64,000 nt of DNA, taken from Emticicia sp. 21SJ11W-3 (GTDB taxonomy: Bacteria > Bacteroidota > Bacteroidia > Cytophagales > Spirosomataceae). The translations under genes and the position numbers were made by a program. This document shows positions 1 through 64,000 of the stretch, piece by piece. The DNA is taken from positions 1,674,001 through 1,738,000 of the forward strand of contig NZ_CP092074.1 of NCBI RefSeq assembly GCF_024138715.1, written 5' to 3'. The notes beneath the pieces were generated by a model that was not told the DNA's origin, did no database searches, and was given only the letters and a program-made list of their open reading frames with translations. The number at the start of each line of letters is the position of its first letter. The first letter of the stretch is position 1.

Positions 1-482
1 CAACTGCCGGAGCAGTAGATGAAGAGATTCTGGCCGATTTTGATATCCTGACGGAAATCATCACCACAGTCCGTAACACCCGTAATGCCAAGCAGATATC
101 GCCTAAAGAGGCATTGCCATTGGCTGTTAAAACGGGTAATCAGGCACGTTATGAAGCATTGGCAGGCTTGATACAAAAGCTGGGCAATATTTCAGAAATC
201 CGTTATGTGAGCGATAAAACAGATGGTATCAGCTTTGTAATTAAAGGCGACGAATTTACGATTGACCTGGGCTCAAACATGGATGTAGAGGCCGAAAAAG
301 CCAACCTGCAAAAAGAGCTGGAGTACACCCGGGGCTTTAAGAAATCAACCGAAGCCAAGTTGGCCAACGAGCGTTTCGTACAAAATGCCAAGCCTGAAAT
401 TATAGAAAAAGAACGCCAGAAACTAGCCGATGCCGACGCCAAAATCAAGGCTTTGGAAGAGGCTTTGGTGAAGTTGGGGTAG
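1..482 (+). CDS. valS: Valyl-tRNA synthetase, C-terminal part (partial)
   Basis: The gene enters from the left edge, reading frame from base 3, and only the last ~160 residues are present. Charges tRNA-Val in the cytoplasm. The visible part has the end of the anticodon-binding region (VRNTRNAKQISPKEAL, a segment typical of ValS) followed by the charged C-terminal coiled-coil arm (roughly the last 70 residues, rich in K/E, ending ALVKLG) that contacts the tRNA elbow. A hairpin terminator follows about 30 bases after the stop. The catalytic HIGH and KMSKS motifs lie outside the window. The identification rests on these two C-terminal features. Confidence 0.93.
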   Translation, partial: TAGAVDEEILADFDILTEIITTVRNTRNAKQISPKEALPLAVKTGNQARYEALAGLIQKLGNISEIRYVSDKTDGISFVIKGDEFTIDLGSNMDVEAEKANLQKELEYTRGFKKSTEAKLANERFVQNAKPEIIEKERQKLADADAKIKALEEALVKLG

Positions 483-514
483 ATAAATTACAGCATAAAA
501 AAGAGGTTTAGCAA

Positions 515-547
515 GCGGTCGGGATTGATATTCCGGCCGCTTTTTTT
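515..547 (+). terminator. Terminator after valS
   Basis: Stem GCGGTCGG / CCGGCCGC (one G-T pair) followed by seven T. Ends the valS transcript before the accessory region. Confidence 0.85.
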
Positions 548-553
548 ATCAGT

Positions 554-562
554 TTATCCACA
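554..562 (+). other. Single DnaA-box-like 9-mer
   Basis: TTATCCACA is an exact match to the DnaA box consensus TTATNCACA. It lies 190 bases upstream of a RepA-like ATPase gene. One isolated 9-mer can occur by chance. It is listed because iterons and an AT-rich stretch follow that ATPase gene. The rest of 483-747 shows an AT-rich leader with the palindrome TTTTGCAAAA at 577-586 and no gene. Confidence 0.35.
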
Positions 563-747
563 AAAAATCTTTTGTGTTTTGCAAAAATAAATCAGCAAAA
601 AAGCATAAATTTATAGACAGCAACAAGTGCCAGATAATGGCTTTGTAGATGCTTTATTGGCTAGATAATAATCACTTACTGCTCATTCTGACCCTAAAAT
701 GATACGACGGTGAGTTTATTTTTTGTTTTACTATATTTTTTTGTTTG

Positions 748-1860
748 ATGACTAAGAATTTAAAAAATCCACACAAAAGTGATGCTTTACAAGAACACAC
801 GCCAACGAATGCTTTAACAGACCCTGATGCCACCCTGCAAAACATCAGGGCGCATTTTGATGAACTGCTGCAAGCGCCTGCATTTGAGGAACAGGAAGAC
901 GAAAACACAGGGCTGTTGATTGTGAAATCGGCCAATAGCTGGCTTGAACTGGCTGCCAGCCAGCCAAAACCCGAAATGCTTTTTGATGAGTTCTGGTTTG
1001 AAGGCGAATTGTGCATTCTGTTTGCCGATACCAACCTCGGTAAATCTATTCTGGCCGTGCAGATTGGTAACAGCATCAGTAAAGGAGAGGCCGTGCGGGG
1101 GTTCAGGCTTGATGCCCAAAAACAAATGGTGTTGTATTTTGATTTTGAGCTGTCGGCCAAGCAGTTTCAGAACCGGTACTCGGTTGATTTTCAGAACCCT
1201 TATCGTTTCGATGAGAATTTTAAAAGAGTAGAGCTGAACCCCGATGCGGTGATACCCGACAAGCAGACTTTTGAGGAGTTTCTGAGTAACGCCCTTGAAA
1301 AAAGCCTGATTGAAACCGGAGCAAAGGTGCTGATTATTGACAACCTCACGTACCTGAAAACCGAGACCGAGAAAGCCGTAAATGCCATGCCGGTGATGAA
1401 GCACCTGAAAGCCCTAAAAAGTAAATTTAGCCTTTCGTTGCTGGCATTGGCACATACCCCCAAACGCGATTTAAGCAAGCCCATCAGCCAGAACGATTTG
1501 CAGGGCAGCAAGGCCTTGATGAGCTTTACCGATTCGTCTTTTGCCATTGGTGAAAGCCAGCGCGACAAGGGCATCCGCTACCTGAAACAGATAAAAGTAC
1601 GCCAAAGCGAATTTATGTATGACACCGACAACGTAGCCGTATGCCAGATAGCCAAAGCAGATAATTTTCTGCAATTTGAATTAACCGGCTTCGGCTACGA
1701 AAAAGAGCATCTGCGCGAGGTTTCTGTTAAGGAAAAGGATGAGCGGACGAGTGAGATTATATTGTTGAGGAAGCAGGGGTTTACTAACCTACAGATAGCC
1801 ATTAAATATGGTCTTTCTGAAAGCGGTGTAAGGAGAATAATTAAAAAGCAAGGGGATTAG
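748..1860 (+). CDS. RepA/RecA-like AAA ATPase with C-terminal HTH
   Basis: About 370 residues. A P-loop of RecA/AAA_25 type is visible near residues 91-99 (FADTNLGKS) and a Walker B strand near 190-200 (KVLIIDNLTYL). The family includes plasmid and phage replicative helicases (RepA-like) and Bacteroidota mobile-element ATPases. The last ~35 residues (from RTSEIILLRKQGF to GVRRIIKK) read as a helix-turn-helix of resolvase/LuxR style, which would bind DNA. The start is the ATG at 748; a TTG codon lies just before it. Directly after the stop comes a palindromic iteron block, and a zinc-finger/TOPRIM-like gene follows 0.7 kb on. The arrangement suggests a replication or DNA-maintenance module. 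That role is inferred and no integrase is present. Confidence 0.75.
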   Translation: MTKNLKNPHKSDALQEHTPTNALTDPDATLQNIRAHFDELLQAPAFEEQEDENTGLLIVKSANSWLELAASQPKPEMLFDEFWFEGELCILFADTNLGKSILAVQIGNSISKGEAVRGFRLDAQKQMVLYFDFELSAKQFQNRYSVDFQNPYRFDENFKRVELNPDAVIPDKQTFEEFLSNALEKSLIETGAKVLIIDNLTYLKTETEKAVNAMPVMKHLKALKSKFSLSLLALAHTPKRDLSKPISQNDLQGSKALMSFTDSSFAIGESQRDKGIRYLKQIKVRQSEFMYDTDNVAVCQIAKADNFLQFELTGFGYEKEHLREVSVKEKDERTSEIILLRKQGFTNLQIAIKYGLSESGVRRIIKKQGD

Positions 1861-1930
1861 AATCGCACTCAATCGCACAAATCGCACTTTTCGTACTACT
1901 GTGCGATTAGTGCGAAAAGTGCGATTGGTA
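1861..1930. repeat. Palindromic iteron block 1
   Basis: Starts at the base after the ATPase stop codon. Three forward copies of AATCGCAC are followed by inverted copies (GTGCGATT type). The core inverted repeat is AATCGCACTTTTCG (1880-1893) against CGAAAAGTGCGATT (1913-1926), 14 bp without mismatch. The same 9-mer unit makes up block 2, about 130 bases downstream. Confidence 0.85.
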
Positions 1931-1931
1931 C

Positions 1932-2055
1932 CAATAATTTATTAATCATTTGTCAGATAATTAATTAATAGGTATAGTTATTAATACTTATTAATAATTA
2001 ATTATTATTATTTCTTCATTCTTCTTTTAAAACATCTTTTCTGACCTCTGCTTTA
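1932..2055. other. Very AT-rich spacer between iteron blocks
   Basis: Composed almost wholly of A and T with TTAATTAATA-type runs, flanked on both sides by the iteron blocks. The layout of iterons around an AT-rich unwinding-like stretch resembles a replication origin. This is an architectural inference only. No gene is seen. Confidence 0.45.
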
Positions 2056-2059
2056 ACCA

Positions 2060-2145
2060 AACCGCACTAATCGCACTAATCGCACTTTTCGTACTGCTGT
2101 GCGATTAGTGCGATTAGTGCGATTGAGTGCGATTGAGTACGAGCT
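2060..2145. repeat. Palindromic iteron block 2
   Basis: Tandem 9-mers ATCGCACTA (three forward) face tandem GTGCGATTA/G units (at least four reverse) around a short centre holding TTTTCGTACTGCT, the same centre as block 1 apart from one base. The forward arm AATCGCACTAATCGCAC is matched by GTGCGATTAGTGCGATT. The repeats could be iterons bound by the ATPase or its HTH, or a cruciform-forming REP element. Confidence 0.85.
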
Positions 2146-2171
2146 AAATAATTATTCTACTATGATTGGTA

Positions 2172-2467
2172 ATCCCTTTAGGGATGTTATATCAATAGAA
2201 AATAAAAATGCAAAATGGGCAAAGTCCCGTAGGGACGGTATATTAAAAGCGAGGATTGAATATATCATCCCTACGGGATATGGACACATCAATCTTGCTA
2301 TTAACTACTGATATACCATCCCTGACGGGATCTTGACATGTCAATCTTACTATTAATTACGGATAAACCTTCCCTGACGGGATTAACTTATGGAAGAAGA
2401 ATATCCCGTTAGGGATAACATATCAGTAGAAAGAAGTAAGTCGAGATATTCAAAGTCCCGTATGGAC
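2172..2467. repeat. REP-like palindrome array A (7 copies)
   Basis: Seven short palindromes with core TCCC-spacer-GGGA at 2172, 2224, 2267, 2318, 2371, 2403 and 2455. The asymmetric spacer gives an orientation: GTA-type copies read forward and TAC/TGAC-type copies read reverse, giving two forward, three reverse, two forward. Flanks are conserved too (GGTATATTAA after forward copies, TATACCATC or similar before reverse ones). Spacing of about 32-52 bases is irregular and there are no unique spacers of fixed length, so this is not a CRISPR. Confidence 0.85.
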
Positions 2468-2544
2468 GGTATATTAATAGTGCATAGTACACCCCATTTC
2501 ATATTCACCAAAAATTGTTGTATATTAGTAGCAGAGGATTAGAA

Positions 2545-3471
2545 ATGGAGAATTATCAATTTTTGCTGGAGCCTTATAAGGGCATGAAAACCCGGTACAC
2601 CTGCCCCAATTGTGGCGAGAAACACGCTTTTACCAGATACATCAATGCTGAAACCGGCGAGCATCTGGCCGACGACGTTGGCCGTTGCAACCGCGAGATA
2701 AAATGTGGGTATCATTATACACCCAGGCAGTATTTTCAGGATAACCCTACTGATACCGTTAAGGTAAGGCCCTATAAACCATTGCCCGAAAAGCTGGTGT
2801 CGTATATAGAAAACGAAATTTTTCTGGCCAGCCTCAAACCCAATCAGCCCAATAATCTGCTGGCTTTTTTGAGGCATACTTTCGGCGAGGTGAGAACCAA
2901 TCTGCTTATTAAACGCTATTTTATTGGTACGTCAAAGCATTGGGCCGGGGCTACGGTTTTCTGGCAGATAGATACGCGGCGGAGAATCCGTTCGGGTAAA
3001 ATCATGTTGTACAATACGGCCACAGGCAAAAGAATCAAAGAGCCTGTCAGCCTTATCAGCTGGGTGCATAGCGTACTCAATCTACCCGATTTCAACCTGA
3101 AACAGTGCTTTTTTGGTGAGCATCTGCTCATCAACAACACCAAGCCCGTAGCCATTGTTGAAAGCGAAAAAACCGCCCTGATAGCAAGCCTGTACGAGCC
3201 TCGGTTTACATGGCTGGCTGCAGGTAGCCTTAACAGCCTGTCGGCAGATAAGTGTAAAGTGTTAGAGGGCAGAAAGGTTTTTCTTTTTCCGGATGTGAAC
3301 GCCTTTGAAAAATGGCAGGCCAAAGTGCAGGAGTTTCGGTGGGGAAGCCAATGGGTGGTGTCTGATGTGCTTGAAAAAATAGCTACCGACCAAGACCGCC
3401 AGCAGGGCCTTGACCTGGCCGATTACCTGCTCAGGTCTGGCAACGAGAAGCCGAGGCTATACAGGCAGTAA
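2545..3471 (+). CDS. DUF6371-type zinc-finger / TOPRIM-like protein
   Basis: About 308 residues. The start is the ATG at 2545, preceded by GCAGAGGATT; an upstream TTG extends the frame. The N-terminus carries a putative zinc-binding segment (C20-x2-C23 with H27, then C48 and C54 with H57), similar to the CHC2-like finger of primases and matching the DUF6371 family as I remember it. Further on, VESEKTA (about residue 205) and FPDVN (about 255) look like the acidic motifs of a TOPRIM fold. Such proteins often accompany RepA-like ATPases in Bacteroidota mobile elements, where a primase-like role is plausible but unproven. It sits between REP array A and a terminator shared with the convergent ChlI-like gene. 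Confidence 0.72.
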   Translation: MENYQFLLEPYKGMKTRYTCPNCGEKHAFTRYINAETGEHLADDVGRCNREIKCGYHYTPRQYFQDNPTDTVKVRPYKPLPEKLVSYIENEIFLASLKPNQPNNLLAFLRHTFGEVRTNLLIKRYFIGTSKHWAGATVFWQIDTRRRIRSGKIMLYNTATGKRIKEPVSLISWVHSVLNLPDFNLKQCFFGEHLLINNTKPVAIVESEKTALIASLYEPRFTWLAAGSLNSLSADKCKVLEGRKVFLFPDVNAFEKWQAKVQEFRWGSQWVVSDVLEKIATDQDRQQGLDLADYLLRSGNEKPRLYRQ

Positions 3472-3475
3472 AAGA

Positions 3476-3505
3476 AAAAGCACACCTGAGTGCAGATGTG
3501 CTTTT
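3476..3505. terminator. Bidirectional terminator between convergent genes
   Basis: Stem AAAAGCACA / TGTGCTTTT with a 12-base loop, flanked by A and T runs, so it can serve both the DUF6371 gene (plus) and the ChlI-like gene (minus). Confidence 0.85.
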
Positions 3506-3522
3506 ATATAAGTTTCTATCTA

Positions 3523-5049
3523 TCAATACCGCTTAAAATCGTCATTATCTTCATCCTCATCATCAAACTTCATTTTGTTGGGGTCAAACATGCTGTCGAG
3601 CAGGTCTTTGAATTGCAGACCCGTATCAAGCGCCTGTTTGCTGATTAACGAATATTCGGCCAGGCCGTGCAGGGCAAATTCCATCATAAACAGCTTGTCG
3701 TTCTCGTTAAGGCGCGGGTGGAAATTCTCCACCAGTTCATCCAGCCCGTCAATGGTTTTTAGTCTGGCTTTGTATTCACGGTCGGTCAAATCGTTCAGAA
3801 AATCAATCACATTGCCTTCGCCAAACCAGGTTGATACCTGCTGAAAAGGATTCTTACCTGCTTTCTTTTTCTTCAATGCTTCGGGGTTCGGGAAGTACTT
3901 CAGAAACTCCGTCCGCATGGCTTTGCCAATCAGGCTTTGTGCCACATAAACAGGGCCTTCAACCTCGCCTTCATACACCAGCTCAATTTTACCGTTAATG
4001 GCCGATATAGCTCCGTAAATGTCAGACACCCGGGCATGTACGTTTTTCTCACCGTTGATGAGTGAACGTCTTTCGGCAGAACTCAACAGGTTTTCGTAGG
4101 CCGAGATAGTCATCCGGGCAGAAACCCCGCTTTTCGCATCTACATACTCACTGCTGCGGGCTTCAACGGCTATTTGTTCAATCAGGTCTTTCAGTATATC
4201 GTTTACCTCAATTTTCTTCTGTTCGGCTTTAATAATGGCTTCCTGCTGGGTGATTTTACGCCCAATCTCAATCGATTTCGGATAGTGGGTTACTATCTGG
4301 CTATCGATACGGTCTTTCAGAGGCGTTACAATACTACCACGGTTGGTGTAGTCTTCCGGGTTAGCCGTAAACACAAACTGGATATCCAGCGGGATTCTCA
4401 GTTTGAATCCGCGAATCTGAATATCGCCTTCCTGCAGAATATTGAACAAAGAAACCTGAATACGGGCTTGTAAATCGGGCAACTCGTTGATAACAAAAAT
4501 ACAACGGTGCGAACGCGGAATCATGCCGAAGTGAATGACACGTTCATCAGAATACGGCAGTTTCAAAGTGGCAGCCTTGATAGGGTCAACGTCACCAATT
4601 AAATCGGCAATAGAAACATCCGGCGTAGCCAGTTTTTCATTATAGCGTTCGGCACGAGACAACCAGCTTACAGGCGTGGCATCACCTTTTTCGGCAATCA
4701 GGTCTTTGGCATAGCGTGAGAGCGGTTCAAGCGGGTCGTCGTTCAGTTCAGAGCCTTCCACTACGGCCACGTATTCATCAAGCAGATTTACCATCAGGCG
4801 GGCAATACGGGTTTTGGCTTGTCCGCGCAAACCCAGTAAGTTAATATGGTGCATGGAAAGAATGGCTTTCTCTACATCAGGTATAACGGTTTCTTCATAA
4901 CCCCATATACCCGGAAAAACCGTTTCTTTATTCTTTAGTTTTTCAATCAGATTGTCTCTTAATTCTTGTTTAATAGATTTTAGGCGATAATTACTGGCTT
5001 TCAGTTCACCCAGTGTTTTAATTTTCAATAAGTTTTTGTCGAATGCCAT
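3523..5049 (-). CDS. Magnesium-chelatase ChlI-like AAA+ ATPase
   Basis: About 508 residues. Walker A GLRGQAKT lies near residue 75, a Walker B-like strand CIFVINELPDL near 185, and the segment FVFTANPEDYTNRGSIVTP near 240 matches the sensor region of ChlI/MoxR-type AAA+ proteins. It belongs to a conserved Bacteroidota family annotated as magnesium chelatase subunit I-like. The host shows no chlorophyll pathway here, so the name describes fold rather than substrate. These ATPases usually act with VWA-domain partners to remodel proteins; no VWA gene is adjacent. The ATG at 5049 (MAFDKNLL) is preferred. An in-frame ATG at 5103 would add 18 residues that look non-conserved. The C-terminus is very acidic. 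Confidence 0.85.
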   Translation of the reverse strand: MAFDKNLLKIKTLGELKASNYRLKSIKQELRDNLIEKLKNKETVFPGIWGYEETVIPDVEKAILSMHHINLLGLRGQAKTRIARLMVNLLDEYVAVVEGSELNDDPLEPLSRYAKDLIAEKGDATPVSWLSRAERYNEKLATPDVSIADLIGDVDPIKAATLKLPYSDERVIHFGMIPRSHRCIFVINELPDLQARIQVSLFNILQEGDIQIRGFKLRIPLDIQFVFTANPEDYTNRGSIVTPLKDRIDSQIVTHYPKSIEIGRKITQQEAIIKAEQKKIEVNDILKDLIEQIAVEARSSEYVDAKSGVSARMTISAYENLLSSAERRSLINGEKNVHARVSDIYGAISAINGKIELVYEGEVEGPVYVAQSLIGKAMRTEFLKYFPNPEALKKKKAGKNPFQQVSTWFGEGNVIDFLNDLTDREYKARLKTIDGLDELVENFHPRLNENDKLFMMEFALHGLAEYSLISKQALDTGLQFKDLLDSMFDPNKMKFDDEDEDNDDFKRY

Positions 5050-5162
5050 AATGCGAATGCTGCTGATTTTGCGTGTTATAAGCATAACGGATTTAACGCC
5101 CAAATGGTTTGTGTGCCGATTTTATTTGCAGAAAATAATGATTTTTTAATGAGGATATAAGA

Positions 5163-5202
5163 AAGGGCCATTTCTATGGCAGATTGCAAAGAAATGACCC
5201 TT
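5163..5202 (-). terminator. Hairpin after the 39-aa gene
   Basis: AAGGGCCATTTCT (5163-5175) pairs with AGAAATGACCCTT (5190-5202) with one mismatch. It lies just past the stop of the small minus-strand gene. The T-run is weak, so it could also be an RNA-stabilising hairpin. Confidence 0.55.
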
Positions 5203-5220
5203 ATGGAATGGCATTAATGC

Positions 5221-5340
5221 TTAGCTGCATTGACCCAGAATATACCACAAAATAACAAATACGATAATGGTGCCAAAGCAACCACCACCTAATTTCTTTG
5301 CGCCATAACCGGCAAGCAGACCTCGTAGTAAATTATTCAT
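5221..5340 (-). CDS. Small membrane protein, 39 aa
   Basis: ATG at 5340, stop at 5221. The protein opens MNNLLRGLLAGYGAKKLGGG and continues with a hydrophobic stretch (CFGTIIVFVILWYILGQCS), that is a glycine-rich, basic N-terminus followed by one transmembrane helix. I recall closely similar short proteins in Bacteroidota but no assigned function. Support comes from its protein-like composition, a hairpin after its stop and an otherwise empty intergenic space. Too short for many ORF callers. Confidence 0.7.
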   Translation of the reverse strand: MNNLLRGLLAGYGAKKLGGGCFGTIIVFVILWYILGQCS

Positions 5341-5538
5341 GCGTGTTTCTGAATTTTATAGAGTTTTAAAATTTAACTGTACGATGAAAAAAAACTACGC
5401 CTGCGCCATATTACGTATAGTTGTGGTAATCGCTCCACAAATCATATTCAAGCGGCTATTTTCAGAATCCACACTTATTAATTGGGGAAAATGTTCTACT
5501 AAGCTAAGTTATAGTAGATTTCTATAAACAATGTTTAA

Positions 5539-5698
5539 ATCCCGTAGGGATGATATATCATTAGAAAATAATGCTACAAATAGAGCTAAGTCCCGTAGGG
5601 ACGGTATATTAAGGACTCGATTACTAATATATTATCCCTCCGGGATACAAAAACGCTAATCAAATCAATTACTACAGATATAGCATCCCTGACGGGAT
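5539..5698. repeat. REP-like palindrome array B (4 copies)
   Basis: Cores at 5539-5551, 5590-5602, 5634-5646 and 5685-5698. They belong to the same family as array A, with two forward copies (spacer GTA) followed by two reverse copies (spacers TCC and TGAC). The array as a whole is an inverted pair. Arrays A and B bracket the DUF6371 gene, the ChlI-like gene and the 39-aa gene. Confidence 0.85.
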
Positions 5699-5791
5699 AT
5701 AATTGCACACTTTGTAGTATAACGTTGAAGAAAAATTTTACTGAAAATCTAATAAGGTGGTATAATTAAGCAATACCTCTGTTTAAATGGT

Positions 5792-6826
5792 TCAATCTAA
5801 ACCAACACCATATTTACTACCCAATTCATTCAAAGCCTTTTCAGTTTCAGGCAACAGATTCACGCCGTTGGCCAGTTGCTGTTTTTTCAGCGTTAATCCT
5901 CTGGCACCGGGCATTCTTACGGGTTGGTCGGGGTTAGCAGGTTCTGATGCCAGGCATTGGTTTTTCAGATATTCAGCCTCACGCTTAAAAGCAGATTCCC
6001 CTGCAAAGCCTTTCGGGCTTATTATTTGTAGATAAACAGATGCACCCCAAAGGGTAGGTTCATCGGCACGGCCATGGCCAGCTAAGGCACTGGTGAGGGC
6101 TTCTACCATCAGGCCTAGCCCGAAACCTTTATCACCGCTGTCCAGCCCACCCAATGGCAGAATTGAACCGGGCGGATTGGCAAAGAATGTGGCAGGGTCG
6201 TTCGTAGCATTGCCTTGGGCATCCAGCAGCCAGTGATGAGGCAGCATCTCCTGATTCCGATGCGCACGTGCTACCAGACCGTTAGAAGTGGCAGACATAC
6301 TTACGTCTATCATAATCGGGTCAGATTCGGTCGGATACCCCACCGCCAGCGGGTCAGGGCTGTATACCGGGGTAAGTCCGCCATACGGAGCCACGGTTTT
6401 GTTACGGGGGTCTGAACAGGCCAGCAGAATCATCAAACCTTGACGGGCTACTTTTTCAAGATAAGCAGCCAGACAACCAATATGATGCGATTGCCGAATG
6501 GTGATGATAGACGTGCCAAAGGCTTCGGCTCGTTTGGTAGCTTCTTCAATGGCTTTCACTACCAGCCAGGGGCCGGGTAAATAGTTACCATCTAAGGCCA
6601 GCACTGCACCAAAATCATTAATGACTTTGGCTTGGCCTTGTTTGGTCATACCGTCTTTTTCTAACTCGCCAACGTAGGCAGGCAGCAACTGCAAGCCATG
6701 TGTGCGGTGGCCTAATAGCTCACCTTCCAAAAGAATATCAGCCGTATGGAATGCCTTTTCTGCATCCAGCCCGGCTTGTTGCAATAGATGCTGGCTGAAC
6801 TGTAACAGTGCCGCTGAGTTTCTCAT
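5792..6826 (-). CDS. Ldh-family NAD(P)-dependent oxidoreductase (malate/L-lactate/ureidoglycolate type)
   Basis: 344 residues, normal for the family (LDH2/MDH2 fold, unrelated to classical lactate dehydrogenase). Recognisable segments are GELLGHRTHGLQLLP near the N-terminus, QSHHIGCLAAYLEKVA in the middle (with the catalytic-region histidine), and ACSDPRNKTVAPYGG before the substrate and cofactor site. Such enzymes reduce 2-oxoacids with NAD(P)H; the substrate cannot be read from sequence. The start codon follows the stop of the upstream TIM-barrel gene by 3 bases, so the two are surely one operon and may serve the same catabolic route. Confidence 0.88.
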   Translation of the reverse strand: MRNSAALLQFSQHLLQQAGLDAEKAFHTADILLEGELLGHRTHGLQLLPAYVGELEKDGMTKQGQAKVINDFGAVLALDGNYLPGPWLVVKAIEEATKRAEAFGTSIITIRQSHHIGCLAAYLEKVARQGLMILLACSDPRNKTVAPYGGLTPVYSPDPLAVGYPTESDPIMIDVSMSATSNGLVARAHRNQEMLPHHWLLDAQGNATNDPATFFANPPGSILPLGGLDSGDKGFGLGLMVEALTSALAGHGRADEPTLWGASVYLQIISPKGFAGESAFKREAEYLKNQCLASEPANPDQPVRMPGARGLTLKKQQLANGVNLLPETEKALNELGSKYGVGLD

Positions 6827-6829
6827 AAA

Positions 6830-7774
6830 TCAGGCAGTGGCTTTGGCAACAGCGGCTTTCATTTTAGACAGACCCAAAGTGGCAGCTACCAGCGCATCCA
6901 TTTTCCAGTATTCTTTGTTGAACAGCTCTAAAGATAACACAATGGGCGTATTTTTGCTGTTCAGGTCGCGCAGTATCTGGGTCATAGGAGCAATGCCATC
7001 GCCGGGTAAAATACGATCGCCGTCGTTGATGCTTTCTCTGGGTGGCTGGCCGGGGTAATCGTTCATGTGGAACATCTGAACCGAAGAACCATTTATGGTT
7101 TTCAGGCTGTTAAAGCTGGAACCTCCTTTATGCAGGTGGTACACGTCTGTCAATACACAAGCCTTGGGGTGGCCACTTTCAGAAGCCACAAACAGTACCT
7201 CACCAACCAGATGAAGATTGGTTGAGAAGCCCCACATTTCCAGTTGAGGTATCACGCCGTAGTTATCGCTTACCTCCAGCAATTTGCCATATCTTTCTGC
7301 TACGGCCTGTAAGTTAAGTACCTGGCCGGTAGTGGCACCAAACGGAGGGGCTGCAATGCGCTTACAGCCGATTTCGGCCAGCATGGCCATTTCTCTTTTG
7401 TTCTGCTCTAAAGCCTTTTCACGTTCGGCGGCATCATCCACTATCCATTTCGAGAAGCCGATGGCATCTTCAATGGTGATACCCAAATCGGCAGCACGTT
7501 TCTTAATATCTTTCAGGCTGCCACCTTGTGCCTTATATTTTTCAACGGTGTTTACCCATATTTCAATGGCATCATAGCCTGCTTTGGCAGCTGTTTCTAT
7601 TTCACCAACCAGCCCGAGGTTCTGCTCGCGGATGGTACTGGTATTTAAACAGAATTTAAAATTGTGTTTGGCTTTGGTGTGGGTTTCGGCCATTGCATCC
7701 GGCAAACCCAGACCAAGGCCTGCACCTACTGCTAATGTGTTTTTAAGTAAGTTTCGGCGAGAGATAGCGCTCAT
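6830..7774 (-). CDS. Exported sugar phosphate isomerase/epimerase-like TIM barrel
   Basis: 314 residues. The N-terminus MSAISRRNLLKNTLAVGAG is a twin-arginine signal (SRRNLLK) ending near PDAMAETHT, so the protein should be exported folded through Tat. The rest is an AP-endonuclease-2/xylose-isomerase-like barrel: FCLNTSTIREQ opens the first strand, and E/D/H residues typical of metal binding occur in QLEMWGF, LTDVYHLHKGG and VQMFHMNDYPG. The substrate is unknown. First gene of an operon with the Ldh-type oxidoreductase. Together they suggest oxidation and isomerisation of a sugar acid or polyol, which is inference. Confidence 0.85.
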   Translation of the reverse strand: MSAISRRNLLKNTLAVGAGLGLGLPDAMAETHTKAKHNFKFCLNTSTIREQNLGLVGEIETAAKAGYDAIEIWVNTVEKYKAQGGSLKDIKKRAADLGITIEDAIGFSKWIVDDAAEREKALEQNKREMAMLAEIGCKRIAAPPFGATTGQVLNLQAVAERYGKLLEVSDNYGVIPQLEMWGFSTNLHLVGEVLFVASESGHPKACVLTDVYHLHKGGSSFNSLKTINGSSVQMFHMNDYPGQPPRESINDGDRILPGDGIAPMTQILRDLNSKNTPIVLSLELFNKEYWKMDALVAATLGLSKMKAAVAKATA

Positions 7775-7965
7775 TTGCTGTAAAATTTAATAAGTTTCAG
7801 ATTGAATGTTTCATAATAGTATTGAAAAGTAAATATAGGTTTATATGAGCGGGTTTTCAAGGAAATCGCAAGTTTAGTGCCATAGGGGATGGGGAGATGA
7901 CAGCCTTTTAAAATACCATTCTATTCCACCGCCATCATTCAGTAAAATGAGTTTTTGCTGCTCAC

Positions 7966-9096
7966 CTACCTGATTACCAGCGGCTCAAAATCCGTGAGGG
8001 CTTCGTCAAATACCACAAACCTGGCCGGATACCCCGCTGCAATTTGCCCAACCGATTGCTCCATGTTTACTGCCCTGGCAGCCCGTATGGTAGCCATTTT
8101 GATGGCTTCTTCCAGGCTGATACCTACTTGCTGCACGGCATTGCGCACAGCGTCAGCCATGGATATAGCCGCACCTGCCAGATTCCCCTCTGTGTTACGG
8201 TATTGTCCGTCTTTCAGGTAGGCATCAAATGCTTCCCATTGAAAATGCGTTACCTTACCACCCACAAAAAGCGCATCAGAAATCAGAAACAGCTTATCTT
8301 TTTTGATTTTATAGGCTATTCTTGCCGCAGCGTAGTCGCAATGGTAACCATCCAGAATTATAGGGGCGTACACATCAGGGTTATCAAACGTAGCGCCAAC
8401 AACCCCCGGTTCGCGGTGGCCCATCTGGGTCATGGCATTGTACAGGTGCGTGCAAAGGCTGATGCCCTTCCGGTAGGCATATTGCGCCTGTTTATAAGTA
8501 GCGTTAGAATGGCCTAATGATAACCTGATGCCGCTATCGAGCAGCATTTCCAATTGCTCGTCGGTAAAGTTCTCGGCAGCAATGGTCATTATTTTTATTA
8601 CATCTTTGCCGTATCTGATAATCTCTTCCAGCTCGTTGTTGGTGGGTTTTCTTACATAAGCTGCCAGATGCGCCCCACGTTTAGCCATATTCAGAAACGG
8701 CCCTTCCAGGTGCATACCTAATACGCCCGCATCAGGGTTTTTCTGCATAAAGTTTCTGGTGGCTTCTATGCCTTTCAGAATATTTTCTGTCGGTGAGGTT
8801 ATCAGGCAGGGCAGCACGTGGGTGGTACCCAGTGCCAGGCTGGCCTCATAAATATCCTGTATGGTTGCTTCGGTTGGGTATTGGGTAAAGTAGTGCTTTT
8901 CGCCACCGTTAATGTGCGTATCAATAAAACCGGGGGCAATATGCCTGCCTGCCAGGTCTATGGTGCGTGCCTTTTCATGCCCGAAACTATCAACAGGCTG
9001 AATGGCCTGCACAACGCCGTTTTCTATGATAAGGGTATGGTTTTGAAGTACTTGTGTGCCGGTATGAATAGTGGCATGGGCTAAGACGGTCTGCAT
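7966..9096 (-). CDS. nagA: N-acetylglucosamine-6-phosphate deacetylase
   Basis: 376 residues, full length. Removes acetate from GlcNAc-6-P to give glucosamine-6-P in amino-sugar catabolism and cell-wall recycling. Family landmarks: GFIDTHINGG after the small beta domain, HLEGPF with the metal-binding glutamate (about residue 130), SLGHSNAT, CTHLYNAM, ILDGYHCD, and the catalytic aspartate in FLISDALF. The protein begins with a urease-like beta strand region (IENGVVQAIQPVDS). It is transcribed divergently from grpE. No nagB or regulator is adjacent, so it appears monocistronic. Bases 7775-7965, downstream, hold nothing I can name. Confidence 0.93.
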   Translation of the reverse strand: MQTVLAHATIHTGTQVLQNHTLIIENGVVQAIQPVDSFGHEKARTIDLAGRHIAPGFIDTHINGGEKHYFTQYPTEATIQDIYEASLALGTTHVLPCLITSPTENILKGIEATRNFMQKNPDAGVLGMHLEGPFLNMAKRGAHLAAYVRKPTNNELEEIIRYGKDVIKIMTIAAENFTDEQLEMLLDSGIRLSLGHSNATYKQAQYAYRKGISLCTHLYNAMTQMGHREPGVVGATFDNPDVYAPIILDGYHCDYAAARIAYKIKKDKLFLISDALFVGGKVTHFQWEAFDAYLKDGQYRNTEGNLAGAAISMADAVRNAVQQVGISLEEAIKMATIRAARAVNMEQSVGQIAAGYPARFVVFDEALTDFEPLVIR

Positions 9097-9246
9097 AACA
9101 GGAATAGTGCTGAATTTTGCGGTAAGTTAAGTAAAATACCGGTTTAGAGGCGAACGATATGGTATTTAAAATTCTGCCATCTTGTCAGTAAATTATGTAT
9201 TGGCAAAATAATTGACGATTTTTGCAAAAACAAAATTGTTGGAAAA

Positions 9247-9810
9247 ATGGCAGAGAATAAAGAAGGACAAGAAATAACTGACGACCAAGTACAAGAAAAC
9301 AGTGAAAATCTGGCAGAAGAAACTGCAGCAGAAACCCCGGCTACTGAAAGCACAGAAACAGAAGATAAACAGGCATTGCTGGAAAACCAGCTGGCCGAGG
9401 CTAAAGATAAATACCTGCGCTTGTATGCTGAGTTTGAGAACTTCCGCCGCCGCACAGCTAAAGAAAAAATTGAGACCATCCAGAATGCCTCTGAGGGCTT
9501 GATTAAAGAGTTGATTCCTGTAATTGATGATTTTGAAAGAGCCAACAAATCTTTTGAAACCGTAACAGAAATTGAACCTCTGAAAGAGGGGATATCGTTG
9601 ATATTTAATAAGTTGCAAAAAACGCTGGCAGCCAAAGGCTTAAAGCCGATGGAGGCAAAAGACCAGGTTTTTGATGCCGAACTACACGAGTGCATTACCC
9701 AGTTTGCAGCCGGCGACGACAAAAAAGGATTGGTGATTGATGAGGTTGAGAAGGGGTACTTCCTGAACGATAAGGTGATTCGCTACGCCAAGGTGGTAGT
9801 GGGTAGCTAA
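9247..9810 (+). CDS. grpE: GrpE nucleotide exchange factor
   Basis: 187 residues. Exchanges ADP on DnaK. An acidic, low-complexity N-terminus (about 50 residues) is followed by the long coiled coil (LLENQLAEAKDKYLRLYAEFENFRRR) and the C-terminal beta domain with the family signature region GLKPMEAKDQVFDAELHE and VIRYAKVVVG at the end. It lies 88 bases upstream of dnaJ on the same strand, the usual grpE-dnaJ pair. dnaK is not in the window. Confidence 0.95.
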   Translation: MAENKEGQEITDDQVQENSENLAEETAAETPATESTETEDKQALLENQLAEAKDKYLRLYAEFENFRRRTAKEKIETIQNASEGLIKELIPVIDDFERANKSFETVTEIEPLKEGISLIFNKLQKTLAAKGLKPMEAKDQVFDAELHECITQFAAGDDKKGLVIDEVEKGYFLNDKVIRYAKVVVGS

Positions 9811-9898
9811 GCAGACAATATTTTTTGAGCGCAATAGTATTGGGTAAACGGCAGGCATGGCCGGGTTCTGTTTACGCAATGCAGTATATACAATCATT

Positions 9899-11050
9899 AT
9901 GGCACAAAAGAAAGATTATTACGAAGTATTAGGAGTAGGTAAAAACGCTACTGAAGATGAGCTGAAAAAGGCTTACCGGAAGCTGGCTATACAGTATCAC
10001 CCGGATAAAAACCCGGGCGACAAGGCCGCCGAGGAGAAGTTTAAAGAAATAGCTGAAGCCTACGGGGTGTTGTCTGATGCCGAGAAACGTCAGCGGTACG
10101 ATCAGTTCGGGCATCAGGGTGTAGGTGGTGCCGCTGGTGGCTATGGTGGCGCAGGTGTCAATATGGAGGATATCTTCAGCAGTGTCTTTGGTGACGACAG
10201 TCCGTTCGGTAGCTTTTTTGGCGGTGGTGGCAGACGCGGAGGTGGTGGCCAGCCGGTAAGAAAAGGCTCTGACTTGCGTATCAAGCTGAAACTGGACCTG
10301 GAAGAAATTGCCAACGGTGTTGAGAAAAAAATAAAAGTAAAACGCTATGTGGCCTGTAATACGTGTAGCGGTAATGGGTCGAAGAACGGTAACTCGCTCA
10401 AGACCTGCCAGACCTGTAACGGCTCGGGGCAGATACGCAAGGTGGTAAGCACCATGCTGGGCCAGATGGTATCTACCAGTACCTGCCATACCTGTAATGG
10501 CGAAGGCAAGGTAATTGTAGACCGTTGCGAAGTGTGTTTTGGCGAAGGCCGTGTACTGAACGAAGACCTGATTTCTATTAAAATACCTGCCGGGGTAGGC
10601 GAGGGCATGCAATTGTCTATGACAGGCAAGGGTAACGTACCCACCCGAGGTGGTGTGGCCGGAGACCTGCTGATAGTAATAGAAGAAGAAGAACACCCCG
10701 AACTGAAACGCGACGGCAGCAATATTATTTTTGATTTGAAACTGAACTTTGCCGATGCCGTATTGGGCAAAGATGCCGAAATACCCACCATTGGCGGCAA
10801 GGTGAAAATCAATATCAAGCCGGGAACCCAACCCGGAGAAGTGCTGCGCCTGAAAGGCAAAGGCCTGAAAGAAATAAACAGCTACAGCATTGGCGACCAG
10901 TTGGTGCATATTAATATTTATACCCCAACCAGCGTAAGCCCCGACGAAAAGGCCATACTGGAAAAACTAAGGGAAGCCCCGAATTTCCAGCCCAGAGCTA
11001 CCAAAAACGACAAAAGTTTCTTTGACAGAATGAAAGATTTCTTTCATTAA
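9899..11050 (+). CDS. dnaJ: Chaperone DnaJ
   Basis: 383 residues from the ATG at 9899 ([12 protein letters not shown]); a longer frame starts 42 bases earlier but adds no family sequence. J domain at residues 5-70 with HPD at 34-36, then a Gly/Phe-rich linker ([17 protein letters not shown]), four zinc-finger repeats of CxxCxGxG type ([32 protein letters not shown]), then the two C-terminal substrate-binding domains. A class I DnaJ that stimulates DnaK ATPase. Pairs with grpE just upstream. A hairpin terminator follows. Confidence 0.97.
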
Positions 11051-11056
11051 GATGAT

Positions 11057-11080
11057 GAAGCCCTCTGCACTGAGGGCTTT
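11057..11080. terminator. Terminator between dnaJ and the TPR gene
   Basis: Stem AAGCCCTC / GAGGGCTT with a six-base loop. It lies between convergent genes. Confidence 0.75.
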
Positions 11081-11085
11081 GTTGT

Positions 11086-13077
11086 TTATGGGGTATTTAG
11101 ATTGTTTAAGGCATTTTGTGCCCAATTAAGATTATTCTGATATTCTTTAGCTTGGGGGACTGCTTCTACCAATTCAGACCAGAGTTTCTCCGCTTTTTTA
11201 TAATAATTGAATGCTTCTTTTGAATTTGTACTTTTATAGAAAGTGCCGAGTTTGGAATAAGAAATGGCCAAACCGTTTTTGAAAGAAACCTGATTGGGAT
11301 AGTCTCTGTAAAGTTCGTGAAAAAGGTTGGTTTCTTTCTGAAAGAAATCTAAAGCGTTTGTCAGGTTACCCATTGTCTGGTTGAGTTCCCCTAATTTTTC
11401 ATAAGAAATGGCCAGATTGTTTTTGAAATCAACCTGATTGGGAAAGTCTTTGTAGAGTTCTTCACAGAGTTGATTATACTTCTGAAAGAACTCTAAAGCG
11501 TTTGTTAGGTTACCCATTGCCTGGTTGAGGTCGCCTAATCTTTCATAAGAAATGGCCAGACCGTTTTTGAAAGAGACCTGGTTGGGATGGTCTTTGTAGA
11601 GTTCTTCACAGAGTTGATTATACTTCTGAAAGAACTCTAAAGCGTTTGTCAGGTTACCCATTGCCTGGTTGAGGTTGCCTAATCTGGAATAAGAAATGGC
11701 CAGACCTCTTTTAAAATCAACCTGATTGGGATAATCTTTGTGGAGTTCTTCACAGAGCTGATTATATTTCTGAAAGTACTCTAAAGCGTTTGTCAGGTTA
11801 CCCATTGCCTGGTTGAGGTCGCCTAATCTGGAATAAGAAATGGCCAGATTCTTTTTGAAATCAACCTGATTGGGAAAGTCTTTGTAGAGTTCTTCACCTA
11901 GCTTATTTCTTTTCTGAAAGAACGCTAAAGCGTTTGTTAGGTTACCCATTGCCTGGTTGAGGTCACCTAATTTTTCATAAGAAATGGCCAAACCGTTTTT
12001 GAAATCAACCTGATTGGGATAATCTTTGTGGAGTTCTTCACAGAGCTGATTATACTTCTGAAAGAACTCTAAAGCGTTTGGCAGGTTACCCATTGCCTGG
12101 TTGAGGCCGCCTAGTTTTGAATATGAAATGGCTAAATCATTTTTAAAAGAAACCTGATTGGGAAATTCTTTGTAGAGTTCTTCAAGTATTTTTACTGCTT
12201 TTTCAAAAGCCTCTAGGGCAAGATTAATTTTACCTTCGTTTGAGTAGATAGCACCGAGCCTTTCATAGCATATAGCTTCCAAATGTTTAGATTTTGCAAA
12301 ATGCAAAGCTCGTTGGTAATGAGTAATTGCATCCTCATAAGAATAAGTTAACCTATATATTTCAGCAATATCAAAGATTATGCTATCATTCAAAAGATTC
12401 AAATGATTGTAATACAATTGAAGAATATTAAGCGCTTCTTCAGTTTGACCATTCTCAGCATATTTTTTTGCTAAAGGAAGCCCAATTGTTTGTGCAATTT
12501 GTTCTTTCGAGCCTGAACTATCACTTAACTGTTTTTCTAAAATCCTGATACTACTTTCATTTAATTTTATATTTGAATCAAATTCGACGCTATCATCCAA
12601 ATTGTTTAAAGCGGATAAATCTTTAATAGAAGGTTCGGATAGCTGTTGTTCAAAACGGATATTCGTAAATAACCGCTGACTATACAGGTCGTGGGCTTGG
12701 TTACTAATTTTAACTAGGGCATTATCTGTTACCCAAAAAACAATGGGTTTATTTAACTCAATCAGACTTTCACGGGTATAATTAAAAGTATTAACAAAAG
12801 ATGTTCTTTTTTTGATTAACTCTGATAAGTTCATTATCAAAACCCCGGAATGGTTCTCTAGTGCATCTTCTATCTGTTGAATAAATGGTGTGTCAGAATC
12901 TGCAAGAAATAAAATACTAACAGAAGGTATTTCTACTTTTAGCCTATTACTTACTATCGGAATCAAACGTTGATCTACAGCTGTGGCAAAGCAATAGCCA
13001 GTCTCTTTGGGTTGAGATAAAAAGCGTTTTAAACGATTATATTTCTTTTCAGAATCATCAGAAAGTAATATGTCCAT
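11086..13077 (-). CDS. TPR-repeat protein partnered with an AAA ATPase
   Basis: 663 residues. Residues 1-150 form an uncharacterised alpha/beta region with a segment (LNKPIVFWVTDNALVKI) that resembles the N-terminal region of STAND/TPR conflict proteins. Residues ~190-310 hold ordinary TPRs. From ~310 to ~600 run six near-identical 48-residue units (pattern YxRLGDLNQAMGNLTNALEF ... YPNQVDFKNGLAIS), each a TPR plus a linker. The repeats are close to identical in DNA with a period of 144 bp. The start codon abuts the stop of the upstream ATPase (TAA immediately followed by ATG), so the two are translationally coupled. Function is unknown; a sensing or scaffold role with the ATPase, perhaps in defence, is inference. 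Confidence 0.75.
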   Translation of the reverse strand: MDILLSDDSEKKYNRLKRFLSQPKETGYCFATAVDQRLIPIVSNRLKVEIPSVSILFLADSDTPFIQQIEDALENHSGVLIMNLSELIKKRTSFVNTFNYTRESLIELNKPIVFWVTDNALVKISNQAHDLYSQRLFTNIRFEQQLSEPSIKDLSALNNLDDSVEFDSNIKLNESSIRILEKQLSDSSGSKEQIAQTIGLPLAKKYAENGQTEEALNILQLYYNHLNLLNDSIIFDIAEIYRLTYSYEDAITHYQRALHFAKSKHLEAICYERLGAIYSNEGKINLALEAFEKAVKILEELYKEFPNQVSFKNDLAISYSKLGGLNQAMGNLPNALEFFQKYNQLCEELHKDYPNQVDFKNGLAISYEKLGDLNQAMGNLTNALAFFQKRNKLGEELYKDFPNQVDFKKNLAISYSRLGDLNQAMGNLTNALEYFQKYNQLCEELHKDYPNQVDFKRGLAISYSRLGNLNQAMGNLTNALEFFQKYNQLCEELYKDHPNQVSFKNGLAISYERLGDLNQAMGNLTNALEFFQKYNQLCEELYKDFPNQVDFKNNLAISYEKLGELNQTMGNLTNALDFFQKETNLFHELYRDYPNQVSFKNGLAISYSKLGTFYKSTNSKEAFNYYKKAEKLWSELVEAVPQAKEYQNNLNWAQNALNNLNTP
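11348..12200 (-). repeat. 144-bp tandem repeats inside the TPR gene
   Basis: The marker TCTAAAGCG (plus strand, or a one-base variant of it) recurs at 11348, 11492, 11636, 11780, 11924 and 12068, exactly 144 bases apart, with high identity across each unit. This implies recent duplication or gene conversion within the gene. Confidence 0.9.
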
Positions 13078-14412
13078 TTATAAAAGTCCTTTTCTTTCTA
13101 AAATTTTTCTTACCACAGGATGCACTGCTCCCCAGAATTCACCGTTATAACCTAAGACACAAAGAGTTTGTCGTAACTTAAGCATTAGAAGCGTGTTTTC
13201 AAATTGGCCGGTTTCTACCAATTTTAATAACTCATCATAAATTTTTTCAACCGGAAAATACTGACCCTCAATTTTTTCATCCGTTAAGTTGTTTTGATAA
13301 TCTTGAATCAGGTTTTGTAATGATTTTTGGTAATCGCCTTCTCTTATTTTTTCTCTTTCTTCATCTATCGCAAAATTGGCAGCTTCACGAATCAATAAAA
13401 ACAAATCTCTAAGGCAACCCCCACTCATCAGAATCATGTCCTTCAAAATACTCTGATTTTCAAAAATATTTAAGTCCATGCGTTTTTCTACAATGCTAAT
13501 TAAAGTAGTTATTCCATTTGCTGACTCTTCTCCAGTCTTTTCTTTTACCTTTATCATAGGTAACTCATATCGCTCTGCAAAAAATGGCTTTATATGGTTA
13601 AAATAGCTGCTATAATACAGTGCTATCGGAAAAGTAAAAATTATATTTACTTCTAGCTGAGTAATTTGCCCAGCGTGGTTCACAAATAAGTCTTTTGAAG
13701 ATTCTAAAGAGACTTTGTCTAAATCTTCAACAATTATCAGCAAGTTATCTTTATTAATTTTGTGTAATTGTAGTCTTATTTCATTAATTAAAAGGTTACA
13801 GTTTTCAATTAAATCAGCTAATCTTGGCTCAATTTCATTTTTAAGTACTTCTTTGAATGATCTACTCGCCTTAGCAGTGGCTTTTAATTTTGCAAAGAAT
13901 TTTTGTATATAAGGGATACCAAATGAGGAATCTGCACCTGCTTCAAACTCAGCACCAAAATATTTATCTTTTACCCGTGTGATTTCCGTACTTGTTTCCC
14001 AAAGTCGTATTCTTTCAAGATAGTCCTCATTAAGTTCAAGGCCATTTTCTACTACTACATCAAATAGCTTTTCCATTGTCACAATAAAAAGCTCAATATA
14101 ATTGATGTTTTCGGGGTCAAGTTCTTTAAAAACTGAATAATGTAATACTAAATATTTATCTCCTTTATCAATAATGTCCTGCTTTAACTTATTTAGTTCG
14201 GTACTTTTACCACAACCTTTATATCCTACAAATAGTACATGGCACGGCAAGTCATTTATGCTTTCCAGCTGTCGGTAAATTCGCTTGCGAAAGGGTGTGC
14301 CACCTCTGGCATTATCTGTTTCTAAATACAAATCCAAATCCTCCACACTTAATGGCGTACCTAAAAATGCTCTTGCTACATTATCAATAGAAGCTGCTTT
14401 AACTATTTTCAT
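13078..14412 (-). CDS. P-loop AAA ATPase of the ATPase/TPR pair
   Basis: 444 residues. Walker A GYKGCGKST lies near residue 62, Walker B LLIIVEDLDKV near 225, and SGGCLRDLF near 330 resembles the sensor 2 region of Orc/Cdc6- or KAP-like AAA+ ATPases. No transmembrane segment is seen, so it is cytoplasmic. Gene order ATPase then TPR, with stop and start codons touching, indicates a two-gene unit. The base composition is more AT-rich than the grpE-dnaJ and DUF2723 genes around it, a hint of transfer. Similar ATPase/TPR gene pairs occur as accessory genes in other bacteria. Alternative: a KAP-like signalling NTPase unrelated to defence. Confidence 0.75.
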   Translation of the reverse strand: MKIVKAASIDNVARAFLGTPLSVEDLDLYLETDNARGGTPFRKRIYRQLESINDLPCHVLFVGYKGCGKSTELNKLKQDIIDKGDKYLVLHYSVFKELDPENINYIELFIVTMEKLFDVVVENGLELNEDYLERIRLWETSTEITRVKDKYFGAEFEAGADSSFGIPYIQKFFAKLKATAKASRSFKEVLKNEIEPRLADLIENCNLLINEIRLQLHKINKDNLLIIVEDLDKVSLESSKDLFVNHAGQITQLEVNIIFTFPIALYYSSYFNHIKPFFAERYELPMIKVKEKTGEESANGITTLISIVEKRMDLNIFENQSILKDMILMSGGCLRDLFLLIREAANFAIDEEREKIREGDYQKSLQNLIQDYQNNLTDEKIEGQYFPVEKIYDELLKLVETGQFENTLLMLKLRQTLCVLGYNGEFWGAVHPVVRKILERKGLL

Positions 14413-14726
14413 ATTTGCTGTTATATATCTACAAAAGTAGTTTTTGTTCTGGAGAATAAAAACATTTAAAAATAAAGAGTTTCTGGCAAAATACTTATCC
14501 TATTGCAGAGTTATTGTAAACTAATAACTTCATTAAAAACGTCATTAAAAGCTGAGAGGTTCCCATTTCTTTTATAATGCAACCTCTTCCCGCTTCCCCC
14601 TTTTAACATAATTTAAGTTCGTTTTTAAGGATACTCTGACCTAAATTCTCTATTTTTGAGCCTCATTGTGATTTGGGAACCGAAACTATCCTGAACTAAA
14701 GCATTTAAACATTTATTTACTATCAA
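14413..14726. other. Divergent intergenic region
   Basis: About 310 bases between the minus-strand ATPase and the plus-strand DUF2723 gene. It contains an imperfect hairpin (GAGAGGTT at 14554-14561 with AACCTCTT at 14581-14588) and a minus-7 element at 14651. No gene is visible. Confidence 0.5.
14651..14658 (+). promoter_or_regulatory. Minus-7 element upstream of DUF2723 gene
   Basis: TATTTTTG matches TAnnTTTG, 69 bases upstream of the ATG. A convincing minus-33 element is not seen. Confidence 0.45.
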
Positions 14727-17711
14727 ATGAACAATTTTAAAAGGCTTAATAATATTGTAGGCTGGGCTATATTTGCCATTTCATTGATTTCTTACACTTT
14801 AACGGTTGAACCCACAGCCAGTTTCTGGGACTGCGGCGAGTTTATTGCCTGCGCCTACAAACTACAGGTGCCTCACCCTGCCGGTGCTCCGTTGTTTCTG
14901 TTAATTGGCCGCATGGCCTCTTTGCTGGCAGGTAGCGACGTAACCAAAGTGGCGCTGATGATAAACATGGTGTCGGTTATAGCCAGTGCATTTACAATCT
15001 TATTTATGTTCTGGACCATCTCTTTGCTGGCGCGTAAGGTGTTCGGCAAAAAAGGTGAAGAACTCAACTCATCAGAGATTATTCTGGTTTTAGGTGCCAG
15101 TGCTGTTGGTTCTCTGGTATACGCTTTCTCTGATTCATTCTGGTTTTCAGCAGTTGAAGCCGAGGTTTATGGTATGTCATCTTTCTTTACGGCCATTGTG
15201 GTTTGGGCGGCTTTCAGATGGGAGTTGATAGAAGACGAGTCAGACGCTAACCGCTGGTTGGTTTTTATTGCCTATCTGGTAGGGTTGTCAATCGGTGTGC
15301 ACTTACTGAATCTGGTAACTATTCCGGCGCTGGCCTTAATCTATTATTATAAAAAGACCAAAAAAGTAACATGGAAAGGTGGCATTATTGCCTTTCTGAT
15401 AGGTATGGTGGTGTTGGGCATTGTTAATGTTGGCGTTATTACGGGTATACCGTCGCTGGCGTTCACTTTCGAGAAATTGTTTGTCAATGTGTTTGGTATG
15501 CCTTTCAGTTCAGGTAGTTTGTTCTTTGTTGTGTTTTTGATAGGCTCTTTAGCTTATGCTATTTTCTATACCAATAAAAAAGGAATGGTCGTTGCCAATA
15601 CGGCATTGGTTTCGTTTGCTTTTATATTGATAGGCTATTCAAGCTACACCATTGCTTTGATACGCTCAAATTACAATCCGCCTATCAACGAAAACAACCC
15701 GAGCAACGTATTAACCTACGTATCGTACCTGAAACGTGAGCAATATGGCAGCCGCCCGCTGTTATACGGCCCTGTATTTACAGGCAAGCTGGAGTCTATC
15801 GAAAACGGTGACCCTATCTACAAAATAGGTAAAGATAAATATGAGGTTTACGACCACAAGCCAAATTATATATGGGGGCCAAACAGCGAAAGCCTTTTGC
15901 CGCGTATGTGGAGCACAGATGCTAACCACCAGGCGGTGTACCGTCAGGAAATGGGCTTGTCGCCTGAGCAAAAACCTACGCTTATAACCAATGTCATGTA
16001 TATGTTCAAACGTCAGATGGGTTACATGTACTGGCGTTACTTTACCTGGAATTTCTGGGGGCGGTCAAGCGACATTGAAGGGGCCGGGCCGACTAATATT
16101 TTTGAGTCGAAGAGTGCATTGCCTCCGGCAGTAAAAGAAAACCGTGCCAGAACCAACTTCTTTGGTTTGCCTGTTATTTTGGGTATTCTTGGTTTATTAT
16201 ACCATTATTTCCGTCGCGAGCGAGATGCCCTCGTGTTATTCCTGTTATTTCTGTTTACAGGTCTGGCACTGGTGGTATTCCTGAATGCACCACCGATTGA
16301 GCCACGCGAGCGTGATTATATCTACGTGGGTTCGTTCTATATCTGGGCAATCTGGATTGGCTTGGGTGTAATGGGCTTGTTCGACTACGTGTTCAAGTTT
16401 ATAAAAAATGTGCAGTCAAGAGCCATTGCCTCAACGGCTGTTGGTTTGGTAGTGCCTTTAATTATGTTGCCACAGGCATGGAGAGGCCATGACCGTTCGA
16501 ACCGTTATCACCAGATAGATTTTGCTAAAAACCTGCTTAACTCTTGTGACAAAGATGCCATATTGTTTACAGGTGGCGATAACGACACTTTCCCGCTATG
16601 GTATGTGCAGGAGGTAGAAGGTTTCAGAACAGACGTGCGCGTTTGTAACCTGAGCCTTTTAGGAACCGACTGGTACTGCGAGCAGATGAAACGTAAAACC
16701 TATGAGTCAGACCCACTGCCGATTACGTTCTCAACCGACCAGCTACTAAGTGGTGTAAATGACCAGATTCCGTTTGTAGAGCGTTTGCAGGCACCCATTA
16801 ACCTGAAAGAGTTTCTGGAACTGGTAAAGAAAAATGACCCTGCTATACAGATACCACTGACAACCGGTGAGAGTATTAACTCTTTGCCGTCAGACAGCCT
16901 CTTCCTGACCTACAATGTTGAGGATGTGAAAAAACTGGGCTTTGTAGCCAAACAGTATGAGCCGTATCTGAACGGACAAATGGTGTGGAACATAGGCAAA
17001 CGTGATTTGTTGAAAAATGATTTGATGCAACTGGAAATGATTGCACAGAACAACTGGAAAAGACCTATCTATTTTGCAGGTACACTGGCCAGCGACAATT
17101 ACCTGAACCTGCGTGAATACATGCAGCTGGAAGGCTACGCTTACCGCCTGATGCCATTTAAAGTAGCGGATGGTGAAGACGGCTTTGTAAATACAGACGT
17201 AATGTATGAGAAGATGCTAAAGAAAATGGCATGGAGAGAGATGAATAATCCGAAAGTATATTACGATTCTGAAACGTATCTGAAGGTTCCTATTATCACG
17301 GCTCGTCTGGCATTTCTGAGACTGACCGACCAATTGATTAGAGAAGGTAAAAAAGACAAAGCCAAAGAAGTATTAGATTATGCCAACAGGGTTCTGCCGG
17401 ATGCGGCTATTCCTTACGACCAGCTTTGTACCAATTACGTAATGTATTACTTTGAAGTGGGCGACCCTAAAAAAGCAATGGAAATTGCCGAAGTAATAAC
17501 CAAACGTGCCGACGAGAACCTGGCTTATTTTACCGAAAAAGCTACCCGAACAAGTGCCGAATGGATGCCGGATAACGTACAGCAGTTTATTGAAATTAGC
17601 CTGAGAAACCTGCAGATTATTTCAAATGTATGCAATCGTAACGGTCAGGAAGCTGCCGCCAAAAAGTATGAGGCAATTTACAACAAACACTATTCAAGAT
17701 TAAGCAGATAA
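14727..17711 (+). CDS. DUF2723 membrane protein (O-mannosyltransferase-like)
   Basis: 994 residues. The N-terminal half is polytopic, with about ten or more hydrophobic helices, beginning MNNFKRLNNIVGWAIFAISL. The signature early loop (TVEPTASFWDCGEFIACAYK) contains the D/E pair shared with GT-C glycosyltransferases such as protein O-mannosyltransferases. Further on, EPRERDYIYVGSFYIWAIW is another conserved DUF2723 element. The C-terminal ~400 residues are soluble with TPR-like helices. Bacteroidota members are about this long and are predicted to add sugars from a lipid carrier to exported proteins. Substrate and sugar are not deducible. Transcribed alone and closed by a strong terminator. 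Confidence 0.88.
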   Translation: MNNFKRLNNIVGWAIFAISLISYTLTVEPTASFWDCGEFIACAYKLQVPHPAGAPLFLLIGRMASLLAGSDVTKVALMINMVSVIASAFTILFMFWTISLLARKVFGKKGEELNSSEIILVLGASAVGSLVYAFSDSFWFSAVEAEVYGMSSFFTAIVVWAAFRWELIEDESDANRWLVFIAYLVGLSIGVHLLNLVTIPALALIYYYKKTKKVTWKGGIIAFLIGMVVLGIVNVGVITGIPSLAFTFEKLFVNVFGMPFSSGSLFFVVFLIGSLAYAIFYTNKKGMVVANTALVSFAFILIGYSSYTIALIRSNYNPPINENNPSNVLTYVSYLKREQYGSRPLLYGPVFTGKLESIENGDPIYKIGKDKYEVYDHKPNYIWGPNSESLLPRMWSTDANHQAVYRQEMGLSPEQKPTLITNVMYMFKRQMGYMYWRYFTWNFWGRSSDIEGAGPTNIFESKSALPPAVKENRARTNFFGLPVILGILGLLYHYFRRERDALVLFLLFLFTGLALVVFLNAPPIEPRERDYIYVGSFYIWAIWIGLGVMGLFDYVFKFIKNVQSRAIASTAVGLVVPLIMLPQAWRGHDRSNRYHQIDFAKNLLNSCDKDAILFTGGDNDTFPLWYVQEVEGFRTDVRVCNLSLLGTDWYCEQMKRKTYESDPLPITFSTDQLLSGVNDQIPFVERLQAPINLKEFLELVKKNDPAIQIPLTTGESINSLPSDSLFLTYNVEDVKKLGFVAKQYEPYLNGQMVWNIGKRDLLKNDLMQLEMIAQNNWKRPIYFAGTLASDNYLNLREYMQLEGYAYRLMPFKVADGEDGFVNTDVMYEKMLKKMAWREMNNPKVYYDSETYLKVPIITARLAFLRLTDQLIREGKKDKAKEVLDYANRVLPDAAIPYDQLCTNYVMYYFEVGDPKKAMEIAEVITKRADENLAYFTEKATRTSAEWMPDNVQQFIEISLRNLQIISNVCNRNGQEAAAKKYEAIYNKHYSRLSR

Positions 17712-17726
17712 CCTGCCCAGAGCAAT

Positions 17727-17769
17727 AAACACCGGAGGGGCTTCTGAAAGGAGGCCCCTCCGGTGTTTT
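17727..17769. terminator. Bidirectional terminator
   Basis: AAACACCGGAGGGGC pairs perfectly with GCCCCTCCGGTGTTT, then TT. It serves the DUF2723 gene and the convergent YdcF-like gene, whose stop codon lies inside its right arm. Confidence 0.9.
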
Positions 17770-18535
17770 ATAGCCAGCCAGCCAGTTTGTAGCTTACATA
17801 ACCAATCATTTCTCTGATAATTAAATGGGCAGTACGCATGGGCGATGTATCGGGTACGAACTGAACAAGGGCCCATGTTCTGTTGCCGGAAATGTAATTA
17901 GAGCCATAAGGTGTAACCTTTACTCCGGCTTTGATGAAACAGCCCGTGGCTCTTTTCTGATGAAATGCCGAGGTAATCAGCAGGCAGGTTTCGCCTGCAA
18001 AGTGCTTCCGCAACAGGGCGGCTGTGTTTACGGCATTTTCTCTGGTGTTGGTTGATTGGTCTTCCTTAAAAATGTCTTTCGTCGGCACGCCAGAAACAAC
18101 CAGGTATCTGGCTATCTGGTCAATTTCTCTGGTGGGCCTTTCGCCAAGTATTGGTATCTCGCCGCCACTGATAATGATTTTTTTTATTTTACCAGCTTTA
18201 TACAATTGAATGGCCTGAGCCGCTCTGTCGGCTGAGCCCCCCAGAAATATATTTTCTTCAGGTGTTTTGGCGGTGTTAATTATCCCGCCCGTAAGAAGAA
18301 TGCCGACATCATGAGGCGGCACAGCCGCAATAGATGTTGGTGGTATTTCCCAAAGCCGGGCTATTTCATCAACAAAGAAAGGAGTAGAAATAAAGTAAAA
18401 AAACAGAAGGGCCGCAAGCAGCAGTTTCCTCGATTGGTTTCTGTTTTTTGTAATAAAAGCCAGCACAAGCAGAATAAGTATAATGCCTGCCGGCATAAGC
18501 ACAAAAGCAAAAATCTTTGAAACAATATGAAACAT
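17768..18535 (-). CDS. YdcF/SanA/ElyC-like DUF218 protein
   Basis: 255 residues. Two N-terminal membrane helices (residues ~5-25 and ~33-55) are followed by a DUF218 domain: GILLTGGI opens the Rossmann-like fold, KIIISGGEIP follows, then EDQSTNTRENA and LLITSAFHQKRATGCF, all standard for ElyC/SanA-type envelope proteins. Proteins of this group affect envelope integrity and late peptidoglycan or lipid-carrier steps; the reaction is not established. The stop overlaps the terminator hairpin shared with the convergent gene. Confidence 0.87.
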   Translation of the reverse strand: MFHIVSKIFAFVLMPAGIILILLVLAFITKNRNQSRKLLLAALLFFYFISTPFFVDEIARLWEIPPTSIAAVPPHDVGILLTGGIINTAKTPEENIFLGGSADRAAQAIQLYKAGKIKKIIISGGEIPILGERPTREIDQIARYLVVSGVPTKDIFKEDQSTNTRENAVNTAALLRKHFAGETCLLITSAFHQKRATGCFIKAGVKVTPYGSNYISGNRTWALVQFVPDTSPMRTAHLIIREMIGYVSYKLAGWL

Positions 18536-18650
18536 GCCCTGGCGTTAAATTTGATGACAATATTTGAGAGTTTAACAAGCAATTAACTCGAACTCATAAA
18601 TTAAGCACTTATATTTGCTATTTAACATATTAAGACTAAAAAATAAGAAT

Positions 18651-20087
18651 ATGCTCTCTGTAAAACACCGGACACACCTGTTTCTTATCGCATTTTTGTT
18701 TTCAATTGTCAGCTTATTTGCCCAGCAGCCGGGGCATTCTATTAAAGTAAGGCTCAAAGGTATGCCCGAAGGCCGAACCTGCCATCTGGCGCATTTTTTC
18801 GGGTATAATCAATACATAAAGGTTGACTCGGCCAGGGTAGAAAACGGTATGCTTGATTTTAAAGGCAAAGACCCTCTGAAAGGTGGTATCTATCTGATTG
18901 TTTTATCGCCCACCAAATATTACGATTTTGCAGTTGATGGCAAAGAGCAGTTTATGGAAATAGAGAGCGATACCACCGACTTTGTGGGCAAAGTAAAATT
19001 TAAAGGTTCAAAAGAAAACGATTTACTTTTTACCTACCGCAAGTTTCTGCAAGATAAAAATAAAGAAGCAGAGGCTGTGAATAATGCTGCCAGAGGAAAA
19101 AATGACCCGGCCACCCAGGATAACGTAAGAAAACAAATGGCGCAGATTCAGGCTGATGTTGAGGCATACATGAAAGCCTTTACCAAAAACAATGCCGGCA
19201 CATTTGTAGCAAAGGTTGTAAAAAGCAATGTTGAACCCGAGCTGCCCACAGTTTTACCTAAAAAGGCAAATGGCAGGCCAGATTCTACCTATTTGTTTAA
19301 TTATTATAAAGCCCACTTTTTTGATCATATAGATTTTGCCGATGAGCGCCTGTTGCGCTCGCCTTTTCTGCATTCAAGGCTCGAACGTTACTTTAAAGAC
19401 CTGGTGTATCAGGTAACTGACTCTATCAATAGAGATGCCGACAGGGTTTTGAAGCTGGCTAAGGGAAATACAGAAGTTTACAGATTTGTGCTGTGGCAGA
19501 TAACCAACAAATATGAAAACTCTGAAATAGTGGGGCTTGATGGTGTATTTGTGCATCTGGCTGAAAATTATTATCTGAAAAACGCACCCTGGCTGGATTC
19601 AACCCAGAGAGCTAAATTCAAAGAGAGAGTAGATATAATGAAACCGCTACAAACCGGGCTGGTGTTTCCGCAGTTGATTGTTACTGACTCAACAGGTAGA
19701 GAACACACACCCATGCAAAGCAAAACCAAATATACCGTTGTTTATTTTTATGATCCAGACTGCGGCCATTGCCGCGACTCAGCCCCGAAGCTGGTAAATT
19801 TTTACAACGCTAACAAAGGAAAGGTTACCGTTTACAACATAAGTATCATAAACGACAGGAAGAAAATCAGCAGCTTTATAAACACCTACAAAACCAATGA
19901 GCTGATAAACGTATGGGACACCAGAAACAGATATGTTTATGCAAAAGACTTTGATGTTTACTCAACGCCAACCAATTACATACTTGATAAAAACAAAAGA
20001 ATAATAGCGAGGAGGATTCCGGTAGAAAAAATTGAAGATTTTCTGAATTTCTATGACCGCCAGCAGTCGCAAAAAGTAGCTAATTAA
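18651..20087 (+). CDS. Exported TlpA-like thioredoxin-fold protein (DUF4369/DUF5106 type)
   Basis: 478 residues from the ATG at 18651; a TTG further upstream would place extra residues before a clear signal peptide (LFLIAFLFSIVSLFAQQ). Residues ~25-120 resemble DUF4369 (HSIKVRLKGMPEGRTCHLAH). A helical middle (DUF5106-like) follows, and residues ~340-478 are a thioredoxin fold with CGHC in FYDPDCGHCRDSAPKL. Periplasmic, probably a disulfide reductase or a structural relative. Large families of such proteins exist in Bacteroidota with unclear partners. Monocistronic with a good terminator. Confidence 0.85.
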   Translation: MLSVKHRTHLFLIAFLFSIVSLFAQQPGHSIKVRLKGMPEGRTCHLAHFFGYNQYIKVDSARVENGMLDFKGKDPLKGGIYLIVLSPTKYYDFAVDGKEQFMEIESDTTDFVGKVKFKGSKENDLLFTYRKFLQDKNKEAEAVNNAARGKNDPATQDNVRKQMAQIQADVEAYMKAFTKNNAGTFVAKVVKSNVEPELPTVLPKKANGRPDSTYLFNYYKAHFFDHIDFADERLLRSPFLHSRLERYFKDLVYQVTDSINRDADRVLKLAKGNTEVYRFVLWQITNKYENSEIVGLDGVFVHLAENYYLKNAPWLDSTQRAKFKERVDIMKPLQTGLVFPQLIVTDSTGREHTPMQSKTKYTVVYFYDPDCGHCRDSAPKLVNFYNANKGKVTVYNISIINDRKKISSFINTYKTNELINVWDTRNRYVYAKDFDVYSTPTNYILDKNKRIIARRIPVEKIEDFLNFYDRQQSQKVAN

Positions 20088-20104
20088 CCAAATTTGCCTG
20101 GTCA

Positions 20105-20144
20105 AAAGCAACAGCCACTCATGAGAACGGTTGTTGCTTTTTTT
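20105..20144 (+). terminator. Terminator after TlpA-like gene
   Basis: AAAGCAACAGCC pairs with GGTTGTTGCTTT (one G-T), followed by further T. Confidence 0.88.
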
Positions 20145-20225
20145 ATTATCCGTACACTTTTTTGGTAAGAAAAATTAAGCTCAATATTACGGCAGTGTTA
20201 TCAGATTGATAAAAATGATGCAGAA

Positions 20226-20256
20226 TTTGTAAAAGGCTTTTTTTCTTCTAACTTTG
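20226..20256 (+). promoter_or_regulatory. Promoter of ridA-like gene
   Basis: TTTG at 20226-20229 and TAACTTTG at 20249-20256 with 19 bases between. A textbook Bacteroidota sigma-ABfr promoter, 23 bases before the ATG. Confidence 0.8.
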
Positions 20257-20279
20257 CCCGCCAAATCTTAATAAAATTT

Positions 20280-20672
20280 ATGAGTCGAATCAATATATCT
20301 ACAGGTGCAAAGTGGGAAGACATTGTCGGGTATTCCAGAGCAGTAAAAATTGGTAATGTTATTGAAGTAACCGGTACCGTTGCTACCGATAACAGTGGGG
20401 AGCTTGTGGGTAAAAACGATGTATATATTCAAACCAAGTTTATTATTCTAAAGGCAGAGAAGGTGCTTGAACAACTGGGAGCCAGCCTGAAAGACGTTAT
20501 ACGCACGCGTATATTTACTACTGATATTTCAAAATGGGAAGCCATAGGCAAAGCGCATGGCGAGTTTTTTGGTGTTATAAAACCATGTACAACAATGGTA
20601 GAAGTTAAAGCCCTGATTGGCGAAGATTATCTGGTTGAGATTGAATTCTCTGCCGTGCTGGAAAACAAGTAA
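20280..20672 (+). CDS. RidA/YjgF/YER057c/UK114 family protein
   Basis: 130 residues. RidA proteins hydrolyse reactive enamine/imine intermediates from PLP enzymes. Visible features are the opening strand IVGYSRAVKIGNVIEVTGT, the arginine in DVIRTRIFTTD that in RidA binds the substrate carboxylate, and the late glutamate in YLVEIEFSAVL. It differs from canonical RidA in its N-terminus, so it belongs to one of the Rid subgroups rather than surely RidA proper. Its stop codon abuts the stop of the convergent response regulator gene with no base between. Confidence 0.88.
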   Translation: MSRINISTGAKWEDIVGYSRAVKIGNVIEVTGTVATDNSGELVGKNDVYIQTKFIILKAEKVLEQLGASLKDVIRTRIFTTDISKWEAIGKAHGEFFGVIKPCTTMVEVKALIGEDYLVEIEFSAVLENK

Positions 20673-21323
20673 TCAGACCAGGTGGTTTTTAATAGCAAAA
20701 GCCACCAGCCCTGCTGTATTTTTTACGCCCAGTTTTTCTATCATCCGTAGCCGGTGCCCTTCTACAGTTCTGGGGCTGAGAGACATCTTGTCGCCGATTT
20801 CTACGGTTGAAAGGCCGTCGCAGATGTGCTTCAGAACCTCTTCTTCACGTTCAGACAGGTCTGTTTTATAGTTGAATATTTTCTTTTCCTGTTGGTTCTT
20901 TCTGGTCATTTTGCGCAGCATTACCTTGCTTGCAAAATCGCTGAAATAAGTACCCGTTTCCACTACTTTTTTAATGGCTTTTTCTACCTCTTCGGGGTCG
21001 CTGTCTTTCAGCAGGTAACCGCTTGCGCCTGTCTCCATCATGTGCATCACATATTTGTCTTCATCATGCATAGAGAGTATCAGCACCTTTGTTTTCGGAA
21101 ATTTCTCCTTAACAATCTCGGTAGCTTTCGTGCCATCTAACTGTGGCATCTGAATATCCATCAGAATAACGTCAACTGTTGTATGTTGCAGCTTATGAAG
21201 CAGCTCAAGGCCATTGGTAGCTTCCATTACCACTTCAAAACCGGAAACCTGTTCCAGAATCGAAATCATGCCTTTTCTGAAAAGGCTATGATCATCTACT
21301 ACTGCAATTCTGATATTTGACAT
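20673..21323 (-). CDS. NarL/LuxR-family response regulator
   Basis: 216 residues. Receiver domain 1-120 with phosphoacceptor D56 (VILMDIQMP), acidic pocket D10-D11 and K after SMHDE. GerE-type HTH at ~150-215 (LSEREEEVLKHICDGLSTVE ... SPRTVEGHRLRMIEKLGV). The last gene of a three-gene operon; the cognate kinase lies 9 bases upstream. Target genes are not apparent. Confidence 0.94.
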   Translation of the reverse strand: MSNIRIAVVDDHSLFRKGMISILEQVSGFEVVMEATNGLELLHKLQHTTVDVILMDIQMPQLDGTKATEIVKEKFPKTKVLILSMHDEDKYVMHMMETGASGYLLKDSDPEEVEKAIKKVVETGTYFSDFASKVMLRKMTRKNQQEKKIFNYKTDLSEREEEVLKHICDGLSTVEIGDKMSLSPRTVEGHRLRMIEKLGVKNTAGLVAFAIKNHLV

Positions 21324-21332
21324 AACAAATAA

Positions 21333-22124
21333 CTAAGATAATAACGGAATCTCTATGGTTGAACTCGTTCCTTTGTCCAGAATCGACTGAATAGCAAATG
21401 TGCCATTCACTACGCTCAGACGGCTTTCTATGTTTCGCAGACCCAAACCAGACTTTACGTCTTTTTTTACCGCTTCCAGGTTAAATCCTTTACCGTTATC
21501 AGTGAATACAAAGCTAAGTTTTTTGTTCAGAAGCGACAGCTTGAGGGTTATCTCTTGTGCTTCGGCGTGTTTCAGGGCGTTGTTAACCAGCTCCTGGGCT
21601 ATCCGGTACACAGTCAGTTCAATTTTATTATCAAACCTTTGGGTGTCGTCTATGCCTTCATGGTTAAAAATAAACAGTACTCCGGTGGCTATGTGTATTT
21701 TCTGAATAAACTCGTCAATGGCTATAATTAATCCAAAATCTTCAAGCGTGCTGGGTACAAGTTCGCGCGATATTCTTCGCACCTGGCTGATTGATTCTTC
21801 CAGAAACTCCTTGGTTTGCTGGCCCTGCTCTATCACTTCGCCTGAGGTATCTATTTTTTTTAGTAACTGATTAAAGCTCATCTTGGTTACCGAAAGCATG
21901 GCGCCTACCTCATCATGCAGGTCTTTGGCTATACGGCGTCTTTCAACTTCCTGAACCTCCAGCGACGACTCAAGCAAGCGTTTATGCATCTCGGCCTTAA
22001 GCTCCTGAATATTCATCTTTTGCTCTGCTTGTTTTTTCTTATAATACACCACAAACAAAATGCAAAAGATAATTAGTACCAGAAGCCCCGCGGAACCCAG
22101 AAATATAAGCTGCAGGTCACTCAT
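21333..22124 (-). CDS. Sensor histidine kinase (HisKA_3 type)
   Basis: 263 residues from the ATG at 22124 (MSDLQLIFLG). One N-terminal transmembrane helix (~7-27), then a HisKA_3 dimerisation domain with H70 in RRIAKDLHDEVGA, and a GHKL ATPase with N box (ELVNNALKHAEA) and G boxes (DNGKGF, GLGLRN). It has no sensor domain of its own. Its start overlaps the upstream membrane gene by 8 bases, so that protein is probably its sensor partner. Partner of the LuxR-type regulator downstream. Confidence 0.92.
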   Translation of the reverse strand: MSDLQLIFLGSAGLLVLIIFCILFVVYYKKKQAEQKMNIQELKAEMHKRLLESSLEVQEVERRRIAKDLHDEVGAMLSVTKMSFNQLLKKIDTSGEVIEQGQQTKEFLEESISQVRRISRELVPSTLEDFGLIIAIDEFIQKIHIATGVLFIFNHEGIDDTQRFDNKIELTVYRIAQELVNNALKHAEAQEITLKLSLLNKKLSFVFTDNGKGFNLEAVKKDVKSGLGLRNIESRLSVVNGTFAIQSILDKGTSSTIEIPLLS

Positions 22125-22800
22125 CTTTATGACTGTTGTACAAAAAGTTACTGTAATAAAATGCCAGCGAGACCGTAAAATGGAATACAAAACTAAGGGC
22201 TGAGTTTATTCCCCAGGTAATTTGCGTGGTGGATATGGCCGCCTTTACCAGAAACAAATTTACAAAGAGGCTTCCACCAAAATAGAATAACAGCCCAACA
22301 CTTACCCAAAAGTAGGAAAATTTTGTGATATTTTCGACTTTTAAATCCTGTAGCAGCTCATAGAAATAAGCCAGCACAATTACGAGTATAATCAGACTTG
22401 ATGCTGTGTAGGTATATTGATTAAAAGAGCCGGTATTCAATTTGGTAAGCGAGCCAGAGGGGATTTCAAGAATGGCACAGATAGTGAAAATGAAAGAGGC
22501 TGAAATAATAAATAAACGCCAATATTTATAGTGCAGTAGCCTGTAGTAAAACCATACAATAAGGTAAAAACCCAGTACAGACTGCCAGTTGTAAAAAAAT
22601 AAAGTGTTAAAGTTTTTAAGTCCTGAGTAATAGAGTAAATCTGAGGTTACTCCGAAAGTGTTTCTGATGAGTGTAAGAATAACATACACAGCAAGTATTC
22701 TTAGTTCAGCGCTAAGATATTTTCTTTTAAATAGTATGATTAACGCCGGAATAAGAATACTTACTTCTGAAACCGTTGAAAAGAGCATTAGTCCGTTCAT
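22117..22800 (-). CDS. Polytopic membrane protein of the sensor operon
   Basis: 227 residues with about six to seven hydrophobic helices, beginning MNGLMLFSTVSEVSILIPAL, and a short C-terminal tail ending NSHKDE. No named domain recognised; the layout is like a 7TM sensor. Its stop overlaps the kinase start by 8 bases, which argues for coupled translation and a shared sensing complex. Upstream lies an uncharacterised 157-aa gene on the same strand, 24 bases away. Confidence 0.75.
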   Translation of the reverse strand: MNGLMLFSTVSEVSILIPALIILFKRKYLSAELRILAVYVILTLIRNTFGVTSDLLYYSGLKNFNTLFFYNWQSVLGFYLIVWFYYRLLHYKYWRLFIISASFIFTICAILEIPSGSLTKLNTGSFNQYTYTASSLIILVIVLAYFYELLQDLKVENITKFSYFWVSVGLLFYFGGSLFVNLFLVKAAISTTQITWGINSALSFVFHFTVSLAFYYSNFLYNSHKDE

Positions 22801-22824
22801 TCGATTAGTTTCGTCCTTTTAAAT

Positions 22825-23298
22825 TTAATTTTGGCCGTACGGTGGTTGAGGAGAACCGCCTCCCAGTCCATTGCCATTCGGGTCGTCGCCGTTTCCGCCA
22901 AGGCCAATCATAATGTCATTGCCTTTTTCATCTACCGCAACAAGAAATAATCTTGGCCTCATTTCAGGGTCTCCACCTTCAATTGGCTCTGTAGAAATCT
23001 GGGTTAATCCGGTTTCGGGGTTAATTTTTTCATAGGCAAGTCCGTAATAAACTCTGATACCAACCACTGTGGCTTGTTTTTGGGCAATTGCAATTAAATT
23101 TTCAATGCTTTTGATACCAAAAAACTCTGCATCTCTTATGGTGTTATCAATTATAAATCTCGAATCATAAGAATTTTGTCTGCTAGGTGCAGCCACATCT
23201 TTTTTGAATTGGTTCGAGTAATCCTTTGTAGAAGAAACCGAACATATAGTTCCTATGTTTTCAGCTTCTTTTAGGGAGTAAGGCCAATTTTCTGTCAT
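22825..23298 (-). CDS. Uncharacterised protein, 157 aa
   Basis: Not recognised. No signal peptide or membrane helix. The N-terminal ~110 residues look globular (GIRVYYGLAYEKINPETGL and RPRLFLVAVDEKGNDIMIG suggest beta strands). The last ~25 residues are Gly/Asn/Pro-rich and look disordered. It is the first gene in a run with the membrane sensor, kinase and response regulator, 24 bases upstream of the membrane gene, so it may belong to that operon as an input or output component. That is inference from position. Confidence 0.6.
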   Translation of the reverse strand: MTENWPYSLKEAENIGTICSVSSTKDYSNQFKKDVAAPSRQNSYDSRFIIDNTIRDAEFFGIKSIENLIAIAQKQATVVGIRVYYGLAYEKINPETGLTQISTEPIEGGDPEMRPRLFLVAVDEKGNDIMIGLGGNGDDPNGNGLGGGSPQPPYGQN

Positions 23299-23451
23299 GA
23301 TAGTGAGTTGTTTTAATGGTTAAATAAAAGGATAATTGTTTTGTAGTGTTTTAGAAAACTCACCGAAATATATGAGTTAGTTTTAAAAGAATTGTTAAAA
23401 TACGTAAAAACCCCTGATGAATTAAGTGTTTTTACGCGAAAGCAAAAAATA

Positions 23452-23483
23452 AAACCTCACTATTGTTCACAATAGTGAGGTTT
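23452..23483 (-). terminator. Terminator after cold shock gene
   Basis: AAACCTCACTATTG and CAATAGTGAGGTTT, a perfect 14-bp stem with loop TTCA. It follows the minus-strand csp stop and is flanked by A-rich sequence (T-run on the minus strand). Confidence 0.88.
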
Positions 23484-23515
23484 CTGAAATGAGCTCAATC
23501 GTACTTAGAAAAAAA

Positions 23516-23710
23516 TTATATTTTTTTCACGTTGACTGCATTCAAACCTTTACGGCCTTCGACAACTTCGTATTCAACTGTATCGTTTTCACGAATTTTT
23601 CTGCCGCCTAGTCCAGTCACATGAACGAAGATCTCTTGCCCTGAAGCGTCATCAACGATAAATCCAAAGCCTTTGGTCTCGTTGAAGAATTTTACTACAC
23701 CTGTTTGCAT
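23516..23710 (-). CDS. Cold shock domain protein
   Basis: 64 residues, one cold-shock domain. RNP1 is KGFGFI (residues 13-18) and RNP2 is IFVHV (27-31). A single-stranded nucleic acid-binding RNA chaperone. A long AT-rich leader lies upstream, as is common for csp genes. Confidence 0.93.
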   Translation of the reverse strand: MQTGVVKFFNETKGFGFIVDDASGQEIFVHVTGLGGRKIRENDTVEYEVVEGRKGLNAVNVKKI

Positions 23711-23893
23711 TGAAATTGAAAATTAAAAGAAAATGAAAAATTGAATCGCAATGTACATATTTTTAATGATAGTGCAAGTTTTTTGATAAATTTATTAGGA
23801 CAAAACTCATATTTATTTGCACAAAAATGTATCGGGCTATATTAAAAAATTGTAGTTTTATTGTTTATAAGGATATTATTAGTAGATTCGTAA

Positions 23894-23901
23894 TAACTTT
23901 G
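23894..23901 (+). promoter_or_regulatory. Minus-7 element of pspC-like gene
   Basis: TAACTTTG 12 bases upstream of the ATG, implying a very short 5' leader. Minus-33 not clear. Confidence 0.45.
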
Positions 23902-23913
23902 TGAAAAAAAGAA

Positions 23914-24135
23914 ATGATACGCCTAAGATACCTAGTAGAAAACCAGCTTTTCGGGGTTTGTTCCCGTCTGGGAGAGAAGCTTAACTTCTCAGCAAGTAGC
24001 GTGAGGTTGTATTTTATCTACGCTTCTTTTTTTACCTTCGGTTCGCCGATTATCATCTACCTTGTTCTGGCGTTCTGGATGGAAGCCAGAAAGCATCTGC
24101 GTCGTCATAAAAACCCCACCGTCTGGGAGTTTTAG
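23914..24135 (+). CDS. PspC-domain membrane protein
   Basis: 73 residues. PspC domain: LFGVCSRLGEKLNFSASSVRL followed by a transmembrane helix (LYFIYASFFTFGSPIIIYLVLAFW) and a basic tail. In proteobacteria PspC belongs to the phage-shock envelope stress response. Short stand-alone PspC proteins are widespread and their role is less clear. No pspA is nearby. Confidence 0.87.
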   Translation: MIRLRYLVENQLFGVCSRLGEKLNFSASSVRLYFIYASFFTFGSPIIIYLVLAFWMEARKHLRRHKNPTVWEF

Positions 24136-24249
24136 TGCCGTAAGTATCTTCGTTAAGTATATTGTATTTAAGGGCAGTACTTCGTATTTGCCTATAATGT
24201 TGTTTTTCAGAAATTCGCGTTTTCTTCGTTGCATATAAAGGCAAGTTGA

Positions 24250-24280
24250 TTGGTAATCTTGCCTAAAAAATGTATTTTTG
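24250..24280 (+). promoter_or_regulatory. Promoter of M28 peptidase gene
   Basis: TTGG at 24250-24253, TATTTTTG at 24273-24280, 19-base spacing, 38 bases before the ATG. It overlaps a small hairpin (AGGCAAG 24239-24245 with CTTGCCT 24258-24264). Confidence 0.7.
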
Positions 24281-24318
24281 AAAAAACGAAATCTATAAAC
24301 ACTTCCTGACAGACACGT

Positions 24319-25683
24319 ATGAAGAAAATCTTCTTTCCAATGCTTTTTTTAGCGCACATTGGCTTTGCGCAGCAAAATCCGGACAGCCTGCAAATCAGAA
24401 AAATCTATGATGAGATTCTGACAAAAGGCGAATGTTACAATGTATTGACTTACCTGTGTAAGAATATCGGGCCGCGCCTAAGCGGGTCTGCCGGGGCAGC
24501 AAAGGCTGTGCAATACACCAAAAAAGTAATGGAAGATTACCGTTTTCCAAAAGTGTTTTTACAAGATGTAATGGTGCCGCACTGGGTGCGCGGTGCTAAG
24601 GAAGATGCCTACATTGAAACCGGTAAGGCCAAAATGAAGGTGCCGATTGTAGCCCTGGGTGGCTCAGTTGCTACTCCGCCCACCGGAATTAAGGCAGAGG
24701 TAATTGAGGTGAAAAGCTTTGAAGAACTGAAAGCTTTGGGAGAAGCAAAAGTTAAGGGCAAAATAGTGTTGTTTAACCGCCCGATGGACCCTACCAAAAT
24801 TAATACCTTTGAGGCTTACGCCGGGGCTGTGCAGCAACGTGGTAATGGCGCTTCTGAAGCCGCCAGATACGGTGCAGTAGGTGCTATTATACGCTCAATG
24901 ACTACCCTGCAAGACGATAACCCCCATACCGGAGGTATGAGATATGCACCGGGCATACCAATGATACCTACGGCGGCCATCAGCACTAACGGAGCTGATA
25001 AGCTGAGTAAGCTATTAAAGGAGAACCCGAAATTGAAATTCTATTTCAAACAGAGTTGCGAAACACTGCCCGATGCGCCATCGCACAATGTAATTGGTGA
25101 AATTAAAGGCACCGAAAAGCCGGATGAGATTATTGTAGTTGGCGGGCATTTAGACTCTTGGGACCTTGCAGAGGGCGCCCAGGATGACGGAGCAGGGTGC
25201 GTACAGGCAATTGAAGTATTGCGCACACTGAATGCACTGGGAATAAAACCGAAGCGTACCATACGAGTAGTGATGTACATGAACGAAGAGAACGGTTTGA
25301 GAGGTGGAACCAAATATGCCGACCTGGCCAAACAAAACAACGAAAAACACATTGCAGCCATTGAGTCAGACAACGGTGGTTTTGCACCCCGTGGCTTTGG
25401 CATGGTAGGTACCAACGAGCAGATAGCTAAAGTAGAAGTGTATAAAAAGCTATTGGCACCTTATGGGCTGGCAGAAATTGGCCGTGGTAGCGGTGGGGCA
25501 GATATTGGCCCTTTGGGTAATCAGGGTACATTATTGATTGGTTTCAAACCAGATTCGCAACGGTATTTTGATTTTCATCATGCGCAAACTGATAACCTGG
25601 ATGCCGTTAATGAAAGAGAACTGAAACTGGGTGCCGCCTCAATGGCAGCACTGGTTTACCTGATTGATAAATATGGTCTTTAA
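24319..25683 (+). CDS. Secreted M28 zinc peptidase with PA domain (carboxypeptidase Q-like)
   Basis: 454 residues with a Sec signal peptide (MKKIFFPMLFLAHIGFAQQ). A protease-associated insert occupies ~120-250. The M28 zinc site reads GGHLDSWD (first His/Asp), AQDDGAG (bridging Asp), MNEENG (catalytic Glu pair), ESDNG and, at the end, FHHAQTDN (last His). A periplasmic or outer aminopeptidase/dipeptidase resembling mammalian carboxypeptidase Q. Monocistronic with its own promoter and terminator. Confidence 0.92.
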   Translation: MKKIFFPMLFLAHIGFAQQNPDSLQIRKIYDEILTKGECYNVLTYLCKNIGPRLSGSAGAAKAVQYTKKVMEDYRFPKVFLQDVMVPHWVRGAKEDAYIETGKAKMKVPIVALGGSVATPPTGIKAEVIEVKSFEELKALGEAKVKGKIVLFNRPMDPTKINTFEAYAGAVQQRGNGASEAARYGAVGAIIRSMTTLQDDNPHTGGMRYAPGIPMIPTAAISTNGADKLSKLLKENPKLKFYFKQSCETLPDAPSHNVIGEIKGTEKPDEIIVVGGHLDSWDLAEGAQDDGAGCVQAIEVLRTLNALGIKPKRTIRVVMYMNEENGLRGGTKYADLAKQNNEKHIAAIESDNGGFAPRGFGMVGTNEQIAKVEVYKKLLAPYGLAEIGRGSGGADIGPLGNQGTLLIGFKPDSQRYFDFHHAQTDNLDAVNERELKLGAASMAALVYLIDKYGL

Positions 25684-25692
25684 TGGTATAGC

Positions 25693-25730
25693 AACTGAGC
25701 CCCGTCGGTCAAAGGGGCTCAGTTACTTTT
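25693..25730. terminator. Bidirectional terminator
   Basis: AACTGAGCCCC / GGGGCTCAGTT, perfect 11-bp stem between convergent genes. Confidence 0.88.
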
Positions 25731-26718
25731 ATAACCTTACTATTACTCTTCCCATTTGCCCGCCTTTCAGAATCTTCTTTATTTCTTTGCTTAGGCCTTT
25801 TAGTGTTACGGTTCTGGCAATCTGCTCAATTCCAGTTGGCTTCCATTTGCCGGCCAGGTTCTTCCACATCTTTTTTCGCCATTCAATATCACATTCTGAC
25901 GAGTCAATACCAAACATAGAAATACCCCGCAGAATAAATGGATAAACCGTTGTGGGTAGCTCAGCCGATTGTACCAGCCCGCAAATACTAACAACACCGT
26001 TATATTGCATGGTTTTCAGGATAGTGGCCAGAATTGCCCCACCTACCGTATCTACACAGCCGGCATAGAGGCCTTTCAACAGTGGCCTGCCCGAATGGTC
26101 GTTTACCGCATCCCGATTTAGTACCTCTGTTGCTCCAAGATTTTTCAGGTAAGCAGCGCCTTCTGGTTTACCTGTAACAGCTACGGTTTCAAAGCCCAAC
26201 CTGGCCAGTATCATTACGGCAAAAGTGCCTACACCTCCGGTTGCGCCGGTAACAATTACTTTGCCTTTATCTGGCGTAAGGCCGTTTTGTAATAATTTAT
26301 CTATGCACAATGCGGCAGTCAGGCCCGCTGTGCCAAAAATCATGCTTTCTTTCAGGCGCAGTCCACGTGGCAGCTTTACTACCCATCTGGCTGGTATCCG
26401 AATATATTGGCCGAAACCTCCTGCGGTATTCATTCCTAAATCAAAGCCGGTTACCAAAACTTTTTCGCCCTTGCTGAACTGGTCAGTGGCCGACTCCTCC
26501 ACTATGCCTGCTGCGTCAATACCGGGTGTATGCGGATAATTGCGCGTAACACCTTTATTACCTGATGCCGACAACGCATCTTTATAGTTAAGTGATGAAT
26601 ACTTAACGCGTATTAATACTTCGCCTGGCGGCAGGTCATTAGTAGAACGCTCAATAATCTGATTAGAATAGCTTTTGTCGGCGTTTTCGCTGACATAAAA
26701 TGCTTTAAATGTAGGCAT
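25729..26718 (-). CDS. YhdH/YhfP (AcuI)-type quinone oxidoreductase
   Basis: 329 residues, an MDR-superfamily reductase of the acrylyl-CoA reductase subgroup. GVTRNYPHTPGIDAAGIV, the nucleotide-binding motif VTGATGGVGTFA and the signature near the end (GLSKEIKKILKGGQMGRVIV) fit the YhdH family. Catalytic zinc ligands are absent, as expected in this group. NADPH-dependent reduction of an alpha,beta-unsaturated carbonyl or acyl-CoA is the likely reaction. Divergent from the MBL hydrolase gene. Confidence 0.9.
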   Translation of the reverse strand: MPTFKAFYVSENADKSYSNQIIERSTNDLPPGEVLIRVKYSSLNYKDALSASGNKGVTRNYPHTPGIDAAGIVEESATDQFSKGEKVLVTGFDLGMNTAGGFGQYIRIPARWVVKLPRGLRLKESMIFGTAGLTAALCIDKLLQNGLTPDKGKVIVTGATGGVGTFAVMILARLGFETVAVTGKPEGAAYLKNLGATEVLNRDAVNDHSGRPLLKGLYAGCVDTVGGAILATILKTMQYNGVVSICGLVQSAELPTTVYPFILRGISMFGIDSSECDIEWRKKMWKNLAGKWKPTGIEQIARTVTLKGLSKEIKKILKGGQMGRVIVRL

Positions 26719-26854
26719 ACCAGGCTTGGTTGTTTAAGCAAATATCAGTAAAAGTTTCAATACACCCGCAAAATTTTTGCTTCAAATTACAGGCCTTAGG
26801 CAATGGAACTTTTATAAGGCACTTTGGTTTCTATGTAAAAACCTTGCAATTAAA

Positions 26855-27847
26855 ATGCCTTATACTTCTAATCCTGATTTAGTAAATCTGACACTACCGT
26901 TTGCGTGGAGTGGTACGCCTGTTGACAGCAAAGGGAGATTCATTAACCATGAGTTTCCGTTTGTTGATTCATTCAAAGACCTGATAAAATGGCAAACCAC
27001 GGTTAATCCGCAAAAGCAGGAAAAGAAAAATGATACCTGGCGTGCAGAGGTTATGTTTAACCAGGGGTTTATGATGTCAAAGGATGATTGCATCGTGTGG
27101 CTGGGGCATGCCTCATATTTTATACGGCTGGCAGGTTTTACCTTTTTGATTGACCCCGTGTTATTTAATGTTTCTCTGTTAAAGCGTCAATCAGCCTTAC
27201 CCATAGAGGCTGGCGATTTAAGGGGTATTGATTACATTCTGATTTCGCACGACCACCGCGACCATTGTGATGAGAACAGCCTGAAACTACTTGCAGCCAA
27301 TAACCCCGATGCCATGTATCTGACAGGCTTGCAGCTGGATGCATTGTTACCGGTTTTTACAAAAAGTAACCAGGTACAGGCAGCAGGTTGGTATCAACAA
27401 TACAAGACAGATCCGGCCGTTAAGGTTTCTTATGTGCCATCAAGGCACTGGGGCAGGCGATTCCTGACAGATACAAACAAACGCTTGTGGGGTGGTTTTG
27501 TTATGGAGGGAGCCGGTAAAACCATTTATTTTGGCGGTGACTCCGGATACGGTGGCCATTTTAAAGACATCGGCGGGGTATTTCCGGATATTGATTATTG
27601 TATGTTAGGTATTGGAGCCTATAAACCTGAATTTTTTATGGCGCAAAGCCATACATCACCCGCTGATGCAGTAAGAGCTTTTCATGATACCAGGGCAAAG
27701 GTAATGATACCCATGCATTATGGCACTTTTGATTTGGCCGACGAACCACTGGGAGACCCACTGAGGGTCTTAAAAAGACTGGAGTATGATGGTGAAATTA
27801 ATGGACAACTGGAGGCCTTAAAAGTAGGAGAGGTGCTGAAAATTTAG
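26855..27847 (+). CDS. MBL-fold hydrolase, NAPE-PLD/UlaG-like
   Basis: 330 residues from the ATG at 26855 (MPYTSNPDLV); an upstream TTG frame is unlikely. Metallo-beta-lactamase ligands are seen in ISHDHRDHCDE (HxHxDH), PSRHWGRR, GGDSGYGGHF (bridging Asp) and PMHYGTFDL (last His). The arrangement resembles N-acylphosphatidylethanolamine phospholipase D and bacterial relatives, which cleave phosphodiester bonds in lipids or nucleotides. Substrate unknown. Cytoplasmic by lack of a signal. Confidence 0.87.
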   Translation: MPYTSNPDLVNLTLPFAWSGTPVDSKGRFINHEFPFVDSFKDLIKWQTTVNPQKQEKKNDTWRAEVMFNQGFMMSKDDCIVWLGHASYFIRLAGFTFLIDPVLFNVSLLKRQSALPIEAGDLRGIDYILISHDHRDHCDENSLKLLAANNPDAMYLTGLQLDALLPVFTKSNQVQAAGWYQQYKTDPAVKVSYVPSRHWGRRFLTDTNKRLWGGFVMEGAGKTIYFGGDSGYGGHFKDIGGVFPDIDYCMLGIGAYKPEFFMAQSHTSPADAVRAFHDTRAKVMIPMHYGTFDLADEPLGDPLRVLKRLEYDGEINGQLEALKVGEVLKI

Positions 27848-27877
27848 TTTGAAAACGGTATAACCGGCTACAAAAGC

Positions 27878-27909
27878 AAAGCCCCCGGATTGCTCCGAGG
27901 GCTTTTGAA
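27878..27909. terminator. Terminator between MBL gene and groEL
   Basis: AAAGCCCCCGGA pairs with TCCGAGGGCTTT (one mismatch), T/A flanks on both sides. Convergent genes share it. Confidence 0.82.
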
Positions 27910-27931
27910 TATATTGTCAGGAGACAGATGA

Positions 27932-29584
<1,653 letters not shown>

Positions 29585-29675
29585 TTAGTGAATGAAAATG
29601 ATTGAATAGGAATGGTTTTTATGGCAGAAGGGATAAACCCGCACTACCTATAATGGCGAACCCGGGGTCCGGTTT

Positions 29676-29951
29676 TTAAACAATTGCGTAGATGTCTGAT
29701 TCACGCATGATAAGGTATTCTTTGCCTTCAACGGTAATTTCAGTTCCGGCATATTTTCCGTATAGAACGCTGTCGCCAACTTTTACTAGAAGAGGCTCAT
29801 CTTTTTTGCCAGGACCTACTGCTACTACAATACCTTTTTGTGGTTTTTCTTTAGCAGTGTCGGGAATGATAATACCGAATGCCGTTTTTTCCTCCGCCGG
29901 AGCAGCTTCAATTAATACTCTGTCTGCTAATGGCTTTACGTTTACTGACAT
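29676..29951 (-). CDS. groES: Co-chaperonin GroES
   Basis: 91 residues. Caps GroEL. The opening [12 protein letters not shown], the mobile loop ([17 protein letters not shown]) with the hydrophobic tripeptide III, and [13 protein letters not shown] at the end are standard. First gene of groES-groEL. No CIRCE element is found upstream. Confidence 0.97.
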
Positions 29952-29997
29952 AGTTATTTTTGATTTTTATGGTTTTAATAATTGTACTTGTGAAAAC

Positions 29998-30013
29998 CAG
30001 ACAGTAATGTCTG
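29998..30013. promoter_or_regulatory. Inverted repeat upstream of groES
   Basis: CAGACA-GTAA-TGTCTG, a perfect 6-bp inverted repeat 47 bases upstream of the groES ATG. On the minus strand a TACCTTTG minus-7-like sequence lies further upstream at 30067-30060. The repeat would fall in the transcribed leader or act as an operator. Role inferred from position. Confidence 0.35.
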
Positions 30014-30162
30014 ATATTGAGACTGTTCTGTTATGAACAAGATTTTTGCCAAGGAGCCGCAAAGGTAAGGTTTTCTGACAAATTTTCAGTATTACCTGAC
30101 AAAATTGTTAAAAGTATGACAGAAGCCGGAGTAAAGCAGGTAAAAGAAATCTGGAAGCTGAT

Positions 30163-30705
30163 TTATTTATTGAACATAACCTGTAAGGCAGCCCACAGGT
30201 TTTTCTTGTGTGTGGTATCAGTTGAAATGGTTTGCAGGTTGTTGGCAAGCAAAAAGGAAATACCCGACAGGCTTTTTAGCTGATAAGGCGTCAGTACCAC
30301 ATCCCAGTTCAGCCTGCTAAGCCCTACGCCGAAGCTTATTAATTTACTGGTTGTTTTCTGAGCCAGAAAAGAGGGGTAATCAATAGTGGGCATTACCTGA
30401 ACATCAATCAGGTCAACCTGTGCCAGAGATAAACCTACTGCCGAAAGGATTTTACCAAGAAACGCTTTTTCATCTTCCGAAATCCGTTCGGCTAATATCA
30501 GCACCTCTTGTGTCAGATGCAAAGCAGCAGGTTTTGAAACCATCGTTTGCGGATTCTCTTTCACTGCCAGTGCGCGGGCATCAGCAATGGCTTTAGTACT
30601 TTCTTTGGTCATTACGGTTTCTATCGATACAGGAGCTTCCTGAACCGATGGATTTTTGTAAATGATTTCTTTGTTGAAAAGATACTGTGCCAGAATGCTG
30701 TTCAT
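30163..30705 (-). CDS. Uncharacterised protein, 180 aa
   Basis: Not recognised with confidence. No signal peptide or clear membrane helix. The C-terminal third (LTPYQLKSLSGISFLLANNL ... LWAALQVMF) has the look of Bacteroidota proteins sometimes compared to DNA polymerase III psi subunits, but I cannot support that by motif. It follows purA on the same strand (59 bases from the purA stop), possibly in one transcript fur-purA-this gene. Confidence 0.55.
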   Translation of the reverse strand: MNSILAQYLFNKEIIYKNPSVQEAPVSIETVMTKESTKAIADARALAVKENPQTMVSKPAALHLTQEVLILAERISEDEKAFLGKILSAVGLSLAQVDLIDVQVMPTIDYPSFLAQKTTSKLISFGVGLSRLNWDVVLTPYQLKSLSGISFLLANNLQTISTDTTHKKNLWAALQVMFNK

Positions 30706-30764
30706 TGATAAAAAAATGAAGTCTCACAGTTTTGAAGGCCGTGAGACTTATGAACTATGTTTGA

Positions 30765-32045
30765 TTAAGATGCAATGGCTTCTCTCAGGATAATGGCCTC
30801 ACGGTCCGGGCCTGTTGAGATGAAGCTGATTGGAATCTCTAATTCTGCTTCTAAGTAATTAATGTATGCCGATAACTCAGCCGGAAGCTCATCATAAGTA
30901 TGGTAGTCGGCCAATGAGCATTTCCATCCTTTAAATGATTTATAAACCGGCTCAACTGCAATATCAGTTAAGTCAAAAGGCATTTGCTCTGTTAAAGTGC
31001 CATCTGGCAGGCGGTAATGCGTGCATACCTGAATTTCGTCAAGGAAATTCAGTACGTCTACCTTCATCATAATTAACTGGGTAACGCCATTCAACATGAT
31101 GCTATATTTAAGCGCTGGTAAATCTAACCAACCAGTACGGCGTGGACGCCCCGTTGTAGCGCCAAATTCTCTGCCTTCCTGGCGTATGGCTTCGCCCAGG
31201 TCATCGTGCAATTCAGTAGGGAACGGCCCGCTGCCTACTCTGGTGCAATAGGCTTTAAAAATACCGTACACTTCTCCAATCTGCCTTGGTGCAACACCCA
31301 GGCCAGAGCAAACACCTGCTGCTGTGGTATTAGAGCTGGTTACAAACGGATAAGAACCGAAATCAATATCAAGTAAAGAACCCTGTGCACCCTCTGCCAG
31401 AATTTTCTGTCCTTTTTTCAGAGAATCGTTTACTATATATTCAGTATCAAGAATGTTAAATCCTTTCAGGAATTCTATAGATGCAAAAAATTCTTTCTCA
31501 GACTCTGAAAGGTCATAAGCAAATTCATGGAAGTCTAATACCTGTTTGTGTTTATCAACCAATGATTGGTATTTCTCTTCAAAATTCGGCGACAGGATGT
31601 CTCCCAGTCTAAGCCCCTGACGTGATACCTTGTCTGAATACGCCGGGCCGATACCGCGTAAAGTAGAGCCGATTTTTGAATCACCTTTTGATTTTTCAAG
31701 AGCGGCATCCAGCAAGCGGTGCGATGGAATAATAATGGCAGTCTTTTTTGAAATAATCAGGTTTTTTTTCAGCTCAAGGTTGTATTTGGCCAAGCCTTCT
31801 ATTTCTCTACGGAAAACGATAGGGTCAAGCACCACACCATTGCCAATGATATTGAGGCAGTCGCTACGGAAAACACCCGAGGGAATCTGGTGAAGAACGT
31901 GTTTAATACCGTCGAATTCAAGTGTATGGCCGGCATTAGGGCCACCCTGAAAACGTGCAACAACCTGATATTCAGGGGCAAGTACGTCAACAATCTTTCC
32001 TTTGCCTTCATCGCCCCATTGTAAACCTAAAAGTATGTCAATCAT
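30765..32045 (-). CDS. purA: Adenylosuccinate synthetase
   Basis: 426 residues from the ATG at 32045 (MIDILLGLQWGDEGKGK). Converts IMP, aspartate and GTP to adenylosuccinate. The GTP-binding loop GDEGKGK is at residues 11-17, the catalytic D12 and H39 region (GPNAGHT) follows, IGSTLRGIGPAY comes mid-protein and TTGRPRRTGW later. An in-frame upstream extension has no family sequence. Located 41 bases after the Fur-family gene. Confidence 0.97.
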   Translation of the reverse strand: MIDILLGLQWGDEGKGKIVDVLAPEYQVVARFQGGPNAGHTLEFDGIKHVLHQIPSGVFRSDCLNIIGNGVVLDPIVFRREIEGLAKYNLELKKNLIISKKTAIIIPSHRLLDAALEKSKGDSKIGSTLRGIGPAYSDKVSRQGLRLGDILSPNFEEKYQSLVDKHKQVLDFHEFAYDLSESEKEFFASIEFLKGFNILDTEYIVNDSLKKGQKILAEGAQGSLLDIDFGSYPFVTSSNTTAAGVCSGLGVAPRQIGEVYGIFKAYCTRVGSGPFPTELHDDLGEAIRQEGREFGATTGRPRRTGWLDLPALKYSIMLNGVTQLIMMKVDVLNFLDEIQVCTHYRLPDGTLTEQMPFDLTDIAVEPVYKSFKGWKCSLADYHTYDELPAELSAYINYLEAELEIPISFISTGPDREAIILREAIAS

Positions 32046-32086
32046 TATTTGTAAAAAGAATATGTCTTGTATTGTAACTGATAAAA

Positions 32087-32548
32087 TTAATTTCTGTTTT
32101 CGCAATTTTCACGCTGGCAGTTGCCATAAAATATAAGCGAATGGTGCATTACTCTGAACTGCAGCATTTCGCCAACCATGCTCTGGATGTTCTGCACCCG
32201 GGGGTCGCAAAACTCCATAACCTTATGGCAGTCAACACAAATCAGGTGGTCGTGTTGGCGGTAACCGTAGGCTTTTTCGTATTGAGCCATGTTTTTACCA
32301 AACTGATGCTTGGTTACCAGGTCACACTCAACCAGTAAATCAAGGGTATTGTAAACGGTTGCCCTGCTTACCTGATATTTTTTGTTTTTCATTGAAATAT
32401 ACAAATCTTCCACCTCAAAGTGGTCGTCACGAGAGTATATTTCTTCCAGTATAGCATACCTTTCCGGCGTTTTTCTAAGTTGTTTAGATTCCAGATAGGC
32501 GGTAAATATGCGCTTGGCTGAGTCAAAATTTGATGGATTAGGAACCAT
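32087..32548 (-). CDS. Fur-family transcriptional regulator
   Basis: 153 residues. Winged-helix DNA-binding domain (KQLRKTPERYAILEEIYSRD, then VSRATVYNTLDLLVE), dimerisation domain with the HDHLICVDC motif, and paired cysteines CxxC (about 100-103) and CQRENC near the C-terminus for structural zinc. The metal sensed (iron, zinc or peroxide) cannot be fixed. Upstream of purA in the same direction. Confidence 0.92.
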   Translation of the reverse strand: MVPNPSNFDSAKRIFTAYLESKQLRKTPERYAILEEIYSRDDHFEVEDLYISMKNKKYQVSRATVYNTLDLLVECDLVTKHQFGKNMAQYEKAYGYRQHDHLICVDCHKVMEFCDPRVQNIQSMVGEMLQFRVMHHSLIFYGNCQRENCENRN

Positions 32549-32842
32549 AATATCCGCTGTGTTTGACTATTGTTTAGCAATCAAGTTACAAAGAAAATAG
32601 ATAAAACCCGAAAATGAACACATCATTGATTAATTTTCTAAAATTGGGATTGTAAAACAACCCAGGCCCCGGCATCAGGCCTTCGGTGTTGCAGGTAGTA
32701 AAACTGATTATTAAGCATTTTCAGAAGCCGGAAATGATAATGGCAATGGGCGCAGGTATTGAAATCTTAAGAGATACACAACAACCAGAATACATAGCTT
32801 GCATTAAACAGCAGGTTTGGCCAGGTAAGCAGGTGTTTTACC
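32549..32842. other. Intergenic region without a supported gene
   Basis: About 290 bases between the minus-strand Fur gene and the C-terminus of the 172-aa gene. A short plus-strand open frame here has no RBS, no domain and runs into the neighbour's antisense strand. Should hold the fur promoter. Confidence 0.4.
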
Positions 32843-33361
32843 CTAAAACCTCATGCTTAACCCCAGGCCATTACTATCTGTAAAACCCAGATTTATTTTT
32901 TGTATAACCGAGGTTCTGGCTCGGAGGTTGTTCTGGCGCGCATTGTATATATTTACTGAGCTTTGTACCCACTCATTAGAGGCTTCAATCAGGCAGACAC
33001 CTACCGTCACAATTCCGATACCCATCAATACTTTCGGCAGGCTCCGCACTGTATAATTTACATCCCGGCCTTCGGCAAAAGTAGTAGCAGGGGTGCCTTT
33101 CAGGGCAATCACTGTCAGGCCTAATCCGGCGGCGGTTATGGCAGTACCAACCGGAGCCACCAAGGTGCCCCAGTTATACTTTACCCTGGGTTGCCAGGTA
33201 TCTTTAAATAAACTTTTTACTCTTTTATGGGGTAGTTTAAAGCCGTTTCGGTAAATAACAGTAGTAACAAATACTCTTTTGGTAACAAGGGTATCGGTTG
33301 TCTGTGCAAAGCAATGAAAACCTGTAAAAAATAAGATTATTATAACAGCAATGGGTTTCAT
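32843..33361 (-). CDS. Exported uncharacterised protein, 172 aa
   Basis: Signal peptide MKPIAVIIILFFTGFHCFAQ. The mature part has a hydrophobic glycine-rich segment (TLVAPVGTAITAAGLGLTVI) and a second one (LPKVLMGIGIVTVGVCLI), then ends in a beta-like stretch GLGLSMRF with terminal Phe, as in outer-membrane proteins. Function not recognised. Same strand as relA/spoT, 46 bases after its stop. Confidence 0.65.
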   Translation of the reverse strand: MKPIAVIIILFFTGFHCFAQTTDTLVTKRVFVTTVIYRNGFKLPHKRVKSLFKDTWQPRVKYNWGTLVAPVGTAITAAGLGLTVIALKGTPATTFAEGRDVNYTVRSLPKVLMGIGIVTVGVCLIEASNEWVQSSVNIYNARQNNLRARTSVIQKINLGFTDSNGLGLSMRF

Positions 33362-33407
33362 TAAGTTTTAGGTTTGATAGGGTGATACTTTTGGGTAATT
33401 TCAGATT

Positions 33408-35678
33408 TTATTCAACATCCACACGGGTAACCTGATGAACGCCCTCTATTTCGCCCAATTGTTTCATGAGGGTTTCAAGGTGTCTGGTATCCTGAACGTA
33501 CAGTTTGATAACGCCCGTAAAGATACCATCATTTGTATCAACTGCCAAAGAGCGCATATTAATATGGAGTTCGCTTGAAATAACCTTAGAAATATCCTGT
33601 ATCATACCCATGCGGTCAATGCCATCCAGATGAATGGTAGCAACAAATGCCTTAGCTACCTGTGACGACCACCTGGCTTTAATAACCCGGTTGCCGTATT
33701 GAGACAACAACTGTTGTGCATTAGGGCAGGAGTTCCGGTGTATTTTTATGCCCTCATTAACGGTCAGGAAACCAAAAACGTCGTCGCCCGGTATAGGGTT
33801 GCAACATCTGGCCAGTGTGAAATCAATTTCCTGCAGGTCGTCTCCAATAAAGAGGGTATCATCACCTTTAACTTTTTTAAATTCTTTCTCAAAGCTTTTG
33901 GCATCAATAAAAGCCTTGTTGTCAATCTCAATTTTTGCTGTTTTATTAAGCCTTACGTCTCTTTCATGCTTAAACTTCTTAATCTCATCGGGCATTATAT
34001 ATGCCTTTCCAAAAGCGTAGTAGAGGTCGTTATAATCTTTTTTGTTGAAATAAGCCCTCAGCTGGTTCAGGGTTTCCAGGTTGTTATCAAGCCCCAGGGT
34101 TTTCAGCTTTTTAGTTATAATTTCTTTGCCGTCGCTGTAATAAACTCTGTTTTCTTCCTTGAGCAGGTCTTTAATACGTGCTTTGGCTTTGGTTGTGGTT
34201 ACAAACCTGAGCCAGTCTTCTGACGGCTTCTGGCTCTTGGTGGTAAGAATTTCAAGCTGGTCCCCGTTCTGAAGTACATAACTGATGGGTACCAGCTGGT
34301 TATTTACCTTACCGGCTGTGCATTTTCTGCCAATTTCGGTATGTATTTCAAAAGCAAAATCAAGCACAGTGGCGCCTTTTCTGAGCACCTTGAGGTCGCC
34401 TTTGGGGGTAAAAACAAAAACTTCTTCGTTATAGAAATTGCCTCTGAAGTCTTCAAGAAATTCAATTGCCGATTTATCGCCTGAGGTAAGCGTTTCACGC
34501 ACCTGGTTAATCCAGCGGTCGAGCGGGGCATTCATAGACGTATCGTTGCCTTTGTATTTAAAGTGCGCCGCATAACCTCTTTCTGAGATTTCGTCCATGC
34601 GTTCGGTACGAATCTGCACCTCCACCCATTGCCCCGTATGGCTCATAACAGTAGTATGTAAAGATTCATACCCATTGGCCTTTGGAATAGATATCCAGTC
34701 TTTGAGCCTGTCCGGATTAGGCTTGTACTGGTCTGTAACAATAGAATAAACCTGCCAGCAGGCCGACTTCTCCTTTTCGGTAGGTACGTGCGTCAGAATA
34801 ATTCTGATGGCAAAGAGGTCATAAATTTCTTCAAACGGCGTATTCTGTTTTTTTATCTTGTTCCAGATTGAATAAATATGTTTCGGCCGGCCTTTAATAA
34901 CAAACTCAAGACCTGCCTCCAGCAGTTTTCTCTTAAGGGGTTTAATAAAATTATCAATGAACCGGTCGCGGGTAGATTTCGTACTTTTAAGTTTCTGCGC
35001 TATCTCTTTAAACATCTCCGGTTCGGTGTATTTCAGATATAAATCTTCCAGTTCAGATTTTATCTTGTATAAACCAAGGCGGTGTGCCAGAGGTGCATAT
35101 ATAAAAATAGTTTCATGCGCAATTTTAAGCTGAGAGTTACGCGCCATGCTGCCCAGTGTGCGCATGTTATGCAGCCTGTCGGCAAGTTTGATCAGAATCA
35201 CCCTTACATCTTCTGAAAGCGTTATCAGCATTTTTCTGAAATTCTCTGCCTGGGCAGAGGTACCCTGTTCAAAATTGCCTGATATTTTGGTAAGGCCGTC
35301 AATAATGCGTGCTACTTTGTTACCAAACTCTTTTTCAATTTCTTTCAGCGTCATATCGGTGTCTTCAACCACGTCGTGCAGCAAAGCGCAGATAATAGAA
35401 GTAGCCCCCAGGCCAATTTCTTCCACGCATATTTGAGCCACTTCAAGCGGATGATAGATGTAGGGTTCTCCGGATTTCCGCCGCATATCTTTATGGGCTT
35501 CCATCGAAATAGTAAACGCCTTTTTTATTTGCTTTGCATCGTCGCCTTTCAGAGTAGGTTTGGCAGCCCTGAGTAATCTGCGATACTTGGTTAATATCTC
35601 GGCTCTTTCTTTTTCAAGGTCTATCATTGGTTCAGACTGACTTCTGGTTTCCGGTTTTTCTGCAACGTCTGCTGTCAT
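33408..35678 (-). CDS. Bifunctional (p)ppGpp synthetase/hydrolase, RelA/SpoT (Rel)
   Basis: 756 residues. HD hydrolase domain with HD at 101-102 (ALLHDVVEDT) intact, synthetase domain ~240-390 (KGRPKHIYSIWNKI, YESLHTTVM), TGS ~405-465 (VFTPKGDLKVLRKGATVLDF), zinc-finger/RIS region (ARCCNPIPGDDVFGF) and ACT ~680-756. Intact HD residues imply both making and degrading the stringent-response alarmone, as for single Rel proteins in this phylum. Start ATG at 35678. Confidence 0.95.
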   Translation of the reverse strand: MTADVAEKPETRSQSEPMIDLEKERAEILTKYRRLLRAAKPTLKGDDAKQIKKAFTISMEAHKDMRRKSGEPYIYHPLEVAQICVEEIGLGATSIICALLHDVVEDTDMTLKEIEKEFGNKVARIIDGLTKISGNFEQGTSAQAENFRKMLITLSEDVRVILIKLADRLHNMRTLGSMARNSQLKIAHETIFIYAPLAHRLGLYKIKSELEDLYLKYTEPEMFKEIAQKLKSTKSTRDRFIDNFIKPLKRKLLEAGLEFVIKGRPKHIYSIWNKIKKQNTPFEEIYDLFAIRIILTHVPTEKEKSACWQVYSIVTDQYKPNPDRLKDWISIPKANGYESLHTTVMSHTGQWVEVQIRTERMDEISERGYAAHFKYKGNDTSMNAPLDRWINQVRETLTSGDKSAIEFLEDFRGNFYNEEVFVFTPKGDLKVLRKGATVLDFAFEIHTEIGRKCTAGKVNNQLVPISYVLQNGDQLEILTTKSQKPSEDWLRFVTTTKAKARIKDLLKEENRVYYSDGKEIITKKLKTLGLDNNLETLNQLRAYFNKKDYNDLYYAFGKAYIMPDEIKKFKHERDVRLNKTAKIEIDNKAFIDAKSFEKEFKKVKGDDTLFIGDDLQEIDFTLARCCNPIPGDDVFGFLTVNEGIKIHRNSCPNAQQLLSQYGNRVIKARWSSQVAKAFVATIHLDGIDRMGMIQDISKVISSELHINMRSLAVDTNDGIFTGVIKLYVQDTRHLETLMKQLGEIEGVHQVTRVDVE

Positions 35679-35823
35679 TCTTATGGTTTATTGTATTCCT
35701 AAAGACTAATATAATTAATTGCCGACTGACCAGCAAATTATTTTTAAGGCGGGGCGTAAATTTCTGTTTTTTTAGAGCCAGAAAAAAAAGTTTTAAAAAT
35801 TTTAATTTTTTTTGAGAAAACTC

Positions 35824-35854
35824 TTGACAAGAGTTAAAATCGTTACTACCTTTG
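35824..35854 (+). promoter_or_regulatory. Promoter of tRNA-Leu
   Basis: TTG at 35824-35826 and TACCTTTG at 35847-35854, 20 bases apart, 38 bases before the tRNA. Confidence 0.8.
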
Positions 35855-35892
35855 CAGCCCGTTCAATGATAAACGGACGTAAAAATTGAGAT

Positions 35893-35974
35893 GCGGGCGT
35901 GGCGAAATTGGTAGACGTGCCAGACTTAGGATCTGGTGTCGCAAGGCATGGGGGTTCGAGTCCCTCCGCCCGTA
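35893..35974 (+). tRNA. tRNA-Leu (anticodon TAG)
   Basis: 82 bases without CCA. Acceptor GCGGGCG with CGCCCGT, anticodon stem CCAGA / TCTGG with loop CTTAGGA (anticodon TAG), a class II variable arm, and T-loop TTCGAGT. Confidence 0.96.
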
Positions 35975-35979
35975 CAGAC

Positions 35980-36014
35980 AACCCTCTGAACCTCACCCGG
36001 TCAGGGGGTTTTTT
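35980..36014 (+). terminator. Terminator after tRNA-Leu
   Basis: AACCCTCTGA against TCAGGGGGTT, then TTTT. Confidence 0.8.
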
Positions 36015-36108
36015 AATAATAGCAGTTTTCAGACTTTATTTCTTCGCTTCATTCCGGCTTTGCCCTGAATGCGGCGATTTTAATTCTTAAACCTCATATT
36101 CCGACATA

Positions 36109-37452
36109 ATGGAAACAATATTTGAAAAAACTTCTGCAACCACCGGCAGACTTACAGTTAATGTTACAGAAGCAGACTACAAGCCGGAAGTTGATAAAAA
36201 AATCAAGCAATACACAAAAACAGCTCAGGTGAAAGGTTTCCGCCCGGGTATGGTTCCTAAAGAATATATTCAGAAATTATACGGTAAAAGTATTCTGGTT
36301 GACGAGGTAATCAATCTGGTTTCAAAATCAACTAACGATTACATTACTGACAATAATTTGCGCGTAGTAGGCGACCCTAAGCCTGATAACGAGCTCTCTT
36401 CTAAAGTAGACTGGGATAACAGCAAAGAGTTTACTTTTGCGTATGACCTGGGTCTTGCATCTGATTTTACAGTTGATTTGAGCGCGATTCCGGCTGTTAC
36501 CAATTATGACATTGAGCCAACTGAAGATAAAGTAAACGAAGCCATTGAAGACATCCGTCGTCGTTTCGGAAAAGATGAAGAAGCTGAAGAAGTAGAAAAA
36601 GAAGACCTTGTTTTTGGTACTTTGAAGCAAGAGGCTTCTGAAATTGAAATCAAGGATGCTACCATTTCTACCGGCCGTGTAAACGAAGATGCATTCCATA
36701 TTTTTAAAGGACTTGAAAAAGGCAGCAGTGTGAAATTTGATATTCAGTCAATTTTTGCCAATGTAAAAGACCTTGGTTATGCTACCGGTAAAAGTGAGGA
36801 AGAAGCAGCTGCTATGGCTGGTGAGTTTGAATTTACTGTTGAGAAAATAACCAGAGTAGCTGCCGCTGATATTGACCAGGAGTTTTTTGATAAAGCGCTG
36901 GGCGAAGGTAAAGTGTCTAACGAAGAAGAGTTCAGAGCTGAAATCAGGAATATAGTGAAAGAAAACTATGACCGTGAAAGTAGTTATCTGCTTGATTTTG
37001 AAGTGGAGAAAACGCTTCTGAACAATATTCATATCGAATTACCTGATGCATTCCTGAAAGACTGGTTGTTGATTATCAACGAAGGTAAATTTACTGCAGA
37101 AGATATTGATAAAGATTATGATGCGTTTGCTCGTGGTTTACGTATGGATTTAATCCGTAACGAGGTGGCTGCTAACAATGAAATCAAACTGGAGTACAAC
37201 GATATAGTGGATGAAGTAAAAGCAGAAATGCGTAATTATTTCGGAGCTTATTCGTACGAAGGCCTGGAAGATATCATTGACAACATGGCTCGTAAAACCC
37301 TTAAGGAGAACAAAGACAACGCTGTTCGTAAATATACCGACCGTGCCTTTGGTAAAAAAGTTCGCGAGTTCCTGAAAGCAAATCTGACAGTTGAAAAGAA
37401 AACCGTACAGGTTGACGAATTTAACAAAATTGCAGAAGAGGTTTATGCCTAA
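36109..37452 (+). CDS. tig: Trigger factor
   Basis: 447 residues. Ribosome-associated chaperone. N-terminal ribosome-binding domain with the signature VKGFRPGMVPKEYIQKLYG (the GFRxGxxP type loop), a central region corresponding to the PPIase-like domain but divergent as in Bacteroidota, and an all-helical C-terminal domain. Often precedes clpP; here clpP is 11 kb away. Ends at a strong terminator. Confidence 0.93.
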   Translation: METIFEKTSATTGRLTVNVTEADYKPEVDKKIKQYTKTAQVKGFRPGMVPKEYIQKLYGKSILVDEVINLVSKSTNDYITDNNLRVVGDPKPDNELSSKVDWDNSKEFTFAYDLGLASDFTVDLSAIPAVTNYDIEPTEDKVNEAIEDIRRRFGKDEEAEEVEKEDLVFGTLKQEASEIEIKDATISTGRVNEDAFHIFKGLEKGSSVKFDIQSIFANVKDLGYATGKSEEEAAAMAGEFEFTVEKITRVAAADIDQEFFDKALGEGKVSNEEEFRAEIRNIVKENYDRESSYLLDFEVEKTLLNNIHIELPDAFLKDWLLIINEGKFTAEDIDKDYDAFARGLRMDLIRNEVAANNEIKLEYNDIVDEVKAEMRNYFGAYSYEGLEDIIDNMARKTLKENKDNAVRKYTDRAFGKKVREFLKANLTVEKKTVQVDEFNKIAEEVYA

Positions 37453-37474
37453 GCTTTTGCAAAAAGTACATAAA

Positions 37475-37515
37475 AAGAATCCCCGTGGTATTGCACTACG
37501 GGGATTCTTGCTTTT
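37475..37515. terminator. Bidirectional terminator tig/gpmI
   Basis: AAGAATCCCCGTGGT pairs with ACTACGGGGATTCTT (one mismatch), followed by GCTTTT. Confidence 0.88.
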
Positions 37516-37529
37516 ATACGGGGTGTTGA

Positions 37530-39068
37530 TTATGAAATCAACACGTTTCCGGTCATTTCTTGGGGTATTTCTACACCCAACAAAGTAAGTATGGTTGGCG
37601 CAATATCACCCAGCTTGCCGTCTTTCACCTCATAGCGGTCTGTTTTATCAACAACTATACATGGCACCAGATTCAGCGAGTGTTGTGTATTAGGCGATTG
37701 GTCGTCGTTAATCATGTAATCGGCATTTCCGTGGTCGGCAATCACAATTGAAGTATAGCCGTTTTCAAGGGCGGTATCAACTACTTGTTCAAGGCATTTA
37801 TCTACGGCCTCTACTGCTTTTATTACGGCTTCAAACACACCCGTGTGGCCTACCATGTCGGGGTTTGCAAAGTTGAGACAAACAAAGTCAACTTCCTGTT
37901 TTTTCAATTCCGGCAGAATGGTGTTGTCTATGTCAAACGCTGCCATTTGCGGTTTAAGGTCATAGGTAGGCACGTCTTTTGGAGAGGAGCACAACAAGCG
38001 GCTTTCGCCTGCAAACGGTTCTTCACGGCCACCAGAGAAGAAGAAAGTAACGTGCGGGTATTTTTCTGTCTCGGCAATGCGAATCTGTTTTTTACCTGCT
38101 CTTTCAAGCACTTCGCCTAAGGTATTGGTCAGATTATCTTTGTCATAAATTACGTGTACGTTCTTGTACGAATCATCGTAATTTGTCATGGTAAGATAAT
38201 ACAGTTTCAAAGCTTTCATTTCATACTGAGGAAAATCATGCTGTGTCAATACCTCAGTTATTTCACGACCACGGTCAGTACGGAAGTTGAAACACATTAC
38301 TACATCATCTTCTTCAATTTTTGCAACCGGTACACCGTTTTCAGTAATTACAATCGGTTTCAGAAACTCGTCGGTAACGTTTTGCTCATAAGAAATCTGA
38401 ATGGCATCCTGCAACTGCTCAATGGTAAGGGTGGCTTCACCAAGACCCTTCACCATGGCATCATAAGCCAGTTTTACACGCTCCCAGCGTTTGTCTCGGT
38501 CCATTGCATAATAACGGCCTATCACACTGGCAATTTTACCGGTTGATTTGCTCAGATGCGCCTGCAAGTCGGCCAGGAAGCCCTTGCCACTTTTTGGGTC
38601 GCAGTCACGGCCGTCGGTAAACGCATGCACAAACACATCTTTTAAGCCGAAGCCGGCAGCGGCGGTGCACAAGCCTTTGAGGTGGTCTATATGCGAATGA
38701 ACGCCACCGTCTGATGCAAGACCAATAAAATGTACTTTTTTATTATTGTTTTTGGCGTATTCAAAAGCCTTAACCAAAGCGGGTTCTTTAGCTAAATACC
38801 CTTCTTCTACTGCTATATTGATTTTTTCTAATTCCTGATAAACCACGCGCCCTGCGCCCAGGTTCATGTGTCCTACTTCTGAGTTACCCATTTGTCCGTT
38901 AGGTAATCCTACGGCGCGTCCGCAGGCTTCTAAGGTGCTGTGCGGATACTCTTTTATTAATTTTCTGAAATAGGGTACGTTGGCTGCATCAATGGCCGAG
39001 CGCCATTCTTCACCCGGTTTAGGAATCCCCCAACCATCAAGGATTATCAAAATTACTTTTTTGTTCAT
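37530..39068 (-). CDS. gpmI: 2,3-bisphosphoglycerate-independent phosphoglycerate mutase
   Basis: 512 residues. Interconverts 3- and 2-phosphoglycerate in glycolysis with two Mn ions. Metal-binding D11 in LIILDGWG, catalytic serine S63 in GNSEVGHMN, later HIDHLKGL, TDGRDCDP, VADHGNADYM (metal ligands) and NTQHSLNLVP (His). Full length. Confidence 0.97.
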   Translation of the reverse strand: MNKKVILIILDGWGIPKPGEEWRSAIDAANVPYFRKLIKEYPHSTLEACGRAVGLPNGQMGNSEVGHMNLGAGRVVYQELEKINIAVEEGYLAKEPALVKAFEYAKNNNKKVHFIGLASDGGVHSHIDHLKGLCTAAAGFGLKDVFVHAFTDGRDCDPKSGKGFLADLQAHLSKSTGKIASVIGRYYAMDRDKRWERVKLAYDAMVKGLGEATLTIEQLQDAIQISYEQNVTDEFLKPIVITENGVPVAKIEEDDVVMCFNFRTDRGREITEVLTQHDFPQYEMKALKLYYLTMTNYDDSYKNVHVIYDKDNLTNTLGEVLERAGKKQIRIAETEKYPHVTFFFSGGREEPFAGESRLLCSSPKDVPTYDLKPQMAAFDIDNTILPELKKQEVDFVCLNFANPDMVGHTGVFEAVIKAVEAVDKCLEQVVDTALENGYTSIVIADHGNADYMINDDQSPNTQHSLNLVPCIVVDKTDRYEVKDGKLGDIAPTILTLLGVEIPQEMTGNVLIS

Positions 39069-39188
39069 AATGTTTTACCCCGTCACCTGTATAAGTAGGT
39101 TTGTATTAGAAACTTTTCATGTTTGGGGTAGGGTTAATGGCATGAAAGTTTCATGAATTTCTTAGCTATGTTTGCAAGGCAAATTTAC

Positions 39189-39713
39189 TCATTTTTTCTT
39201 CAACTCTGCTAAAATCTTCTTTCCTCTGCTTTTAATTGCCGGCGAGCCATCCTGGTTTTTCAGCAACAGGTCTTCAAGGGTTAATCGTAGCTCAGGTTTT
39301 AGTTCAGGCAGTTTACGGGCTATATTATAGCAAACGGTAACAGAAAAGGCTCTTATCGCTATGGCTTCATTACTATTCAGGTAGCCGAAGCAGATGTCAT
39401 ACACTTCACCTGTATATTCTTCCGGTATATCTGTATACTGCCAAACCCGTATAACGTTTCTTTTAACGGCGTCAGAAGCATCGGCCTCATGAAGTTTATC
39501 AATAAACTTTCTGAAATAAGGAATAATGAGAAAAGGATGTCTGACGGCACATTCGCTGAGTACCCAGGCAGCTTTTTGTGTAAGCACGTAGGTGCCCTGA
39601 AGAAAGATGCGCATTAATACGGCAAATCTTTCTTCATCGGCACCAATTATATCGGCAATATGCTTAACCCTGGCTTTTGAAAACTGAAGGGTCAACTCTT
39701 TTTCGATATTCAT
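39189..39713 (-). CDS. Uncharacterised helical (HEAT-like) protein, 174 aa
   Basis: Not recognised. Composed of alternating amphipathic helices (e.g. QGTYVLTQKAAWVLSECAVR, EAIAIRAFSVTVCYNIARKL) resembling HEAT repeats, a protein-binding fold. Basic C-terminus. Starts 14 bases after the LMW phosphatase stop on the same strand, so likely co-transcribed with it. Confidence 0.6.
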   Translation of the reverse strand: MNIEKELTLQFSKARVKHIADIIGADEERFAVLMRIFLQGTYVLTQKAAWVLSECAVRHPFLIIPYFRKFIDKLHEADASDAVKRNVIRVWQYTDIPEEYTGEVYDICFGYLNSNEAIAIRAFSVTVCYNIARKLPELKPELRLTLEDLLLKNQDGSPAIKSRGKKILAELKKK

Positions 39714-39727
39714 TGTATCAGCAAATC

Positions 39728-40237
39728 TTACAGTTCCTTTTCTTTTACAAGCTTATATTTTTCAATCAGATGCCCGAGCAATTCTTTACCGCTTCTTTCT
39801 ACAATCTGAAAAACCTCTTCAAAGTCTTTTTCAGAACCATAGTAGGGGTCTGGTACCTCAAAAACACCCTTTACGTTTGGGTCGTAGTCGCGCATTAAAA
39901 AGAGTTTTTCAGCAGGGGGTGGTGTTTGCTTTACCTTGTAGTAGAGGGCGTGCACGTCTTTAAAGTTTTTTTCATCCATTACTACAATGTGGTCGAAATC
40001 ATCCAGATCGGCAGTTGTAATCTCTCGGCCTTTGTGGATAAGCGCAATGCCGTGGTTGAGCGCACTTTTAATAGCCCGGTGGTCAGGCGCCTGGCCTGCA
40101 TGCCAGCCCATAGTTCCGGCCGAATCGCAGTCTATTTTATCTTCCAACCCGTGTTTTTGTATTAAGTCTTTAAATACACCTTCTGCCATGGGTGAACGGC
40201 AGATATTTCCCAAACAAACGAACAATACTTTTACCAT
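39728..40237 (-). CDS. Low-molecular-weight protein tyrosine phosphatase
   Basis: 169 residues. The P-loop C8-LGNIC-R14-S (CX5RS) is at the N-terminus and the general-acid aspartate is in EVPDPYYGSEKDFEE. Removes phosphate from tyrosine. In bacteria the family often works with exopolysaccharide or protein-arginine phosphate systems, but neither partner is adjacent. Operon with the HEAT-like gene downstream. Confidence 0.94.
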   Translation of the reverse strand: MVKVLFVCLGNICRSPMAEGVFKDLIQKHGLEDKIDCDSAGTMGWHAGQAPDHRAIKSALNHGIALIHKGREITTADLDDFDHIVVMDEKNFKDVHALYYKVKQTPPPAEKLFLMRDYDPNVKGVFEVPDPYYGSEKDFEEVFQIVERSGKELLGHLIEKYKLVKEKEL

Positions 40238-40315
40238 AGTTTTAAATGAATTTGTAAAGTTATTAAGCGTTTAAAATTGAAGAATGTTTCTTAGCAAGGC
40301 CTTTTTAATCAATAT

Positions 40316-41965
40316 TTAATAGACTTTTTGGCCGCCTATAAAGGTATTAATAACTTTAATACTACGAAGTTTTTCTTTGGGCGCTTTCATAATATCTGCT
40401 TCAAGAATCACAAAGTCAGCCATTTTGCCGGATTCAATACTGCCCCGTTCTTTCTCTTCAAAATTGGCAAAGGCGCTCCAGATGGTCATGGCTTTCAGTG
40501 CTTGTTCGCGGGTTAAGGCATTTTCCATCTGAAAGCCACCGTTGGGGTAGTTTTTATCGTCCTGGCGGGCAACGGCTGAATGAAACCCAAACAAGGGGTT
40601 GACGTATTCTACCGGGAAATCGCTACCATTGGCAATAAGACTGTTTTGTTTCAACAGGTCCTGAAAAGCGTAGGCGGTCTTTGCCCGCTCTTTGCCTAAT
40701 CGGTCACCTGCCCAGTACATATCTGAAGTTGCGTGAGTAGCCTGAATTGACGGTATGACCGAATATCGCCCAAATTTGGGTACATCTTCAGTTGAAACCA
40801 CCTGTGCGTGTTCTATACGCCAGCGGCGGTCGTTTTTGCCTTTCAGTAACTTGCCATAAATATTCAGAATCAGTCTGTTGGCCGAGTCGCCGATGCAGTG
40901 TGTATTGGCCTGGTAGCCTGAATTATAAATGGCTGTAAGGCTGCGTTCCAGTTCGGCAGGGCTAAGTAGTAAAAATCCGGTTTTTGAGGGCTCGTCGCTA
41001 TAAGGTTTCAGCAGGCAGGCGCCTCTTGAACCCAATGCTCCATCAGCATACAATTTAAACGAGCGCACATTCAGGCGGTCGGTTTTGTAAATCCCTTTTT
41101 TGATGAAGTATTCCAGATTGCGGATACCCAATGAAACCATTACATAGTTACGTATTTGCAAAGATCCCTGTCTCTGCATTTTATCAATCAGTTCAATATC
41201 ATCCTGATTCAACCCTGCATCCGAAACCGTGGTAAGCCCATATTTTACACATTCTTTTTGTGCAGCCAGTAGCATGGTTTGCTTTTCTTTTTCGGTGGCT
41301 GACGGAATCACCCTTCTGGCTAATCCCATGGCGTTGTCTACCAGTATACCTGTCAGTTGGCCATCCATTACTTCTACATCACCACCACTTACTTTACTGG
41401 CGGGCGAAATTTTTGCCAGTTGAATGGCTTTAGAATTAATAAGCGCTGCATGCCCGTCAATGCGCGTAAGCAGAACGGGCTTGTCCGGAAATGCCTTATC
41501 GAGCAAATCTTTAGTCGGGAAAACCTTTACATCCCAGTCGTTCTGGTCCCAGCCCCGGCCAATAATCCATTGGTTTTCGGGATGCTCGGCGGCAAACTTT
41601 TTCAGTCGCTCAATTATTTCTTCGTAAGACGTGGTCTCTACCAGGTCACATTGTCCCAGCATCTGCCCCAAACCCAGGAAATGACTGTGGGGGTCATAAA
41701 AACCCGGGTAAACCGGCTTCTTGCCGGCATCAACGGTTTGTCTGGCTGTGTATCCCGCCAGTATGTCTTTAGAGCTGCCAATACCAACAAACTTGCCGTT
41801 TTTGACGGCAAAGGCTTCAGCCACAACAAACTGGCTATTAACCGTGTACACAATTGCGTTATGCACTATGAGGTCTGCCTCTTTTTTTTGTGCCAGCGAG
41901 CCGCTATACACAAAAGCCATACAGATAAATGCCACGCGTGCAAGAGTAGATTGATAGAGTTTCAT
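40316..41965 (-). CDS. Exported amidohydrolase, YtcJ-like
   Basis: 549 residues with a signal peptide (ARVAFICMAFVYSGSLAQK). Amidohydrolase-3 family: LIVHNAIVYTVNS opens the composite beta domain, PGFYDPHSHFLGLG carries the first metal-site histidines, and RIEHAQVVS, ANGSDFPVEYVNP and MTIWSAFANFEE are later conserved blocks. Hydrolyses an unknown amide or ester in the periplasm. Alone on its strand between other single genes. Confidence 0.88.
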   Translation of the reverse strand: MKLYQSTLARVAFICMAFVYSGSLAQKKEADLIVHNAIVYTVNSQFVVAEAFAVKNGKFVGIGSSKDILAGYTARQTVDAGKKPVYPGFYDPHSHFLGLGQMLGQCDLVETTSYEEIIERLKKFAAEHPENQWIIGRGWDQNDWDVKVFPTKDLLDKAFPDKPVLLTRIDGHAALINSKAIQLAKISPASKVSGGDVEVMDGQLTGILVDNAMGLARRVIPSATEKEKQTMLLAAQKECVKYGLTTVSDAGLNQDDIELIDKMQRQGSLQIRNYVMVSLGIRNLEYFIKKGIYKTDRLNVRSFKLYADGALGSRGACLLKPYSDEPSKTGFLLLSPAELERSLTAIYNSGYQANTHCIGDSANRLILNIYGKLLKGKNDRRWRIEHAQVVSTEDVPKFGRYSVIPSIQATHATSDMYWAGDRLGKERAKTAYAFQDLLKQNSLIANGSDFPVEYVNPLFGFHSAVARQDDKNYPNGGFQMENALTREQALKAMTIWSAFANFEEKERGSIESGKMADFVILEADIMKAPKEKLRSIKVINTFIGGQKVY

Positions 41966-42020
41966 AGATGTTTATTTTTTGCAATATACTTAAAGCCTTG
42001 CCTTATTTTACACAAATGCC

Positions 42021-43442
42021 TTAGGTTGTTGTTTTAATTAGGCAAAGCATACCTTCTTCGTTTCTGACCATCTCCAGATTTATTAATTGCAGGTACCGGT
42101 TCAGTAAGTCAGATAATGACTCTTTGCCGTTGATACAGACATCAAAATACCAGTCTAGTTTTTCATTGGCTACTTCTTCGCAAATGGCTTGATAATCCTG
42201 ATACGAATAGCCTTTGAAGGGTTTGCCGAATTGCTCCCACATTCGTTTCATCACATCGTCGAGCGAGCGGGTGTGGCTTGAAACTTTTCTGATGTGCAGG
42301 TCTAGTATCTGGGCAGCAATGGCTCCTTTATGATAGACGGATACCTTACGGCCGGGGATGCTTGGTGTGTAGCCGTCCAGCCACAGGTCCCACGATGATT
42401 CAACCAGAGATTGTGCTGCATTATCGGCGTTGTCGAAATGTCTTTTAAAGCAAACTTCCAGTTCTTTCAGGTATTGCGCTTCATTAAAAACTCCTGCGCG
42501 GCTTAGTATCAAATCTCCATAATAGGTGGTAACGCCCTCGGCCACAAAGCAAGTCGGGAAATAGTTTTCCTGGGTGTAATCATAAGGCAGAAGCTCAACC
42601 GGTCGAATCCGGCAGATATTCCAGGTATGAAACAATTCATGCGAGGCCAGCCCCAGTAAATCAATATACAGTTCTTCAAAGTTCTGATTATCAGGCCCAA
42701 GCACCTGCATGGTTGAACTCCGGTGTTCAACCCCGTGATAATAAGGTACCGGCAAAACCCAGGTCAGAAAATGATATTCAGGCTGAGGAAACTCTCCAAA
42801 AATAGCTATTTGTGCCTGTGTAAATTTGCTGAAATCGGTTTTGATACGTTCAAAATCCGGGTTGATGTTGCCTTCAAACCATAGATTGAATTTCACACCG
42901 TTAATCTCGTAGAAATCATGTTTAAGGCTTGCGCTTACAATAAAAGGACTATCGGCCAGGTGATAAAAATCGTCAAAATGTAAGAGGTGTACTGATGAAC
43001 CCGGGTGATGGGTAATCGTATTGATGCCGGCAATTTTCTGGCTTTCGCCTAGTTCCAGCTCAATGGTGCAGGGGTTATTTATTCTACCCTCCGCATACAG
43101 GCATAAATTTACCGGATTCACATACAATATGTGTTCGTCTACGTAGCTGCTACCCGCATTAATAATATGCGCAAAATAGTTATAGCGCACAATAACGCTG
43201 CTGATGCCCTCTGTTTCTACCAGCCAGCGGTCTTTGGTTATTTTTTTGCAGGCAAGTGTTTCACCTTTTGTGTCGGTAACCTCAAATTGCTGAATATTTT
43301 TAGCAAAATTCTGTAGTTCGTATCGGCCCGGGCGCCATGCAGGCAACTGTAGCTCAAGTGTATCGGCCTGAATATCAGTGATAAAGCATTCTATATCAAT
43401 AAAATGTGAGTGGCGGTTTTTAGAATAAATTTTGTAATGCAT
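42021..43442 (-). CDS. M61-family metallopeptidase, short form
   Basis: 473 residues. N-terminal M61 beta domain (~1-170), then the gluzincin catalytic domain with SHELFHTWN (HExxH) and the downstream glutamate in FVAEGVTTYYGDL. Glycyl-aminopeptidase family. Typical M61 proteins are ~600 residues and carry a C-terminal PDZ domain. This one ends soon after the helical catalytic part, so the PDZ is missing. No signal peptide is evident, so it is likely cytoplasmic. Confidence 0.88.
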   Translation of the reverse strand: MHYKIYSKNRHSHFIDIECFITDIQADTLELQLPAWRPGRYELQNFAKNIQQFEVTDTKGETLACKKITKDRWLVETEGISSVIVRYNYFAHIINAGSSYVDEHILYVNPVNLCLYAEGRINNPCTIELELGESQKIAGINTITHHPGSSVHLLHFDDFYHLADSPFIVSASLKHDFYEINGVKFNLWFEGNINPDFERIKTDFSKFTQAQIAIFGEFPQPEYHFLTWVLPVPYYHGVEHRSSTMQVLGPDNQNFEELYIDLLGLASHELFHTWNICRIRPVELLPYDYTQENYFPTCFVAEGVTTYYGDLILSRAGVFNEAQYLKELEVCFKRHFDNADNAAQSLVESSWDLWLDGYTPSIPGRKVSVYHKGAIAAQILDLHIRKVSSHTRSLDDVMKRMWEQFGKPFKGYSYQDYQAICEEVANEKLDWYFDVCINGKESLSDLLNRYLQLINLEMVRNEEGMLCLIKTTT

Positions 43443-43464
43443 GAAACAATTTTTTGTTGTGCTG

Positions 43465-43495
43465 TTGGCTTTATTAAAATTATTGCGTACTTTTG
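43465..43495 (+). promoter_or_regulatory. rpmH: Promoter of rpmH-rnpA
   Basis: TTG at 43465-43467, TACTTTTG at 43488-43495, 20 bases between, about 60 bases before rpmH. Confidence 0.75.
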
Positions 43496-43555
43496 CAGTC
43501 CCTTATGAAAGGTGCGGGTTATTGCGAATTAAAAGAACAAAAATAAATAAATATA

Positions 43556-43711
43556 ATGAAACGTACATTCCAACCATCAAACAGAAAGCGTCGTAACAAA
43601 CACGGATTCCGTGAGCGTATGGAATCTGCAAATGGCAGACGCGTATTGGCTGCACGTCGTGCACGTGGCAGATGGAAATTGACTGTTTCTGACGAGAAAA
43701 AACACAAATAA
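43556..43711 (+). CDS. rpmH: 50S ribosomal protein L34
   Basis: 51 residues. Begins [18 protein letters not shown] and continues [19 protein letters not shown], the unmistakable L34 sequence, strongly basic. Followed by a hairpin and rnpA, the conserved rpmH-rnpA order. Confidence 0.98.
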
Positions 43712-43776
43712 TCTCGTTTGCAGCAGTTTGATAGTTCGATTTTACAATTTGTAAACCCGACGTAATCAAGATATTT

Positions 43777-43800
43777 AGCCACCTCTGGGTGGCTTTTTTA
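43777..43800 (+). terminator. Hairpin between rpmH and rnpA
   Basis: AGCCACC / GGTGGCT followed by TTTTTT. Probably attenuates transcription into rnpA, giving more L34 than RnpA. Confidence 0.82.
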
Positions 43801-43829
43801 TTAGCTTTACGGGTAATTATTTTTACTGA

Positions 43830-44180
43830 ATGGTAAAGAAAACTTTCAGAAAGAACGAAAGACTATGCAGCACCAAGGTAATTGGCGGCCTTTTTGACAG
43901 AAAAGATTCTGCCAACGATGGTGTTTTTGCGTATCCGGTAAGGGCTGTTTTTCGGCATTCGGAAGAAGAAACTACTCAGGTGCTTTTCTCGGTACCCAAG
44001 AGACAATTTAAGCATGCGGTTGACAGAAATCTGATTCGCCGACGCATGAAAGAAGCCTACCGGCTTCATAAAGTACAGCTGCCCGGGCAATATTACATTG
44101 CATTTATTTATGTAGGCAAGAAACTTGAAGAGTACGCCACTATTGAAAAAGGCATGAAGAATTGCCTTAAAAAGTTGTAA
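43830..44180 (+). CDS. rnpA: Ribonuclease P protein component
   Basis: 116 residues. Basic protein that assists RNase P RNA in tRNA 5' maturation. TFRKNERLCSTKVIGGLF opens the fold and the signature RNLIRRRMKEAYR lies near residue 70. Follows rpmH. Confidence 0.93.
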   Translation: MVKKTFRKNERLCSTKVIGGLFDRKDSANDGVFAYPVRAVFRHSEEETTQVLFSVPKRQFKHAVDRNLIRRRMKEAYRLHKVQLPGQYYIAFIYVGKKLEEYATIEKGMKNCLKKL

Positions 44181-44200
44181 ATGGCTGCAAACCCATTGTT

Positions 44201-44890
44201 CTATTTTTTAAACTTCTCTCTTATTTCTGGTAAACGGTCTTCATAAGACGCCCCAATGAAAATCTCTCTGTCGGCAATCCAGACCGACTGCCTTGTAAGT
44301 TTCTGTATTTTATTGATGTTAACGATATAAGAGCGGTGGATTCTGATAAATTGCCCGGCTGGTAAAAGCTGGAGCGCTTCGCTGATGTTCTGTCGGCTCA
44401 GCAACTTTTTACTTTTAAGCACATAGGCCATATAATTGCCCTCGGCCTCTATGTAAAGCAGGTCATCAAAAAAGACTTTTTCTTCTTCATAGCCTGTTTT
44501 TAAAAATATAAAATCTATGGTGGTTTCGCGGGTTGGCTGGCTAATCTCCAATGCCTTATTGCAGGCTTTGGTGAATCTCGCCAGCGAGAAGGGCTTCAGC
44601 AGGTAATCTATGGCATCTAATTCAAAGCCCTTTACGGCGTATTCAGAATAAGCCGTTGTAAACACCACCATTGGCGCTTTTTGCAGTATATTGATAAACT
44701 CAATGCCCGAAATGTCGGGCATTTTTATATCAAGAAATAATAAGTCTATTTTGTTTTGCTGCAAGTAAGGTATTGCCTCAAATGCATCTGTAAAAGTGGC
44801 TTTCAGTTCCAGAAAGGGTACTTTAGCTGCGTGCATCTGCACTACTTCCAGGGCATGGGGTTCATCATCTATGGCTATGGCGGTAAGCAT
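44201..44890 (-). CDS. LytTR response regulator
   Basis: 229 residues. Receiver domain with D54 (LLFLDIKMPDI) and K in LLKPFSLARF; LytTR DNA-binding domain at ~130-229 (IDFIFLKTGYEEEKVFF, FIRIHRSYIVNINKI). Presumed partner of the LytS-like kinase 1.2 kb upstream, from which it is separated by a thioredoxin-like gene and a decayed gene. A LytTR protein and LytS kinase on the same strand with nothing else regulatory between supports the pairing. Confidence 0.93.
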   Translation of the reverse strand: MLTAIAIDDEPHALEVVQMHAAKVPFLELKATFTDAFEAIPYLQQNKIDLLFLDIKMPDISGIEFINILQKAPMVVFTTAYSEYAVKGFELDAIDYLLKPFSLARFTKACNKALEISQPTRETTIDFIFLKTGYEEEKVFFDDLLYIEAEGNYMAYVLKSKKLLSRQNISEALQLLPAGQFIRIHRSYIVNINKIQKLTRQSVWIADREIFIGASYEDRLPEIREKFKK

Positions 44891-44916
44891 GTAGGTTTGT
44901 TAAAATACTGCTGAAA

Positions 44917-45504
44917 TTAAATCATTTTCTTCTGTCTTGTCAATAACAAACTGTCTAATTGCTGATACAATTGAGGCAGATTACTAGGGCGAATGGCATG
45001 CCTGTTAATGATTTTACCGTTTTCATCAACAATAAACTGCCAGGGATAATAAGGCATTTCGTTCTTACTCACTGTCTGGTCGAAAAGCTTCATGCTGAAT
45101 TCATTATTGACCAGATAATGATGCCCTTTCGCTTTAGCAGCAGCTAACTTCCGGCGCCATAGCACACTGTTGCTCACTGTTTTTAACGGATAGTTGCTTT
45201 CAGAACAGATATAGACAAACGTAATAGGTTTGTTTTTGTAACGTGCTTGCAGTTGAGGAACATAATTTTTCAATTCAACAAAACAGGCTCCACAGTTAAC
45301 CGACGAATGGTCGACATAAAGTAATGAGCCTTTGTGTTTGTCGAGTATCTGCTTTAACTCAGTTACATCTTTGGCCTCTTCTATGTTTATTTCAGGTTCA
45401 AGGCGAGACTCATAATACTTATTGGCTGAAAAAGCTCCAATAACCATAACAACAAAAATAACTGAAAGTATAATAGAAAGTGTTTTAAATTGCTTTTTCA
45501 TCAT
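44917..45504 (-). CDS. Membrane-anchored thioredoxin-like protein
   Basis: 195 residues. N-terminal signal anchor (LSIILSVIFVVMVIGAFSA), then a thioredoxin fold with the redox-like motif NCGACF at VDHSSVNCGACFVELKNYV and a cis-Pro-like loop (MPYYPWQFIVDENGKI). TlpA/AhpC-TSA type, periplasmic face. Lies between LytTR regulator and the decayed gene, 26 bases from the regulator, likely the same transcript. Confidence 0.78.
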   Translation of the reverse strand: MMKKQFKTLSIILSVIFVVMVIGAFSANKYYESRLEPEINIEEAKDVTELKQILDKHKGSLLYVDHSSVNCGACFVELKNYVPQLQARYKNKPITFVYICSESNYPLKTVSNSVLWRRKLAAAKAKGHHYLVNNEFSMKLFDQTVSKNEMPYYPWQFIVDENGKIINRHAIRPSNLPQLYQQLDSLLLTRQKKMI

Positions 45505-45505
45505 T

Positions 45506-46057
45506 TTATTTTTTATTGACTAAAATTTGTTGCAACATTTCTTTGCCCCCCTCGTTTTTCTGATTCATGGCAATCGATTTCTGATACATCGTAATAGCCT
45601 CTTCACGTTTGCCATTAGCATTGAGCGCTTCGGCATAGCTGTCATTTACATTGAAGCTTTTTGGAAAAAGAAATGTGTTAATTTTAAAAGTTTCTAGCGC
45701 CTATTGTTGTTGTTTAGCTGTATGAAGCAGGTCGTAACCCAGCCAGTTCATAATTAAGCATTTCTGCAGAGGTGCTTATTATTTTATTGTCGCCGTAGGT
45801 GCCGCCGCAATTGTAAGTACAATAGTGTTTACTACCGGTTTTTATAGAATCTACATTTTTAAACCGGTTATCAAACCAGGTTGCCATTCTGTGGCTGAGT
45901 ACTTTTTTTTTGGGCAATATCTGGTTTATCCATTTTCAAGTAGGTATTAGGCATATTGGCTACCTCAAAAATGTTCTTTTCTGGTGGTTATGATGTTCTG
46001 CGCCTGTGCACACGCCAGGGTAAAACAAATAACAGTTGTTAATGTTAGCTTTTTCAT
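45506..46057 (-). pseudogene. Decayed exported protein with C-terminal TPR
   Basis: Reading the minus strand, a signal-peptide start (MKKLTLTTVICFTLACAQAQ, ATG at 46057) is followed within 30 codons by a frameshift, then IFEVANMPNTYLKMDKPDIA, then a second frameshift at a run of nine A, then VLSHRMATWFDNRFKNVDSI and NCGGTYGD. A third frameshift near 45745 leads into NWLGYDLLHTAKQQQ, a TAG stop at 45703-45701, and finally ALETFKINTFLFPKSFNVND with a TPR (DSYAEALNANGKREEAITMY) ending at 45506. The pieces line up as one ~180-residue protein of the exported type with a final TPR, broken at least four times. Homopolymer sequencing errors could explain some breaks but not the in-frame TAG. Confidence 0.75.
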
Positions 46058-46075
46058 AATTGTTGTAAGGTTAAA

Positions 46076-47674
46076 TCACCAATAGGTAATAGTAAGAGAC
46101 ACAAAGAAATCTTGTTCGCTTTGCTGAATGTCGAGTGTATGGCGGTTTTTGTAAATCAGTTCCAGGCGTTTCTTGACGTTTTCAAGACCTATGCCGTTGT
46201 TATTCTTTTCAGGGTCTGCCTCTGACCTGGCGTGAAGCGAGTTATGAACCTTGAAATATAACCGGGTGTCGTCATAAGTGAGCGTAATATAAATCCATGA
46301 AGGATTCCGGAAACTGATGCCGTGTTTAAAGGCATTTTCAATGAATGGATTCAGCAGCATTGGGGCTACAAATATTTCACGGTCTGTGGGCTGAATATTC
46401 ACTTTTATCTCAATATTGTCTGACTCCGCAATGCGCATCTGTTGTATCTCTATATAGTTTTGCAGATACTCTATCTCTTTATAGAGCGGAATCCGGTCCT
46501 GGTTGTTTTCATTCAGCATAAAGCGCATCATATCGCCCAGTTTTTGTATGCCGTCAGCGGTTTTTTCTGCATTTTCTTTCAGCGAAACCGAGTAAAGTGT
46601 ATTTAAGGCATTGAACAGAAAATGTGGATTAATCTGTGACCTGAGTGAAGAAAGCTCAGCTGTTTTACGGGTAAAAAGTTCGGTTAATTTTAACTTCTCC
46701 TTAAAAAATATACTTCTGAGAAATGCGCCAATGGACGAAATGAAAACGATTAAAAAAAACGGCACCAGAAAATCGCGAGTGTTGAGGTAAAATCCCTGAT
46801 GGCCGTTTGATACCCAGAAAATCTGATTGACAACCAGAAGCGCCAATGTGCCTAAGATACATACAATAACGAAGAGTATAATACCGGCTGAAAACCCTTT
46901 AGAGCCTAAATTGGAAATATTGGGTATAATTCTTTCAATAAATACATTCTGGGCTATGTAAACAGTTGCCAGAAAAAGTGGTATAAAAACACCTTCTCTC
47001 AAATCGCTCTTCCAGAAACTAACCGGCAGTTGCCCCCAAAATGCAAAGCCCGTAATGGCTAGTACAGCGAAAGCTACCAGCAGGAAATCTAAATACTGAA
47101 AGTTCTTCTCAGGCTCTTCGTTTAGTTTGTTTTTAAGAAAGTAATAAAACTGTGAAGCCGCTTCGTAAATGCCAATCATGGTTAACAAGGCAATGGTATT
47201 GCTTACCAAATTTACCTTGCGGAAAAGCGAATAAACTTTGAAACCGATAATTTGTTCGTAGTCGTCCATTCTGAAACGCCAGTAAAGTTTAAAATAATCA
47301 TAGAAAAAAACACTGGCGGCACTAAATAGAACCGTAAGAAACAAATAGGCAATTATTTCATCTTGTTTGCGCTCTTTTGACTTTAATCGTGGGTAGGCCA
47401 GGTAATGAAAACACGCCCAGGCTGCAAAAGACAGCACACCGCCGGCTATGGTAGGGAAAATAGTATTAATTTCATGGTTATACCCGGCAAGGTCATTCCA
47501 GATGTTATGCGTATAATTGGAAAATACCGTAGCGCCAAATGTTGAAGATTCGGCGAGTTCGATATCTCTATCGAACTCACCGGCCATTTCAAATAGTCTA
47601 CGGGTAATGTAAATGGTAAATGCCAGAAGGATAAACCAAAACTCGTATTGTCTGAACTTTCGAAATGATTGCAT
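46076..47674 (-). CDS. LytS-like sensor histidine kinase
   Basis: 532 residues from the ATG at 47674; a TTG 24 bases earlier is less likely. About eight hydrophobic helices in the first ~320 residues, then the His_kinase domain with INPHFLFNALNTLYSV (phospho-accepting His) and a GHKL ATPase (NPFIENAFKHGI, NGIGLENVKKRLEL). Senses an unknown envelope or small-molecule cue. The LytTR regulator at 44201-44890 is its likely partner. Confidence 0.93.
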   Translation of the reverse strand: MQSFRKFRQYEFWFILLAFTIYITRRLFEMAGEFDRDIELAESSTFGATVFSNYTHNIWNDLAGYNHEINTIFPTIAGGVLSFAAWACFHYLAYPRLKSKERKQDEIIAYLFLTVLFSAASVFFYDYFKLYWRFRMDDYEQIIGFKVYSLFRKVNLVSNTIALLTMIGIYEAASQFYYFLKNKLNEEPEKNFQYLDFLLVAFAVLAITGFAFWGQLPVSFWKSDLREGVFIPLFLATVYIAQNVFIERIIPNISNLGSKGFSAGIILFVIVCILGTLALLVVNQIFWVSNGHQGFYLNTRDFLVPFFLIVFISSIGAFLRSIFFKEKLKLTELFTRKTAELSSLRSQINPHFLFNALNTLYSVSLKENAEKTADGIQKLGDMMRFMLNENNQDRIPLYKEIEYLQNYIEIQQMRIAESDNIEIKVNIQPTDREIFVAPMLLNPFIENAFKHGISFRNPSWIYITLTYDDTRLYFKVHNSLHARSEADPEKNNNGIGLENVKKRLELIYKNRHTLDIQQSEQDFFVSLTITYW

Positions 47675-47765
47675 AGCTTTTTCATAAATTTTCAACAAAA
47701 CTATGGCTCAATCATTCGCTGAAAATAATAATGTTACGAAACTACCCGAAAATGTGATGAATTTT

Positions 47766-48149
47766 TCAGAAGCCAATCTTTTGCCGTTCTTCCTGTGGTT
47801 GTTGCGTGCCAATGCGCAGTAAATCGCCCAGCAAACGTTGCTGTTCAAATTTTTCACGCCAGTAGTGGGCGGCCAGTTGCCATTTTTCTACTTCCGATTT
47901 CAGCTTTTCATTTTCCATTTGTAGTTTCTCCATACTGAAATCTACAGGCTGCAGGTCTATGCCCATCAGCTCTATAATATTTACCTGCAACAGTCCAGCT
48001 ATTTCAGTTGCCCTGGCAATGGTCAGTTCAGTTTTGTTGCGTTCAATATCGCCATAGGCTGTGGTAGAAATCCCCAGCATATCGGCCATGTTTTCTTGCG
48101 AAAAACCTTTTTTTTGGCGTGCCTGACGAATTTTTTCTCCGATATTCAT
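47766..48149 (-). CDS. XRE-family HTH regulator with coiled coil
   Basis: 127 residues from the ATG at 48149 (MNIGEKIRQARQKKGF). HTH_3 domain at ~4-58 (SQENMADMLGISTTAYGDIE). Residues ~75-105 form a coiled coil (EKLQMENEKLKSEVEKWQL), then a basic/Gln-rich tail. A DNA-binding regulator of unknown target. It stands alone upstream of the LytS gene on the same strand. Confidence 0.88.
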   Translation of the reverse strand: MNIGEKIRQARQKKGFSQENMADMLGISTTAYGDIERNKTELTIARATEIAGLLQVNIIELMGIDLQPVDFSMEKLQMENEKLKSEVEKWQLAAHYWREKFEQQRLLGDLLRIGTQQPQEERQKIGF

Positions 48150-48472
48150 AGTTATAAATTGCAAACAAAACGTAAAGTGATAATAGTGCGGTAAAACGGT
48201 CTTTTACAGATAAACGTTTTTTGTATTGAAATGTGTTCAAAACAGCTCCGATGCCATATTGCTTAGGGTTGCCATGGCAGTTTTAAAACCCGGGCAGCCG
48301 TAAAATCGGAATTTCTGATAAAATATCTGTATTTCTGACAACAATTTACTGAAAGAAATTACATCTTTGTATCGAACAAAACGAAAATATAGAAAGTTCT
48401 TAAAACCGAACTTCGTGCTATGGTTTCGTGTTGAAGAATTATATAATCAGAAATTTAATAGAATATTGTACT

Positions 48473-49147
48473 ATGCATTTTGGAGAAGAATTTCGTAAGT
48501 ATGCTGTTAACCACATGGGTATGAGTGGTCTGGCGCTTGATGACTACATGAAACATAACGTTACCAACATGACGCCTAACATCATTGAAGAGCGCCCGAT
48601 GCGTTTTGCAGCCATTGATGTGTTTTCGCGTCTGATTATGGACAGAATCATTTTCTTAGGTACTGCTGTAGATGACTACGTTGCAAACGTAGTAGTAGCT
48701 CAGTTGTTGTTTCTGGAGTCTGTTGATGCCAAAAAAGATGTTTTAATGTATATTAACAGCCCTGGTGGCTCTGTATATGCCGGCTTGGGTATGTATGACA
48801 CCATGCAGTATGTACGCCCTGATGTGGCAACTATCTGTACATCATTGGCGGCCTCTATGGGTGCCGTATTGCTGGCAGGCGGTGCAGCAGGTAAGCGTTC
48901 TGCTTTGCCTCATGCCCGTGTGATGATTCACCAACCAAGTGGTGGCGCCCAGGGGCAGTCGCGCGACATGGAAATTACGGTGAAAGAAATCATTAAACTT
49001 CGCAGAGAATTGTATGAGATTCTGGCTAACCACGCCGGTAAAACAATAGAGCAAATTGAGTTGGATTCAGACCGTGACTACTGGATGAAAGCCGAGGAGG
49101 CCAAAGAATACGGCTTGATTGACGAAGTGCTGTATCGTGAGAAATAA
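48473..49147 (+). CDS. clpP: ATP-dependent Clp protease proteolytic subunit
   Basis: 224 residues from the ATG at 48473; the frame extends upstream but without family sequence. Catalytic triad visible: S128 in [13 protein letters not shown]153 in [11 protein letters not shown], with D further on ([10 protein letters not shown]). Tetradecameric serine protease that works with ClpX/ClpC. clpX is not adjacent in the window. Strong terminator follows. Confidence 0.96.
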
Positions 49148-49168
49148 TTAAGTAATTGCCATCAATCG

Positions 49169-49214
49169 TGGGGCTTTCTGTTGCTGTAAAAGGCACTAGA
49201 AAGCCCCATTTTTT
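49169..49214 (+). terminator. Terminator after clpP
   Basis: TGGGGCTTTCT pairs with AGAAAGCCCCA, then TTTTTT. It separates clpP from the RNA-repair locus. Confidence 0.9.
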
Positions 49215-49354
49215 ATGCCTGATTCAGGTCTTTTCTTAGGTGCAATATATAGGAAAAGTACAATTTTTGACGAGCTTATATACTTATAGTTTGATTTTTA
49301 ATTTTTCAAAATTGCCATGCAAAAACTAATAAGACTGGCTTTGCAGCAGAAACG

Positions 49355-49375
49355 GAAGTAAAAATTATTTACTTC
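49355..49375. promoter_or_regulatory. Palindrome upstream of RNA-repair locus
   Basis: GAAGTAAA-AATTA-TTTACTTC, a perfect 8-bp inverted repeat in a 290-base AT-rich stretch with no gene, about 130 bases before a strong promoter. Candidate operator. Confidence 0.4.
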
Positions 49376-49507
49376 TGAAACACGCACCAAAAACAATTAG
49401 TTGCTTAACGGTATAAATTCCATTTTAAGGTTTTTTTAAGAATTGTAAATTTTAAAATGCTGTATATTAGTGTTTTATGATTTACTTTAAAAAAAACTGA
49501 AAAAATA

Positions 49508-49541
49508 TTTGGATAATAGAAAATAAAATCCGCTATCTTTG
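49508..49541 (+). promoter_or_regulatory. Strong promoter of the small-ORF/tRNA-like locus
   Basis: TTTG at 49508-49511 and TATCTTTG at 49534-49541, spacing 22. The sequence after it (CAGTGCAAAAA) resembles the tRNA promoters in this window. Confidence 0.75.
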
Positions 49542-49563
49542 CAGTGCAAAAAAACAAAAACGC

Positions 49564-49659
49564 ATGTATCAAGTAAATCAAAATATCGCAAAGGGTAGTA
49601 GCAGAAGAGTGCTTCCGTTTGATATGGATACATGCAGGGTAATTAGTAAATTGAGGTAG
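49564..49659 (+). CDS. Putative 31-aa leader peptide or small protein
   Basis: ATG at 49564, about 20 bases past the promoter, stop TAG at 49657-49659. Basic peptide starting MYQVNQNIAKGSSRRVLPFD. A hairpin terminator starts 22 bases later. It could be a leader peptide controlling that terminator, a small protein, or chance. No domain recognised. Confidence 0.4.
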   Translation: MYQVNQNIAKGSSRRVLPFDMDTCRVISKLR

Positions 49660-49680
49660 AGTTCATACACCGAAATATAC

Positions 49681-49714
49681 AAAGCCCGGCATTCTTGGAA
49701 AGTCGGGCTTTTTT
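49681..49714 (+). terminator. Terminator 1 in RNA-repair leader
   Basis: AAAGCCCGGC / GTCGGGCTTT (one G-T), then TTT. It lies between the 31-aa and 55-aa ORFs. Confidence 0.82.
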
Positions 49715-49745
49715 AATGTAAAATAACCAATAAAGAAATTTTATT

Positions 49746-49913
49746 ATGGCAATCAGAAATTCATATCAGAAGCATATCAATCCGGTGAATCCGAAACGAT
49801 TCGATAAGGATTTACTATGTCTGAATGAAAATGCAGGTACTGGTTTTTTTGATAAGCGTGATAGAAGTTTTGATACAGCAAAAAAACTGAGGTTTAAGTG
49901 TTTATGCACATAG
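49746..49913 (+). CDS. Putative 55-aa small protein
   Basis: ATG at 49746 with upstream AAGAAATT, stop TAG at 49911-49913. Basic, Asn/Lys/Asp-rich (MAIRNSYQKHINPVNPKRFD ... GTGFFDKRDRSFD), two cysteines close to the end (KCLCT). Followed by a strong terminator. Unrecognised. Its position between two terminators and ahead of the tRNA-like array hints at a small regulator or accessory factor. Confidence 0.45.
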   Translation: MAIRNSYQKHINPVNPKRFDKDLLCLNENAGTGFFDKRDRSFDTAKKLRFKCLCT

Positions 49914-49938
49914 ATTTGTTCTGAACTGAACAACAGCA

Positions 49939-49983
49939 TAAGCCCGGCCTCTGTTACTAACGAGGCCGGGCTTATTGTTTTTT
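49939..49983 (+). terminator. Terminator 2 in RNA-repair leader
   Basis: TAAGCCCGGCCTC pairs perfectly with GAGGCCGGGCTTA (13 bp), then a T-rich tail. It shares the AAGCCCGG core with terminator 1. The tRNA-like array begins 29 bases later. Confidence 0.88.
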
Positions 49984-50011
49984 AGCCCTCTTCAAATTAG
50001 CTGTGATTGGT

Positions 50012-50082
50012 GGAACATTGGTGAAATGGTTATCACGTTACCCTGGCAGGGTAATTTATGGGTTCGAGTCCCGTATGTTTCG
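50012..50082 (+). tRNA. Complete tRNA cloverleaf, anticodon GGC (Ala-type anticodon)
   Basis: Acceptor GGAACAT with ATGTTTC (one G-T), D stem GTGA/TCAC with GG in the loop, anticodon stem TTACC/GGTAA with loop CTGGCAG (T33, anticodon GGC), 3-base variable region, T arm ATGGG-TTCGAGT-CCCGT, discriminator G, no encoded CCA. The anticodon reads alanine, but the G3-U70 alanine identity pair is absent (A3-T70), so charging identity is doubtful. After the discriminator, GAAATGC at 50088-50094 can also pair with the 3' acceptor strand (4 Watson-Crick plus 2 wobble), echoing the permuted neighbours. Confidence 0.7.
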
Positions 50083-50131
50083 CGATAGAAATGCAATTGA
50101 ACCTGATGAGGGTTTCTGTATAGCCCCATAG

Positions 50132-50152
50132 TATTGGTTTGCAATACCAATA
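50132..50152 (+). ncRNA. 7-bp hairpin with loop TTGCAAT in the tRNA-like array
   Basis: TATTGGT pairs perfectly with ACCAATA around the 7-base loop TTGCAAT. As an anticodon arm it would read GCA (Cys); as a T arm the loop is TTCGAAT with its centre inverted. Bases 50083-50172 otherwise lack a D arm. GGGT (50110-50113) can pair with GCCC (50123-50126). Best described as a structured spacer of the array. Confidence 0.4.
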
Positions 50153-50172
50153 TGCTGTCAGTTAAGTTTCTA

Positions 50173-50252
50173 TTGTACGATTCTGTGTGTTGAAGGTTCG
50201 AATCCTTCTTCCTCGCAAGGAATAGCTCAATGGCAGAGCAACAGAACCAAAT
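50173..50252 (+). ncRNA. Circularly permuted tRNA-like element (beta)
   Basis: The order is 3' half then 5' half. Anticodon 3' strand TTCTGT (50181-50186), 5-base variable region GTGTT, T arm GAAGG-TTCGAAT-CCTTC, acceptor TTCCT, tetraloop CGCA (50214-50217), acceptor AGGAA (50218-50222), TA, D arm GCTC-AATGGCA-GAGC, A, anticodon 5' strand ACAGAA (50241-50246). ACAGAA/TTCTGT is a perfect 6-bp stem at exactly the positions expected of a tRNA. T8, G10-C25, A14, G18-G19, A21, purine 26, G53-C61 and the T-loop consensus are all kept, so the elbow should fold. There is no discriminator or CCA: the acceptor end is closed and the open ends lie at the anticodon loop. The loop part CCAAAT follows the 5' strand. 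Confidence 0.65.
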
Positions 50253-50320
50253 GCAGGTTCGAATCCTGCCTGGCTCGTGAGGGTCTGTGGCGAAATGGTA
50301 ACGCAATGGATAATTTATCC
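50253..50320 (+). ncRNA. Second permuted tRNA-like element (gamma), GNRA-capped
   Basis: T arm GCAGG-TTCGAAT-CCTGC, acceptor CTGGCTC (50270-50276), GTGA (a GNRA tetraloop, 50277-50280), acceptor GGGTCTG (50281-50287; 6 of 7 pairs including two wobbles), TG, D arm GCG-AAATGGTAA-CGC. The anticodon arm is poor: TGG (50307-50309) can pair with CCA (50247-50249), or GGATAATTTATCC (50308-50320) folds on itself. Same permuted order as the preceding element, with a different closing loop. Confidence 0.5.
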
Positions 50321-50338
50321 TACTAACAAAACCATCAG

Positions 50339-50381
50339 TCTGAAATTATTCTGGCGTTTTCTCTGGAAAACGCAGTTCAGA
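50339..50381 (+). ncRNA. Structured hairpin between array and slipin gene
   Basis: GCGTTTTC-TCTG-GAAAACGC (50354-50373) is a perfect 8-bp stem, enclosed by a second helix TCTGAA (50339-50344) with TTCAGA (50376-50381). A frame open from 50327 to the TAA at 50567 covers it but has no ATG, GTG or TTG near its beginning. An AGGAGG at 50395-50400 is not followed by a usable start. Confidence 0.45.
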
Positions 50382-50602
50382 AAAGCCAGAAAAGAGGAGG
50401 ATACCGATACACAGAAGTAATTGCTTTGTTGTCTGAAGGCCATCATACGCCAGCCGGATTGATGCACCGGTTGAAAGGAACAACCGCCTGTTCAGGGTCC
50501 AAGGTCAACAAACCAGTTATTAAAGTTTATCTTAATCTGATTTCCGTTTCAAAGAATGGAATAACGTAAGACTGATTTTTAACCATGTAATTATTTAAAA
50601 AA

Positions 50603-51697
50603 ATGAAAAGGATAAGAGTAAATGCCAATCAATTCGGGTTGGTTTTGAAAGACGAGGCTTTTATGCAATTGCTTGAAAAAGGTGTATACACCTTCTGGGG
50701 AAGAGAAGAAGTCTATCTTTACAATAAAGGAACAGCTTTTAATGCCCCAATAGAATTGAACGCATTATTGCAACACGCCGAAGTAGCCGATGCTTTAGAG
50801 GTAATTGAAGTAAAAGATAACGAGTTGGCCGTTCAGTTTGAAGACAATCGTTTCTTAACTGTGCTCGGAGCGGGTAAATATGCGTTCTGGAAAGGTATTA
50901 AAAACTATACCTACATCATGGCAGACATCAGCAAGATTGAGATTACTGAGCCGCTCAGCATTCAGTTAATCAGTTCTAAATTATTGCCTTATGTGAGAGT
51001 TCATGTAGTTGAGACTTACGAAAAAGGTGTTTTGATTGTGGGTGGAAAATTTGCCGGTATTCTTAACGGAGGTACTTATTACTGGTGGAAAAACAGCATC
51101 AGTATTCAGGTTGCCAAAGCTGATATGCGGAATTTACAATTAGAGGTTTCCGGACAGGAAATTCTTACTAAAGACAAAGCCAACATCCGGTTAAATGGGG
51201 TTGTTCAATACCGTATCACTGATATTGTAAAGGCTTTGTATGAAAACAAGGACTGCGACAGGCAAGTTTATATTTTACTCCAATTAGCCTTGAGGGAGTA
51301 TATCGGAGGATTAACCCTCGATGAGTTGTTGGATAAAAAAGATAGCATCGGTGAGTTTATCATGAAAAGTGCTTCGACAAAAGTAGCTGATTTAGGTATT
51401 GAAATCAGGAGCTTTGGTATCCGTGACATTATCCTACCAGGAGACATGAAAGACATCATGAACCAGGTATTGATGGCTGAGAAAAAAGCGCAGGCGAACA
51501 TTATTATGCGGAGGGAAGAAACCGCTTCGATGCGTAGCTTGTTGAACACTGCCAAATTGATGGAAGAAAACGAAACCTTGTGGAAATTGAAAGAGATGGA
51601 GTATGTGGAGAAAATTGCAGACAAAATCAATAACATTTCGGTTTCTGGTAACGGTCAAATCTTGGATCAATTGAAGCAGATTTTTGTGAAAAATTGA
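50603..51697 (+). CDS. Slipin/SPFH (band 7) protein
   Basis: 364 residues. The SPFH domain occupies the middle (VHVVETYEKGVLIVGGKFAGILNGG, then LTKDKANIRLNGVVQYRITD and IRSFGIRDIILPGDMKDIMN, the latter typical of slipins), followed by a helical C-terminus (MRREETASMRSLLNTAKLME). Ordinary slipins have an N-terminal membrane hairpin; here the first ~100 residues are soluble and look like a duplicated beta module (NQFGLVLKDEAFMQLLEKGV). Usually SPFH proteins form ring scaffolds at membranes. It lies 47 bases ahead of rtcB on the same strand, with the tRNA-like array upstream, suggesting a scaffold for the RNA repair enzyme. Confidence 0.85.
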   Translation: MKRIRVNANQFGLVLKDEAFMQLLEKGVYTFWGREEVYLYNKGTAFNAPIELNALLQHAEVADALEVIEVKDNELAVQFEDNRFLTVLGAGKYAFWKGIKNYTYIMADISKIEITEPLSIQLISSKLLPYVRVHVVETYEKGVLIVGGKFAGILNGGTYYWWKNSISIQVAKADMRNLQLEVSGQEILTKDKANIRLNGVVQYRITDIVKALYENKDCDRQVYILLQLALREYIGGLTLDELLDKKDSIGEFIMKSASTKVADLGIEIRSFGIRDIILPGDMKDIMNQVLMAEKKAQANIIMRREETASMRSLLNTAKLMEENETLWKLKEMEYVEKIADKINNISVSGNGQILDQLKQIFVKN

Positions 51698-51706
51698 AAA
51701 CAACAC

Positions 51707-51727
51707 AGGGGCATAAATGATGCCCCT
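51707..51727 (+). terminator. Hairpin between slipin and rtcB
   Basis: AGGGGCAT-AAATG-ATGCCCCT, perfect 8 bp. Only a weak T-run follows, so it may be an attenuator or processing site rather than a full stop. Confidence 0.55.
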
Positions 51728-51744
51728 TAATAAAAAGTATTAAA

Positions 51745-53277
51745 ATGGAAACAACTATTTCATTAGAAGAAATATTAGTATTGGGAAACATCCCTGAAAA
51801 CCTGCATGGAGTTTTCATGAGAATCGCCAATGGGCTCATTCAAAAAGCGGAATACCCCAAAGAAAAAGTGTTAAGACTTTTTGCAGAGATGCTGGCAAAT
51901 CCGAAGAAATTTGCCAATTCAAAAAACAAAGTTACTAATCTGGCAAAAGAGCTTTATCTGTTGCAAAAACAAGGCAATAAAGTGGAACTTTCAGAAGAAG
52001 GAAAAACGTACATGCCTGAAGAGATTCCACATTTTGCAATAGATAAAAAGGAGAAACAAAAAGAAGGCATGTTTCAATTAGCGACTGCCTCAATACCTTA
52101 TAAAATATATGGTGCAGAACATATAGAAGAGGGAGCCATAGCACAAATGGAAACAGCCATGAGCCTGCCTGTGGCAGTAGCAGGCGCATTAATGCCCGAT
52201 GCGCATCAGGGTTACGGCTTACCTATCGGGGGCGTACTTGCTACTACTGCCAATACGGTTATACCTTATGCAGTAGGTGTAGATATTGCCTGCCGCATGT
52301 GCCTTTCAGTATTTGATTTACCCGGTGATTTTTTTAAACGCCAACCCGGCTTGCTAAAAAAAGCATTGGTTGAAAACACAAAATTCGGTATGGGTGGAGA
52401 AACTGCTCATAAATTTGATGAAACCATAATGGACAAAGCCGAATGGCAAGCCACAAAAATAATCAGAGACCTGAAAGATAAAGCCTACCGACAATTGGGT
52501 ACATCTGGCACGGGTAATCACTTTGTGGAGTGGGGAATTGTTGAGGTATTTGCCGAAGATGATTTGCTGGGAATACTCAAAGGTGAATATCTGGCTTTGT
52601 TGTCTCATTCAGGCTCTAGAGGTTTTGGTGGAGCAGTTGCTAACTATTACTCACAAATTGCCAGACAAAAAACCAAATTGCCAAAAGAAGCGGCCCATCT
52701 GGCCTGGCTGGACATGAATACTGAAGAGGGGCAGGAATACTGGATAGCCATGAATCTGGCAGGTGATTACGCTTCGGCTAACCATCATGAAATACATAAG
52801 AAGATAGCAAAGATGATAGGTGAGAAGCCTATAAAAATGGTTGAGAACCACCATAACTTTGCATGGAAAGAGGTATTGGCCGATGGTACTGAAGTGATAG
52901 TCCACCGAAAAGGGGCTACTCCGGCAGGGCGCAACGATTTGGGGATTATCCCCGGCTCTATGACAGACCCCGGCTTTGTAGTAAGAGGAAAAGGTGAGGC
53001 AGAGGCTCTCAATTCGGCTTCGCACGGGGCAGGGCGATTGATGTCGAGAAAAAAAGCTTTGAGCTCTGTTACCAACAGCGCCTTAAAGAAAGTGCTGGCC
53101 GAAAAAAATGTGTACCTGATTGGCGGAGATTTAGATGAAGCGCCTATGGTTTACAAAAATATTGAAGCCGTGATTGCCTCGCAAACTGAATTAGTTGACG
53201 TATTGGCTAAGTTTACCCCAAAAATTGTAAGAATGGCTGATGCCCAAACCACCAGAAAAGAAGGACGGGAGGATTAA
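51745..53277 (+). CDS. rtcB: RNA-splicing ligase RtcB
   Basis: 510 residues. Joins RNA 3'-phosphate or 2',3'-cyclic phosphate ends to 5'-OH ends using GTP and Mn. The guanylylated histidine is H427 in SASHGAGRLMSR. Metal ligands are visible as D180 and C183 (GVDIACRM), H259 (GTGNHFVEWG) and H288 (LLSHSGSRG); HRKGATPAG lies at 387. A ~110-residue N-terminal helical extension precedes the core (MPDAHQGYGLPIGG from 150). No RtcA cyclase, RtcR regulator or archease is adjacent. Partnered instead with a slipin and tRNA-like RNAs, whose open ends at the anticodon match the natural lesion that RtcB seals. Confidence 0.93.
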   Translation: METTISLEEILVLGNIPENLHGVFMRIANGLIQKAEYPKEKVLRLFAEMLANPKKFANSKNKVTNLAKELYLLQKQGNKVELSEEGKTYMPEEIPHFAIDKKEKQKEGMFQLATASIPYKIYGAEHIEEGAIAQMETAMSLPVAVAGALMPDAHQGYGLPIGGVLATTANTVIPYAVGVDIACRMCLSVFDLPGDFFKRQPGLLKKALVENTKFGMGGETAHKFDETIMDKAEWQATKIIRDLKDKAYRQLGTSGTGNHFVEWGIVEVFAEDDLLGILKGEYLALLSHSGSRGFGGAVANYYSQIARQKTKLPKEAAHLAWLDMNTEEGQEYWIAMNLAGDYASANHHEIHKKIAKMIGEKPIKMVENHHNFAWKEVLADGTEVIVHRKGATPAGRNDLGIIPGSMTDPGFVVRGKGEAEALNSASHGAGRLMSRKKALSSVTNSALKKVLAEKNVYLIGGDLDEAPMVYKNIEAVIASQTELVDVLAKFTPKIVRMADAQTTRKEGRED

Positions 53278-53291
53278 CGCCTCTCGTTTTT

Positions 53292-53924
53292 TTATGACTC
53301 CAGAAGATTAATAATTTCTACCAATTCGGCTATCATCATGGCAGTGGCACCCCATACAATTTGGTCATCTACCACAAAACCCGGCGTTTCAAATTTGTAG
53401 CCTCTGGTTTCTACCTGTCGCGTCTGCACGGTTTCAGGATTGATAAACACAGAAAGTGGTATTTCAAGTATGTCGGCTACTTCGCGGGCATCCGGATAAA
53501 AATCGGGCTTATAATTAATGTATCCAAGTACAGGCTGGCATAGCAGATTTGAAGGTACTATATATAGTTCTGTCAGATTACCCAGAACTTTTACATCAGA
53601 TGCCTTGATGCCAATTTCTTCCTGCGCTTCTCTTAACGCCGTATGCTGAATATTTTTGTCTTTCAGTTCGGCACGTCCACCCGGAAACGCCATTTGTCCA
53701 CCATGCACACCGTCATATTGCGGGCGCAAAATAAGCGGAACCAGTATGTCTTCTCCTTTGGGGTAAAACAATATTAAAACGCCGCTTCGCCGGGTGCTAT
53801 CATTAGGTTCTCCTTTCAAACGCATACGGTTGGGCGACATCTTTCTTACGATTTCATCATGACCCGGCAAGGGTTGATTGTTTAATCTGTCGGAGAGTTT
53901 ACTAATGAATTCAGCGAAGGTCAC
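53292..53924 (-). CDS. Nudix hydrolase (CoA pyrophosphatase-like)
   Basis: 210 residues starting with GTG at 53924; no nearby ATG. The Nudix box runs from GGRAELKDKN to REAQEEIGI (GX5EX7REUXEEXGU). The preceding QMAFPGGRAE and the upstream RRSGVLILFYP fit the NudL/CoA-diphosphatase group. Cleaves CoA or a related nucleoside diphosphate. Convergent with rtcB, 14 bases apart. Confidence 0.88.
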   Translation of the reverse strand: MTFAEFISKLSDRLNNQPLPGHDEIVRKMSPNRMRLKGEPNDSTRRSGVLILFYPKGEDILVPLILRPQYDGVHGGQMAFPGGRAELKDKNIQHTALREAQEEIGIKASDVKVLGNLTELYIVPSNLLCQPVLGYINYKPDFYPDAREVADILEIPLSVFINPETVQTRQVETRGYKFETPGFVVDDQIVWGATAMMIAELVEIINLLES

Positions 53925-53992
53925 GGGGGTAAATAGACTTTAGGTTAATATTTAGTTTCTGCAATATAAGCAAAAATCTCTATCATTTAACC

Positions 53993-55621
53993 TTAATTAC
54001 CATAAAGTCGGGCCAATTGTTCGGCACATCTTTCACCGTCCATTGCAGCAGACACAATGCCTCCTGCAAAACCTGCCCCTTCACCACAAGGGAAAAGTCC
54101 TTTAATTTGCAGATGTTCCAGTGACTCTTTATCTCGCGGAATCCGCACCGGCGACGAAGTCCTGCTCTCAATGCCAATCAGTTGCGCCTCGTTGGTAACG
54201 TAACCTTTTATCATCTTTCCGAATTGCCTGAATCCATCCTGTAACGGCCGGGCAATGAAATCGGGCAGTACTTCAACCATATCTAAAGAAGTTAAACCGG
54301 GTTGATACGACGTAGCATTCAGAGAAGCTGAAATCTTGCCATTCAGAAAATCAGAAAGCCGCTGGGCAGGTGCTAACTGGCAATGGCGATTTTCGGTGTC
54401 AGACTTGTTTTCTTCATTCATTAAAGCAAATGATTTGCTTTTGAGCGCAAAATCAAAAGCCCGTTGTTCTACTTCTTTTTGCAGTTCAAGTCCGGCCAAA
54501 GGCCCCAGGTTTTTATTTTTCTGCCAATCGGCTTCATTGATGGCTACAACAATGCCTGAATTAGCATATTTTGAATCCCGGCGGTTGGGCGACATCCCGT
54601 TAACCACAAGCTCGCCCTCGTCTGTTGCCGACGGCACAATAAAACCACCGGGACACATACAAAAACTAAAAACCCCCCTCTGTACATTATTATAATAGGT
54701 TTGCGCTACCAGACTATAAGCGGCAGCCGGTAGTATTCCCCGTTCGGGGCGGTGATACTGGTGCTGGTCTATCAATGACTGCGGGTGTTCAATGCGCACC
54801 CCCATAGCATAGGGCTTGGCCTCTATCAGAATGTTTTTACGGTACAGCAGCTCAAAAATATCTCTTGCCGAGTGGCCGGTTGCCAATATCACGGCAATAC
54901 CCTGATACTCCCTGCCATCGGCTACACTTACACCTTTTATCTGGTCGTTAACAATCTTTAAATCAGTTACTTTGGTGTTGAAATGAATCTCGCCACCTGC
55001 AGCCAGAATACTGTTGCGTAAATCGGCTACTACATTGGGTAGCTTATTGGTACCAATGTGCGGGTGTGTATCTACCAGAATCTGCGGGGTAGACCCATGC
55101 GCAACCAGTATTTCAAGTATACGCCTCACATCTCCACGCTTTTTAGAGCGGGTGTATAGCTTTCCGTCAGAATAAGTACCAGCGCCACCTTCTCCAAAAC
55201 AGTAATTAGAATCCGGATTAACTATGTGTTCCTTATTAATGGCCGACAGGTCTCTTCTGCGTGCCTGTACGTCTTTGCCTCTTTCCAGCACAATTGGTTT
55301 AATACCCAGTTCTATCAGTCGCAAGGCAGCAAATAAACCTGCGGGCCCGGCGCCTATCACAATAGCCTGCCTGTGGTTGCTCACATCTGCATAATTCTTC
55401 TGAAACTCCATTACCGGAGCAGGTTTTTCTCCTATATATAATTCCAGATCCAGGTTAACTTTTACCTGGCGGTTGCGGGCATCAATAGACTGGCGGAGTT
55501 TCTGAATGTGTACGTCTTCGGTAGTTGCAGGTAAAGAAGCCTGTTGAAGAACAAAATGCCGTAGGGCGGTATCATCAAGAGCCACCTCCGGCTCAAGTGT
55601 GAGTGTAAATAATTTGCGCAT
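53993..55621 (-). CDS. FAD-dependent dehydrogenase (COG2509 type)
   Basis: 542 residues. FAD-binding GxGxxG is in AIVIGAGPAGLFAALRL near residue 90, GEGGAGTYSDGKLYTRSKK is the family hallmark, and GEGAGFAGGIVSAAMDGERC near the end closes the FAD fold. An N-terminal ~85-residue domain precedes it, as usual for this group. Substrate unknown. Single gene upstream of the Nudix gene. Confidence 0.87.
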   Translation of the reverse strand: MRKLFTLTLEPEVALDDTALRHFVLQQASLPATTEDVHIQKLRQSIDARNRQVKVNLDLELYIGEKPAPVMEFQKNYADVSNHRQAIVIGAGPAGLFAALRLIELGIKPIVLERGKDVQARRRDLSAINKEHIVNPDSNYCFGEGGAGTYSDGKLYTRSKKRGDVRRILEILVAHGSTPQILVDTHPHIGTNKLPNVVADLRNSILAAGGEIHFNTKVTDLKIVNDQIKGVSVADGREYQGIAVILATGHSARDIFELLYRKNILIEAKPYAMGVRIEHPQSLIDQHQYHRPERGILPAAAYSLVAQTYYNNVQRGVFSFCMCPGGFIVPSATDEGELVVNGMSPNRRDSKYANSGIVVAINEADWQKNKNLGPLAGLELQKEVEQRAFDFALKSKSFALMNEENKSDTENRHCQLAPAQRLSDFLNGKISASLNATSYQPGLTSLDMVEVLPDFIARPLQDGFRQFGKMIKGYVTNEAQLIGIESRTSSPVRIPRDKESLEHLQIKGLFPCGEGAGFAGGIVSAAMDGERCAEQLARLYGN

Positions 55622-55743
55622 GATTGAAAGGTGTTTATCCTTTAAATGTCAAAAAAATAAGGTCTTCTGCTGGCAGTAAACCCTTATGTGTAAATCTTTT
55701 TGTCAAAATTAGGGTTTTAAAGATTAAATGGCAAATTTGAGTT

Positions 55744-55751
55744 TATATTTG
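55744..55751 (+). promoter_or_regulatory. nuoI: Minus-7 element of nuoI
   Basis: TATATTTG matches TAnnTTTG 33 bases before the ATG at 55785. It lies within the frame's upstream extension (ATG at 55728), which is why the later start is chosen. Confidence 0.55.
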
Positions 55752-55784
55752 CGTAAGGATTTAGCCGATAGGAAGGATATAGAA

Positions 55785-58118
55785 ATGGGATATTTTAAAG
55801 ATATAAAATTAGGAATACAGACCACCGTGAAAGGCATGAGCCTGACGCTGCGTCACTTCTTGAATGCACGCCAGAGCAGAAAACCTATATCTGTACAGGA
55901 CCCTGATTATTTTAAGCAGGATGTGGGCATTGCAACGCTTCAGTTTCCGCACGAAACAATTGCAGTACCTGATAACGGCAGATACCAGTTGGATTGTGAG
56001 ATAGATGATTGCATTGTGTGCGATAAGTGTGCCAAGGTTTGCCCAATTGATTGTATTGATATTGAACCCATAAAATCAGCCGGCATTATTGACTATGCCT
56101 CTGACGGTTCGCCGATACGCTTATATGCCGGAAGATTTGATATCGATATGGCCAAATGTTGTTTCTGTGGCCTTTGCACAACAGTATGCCCTACAGAATG
56201 CCTGACCATGACCAACGAGTACAATTTCAGCGTGGTAGATGTGGCCGATATGAACTTTGCTTTTTCAAATCTTTCGCCCGCGCAGGCAGAAGAGAAGAAG
56301 AAATTATATAACGACTACGTGGCTGCTAAAGAGGCGTTTAAGGCGATACCCAAAGAGAGTATTCCGGAAGTTGAAATGCCCGAGAAAAAGCCTAAAACAA
56401 CCTTTAAGCCTGCCATGAGGCCGGTTGTGAAACCCGCCGCAGAAAAAGAAGATACAGATAAGGAGCCAGAAACAAAAGCAGATGACCCGAAACCGGCCTT
56501 CAAACCGGCATTTAAGCCTGTAATGAAACCGAAAATTGCCGATGCTGAAAATATAATACAGGAAGACGGAAAGCAGGAAGAAACGCCGAAGCCTAAGACA
56601 TCATTTAAGCCTGTGTTTAAACCGGCTGTTAAACCGGAAACAGAAGCCCCACAGAGTATTGCACCGGAAGAAGCAGCACAGGAAGCAGCGCCTAAATCCA
56701 AGCCTGCTTTTACACCTAAGTTTAAGGCGGTTTCAAAGCCTGAAACTTCTGAACCTGAAAGCATCGCGTCTGAGGAAGTTACGCAGGAGGAAGCACCCAA
56801 GCCTAAACCTGCCTTTGTGCCTAAGTTTAAGGCAGTGACAAAACCAGCAGAAACATCAGCAGAAGATAAAACAGGAACAGCAATACCAGCGGCCGAAATA
56901 GTACCATCAATTGAGGCTAAAGCAGAAGATATTGAGTTGGAAATGCCTGTTAAAGCAGCGGTAGAGGAAGCCGCACCCAAGCCCAAACCAGCCTTTTTGC
57001 CTAAGTTTAGGGCAGTAACAAAACCAGCAGAAACATCAGCAGAAGATAAAACAGAAACACCAATACCAGCGGCTGAATTAGTGCCATCTGTTGAGGCTAA
57101 AGCAGAAGATAATGAGTTGGAAATACCTGTTAAGGCAGAGGTAGAAGAAGCCGCACCCAAGCCCAAATCTGCCTTTGTGCCTAAGTTTAGGGCGGTAGCA
57201 AAACCAGCAGAAACATCAACAGAAGATAAAACAGAAACAGCAATACCGGCGGCTGAAATAGTGCCAACAATTGAGGCTAAAGCAGAAGATAATGAGTTGG
57301 AAATACCTGTTAAGGCAGAGGTAGAGGAAGCCGCACCCAAGCCCAAACCTGCCTTTGTGCCTAAGTTTAAAGCAGTGGCAAAACCAGCAGAAACATCAGC
57401 AGAAGATAAAACAGAAACAGCATTACCGGCGGCTGAATTAGTACCCTCAGTTGAGGCTAAAGCAGAAGATATTGAGTTAGGATTAACTGCTGAGGTTATT
57501 TATGAAAACGTTCCTGAAATTACGTCGGTTTTGAATGAGTCAGCAGAACCAGCCATGGTTGAGGCGGATATAAAAGATGTTGAAGAAACAAAAGAAATAG
57601 AATCACCCGGTGCCGTATTCATGCCTTCTGTCGAAGTAGAAGTACAATCAGAAATAGTTGATACTGAAAAAACGGCCGAAGCAATTAGTACCGGGCCTGT
57701 TGAGGAGGCTGAAAAACGGGAAACAATTGAAAAACCTGTAACAGAGGAAACACCAGAAGCAGCATTGTTGCCTGTTGATACCGTTTCTGTTATTGAATCT
57801 TCAACAAAAACAGCTGAAAAAGAACCCCCTCTGGCAAAAGAACAAGTAACTGAGCCTGCACCATTACCAGAGCCTGTAACAGATGCAAACAAAGAGGCAG
57901 AACCCACCATTTCATTGTTTGGTGACTTTGCCCCTAAAGATACGCCAAAGCCCAAAGCTAAGGCTGCACCTAAACCGGCCGCCAGCCAGTCTTTATTTGA
58001 TATAGATGGCCCGGCAGGTGAGAAGGTGCCGAAAGAAACGCTGAAACCTAAAGGCAGGTCGGCCCCTAAACCGCCCAAGCAGCAGTCGTTGTTTGACTTT
58101 AGTAGTCCGGAAGAATAA
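55785..58118 (+). CDS. nuoI: NADH-quinone oxidoreductase subunit I with long repetitive C-terminal tail
   Basis: 777 residues from the ATG at 55785 (MGYFKDIKLGIQTTVKG). The first ~180 are NuoI: two 4Fe-4S ferredoxin motifs, CIVCDKCAKVCPIDC and CCFCGLCTTVCPTEC, which carry electrons to the quinone site of complex I. Normal NuoI is ~160-250 residues. Here ~590 more follow: Lys/Pro/Ala/Glu-rich sequence with four 60-residue repeats (AAPKPKPAFVPKFKAVTKPA ... AEIVPSIEAKAEDIELEMPV), then three SLF motifs (ISLFGDF, QSLFDI, QSLFDF) about 35 residues apart at the end. The tail is probably disordered. nuoJ and nuoK follow. Confidence 0.88.
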   Translation: MGYFKDIKLGIQTTVKGMSLTLRHFLNARQSRKPISVQDPDYFKQDVGIATLQFPHETIAVPDNGRYQLDCEIDDCIVCDKCAKVCPIDCIDIEPIKSAGIIDYASDGSPIRLYAGRFDIDMAKCCFCGLCTTVCPTECLTMTNEYNFSVVDVADMNFAFSNLSPAQAEEKKKLYNDYVAAKEAFKAIPKESIPEVEMPEKKPKTTFKPAMRPVVKPAAEKEDTDKEPETKADDPKPAFKPAFKPVMKPKIADAENIIQEDGKQEETPKPKTSFKPVFKPAVKPETEAPQSIAPEEAAQEAAPKSKPAFTPKFKAVSKPETSEPESIASEEVTQEEAPKPKPAFVPKFKAVTKPAETSAEDKTGTAIPAAEIVPSIEAKAEDIELEMPVKAAVEEAAPKPKPAFLPKFRAVTKPAETSAEDKTETPIPAAELVPSVEAKAEDNELEIPVKAEVEEAAPKPKSAFVPKFRAVAKPAETSTEDKTETAIPAAEIVPTIEAKAEDNELEIPVKAEVEEAAPKPKPAFVPKFKAVAKPAETSAEDKTETALPAAELVPSVEAKAEDIELGLTAEVIYENVPEITSVLNESAEPAMVEADIKDVEETKEIESPGAVFMPSVEVEVQSEIVDTEKTAEAISTGPVEEAEKRETIEKPVTEETPEAALLPVDTVSVIESSTKTAEKEPPLAKEQVTEPAPLPEPVTDANKEAEPTISLFGDFAPKDTPKPKAKAAPKPAASQSLFDIDGPAGEKVPKETLKPKGRSAPKPPKQQSLFDFSSPEE
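56781..57500 (+). repeat. Four 180-bp tandem repeats in the nuoI tail
   Basis: Units start in register at about 56781, 56961, 57141 and 57321, with high DNA identity (e.g. GCCTTTGTGCCTAAGTTTA recurs, one T-for-G change in the second unit). Exact period 180 bases (60 codons). Suggests recent expansion. Confidence 0.9.
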
Positions 58119-58195
58119 GTAATTTCAGCATAATAATTTTAACAGGATTTCAGGCTACCCCCTGAAAGGCGGTCAAGAATAACATATAACCAGGT

Positions 58196-58747
58196 TTGGA
58201 AGATTTACTTAAACATATTGATGAAGAGCTGGTAAAGCAAATTGCCTTCTTTTTTATTGCAAGCATTACCATTGGCGGGGCAGTTTATCTGCTTTTTACC
58301 AGAAACGTACTCTATGCGGCATTCAGCCTTTTGATTACTTTATTGGGCATGGCAGGGCTATATGTTTTTGCCGGGGCTGACTTTCTGGCAGTGAGCCAGA
58401 TTATGATTTATGTTGGCGGTATTCTGATTCTGATGATTTTCGGTATCATGCTTACCAATAAAACCAAAGACAAACAGGCGGCAGATAAAGTGAATACAAT
58501 ACTGGTGAGCCACCATAACAGGTTCTGGGGGGTATTGGTAGCAGGTTTATTGTTTTTAGGTTTTCTGAAAGTAATTTTTACCGCCAATTTTCATCTGATT
58601 ACCCGCCAGACCATTCAGGGAACCACCGTTAATAAAATAGGCGTAGAACTGATGACTAACTATGTATTGGCTTTTGAGCTCATTGGCTTGCTTTTGCTGG
58701 CAACACTGGTTGGTGCAGCTTACGTGGCAAAAAAGGATAAAGTGTAG
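58196..58747 (+). CDS. nuoJ: NADH-quinone oxidoreductase subunit J
   Basis: 183 residues, about five transmembrane helices; FFFIASITIGGAVYLLFTRN and MIYVGGILILMIFGIMLTNK are characteristic of NuoJ. The start must be the TTG at 58196: an in-frame TAA lies 9 bases upstream and the next Met is deep inside the protein. Part of the membrane arm of complex I. 77 bases after nuoI. Confidence 0.93.
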   Translation: MEDLLKHIDEELVKQIAFFFIASITIGGAVYLLFTRNVLYAAFSLLITLLGMAGLYVFAGADFLAVSQIMIYVGGILILMIFGIMLTNKTKDKQAADKVNTILVSHHNRFWGVLVAGLLFLGFLKVIFTANFHLITRQTIQGTTVNKIGVELMTNYVLAFELIGLLLLATLVGAAYVAKKDKV

Positions 58748-58803
58748 AGAAAAATTATTCACTAATCCGCAATTCACCATTCACGATTACTTACAATAAA
58801 CAG

Positions 58804-59109
58804 ATGATATACATACAAAATTACCTCATAATTGGGGCCATTCTGTTTTCTATAGGGTTGGCAGTAACAGTAACCAAGCGCAATGCTATTCTGGTGCTGA
58901 TGGGGGTTGAATTGATGCTCAATGCGGTTAATCTGAATCTGATTGCCTTTAGCCAGTATGACCCTAACCGGCTACAGGGACAAATGTTTGCACTCTTTGT
59001 GATGGTGGTGGCAGCGGCGGAAATTACGGTTGCATTGGCGATTATTTTGAAAATATATGATTATTTCAAGAATATTGATTTGGATGGCGTAAGTGAATTA
59101 AAAAAGTGA
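58804..59109 (+). CDS. nuoK: NADH-quinone oxidoreductase subunit K
   Basis: 101 residues, three transmembrane helices. GVELMLNAVNLNLIAF carries the conserved membrane Glu of the proton channel, and AAAEITVALAIILKIY the second. Ends the nuoIJK group. nuoL-N and nuoA-H are not beside it. Confidence 0.95.
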   Translation: MIYIQNYLIIGAILFSIGLAVTVTKRNAILVLMGVELMLNAVNLNLIAFSQYDPNRLQGQMFALFVMVVAAAEITVALAIILKIYDYFKNIDLDGVSELKK

Positions 59110-59117
59110 AAAAAGTA

Positions 59118-59149
59118 TTTGACAAATACATTTACGCTTGCTATCTTTG
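59118..59149 (+). promoter_or_regulatory. Promoter of tRNA-Arg
   Basis: TTTG at 59118-59121, TATCTTTG at 59142-59149, 20 bases between, 20 bases before the tRNA. Confidence 0.85.
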
Positions 59150-59169
59150 CAGTCCCAAATCGGGAACAA

Positions 59170-59243
59170 GGCTGCGTAGCTCAACTGAATAGAGCGTCTC
59201 ACTACGGATGAGAAGGTTAGGGGTTTGAATCCCTTCGCGGTCA
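59170..59243 (+). tRNA. tRNA-Arg (anticodon ACG)
   Basis: 74 bases. Acceptor GGCTGCG with CGCGGTC (two G-T), D arm GCTC/GAGC, anticodon stem TCTCA/TGAGA with loop CTACGGA (ACG, wobble A edited to inosine in bacteria), T arm AGGGG-TTTGAAT-CCCTT, discriminator A. Confidence 0.96.
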
Positions 59244-59277
59244 CAAGATTAAAAAGTAATATGCTACTTAGACGAAA

Positions 59278-59302
59278 GCAGGCTCAATAGCCTGCTTTTT
59301 TT
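59278..59302 (+). terminator. Terminator after tRNA-Arg
   Basis: GCAGGCT-CAAT-AGCCTGC followed by seven T. Confidence 0.92.
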
Positions 59303-59364
59303 GTTGGTATCTTATGAGATTATATGAGGTTAATACAATTTTTTGGGTTTAAAGATATTCTAAA

Positions 59365-60651
59365 TTATGCAGCCTCCTCTTCAACAGAAGAAGGAATATT
59401 TGATTTTTTACTAAAAACATCAATTCCTTGTTTAGCTATTTTAACTAATTCATCTTTTAACTCTGGAAATGTATATATAGCCTTTTGAAATGCTGGTGAG
59501 GAAAATAATTCATGCCAAGGGCTTCCATGTGTATCACCTTCAACTAATCTTAGTGGGGCTTCTTCTAATCGTGATAATGCCGAACTAAAAAGTCTTGCTT
59601 CAAAAATGGGGTCGAGATTTGCAGCTTCTCTTCTATAGCCCTCATATGCTTTTGCTACTGAAGCTTTAAATGCATAATCTTCTGATAATCTAAATCTCTG
59701 ATTAATTTGTTTTGTAGAAAGCCATGCAAACCAAAGGGGTGCTCCAATACTTAAGACGGATAATATTATATGCATCCAAACAACTGTCCATTGAGGATTA
59801 GCTTTCTCCATGACTTTTGAGAGTAGTTCTATCCTTTGGGAACCGAAAAAACTACCTGCTCCAAGAGCAATTAATAATCCTCCAACCCATACCCAAAGTG
59901 TAGTACTTGTACTCTTTGCTCTTTCATCAAAGGACGCAGCTAGCCCGACACTTGTTGTAATTCTATAAGCTTCGTTACATTTATCAACTATTTTCTTTGA
60001 GTTTTCTTCATTTTCTATAAGTTTTTGATAAGTAGAAGCTGATTTATTTAAATAATCTTCAATTTTTGCTACATTCCCTGCTGAATCATTAGTAAATTTT
60101 TCCACTTTATTTCGTGATTCTTTTAGCATTTCTAAATCAGTTGGAAGAGATATTGCTGTTTCTTTTCCTTCAATAATTAATCTAATCCACTGAATTAAAT
60201 CTTCTTTTTTTGGAGATACTTCATTTAAAGAAGATTCTATACTTCTTAAACGACTTGCAAGCCCTCTTGGTAAGGCATTATTATCGTTTAAAACTTCCCA
60301 ACTCCACAATGGCTCAAGCATTGAAGTTATAACACCCATTGTTGTAGTAAAAGCACTAATCGCTTCAGTGGAGCCATTTGGAAGATGCGCTAATGTTTTT
60401 TGTCGAAATTGATTAATAATTTTTTTTATTTCTTCAACTACTTCAGTAAAATCTTCGTCTACATAAAGATTTGGATATTTTTTTAATTTTTCTGATAGAT
60501 TTTTGGGTATAAATGCTAAGCCATGACGATTAACTGATGGGTAATTCCATCCATTAATTTCAGATGCAAATCTATCATCATTGGTTAATTTAATAATTGA
60601 ATCGGATAAATCATCTAAAATATTACAAAGCTCTTGAATTTTAGGGTGCAT
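59365..60651 (-). CDS. Uncharacterised membrane/coiled-coil protein, 428 aa
   Basis: Not recognised. Residues 1-240 are helical and coiled-coil-like (e.g. DLEMLKESRNKVEKFTNDS, YLNKSASTYQKLIENEENSK). Two transmembrane helices follow at about 255-275 (LWVWVGGLLIALGAGSFFGS) and 292-312 (MHIILSVLSIGAPLWFAWLS). A cytoplasmic C-terminal helical domain ends in acidic sequence. The gene is clearly more AT-rich than its neighbours and sits just downstream of tRNA-Arg, a common integration position, so it was probably acquired. It may be a membrane-anchored accessory or defence protein; no motif proves that. Confidence 0.65.
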   Translation of the reverse strand: MHPKIQELCNILDDLSDSIIKLTNDDRFASEINGWNYPSVNRHGLAFIPKNLSEKLKKYPNLYVDEDFTEVVEEIKKIINQFRQKTLAHLPNGSTEAISAFTTTMGVITSMLEPLWSWEVLNDNNALPRGLASRLRSIESSLNEVSPKKEDLIQWIRLIIEGKETAISLPTDLEMLKESRNKVEKFTNDSAGNVAKIEDYLNKSASTYQKLIENEENSKKIVDKCNEAYRITTSVGLAASFDERAKSTSTTLWVWVGGLLIALGAGSFFGSQRIELLSKVMEKANPQWTVVWMHIILSVLSIGAPLWFAWLSTKQINQRFRLSEDYAFKASVAKAYEGYRREAANLDPIFEARLFSSALSRLEEAPLRLVEGDTHGSPWHELFSSPAFQKAIYTFPELKDELVKIAKQGIDVFSKKSNIPSSVEEEAA

Positions 60652-61098
60652 ATTTTTAAATTAGGTTAAATAAAGGAATGTTTAACAATAAAGATACAAT
60701 TTTTTTACAAGCTATATACGTAATCTACTTGTTTTTATTTAAAGGGTTTAGTTATTTACAAGAGCCTGCTATTAAATAAATCTTACTTTTCTTTATTCTT
60801 ATATCTTTATTAGTTTGTCTCTATAAATCTTACAATTTGAGTCAGGTGGTTTTGCTAAAATATTTCTTAAGGCTTTGTGAAATACTTTATTAAACTGAAA
60901 TAAGAAAAGCACTTTAATTGGCTTATGTTAATTAAAAGTCAAAACTTTCCAGTTACATTTTGTAAATTTTAGCTATTCAAAGAATAACTTGTGTTACAGG
61001 AGGGATAAATTCATCCTTCCCCCCATAAACAAAGATAGGAGTAAGCCCTAAGACTTACTCCTGCTTGGAGATATATTGAAATATATAAGAAGACTAAA
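60652..61098. other. AT-rich intergenic stretch
   Basis: About 450 bases, no supported gene. Two hairpins near its right end: GGAGGGAT (60999-61006) with ATCCTTCC (61013-61020), and the terminator at 61037. It likely contains the promoter of the 428-aa gene. Confidence 0.5.
61037..61062 (-). terminator. Hairpin after 135-aa gene
   Basis: AGGAGTAAG pairs with CTTACTCCT, loop of eight, 37 bases past the minus-strand stop. Confidence 0.6.
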
Positions 61099-61506
61099 TT
61101 AAGGCTCAAAAATCAGGCGTTCGTCCTTTTCAATCACCGGGATATTCTTCACAAATTCATCATACCCTGCCTCATCTTCATGGTTGCTGTAAGCGCCATA
61201 GGCATCAATAGTATAACCAATGGTGCCGTCTTTCGATTCTATGATGTAGATAATCGATGATTCCGAAGGGCTTGATTCTCCCTCAAAACGATACGTCTTA
61301 ATGATTTCCAGTTCTTCAGGCTGATAATGCTTGTCAGAGTCTGAAATATGAAAACCTTTGGCCGCCCATCTGAACTCTTTATCGAAGCCCTTTTTGGCCA
61401 GCTTATCCAGAATAGTAACCATGGTGGTCATGTCTGTACTTTTGTCTGAATATTCCTTTAGCGGCTCCATTGTAGTTACCATTGCCTCATTGTTCGTAGT
61501 ATCCAT
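61099..61506 (-). CDS. Small uncharacterised protein (family often labelled phosphoribosylpyrophosphate synthetase-like)
   Basis: 135 residues. The core (MTTMVTILDKLAKKGFDKEF, then YQPEELEIIKTYRFEGESSP and IYIIESKDGTIGYTIDAYGA) matches a small Bacteroidota family that is sometimes misnamed as PRPP synthetase. The phosphoribosyl-binding loop is absent, so that activity is not supported. Function unknown. The 30 N-terminal residues are Met/Thr-rich and variable; an internal Met near 25 could be the true start. Confidence 0.65.
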   Translation of the reverse strand: MDTTNNEAMVTTMEPLKEYSDKSTDMTTMVTILDKLAKKGFDKEFRWAAKGFHISDSDKHYQPEELEIIKTYRFEGESSPSESSIIYIIESKDGTIGYTIDAYGAYSNHEDEAGYDEFVKNIPVIEKDERLIFEP

Positions 61507-61707
61507 AGTTGTAAGATTTAATACTTATAATCTTACAATTGTTATGCCTTGGCCAGATAACCGCCGTCTGGCCATGTAATTGTGATACAAAATACTCATC
61601 GTACAGCTGAGTGTAGAAAATTTTACCAAACCGAACCAATTAAATGTTGAAAGTGTATTTTATAATATAGTGCCTGCGGCCTTATTTCTCTTTATTAACA
61701 GATTTTC

Positions 61708-62583
61708 ATGCGTCTTACCTATCTTAAACTGGTTGCAACTGTTTTTTTCTGGGGTTCAAACTTTGCAGCCGGAAAAATAGCCATACAGTCGTTCGGGCCA
61801 TATTCAACAGCCTTTTTACGTTTTACAGTAGGGGCTACTCTATTAATGTTGATGCTTTATAAGCAAGAGGGTAAAATTCCTAAGCTGAGCGCAACCCAAT
61901 GGAAATGGGCAGCAGTAGCCGGCTTATTGGGGGTGGTACTTTACAACCTGAGCTTTTTTATGGGTATTCAGTATATGCCTACGGTGCGGGCATCGCTCAT
62001 TATTGCGTTTGCACCCATTACTATTACATTAGGCAGCGCCATTTTCTTTGGCGAGAAGGTTACGTTTCTGAAATGGACGGGCATTCTGATATCCATAGCC
62101 GGTGCTATGGTAGTAATTGTGAGGGGCGATTTCGGTAATCTGCTAGAACAAGGTACCTGGGGCATTGGCGAGTGGTTTATTATGGGTGCGGTGTTGTCGT
62201 GGACGGCCTACACCCTAACCGGAAAACTGGCTTTAAGAACCATGCCTGCACTAACACTCAGCGCTTTTTCGGCCTTAATAGGCTGTGTTCTTTTATTTAT
62301 ACCCGCCATGCAGCATCAATTGTTTGAGCGCATGGTTACTGCCAGCTGGCAGGCTTATGTGTCGGTGGTATATATGGGCGCAGCTGCTACAGCTCTGGGT
62401 TTTATCTGGTATTATGAGGCCGTTCGGTTAATAGGTGTAACCAAGTCTGCCATTATTGGTAATCTTACACCAGTATTTGCAGTGCTGATTGCCGTTTCTT
62501 TTTTAGGCGAAAAGCTCACCATCCCTACGCTTATCGGGGGTGCGCTGGTTCTTTTGGGGATTCTGCTAACCAGTAGGAAATGA
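61708..62583 (+). CDS. EamA/DMT-family transporter
   Basis: 291 residues, ten transmembrane helices in two EamA repeats (first from LVATVFFWGSNFAAGKIAI, second from WFIMGAVLSWTAYTLTGKLA). Drug/metabolite transporter superfamily exporter; substrate unknown. Clear family signature RASLIIAFAPITITLGSAIF ahead of the repeat junction. Monocistronic. Confidence 0.9.
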   Translation: MRLTYLKLVATVFFWGSNFAAGKIAIQSFGPYSTAFLRFTVGATLLMLMLYKQEGKIPKLSATQWKWAAVAGLLGVVLYNLSFFMGIQYMPTVRASLIIAFAPITITLGSAIFFGEKVTFLKWTGILISIAGAMVVIVRGDFGNLLEQGTWGIGEWFIMGAVLSWTAYTLTGKLALRTMPALTLSAFSALIGCVLLFIPAMQHQLFERMVTASWQAYVSVVYMGAAATALGFIWYYEAVRLIGVTKSAIIGNLTPVFAVLIAVSFLGEKLTIPTLIGGALVLLGILLTSRK

Positions 62584-62908
62584 TGTTTTCCGGACGGCTA
62601 GTTAAGGACTTTTATCTTTAGTTGTTATTTTTATCTGGTACTTCAAATTATACCTTTGTGAAGCTCCGTGCTAAACTTCGTGACTCTCCGAGGTTAAAAT
62701 TTTAATTGGTATTTATTTCACCCTGTATGGGTGAGGCTGAACTAAATTTTTAAGCAATAATTTCGGTCTTGCATTGGGTAAGGAAGAGCACGCAGGGAAT
62801 ATTAAAGTTCAAATGCCGAAATCTTAGTCCTATGCTAATTTATTTGTATGGACAACAACCTTTTTTGTTTAATTTAGCAACCCAAAATCATCCTTCATTT
62901 ACCAGACT
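62584..62908. other. Intergenic region
   Basis: About 325 bases with no gene seen. A small palindrome CACCCTGTATGGGTG at 62718-62732 is noted. It should hold the promoter of the DPP4-like gene. Confidence 0.45.
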
Positions 62909-64000
62909 ATGCTAAGAAAATTATTAGGCTTTTGTTTCTTTATTTGGGCATTTAATGCTACTGCACAACCGGGTCAATCTTCCAAATGGACACCCGATGG
63001 CAATGGATATTATTCTGTTGAAAAACAGGAAATTGTAAAATTTGATTTGCTTACTCAGCAGGCACGAGTAATTGTGAGCAAAGATTTACTGACACCCAAG
63101 GGCAGTAATGCTCCGCTGGCTGTTCGTGATTTCAGTTTCTCAGACGACCAGAAAAAATTATTGATTTTTACCAACACCAAACGCGTATGGCGTTACGAAA
63201 CCAAAGGCGACTACTGGCTGCTGGATTTAACTACCAAAGATCTTAAAAAACTGGGGGCGTCTTTGCCTGAGGCCTCTCTGATGTTTGCAAAGATTTCGCC
63301 CGATGGTAAAAAGGCAGCCTATGTAAGCAAAAACAATATTTATGTAGAAGAACTGGCTGGCGGCAAACCCAAAGTGCTTACTACAACCAATGGTACCAAG
63401 AAATTGATTAACGGTACCTTCGACTGGGTTTATGAAGAAGAATTTGACTGCCGCGATGGTTTCCGTTGGAGCCCCGACAGTAAGTCTATCGCCTACTGGC
63501 AGATAGATGCCAACACCATCCGTGATTTTTACATGATTAACAATACAGACTCTATCTATTCATTTGTAGTGCCGGTAGAGTACCCCAAAGTTGGTGAAGC
63601 CCCATCTGCCTGCAGAGTAGGGGTGGTAAATGTTACAACAGCAAAAACTATCTGGATGAAAGTGCCGGGCGACAGCCGCCAGAATTATATTCCGCGTATG
63701 GACTGGGCGGGTAGCTCTAACCAGCTGATTTTGCAACAACTGAACCGCAAGCAGAACCAAAGTAAGCTGATGTATGCCAATGCCCTGACAGGTGCAGTGA
63801 GTACTTTTTATCAGGAAGCAGACGATGCCTGGGTAGATATAAGCACCCATTGGGCTGATGAGAATCCTGCGGGATGGAGATGGTTAAAAGGCGGTAAGGA
63901 ATTTATTTGGATAAGCGAAAAAGATGGCTGGAGACACCTGTTCAGGGTGTCGGCAGATGGCAAGAAAGAAACCTTAATCACCAAAGGAAACTTTGATGTG
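62909..64000 (+). CDS. S9B dipeptidyl peptidase IV-like protein, N-terminal part (partial)
   Basis: The gene runs off the right edge; 364 codons are present. Signal peptide MLRKLLGFCFFIWAFNATAQ. The rest is the eight-bladed propeller of DPP4 peptidases, including WVYEEEFDCRDGFRWSPD, where the Glu pair binds the substrate N-terminus, and IAYWQIDANTIRDFYMINN. The catalytic Ser/Asp/His domain lies beyond the window. Periplasmic enzyme removing X-Pro or X-Ala dipeptides. Confidence 0.9.
   Translation, partial: MLRKLLGFCFFIWAFNATAQPGQSSKWTPDGNGYYSVEKQEIVKFDLLTQQARVIVSKDLLTPKGSNAPLAVRDFSFSDDQKKLLIFTNTKRVWRYETKGDYWLLDLTTKDLKKLGASLPEASLMFAKISPDGKKAAYVSKNNIYVEELAGGKPKVLTTTNGTKKLINGTFDWVYEEEFDCRDGFRWSPDSKSIAYWQIDANTIRDFYMINNTDSIYSFVVPVEYPKVGEAPSACRVGVVNVTTAKTIWMKVPGDSRQNYIPRMDWAGSSNQLILQQLNRKQNQSKLMYANALTGAVSTFYQEADDAWVDISTHWADENPAGWRWLKGGKEFIWISEKDGWRHLFRVSADGKKETLITKGNFDV

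Follow-up and report, generated by a model that had tools for sequence, protein, structure and literature searches.

A predicted structured RNA with two tandem, circularly permuted tRNA-like units located 5′ of slipin genes in many Bacteroidota

The locus studied here lies within a 64,000-nucleotide stretch of the genome of Emticicia sp. 21SJ11W-3 (contig NZ_CP092074.1, positions 1,674,001 to 1,738,000), referred to as the window, and the genes and RNA parts described below are all on its + strand. A tRNA gene called as tRNA-Ala GGC (50012–50083) directly precedes the RNA that is our subject, and the RNA in turn adjoins a gene for slipin, an SPFH/Band 7 protein (50603–51697), which stands between it and the gene for an RtcB RNA ligase (51745–53277). 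Solved RtcB has Cys, Asn-His and His motifs, which we take to be catalytic; these could be aligned and were kept in the window protein. Pfam analysis of the window genes on either side identified a Clp protease and a NUDIX protein, and PADLOC gave no match for slipin or RtcB. A phage origin of slipin was considered and set aside, as no relative was confirmed in one viral-contig scan. In Pseudomonas aeruginosa, too, the rtc locus has been observed to contain an SPFH gene (PMC13086221).

The original prediction, made for 50173–50252, was of a tRNA-like RNA with its parts in permuted order, closed at the acceptor and open at the anticodon, and this was borne out at 50181–50246 by direct reading, by a 62-locus alignment and by a match to the Rfam YrlA model. 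Read 5′ to 3′, this unit (unit 1) begins with TTCTGT (50181–50186), the first strand of a helix at the anticodon position, followed by a 5-nt variable region (50187–50191), the T arm (50192–50208), and an acceptor of five pairs formed by TTCCT (50209–50213) and AGGAA (50218–50222) around the cap loop CGCA (50214–50217). It then continues with UA at 50223–50224, equivalent to tRNA positions 8 and 9 (U8-A9), the D arm (50225–50239), one further base, and ACAGAA (50241–50246), which pairs with TTCTGT. The order of parts is rotated relative to that of a tRNA, and both helices, the CGCA loop and the 5-base variable region that had been described are present, at the coordinates given.

A second permuted unit (50253–50304), and the larger RNA to which both belong, had been missed: the locus holds not a single unit but two in tandem. 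Unit 2, identified by the alignment, the Rfam YrlA model and the covariance model described below, consists of a T arm (50253–50269), acceptor strands at 50270–50276 and 50281–50287 that surround GTGA and contain one U-U mismatch, and a D arm (50290–50304). Direct reading showed it to be followed by the remnant of an anticodon arm, GGAT/ATCC with a 5-nt loop (50308–50320).

The minimum free energy fold of 50173–50252 was the permuted structure; its z score was only −1.14, with 22 of 200 shuffles equally stable, and for this reason the single-sequence fold was not used as proof. When the bases outside the T and D arms of unit 1 were shuffled, both permuted helices arose at the same offsets in 19 of 400,000 shuffles.

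Homologous loci were fetched with the downstream slipin protein, of which the best 80 of 335 were taken, giving 81 loci with the window. A strict pattern requiring a correctly spaced pair of T arms was present in 62 of the 81 (the other 19 had no strict pair), and these 62 were aligned with MAFFT blind to structure and tested against the named structure of 38 pairs. The permuted structure was paired in 90.8% of cells, compared to 68.1% when shuffled and 39–48% in slid versions, with double changes at 34 of the 38 pairs (571 double-changed cells versus 168 in shuffles) and covariation covering eight helices. The original prediction had pointed to compensatory changes in homologues as a check on the two permuted stems of unit 1, and these were found in both: the acceptor was 92.8% paired and the anticodon-position helix 76.2% paired, each with double changes at six of six pairs. 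Within the latter helix, the four inner pairs formed in 59–60 of 61–62 rows, the next in 34 of 61 and the outermost in 9 of 61, and the anticodon-stem geometry, with a 5-nt variable region and one base after the D stem, was exact in most aligned loci. Across the same 62 loci, the unit 2 acceptor (five pairs tested) was 83.8% paired and its anticodon arm 88.1% paired, with double changes at all five pairs of each. RNAalifold, run unguided, predicted 31 pairs, 28 of them with double changes and all within the arms of the permuted units; it recovered both permuted helices of unit 1 and left out the D arm of unit 2. As judged by this covariation, the permuted fold of both units and their tandem order are real.

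A row of ordinary tRNA genes can imitate a permuted order, as the T arm of one gene is followed by the D arm of the next, and the RNA might accordingly be the debris of such genes. Were a single ordinary tRNA to contain the unit 1 D arm and the unit 2 T arm, the acceptor strands on either side of these should pair with one another; the AGGAA strand and the 3′ acceptor strand of unit 2 were paired in 50.5% of cases, compared to 49.6% in shuffles, which is chance. As the acceptor strands covary locally instead, an origin as tandem-tRNA debris was refuted for the 62 aligned loci.

For wider searches we used R1, a covariance model of both units built from 35 sequences, the window among them. R1 matched the window at 50181–50324 with 115.8 bits, the window being one of the model's own sequences, and it scored at least 78 bits 5′ of slipin in 71 of the 81 loci, including the 35 model sequences that match by construction. 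The ten remaining loci (L004, L005, L019, L028, L045, L048, L063, L064, L073 and L080) had a weaker or partial match, and L004 and L005, two of the three closest relatives, were without a recognizable unit 1. In an unbiased scan of 296 genomes of the phylum, slipin was the following gene, on the same strand, for all of the ten best matches (at least 102 bits, the genome studied included). The two genomes that came after these (82.1 and 80.9 bits) were matched in tRNA arrays, and no slipin lay within 1.5 kb of the match. An R1 match at an E value of 0.001 was obtained in 291 of the 296 genomes, and the many weak ones among these we took to be cross-matches to ordinary tRNAs, a check with ARAGORN having covered some of the loci returned. 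Ordinary tandem tRNAs did cross-match R1, with up to 63.5 bits among the slipin loci (L038), and the second-best match in the genome studied (53.8 bits) was a tandem tRNA-Lys pair. The weakest slipin-linked scores, at 78–82 bits, are overlapped by those of the two tRNA arrays in the scan; however, most slipin-linked scores were far above any tandem-tRNA match, with a maximum of 135.2 bits, and we give almost no credence to tandem-tRNA debris as an explanation of the RNA. Slipin protein matches, with weak ones counted, were obtained in 111 of 200 genomes of the family, many of these being distant SPFH proteins.

We also considered whether the units are circularly permuted tRNA genes that are processed to functional tRNAs, as in algae and archaea. 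As in those genes, the 3′ half comes before the 5′ half, and several of the known genes have their junction in the anticodon loop, with intervening sequences of 1–74 bases (PMC3978253), so that a short loop alone does not exclude a gene of this kind. The algal and archaeal genes, however, mature into tRNAs, whereas here the acceptor is capped, with a UUCG or GNRA-like loop in several loci, and has five pairs in the window, and no CCA stands beside the acceptor strand. Only a few bases follow the anticodon-position strand of unit 1 before unit 2 begins, leaving no room for an anticodon loop. In addition, the tRNA splicing endonuclease is not known from bacteria. Together these features make processing to functional tRNAs very unlikely.

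The nearest known relative of the units is the bacterial Y RNA YrlA. The consensus of the Rfam YrlA family (RF02553) has the T arm before the D arm and a capped acceptor, and in the window it matched unit 1 at 50184–50245 (34.3 bits, E = 1.3e-5 in the 751 bases searched; model positions 23–87 of 114) and unit 2 at 50252–50304 (18.8 bits, E = 0.39; model positions 30–81 of 114). Both matches were below the 69-bit gathering cut-off and were confined to the tRNA-like module, the YrlA basal stem (model positions 1–22 and 88–114) being unmatched. In seven other loci the best YrlA score was 41.2 bits, none being over the cut-off, and the model matched unit 1 in all five of the seven that have a unit 1 (L003, L009, L016, L075 and L082). 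One further match, at L005:1364-1475, was rejected as a separate YrlA: it reached 33.3 bits over the full model yet overlapped tRNA-Met and tRNA-Val. As two ordinary tandem tRNAs can reach this score, a Rfam YrlA score alone proves little, and the identity of the units rests on covariation. YrlA searches in tRNA arrays need the same caution. At gathering level, Rfam identified three ordinary tRNAs in the window and nothing else. Below it, the Rfam tRNA model called a false tRNA that joined the unit 1 D arm to the unit 2 T arm (50223–50269; 26.6 bits), and a similar false tRNA at L016:3604-3664 scored 38.2 bits, over the cut-off of 29; annotation pipelines may consequently record a spurious tRNA across the two units.

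The original prediction had been aware of no described bacterial array beside rtcB, and on this point it is preceded. The bacterial Y RNA in structure 6CU1 has been described as a circular permutation with respect to tRNA (PMC13355120), and YrlA is found in the Salmonella rsr-yrlBA-rtcBA operon (Hughes et al. 2020, PMC7790460), so that neither the topology nor the company of rtcB is new. Like YrlA, the RNA described here has its T arm before its D arm, an acceptor closed by a loop and an attachment through the anticodon position, and as in the Salmonella RNA repair operons (rtcBA, rsr-yrlBA-rtcBA) RtcB occurs together with a tRNA-mimic RNA (PMC7790460). Unlike YrlA, it has two units in tandem, with an anticodon arm on the second in the majority of relatives, it has no match to the basal part and no score above the cut-off in the window, and it is part of a larger RNA 5′ of slipin, in a genome in which no Ro60 gene was found; unlike in rsr-yrlBA-rtcBA, slipin separates the RNA from rtcB. 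What is new relative to YrlA is the tandem arrangement, the anticodon arm of unit 2, the linkage to slipin and the frequent failure to find Ro60, the topology itself being known. We found no description of a slipin-linked tandem RNA in the parts of the literature that the search reached; Chen 2014, Burroughs and Aravind 2016 or Wang 2018 may contain one.

A further comparison is with tmRNA, which includes permuted two-piece forms: like it, our RNA is large and in part tRNA-like, and in relatives it has a likely pseudoknot. Neither ARAGORN nor Rfam at gathering level identified a tmRNA in the window, and the Rfam scan of the seven other loci gave one partial tmRNA match of 18 positions (L075, 17.4 bits).

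The RNA could be an ordinary bacterial Y RNA that is partnered with Ro60. In YrlA, according to a review, the basal stem holds Rsr and the tRNA-like domain binds PNPase, and Y RNAs are described as Ro60 tethers (PMC8394870). The permuted module is the same; in three Emticicia relatives (L003–L005) a Ro60 gene ends 0.6–0.9 kb 5′ of slipin, that of L003 (L003:1550-3199) having been tested with Pfam; and L082, from a genome with Ro60, matched the whole YrlA model (positions 1–114) with 39.1 bits. On the other hand, a search for Ro60 (the TROVE domain) gave no match in the single-contig genome studied, and of 49 relatives searched 10 had a match and 39, some of them draft assemblies, had none. The YrlA matches in the window are partial and under the gathering score, and L003 and L004 hold, apart from the slipin-linked RNA, another that is YrlA-like and capped by UUCG (L003:779-870 and L004:727-792). 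We regard an ordinary Y RNA as improbable. The simplest history would be that the Y RNA module joined a slipin-linked RNA that no longer needed Ro60.

The original prediction further proposed that unit 1 mimics a tRNA nicked in its anticodon loop, as a substrate or bait for RtcB, perhaps in circularized form. The exact anticodon-stem geometry of unit 1 in most aligned loci and the position of rtcB beside slipin in the window are in keeping with this proposal. The open ends of unit 1, however, run on into conserved flanking RNA, at the place where the YrlA model has its basal stem. The proposed link to RtcB was also looser than that to slipin, which follows the RNA in all ten of the best scan genomes: by tblastn, rtcB was found in 54 of the 80 slipin-fetched loci and not in 26 (contig ends not being allowed for), and in three of the nine stretches around the best scan matches other than our own, leaving six without it. 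In the 22 genomes examined that lacked rtcB at the locus (16 of the 26 slipin-fetched and all six from the scan), RtcB was matched elsewhere in 19 and not at all in three. From these gene neighborhoods, the constant partner of the RNA appears to be slipin more than RtcB, and we consider it decidedly improbable that unit 1 is an RtcB substrate or bait. Other neighbors identified by tblastn in the 80 loci were RlaP-type proteins (14 and 15 loci with two queries), a WYL regulator (24 loci) and Ro60 (three loci).

The two units, tandem mimics of the YrlA type, are the core of what is probably a structured RNA of about 0.4–0.5 kb that in many Bacteroidota occupies the 5′ part of the slipin(-rtcB) locus. 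On the 5′ side is a structured element, A (50084–50174), that is conserved in relatives; RNAalifold of 35 loci gave it two hairpins with 16 pairs, 11 of which had double changes, and its closing helix, GATAGAAA/TTTCTATT, was assigned outside the RNAalifold result, in part by inspection. On the 3′ side is element B (50334–50576), which is enclosed by ATCAGTCT (50334–50341) and AGACTGAT (50569–50576), followed by TTTT, and ends 26 bases 5′ of the slipin start. Across the 62 loci the long-range duplex of element B had a mean energy of −48.1 kcal/mol within loci versus −37.8 kcal/mol between loci, a mean effect only, as 27% of loci were beyond the 5th percentile of between-locus pairs and base composition could contribute. 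When the whole leader was folded to a consensus, using the 44 of the 62 loci in which it is shorter than 640 bases, the known arms and the element A hairpins accounted for nearly everything predicted.

Several observations were made in the region 5′ of the RNA. The tRNA at this place was called Asp(GTC) in L003–L005 and Ala(GGC) in the window, possibly reflecting an anticodon change, and tRNA gene arrays preceded the RNA in many relatives, with up to 13 genes (L036, L038 and L050) among 50 loci scanned. Terminator-like hairpins with T runs lie at 49683–49712 and 49938–49985, between clpP and the tRNA, and 5′ of both, near 49534, is TATCTTTG, a possible Bacteroidota −7 element. The Bacteroidota −7 motif is TAnnTTTG. 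This motif was present 5′ of the RNA in one of 71 loci, compared to 7.3 in shuffles, which indicates that there is no common promoter of the TAnnTTTG form. A palindrome, TACGCA-N7-TGCGTA or close to it, was present 5′ of the RNA in ten of the 71 loci (L007, L008, L009, L010, L037, L040, L044, L057, L060 and L082); in nine of the ten a TTTG lay 32 bases from the palindrome start, and eight carried a gene from the cluster to which the WYL regulator of L008 belongs.

The position of the RNA raises the main rival to the reading that we favor, namely that it is a cis-acting leader, the 5′ untranslated region of slipin(-rtcB), which would switch expression when a tRNA or the mimic is cleaved. It is directly 5′ of slipin, on the same strand, in the ten best of 296 genomes and in 71 of 81 slipin-fetched loci, and element B reaches almost to the slipin start. 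Set against this, the closing helix of element B and the short T run that follows it could mark a 3′ end distinct from slipin, and a switch would not need as much as two nearly complete tRNA folds. A cis-acting leader is a serious possibility, although on balance an unlikely one.

The anticodon arm of unit 2 is degenerate in the window, compared to 5 bp and a 7-nt loop in most relatives. When the 71 loci with a full R1 match were searched for a hairpin with a seven-base loop after unit 2, an arm of five pairs was identified in 60, one of four pairs in ten and none in one. About ten of the 60 five-pair arms (those of L018, L029, L030, L032, L037, L043, L047, L057, L075 and L078) look like a neighboring hairpin, and counts are given below with and without them. 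U33 was present in 42 of the 60 arms (39 of 50 without the doubtful ones). A G at position 36 went with G at position 37 in 22 of 23 loops, unchanged without the doubtful arms, and a U at 36 with A at 37 in 14 of 15 (14 of 14); an A at 36 was mixed, with A at 37 in nine and G in six (seven and five). The combinations seen with G and U at position 36 are as expected of tRNAs, and the loops thus largely follow the tRNA rule for positions 36 and 37. Fisher p values on these counts overstate their independence, as the loci are related. The anticodon triplets were diverse, with 30 different ones among the 60 arms and 25 among the 50. A pseudoknot after unit 2 is likely in many relatives, 51 of 62 loci passing the cut-off of a pattern script, although many of these matches are elsewhere in position and the assignment rests on pattern and inspection, without a shuffle control. 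No counterpart was seen in the window, where the match of the script sits elsewhere and was judged unrelated. With its degenerate arm and no pseudoknot seen, a bait role for unit 2 would be weakest in the very genome studied.

The reading that we favor, albeit tentatively and at slightly less than even odds, is that the RNA acts in trans as a tRNA mimic in an RNA-damage response, usually without Ro60, in the role of a decoy, a sensor or a tether. As the acceptor ends are capped by short loops, the units would not be chargeable as they stand, and from this we infer that what they offer to proteins that bind tRNA is the elbow and the anticodon features. The occurrence of RtcB, RlaP, a WYL regulator and, in three loci, Ro60 around the RNA in various relatives suggests a neighborhood concerned with RNA damage. 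We speculate that the elbow and the anticodon loop of unit 2 bind proteins that handle tRNAs, such as an anticodon nuclease, a PNPase-like nuclease or a repair enzyme; that the bound RNA then serves as decoy, sensor or tether; and that slipin gathers the complex at the membrane. The anticodon position of unit 1 would be its point of attachment, just as the YrlA module joins its basal stem there. Hughes et al. 2020 (PMC7790460) report no YrlA fragments when an anticodon nuclease acts and suggest competitive inhibition of the nuclease. A more specific form of the trans role, in which the many anticodons of unit 2 bait or sense anticodon nucleases, the elbow of unit 1 addresses the repair or decay machinery and slipin anchors the whole as a Ro60-free decoy, is an attractive but doubtful proposal. 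If it is correct, the RNA would form a class of its own among tRNA mimics, one whose anticodon evolves to counter attackers.

The finding of a permuted module that is doubled, that has an anticodon arm and that often occurs without Ro60 indicates that tRNA mimicry may be separable from the Ro60 role, and the purpose of the mimicry itself becomes testable through a Ro60-free RNA. The spurious tRNA calls across the two units are a lesson for tRNA annotation. For the Bacteroidota, the slipin/RtcB loci gain a conserved candidate RNA partner, together with a covariance model by which more such RNAs may be found.
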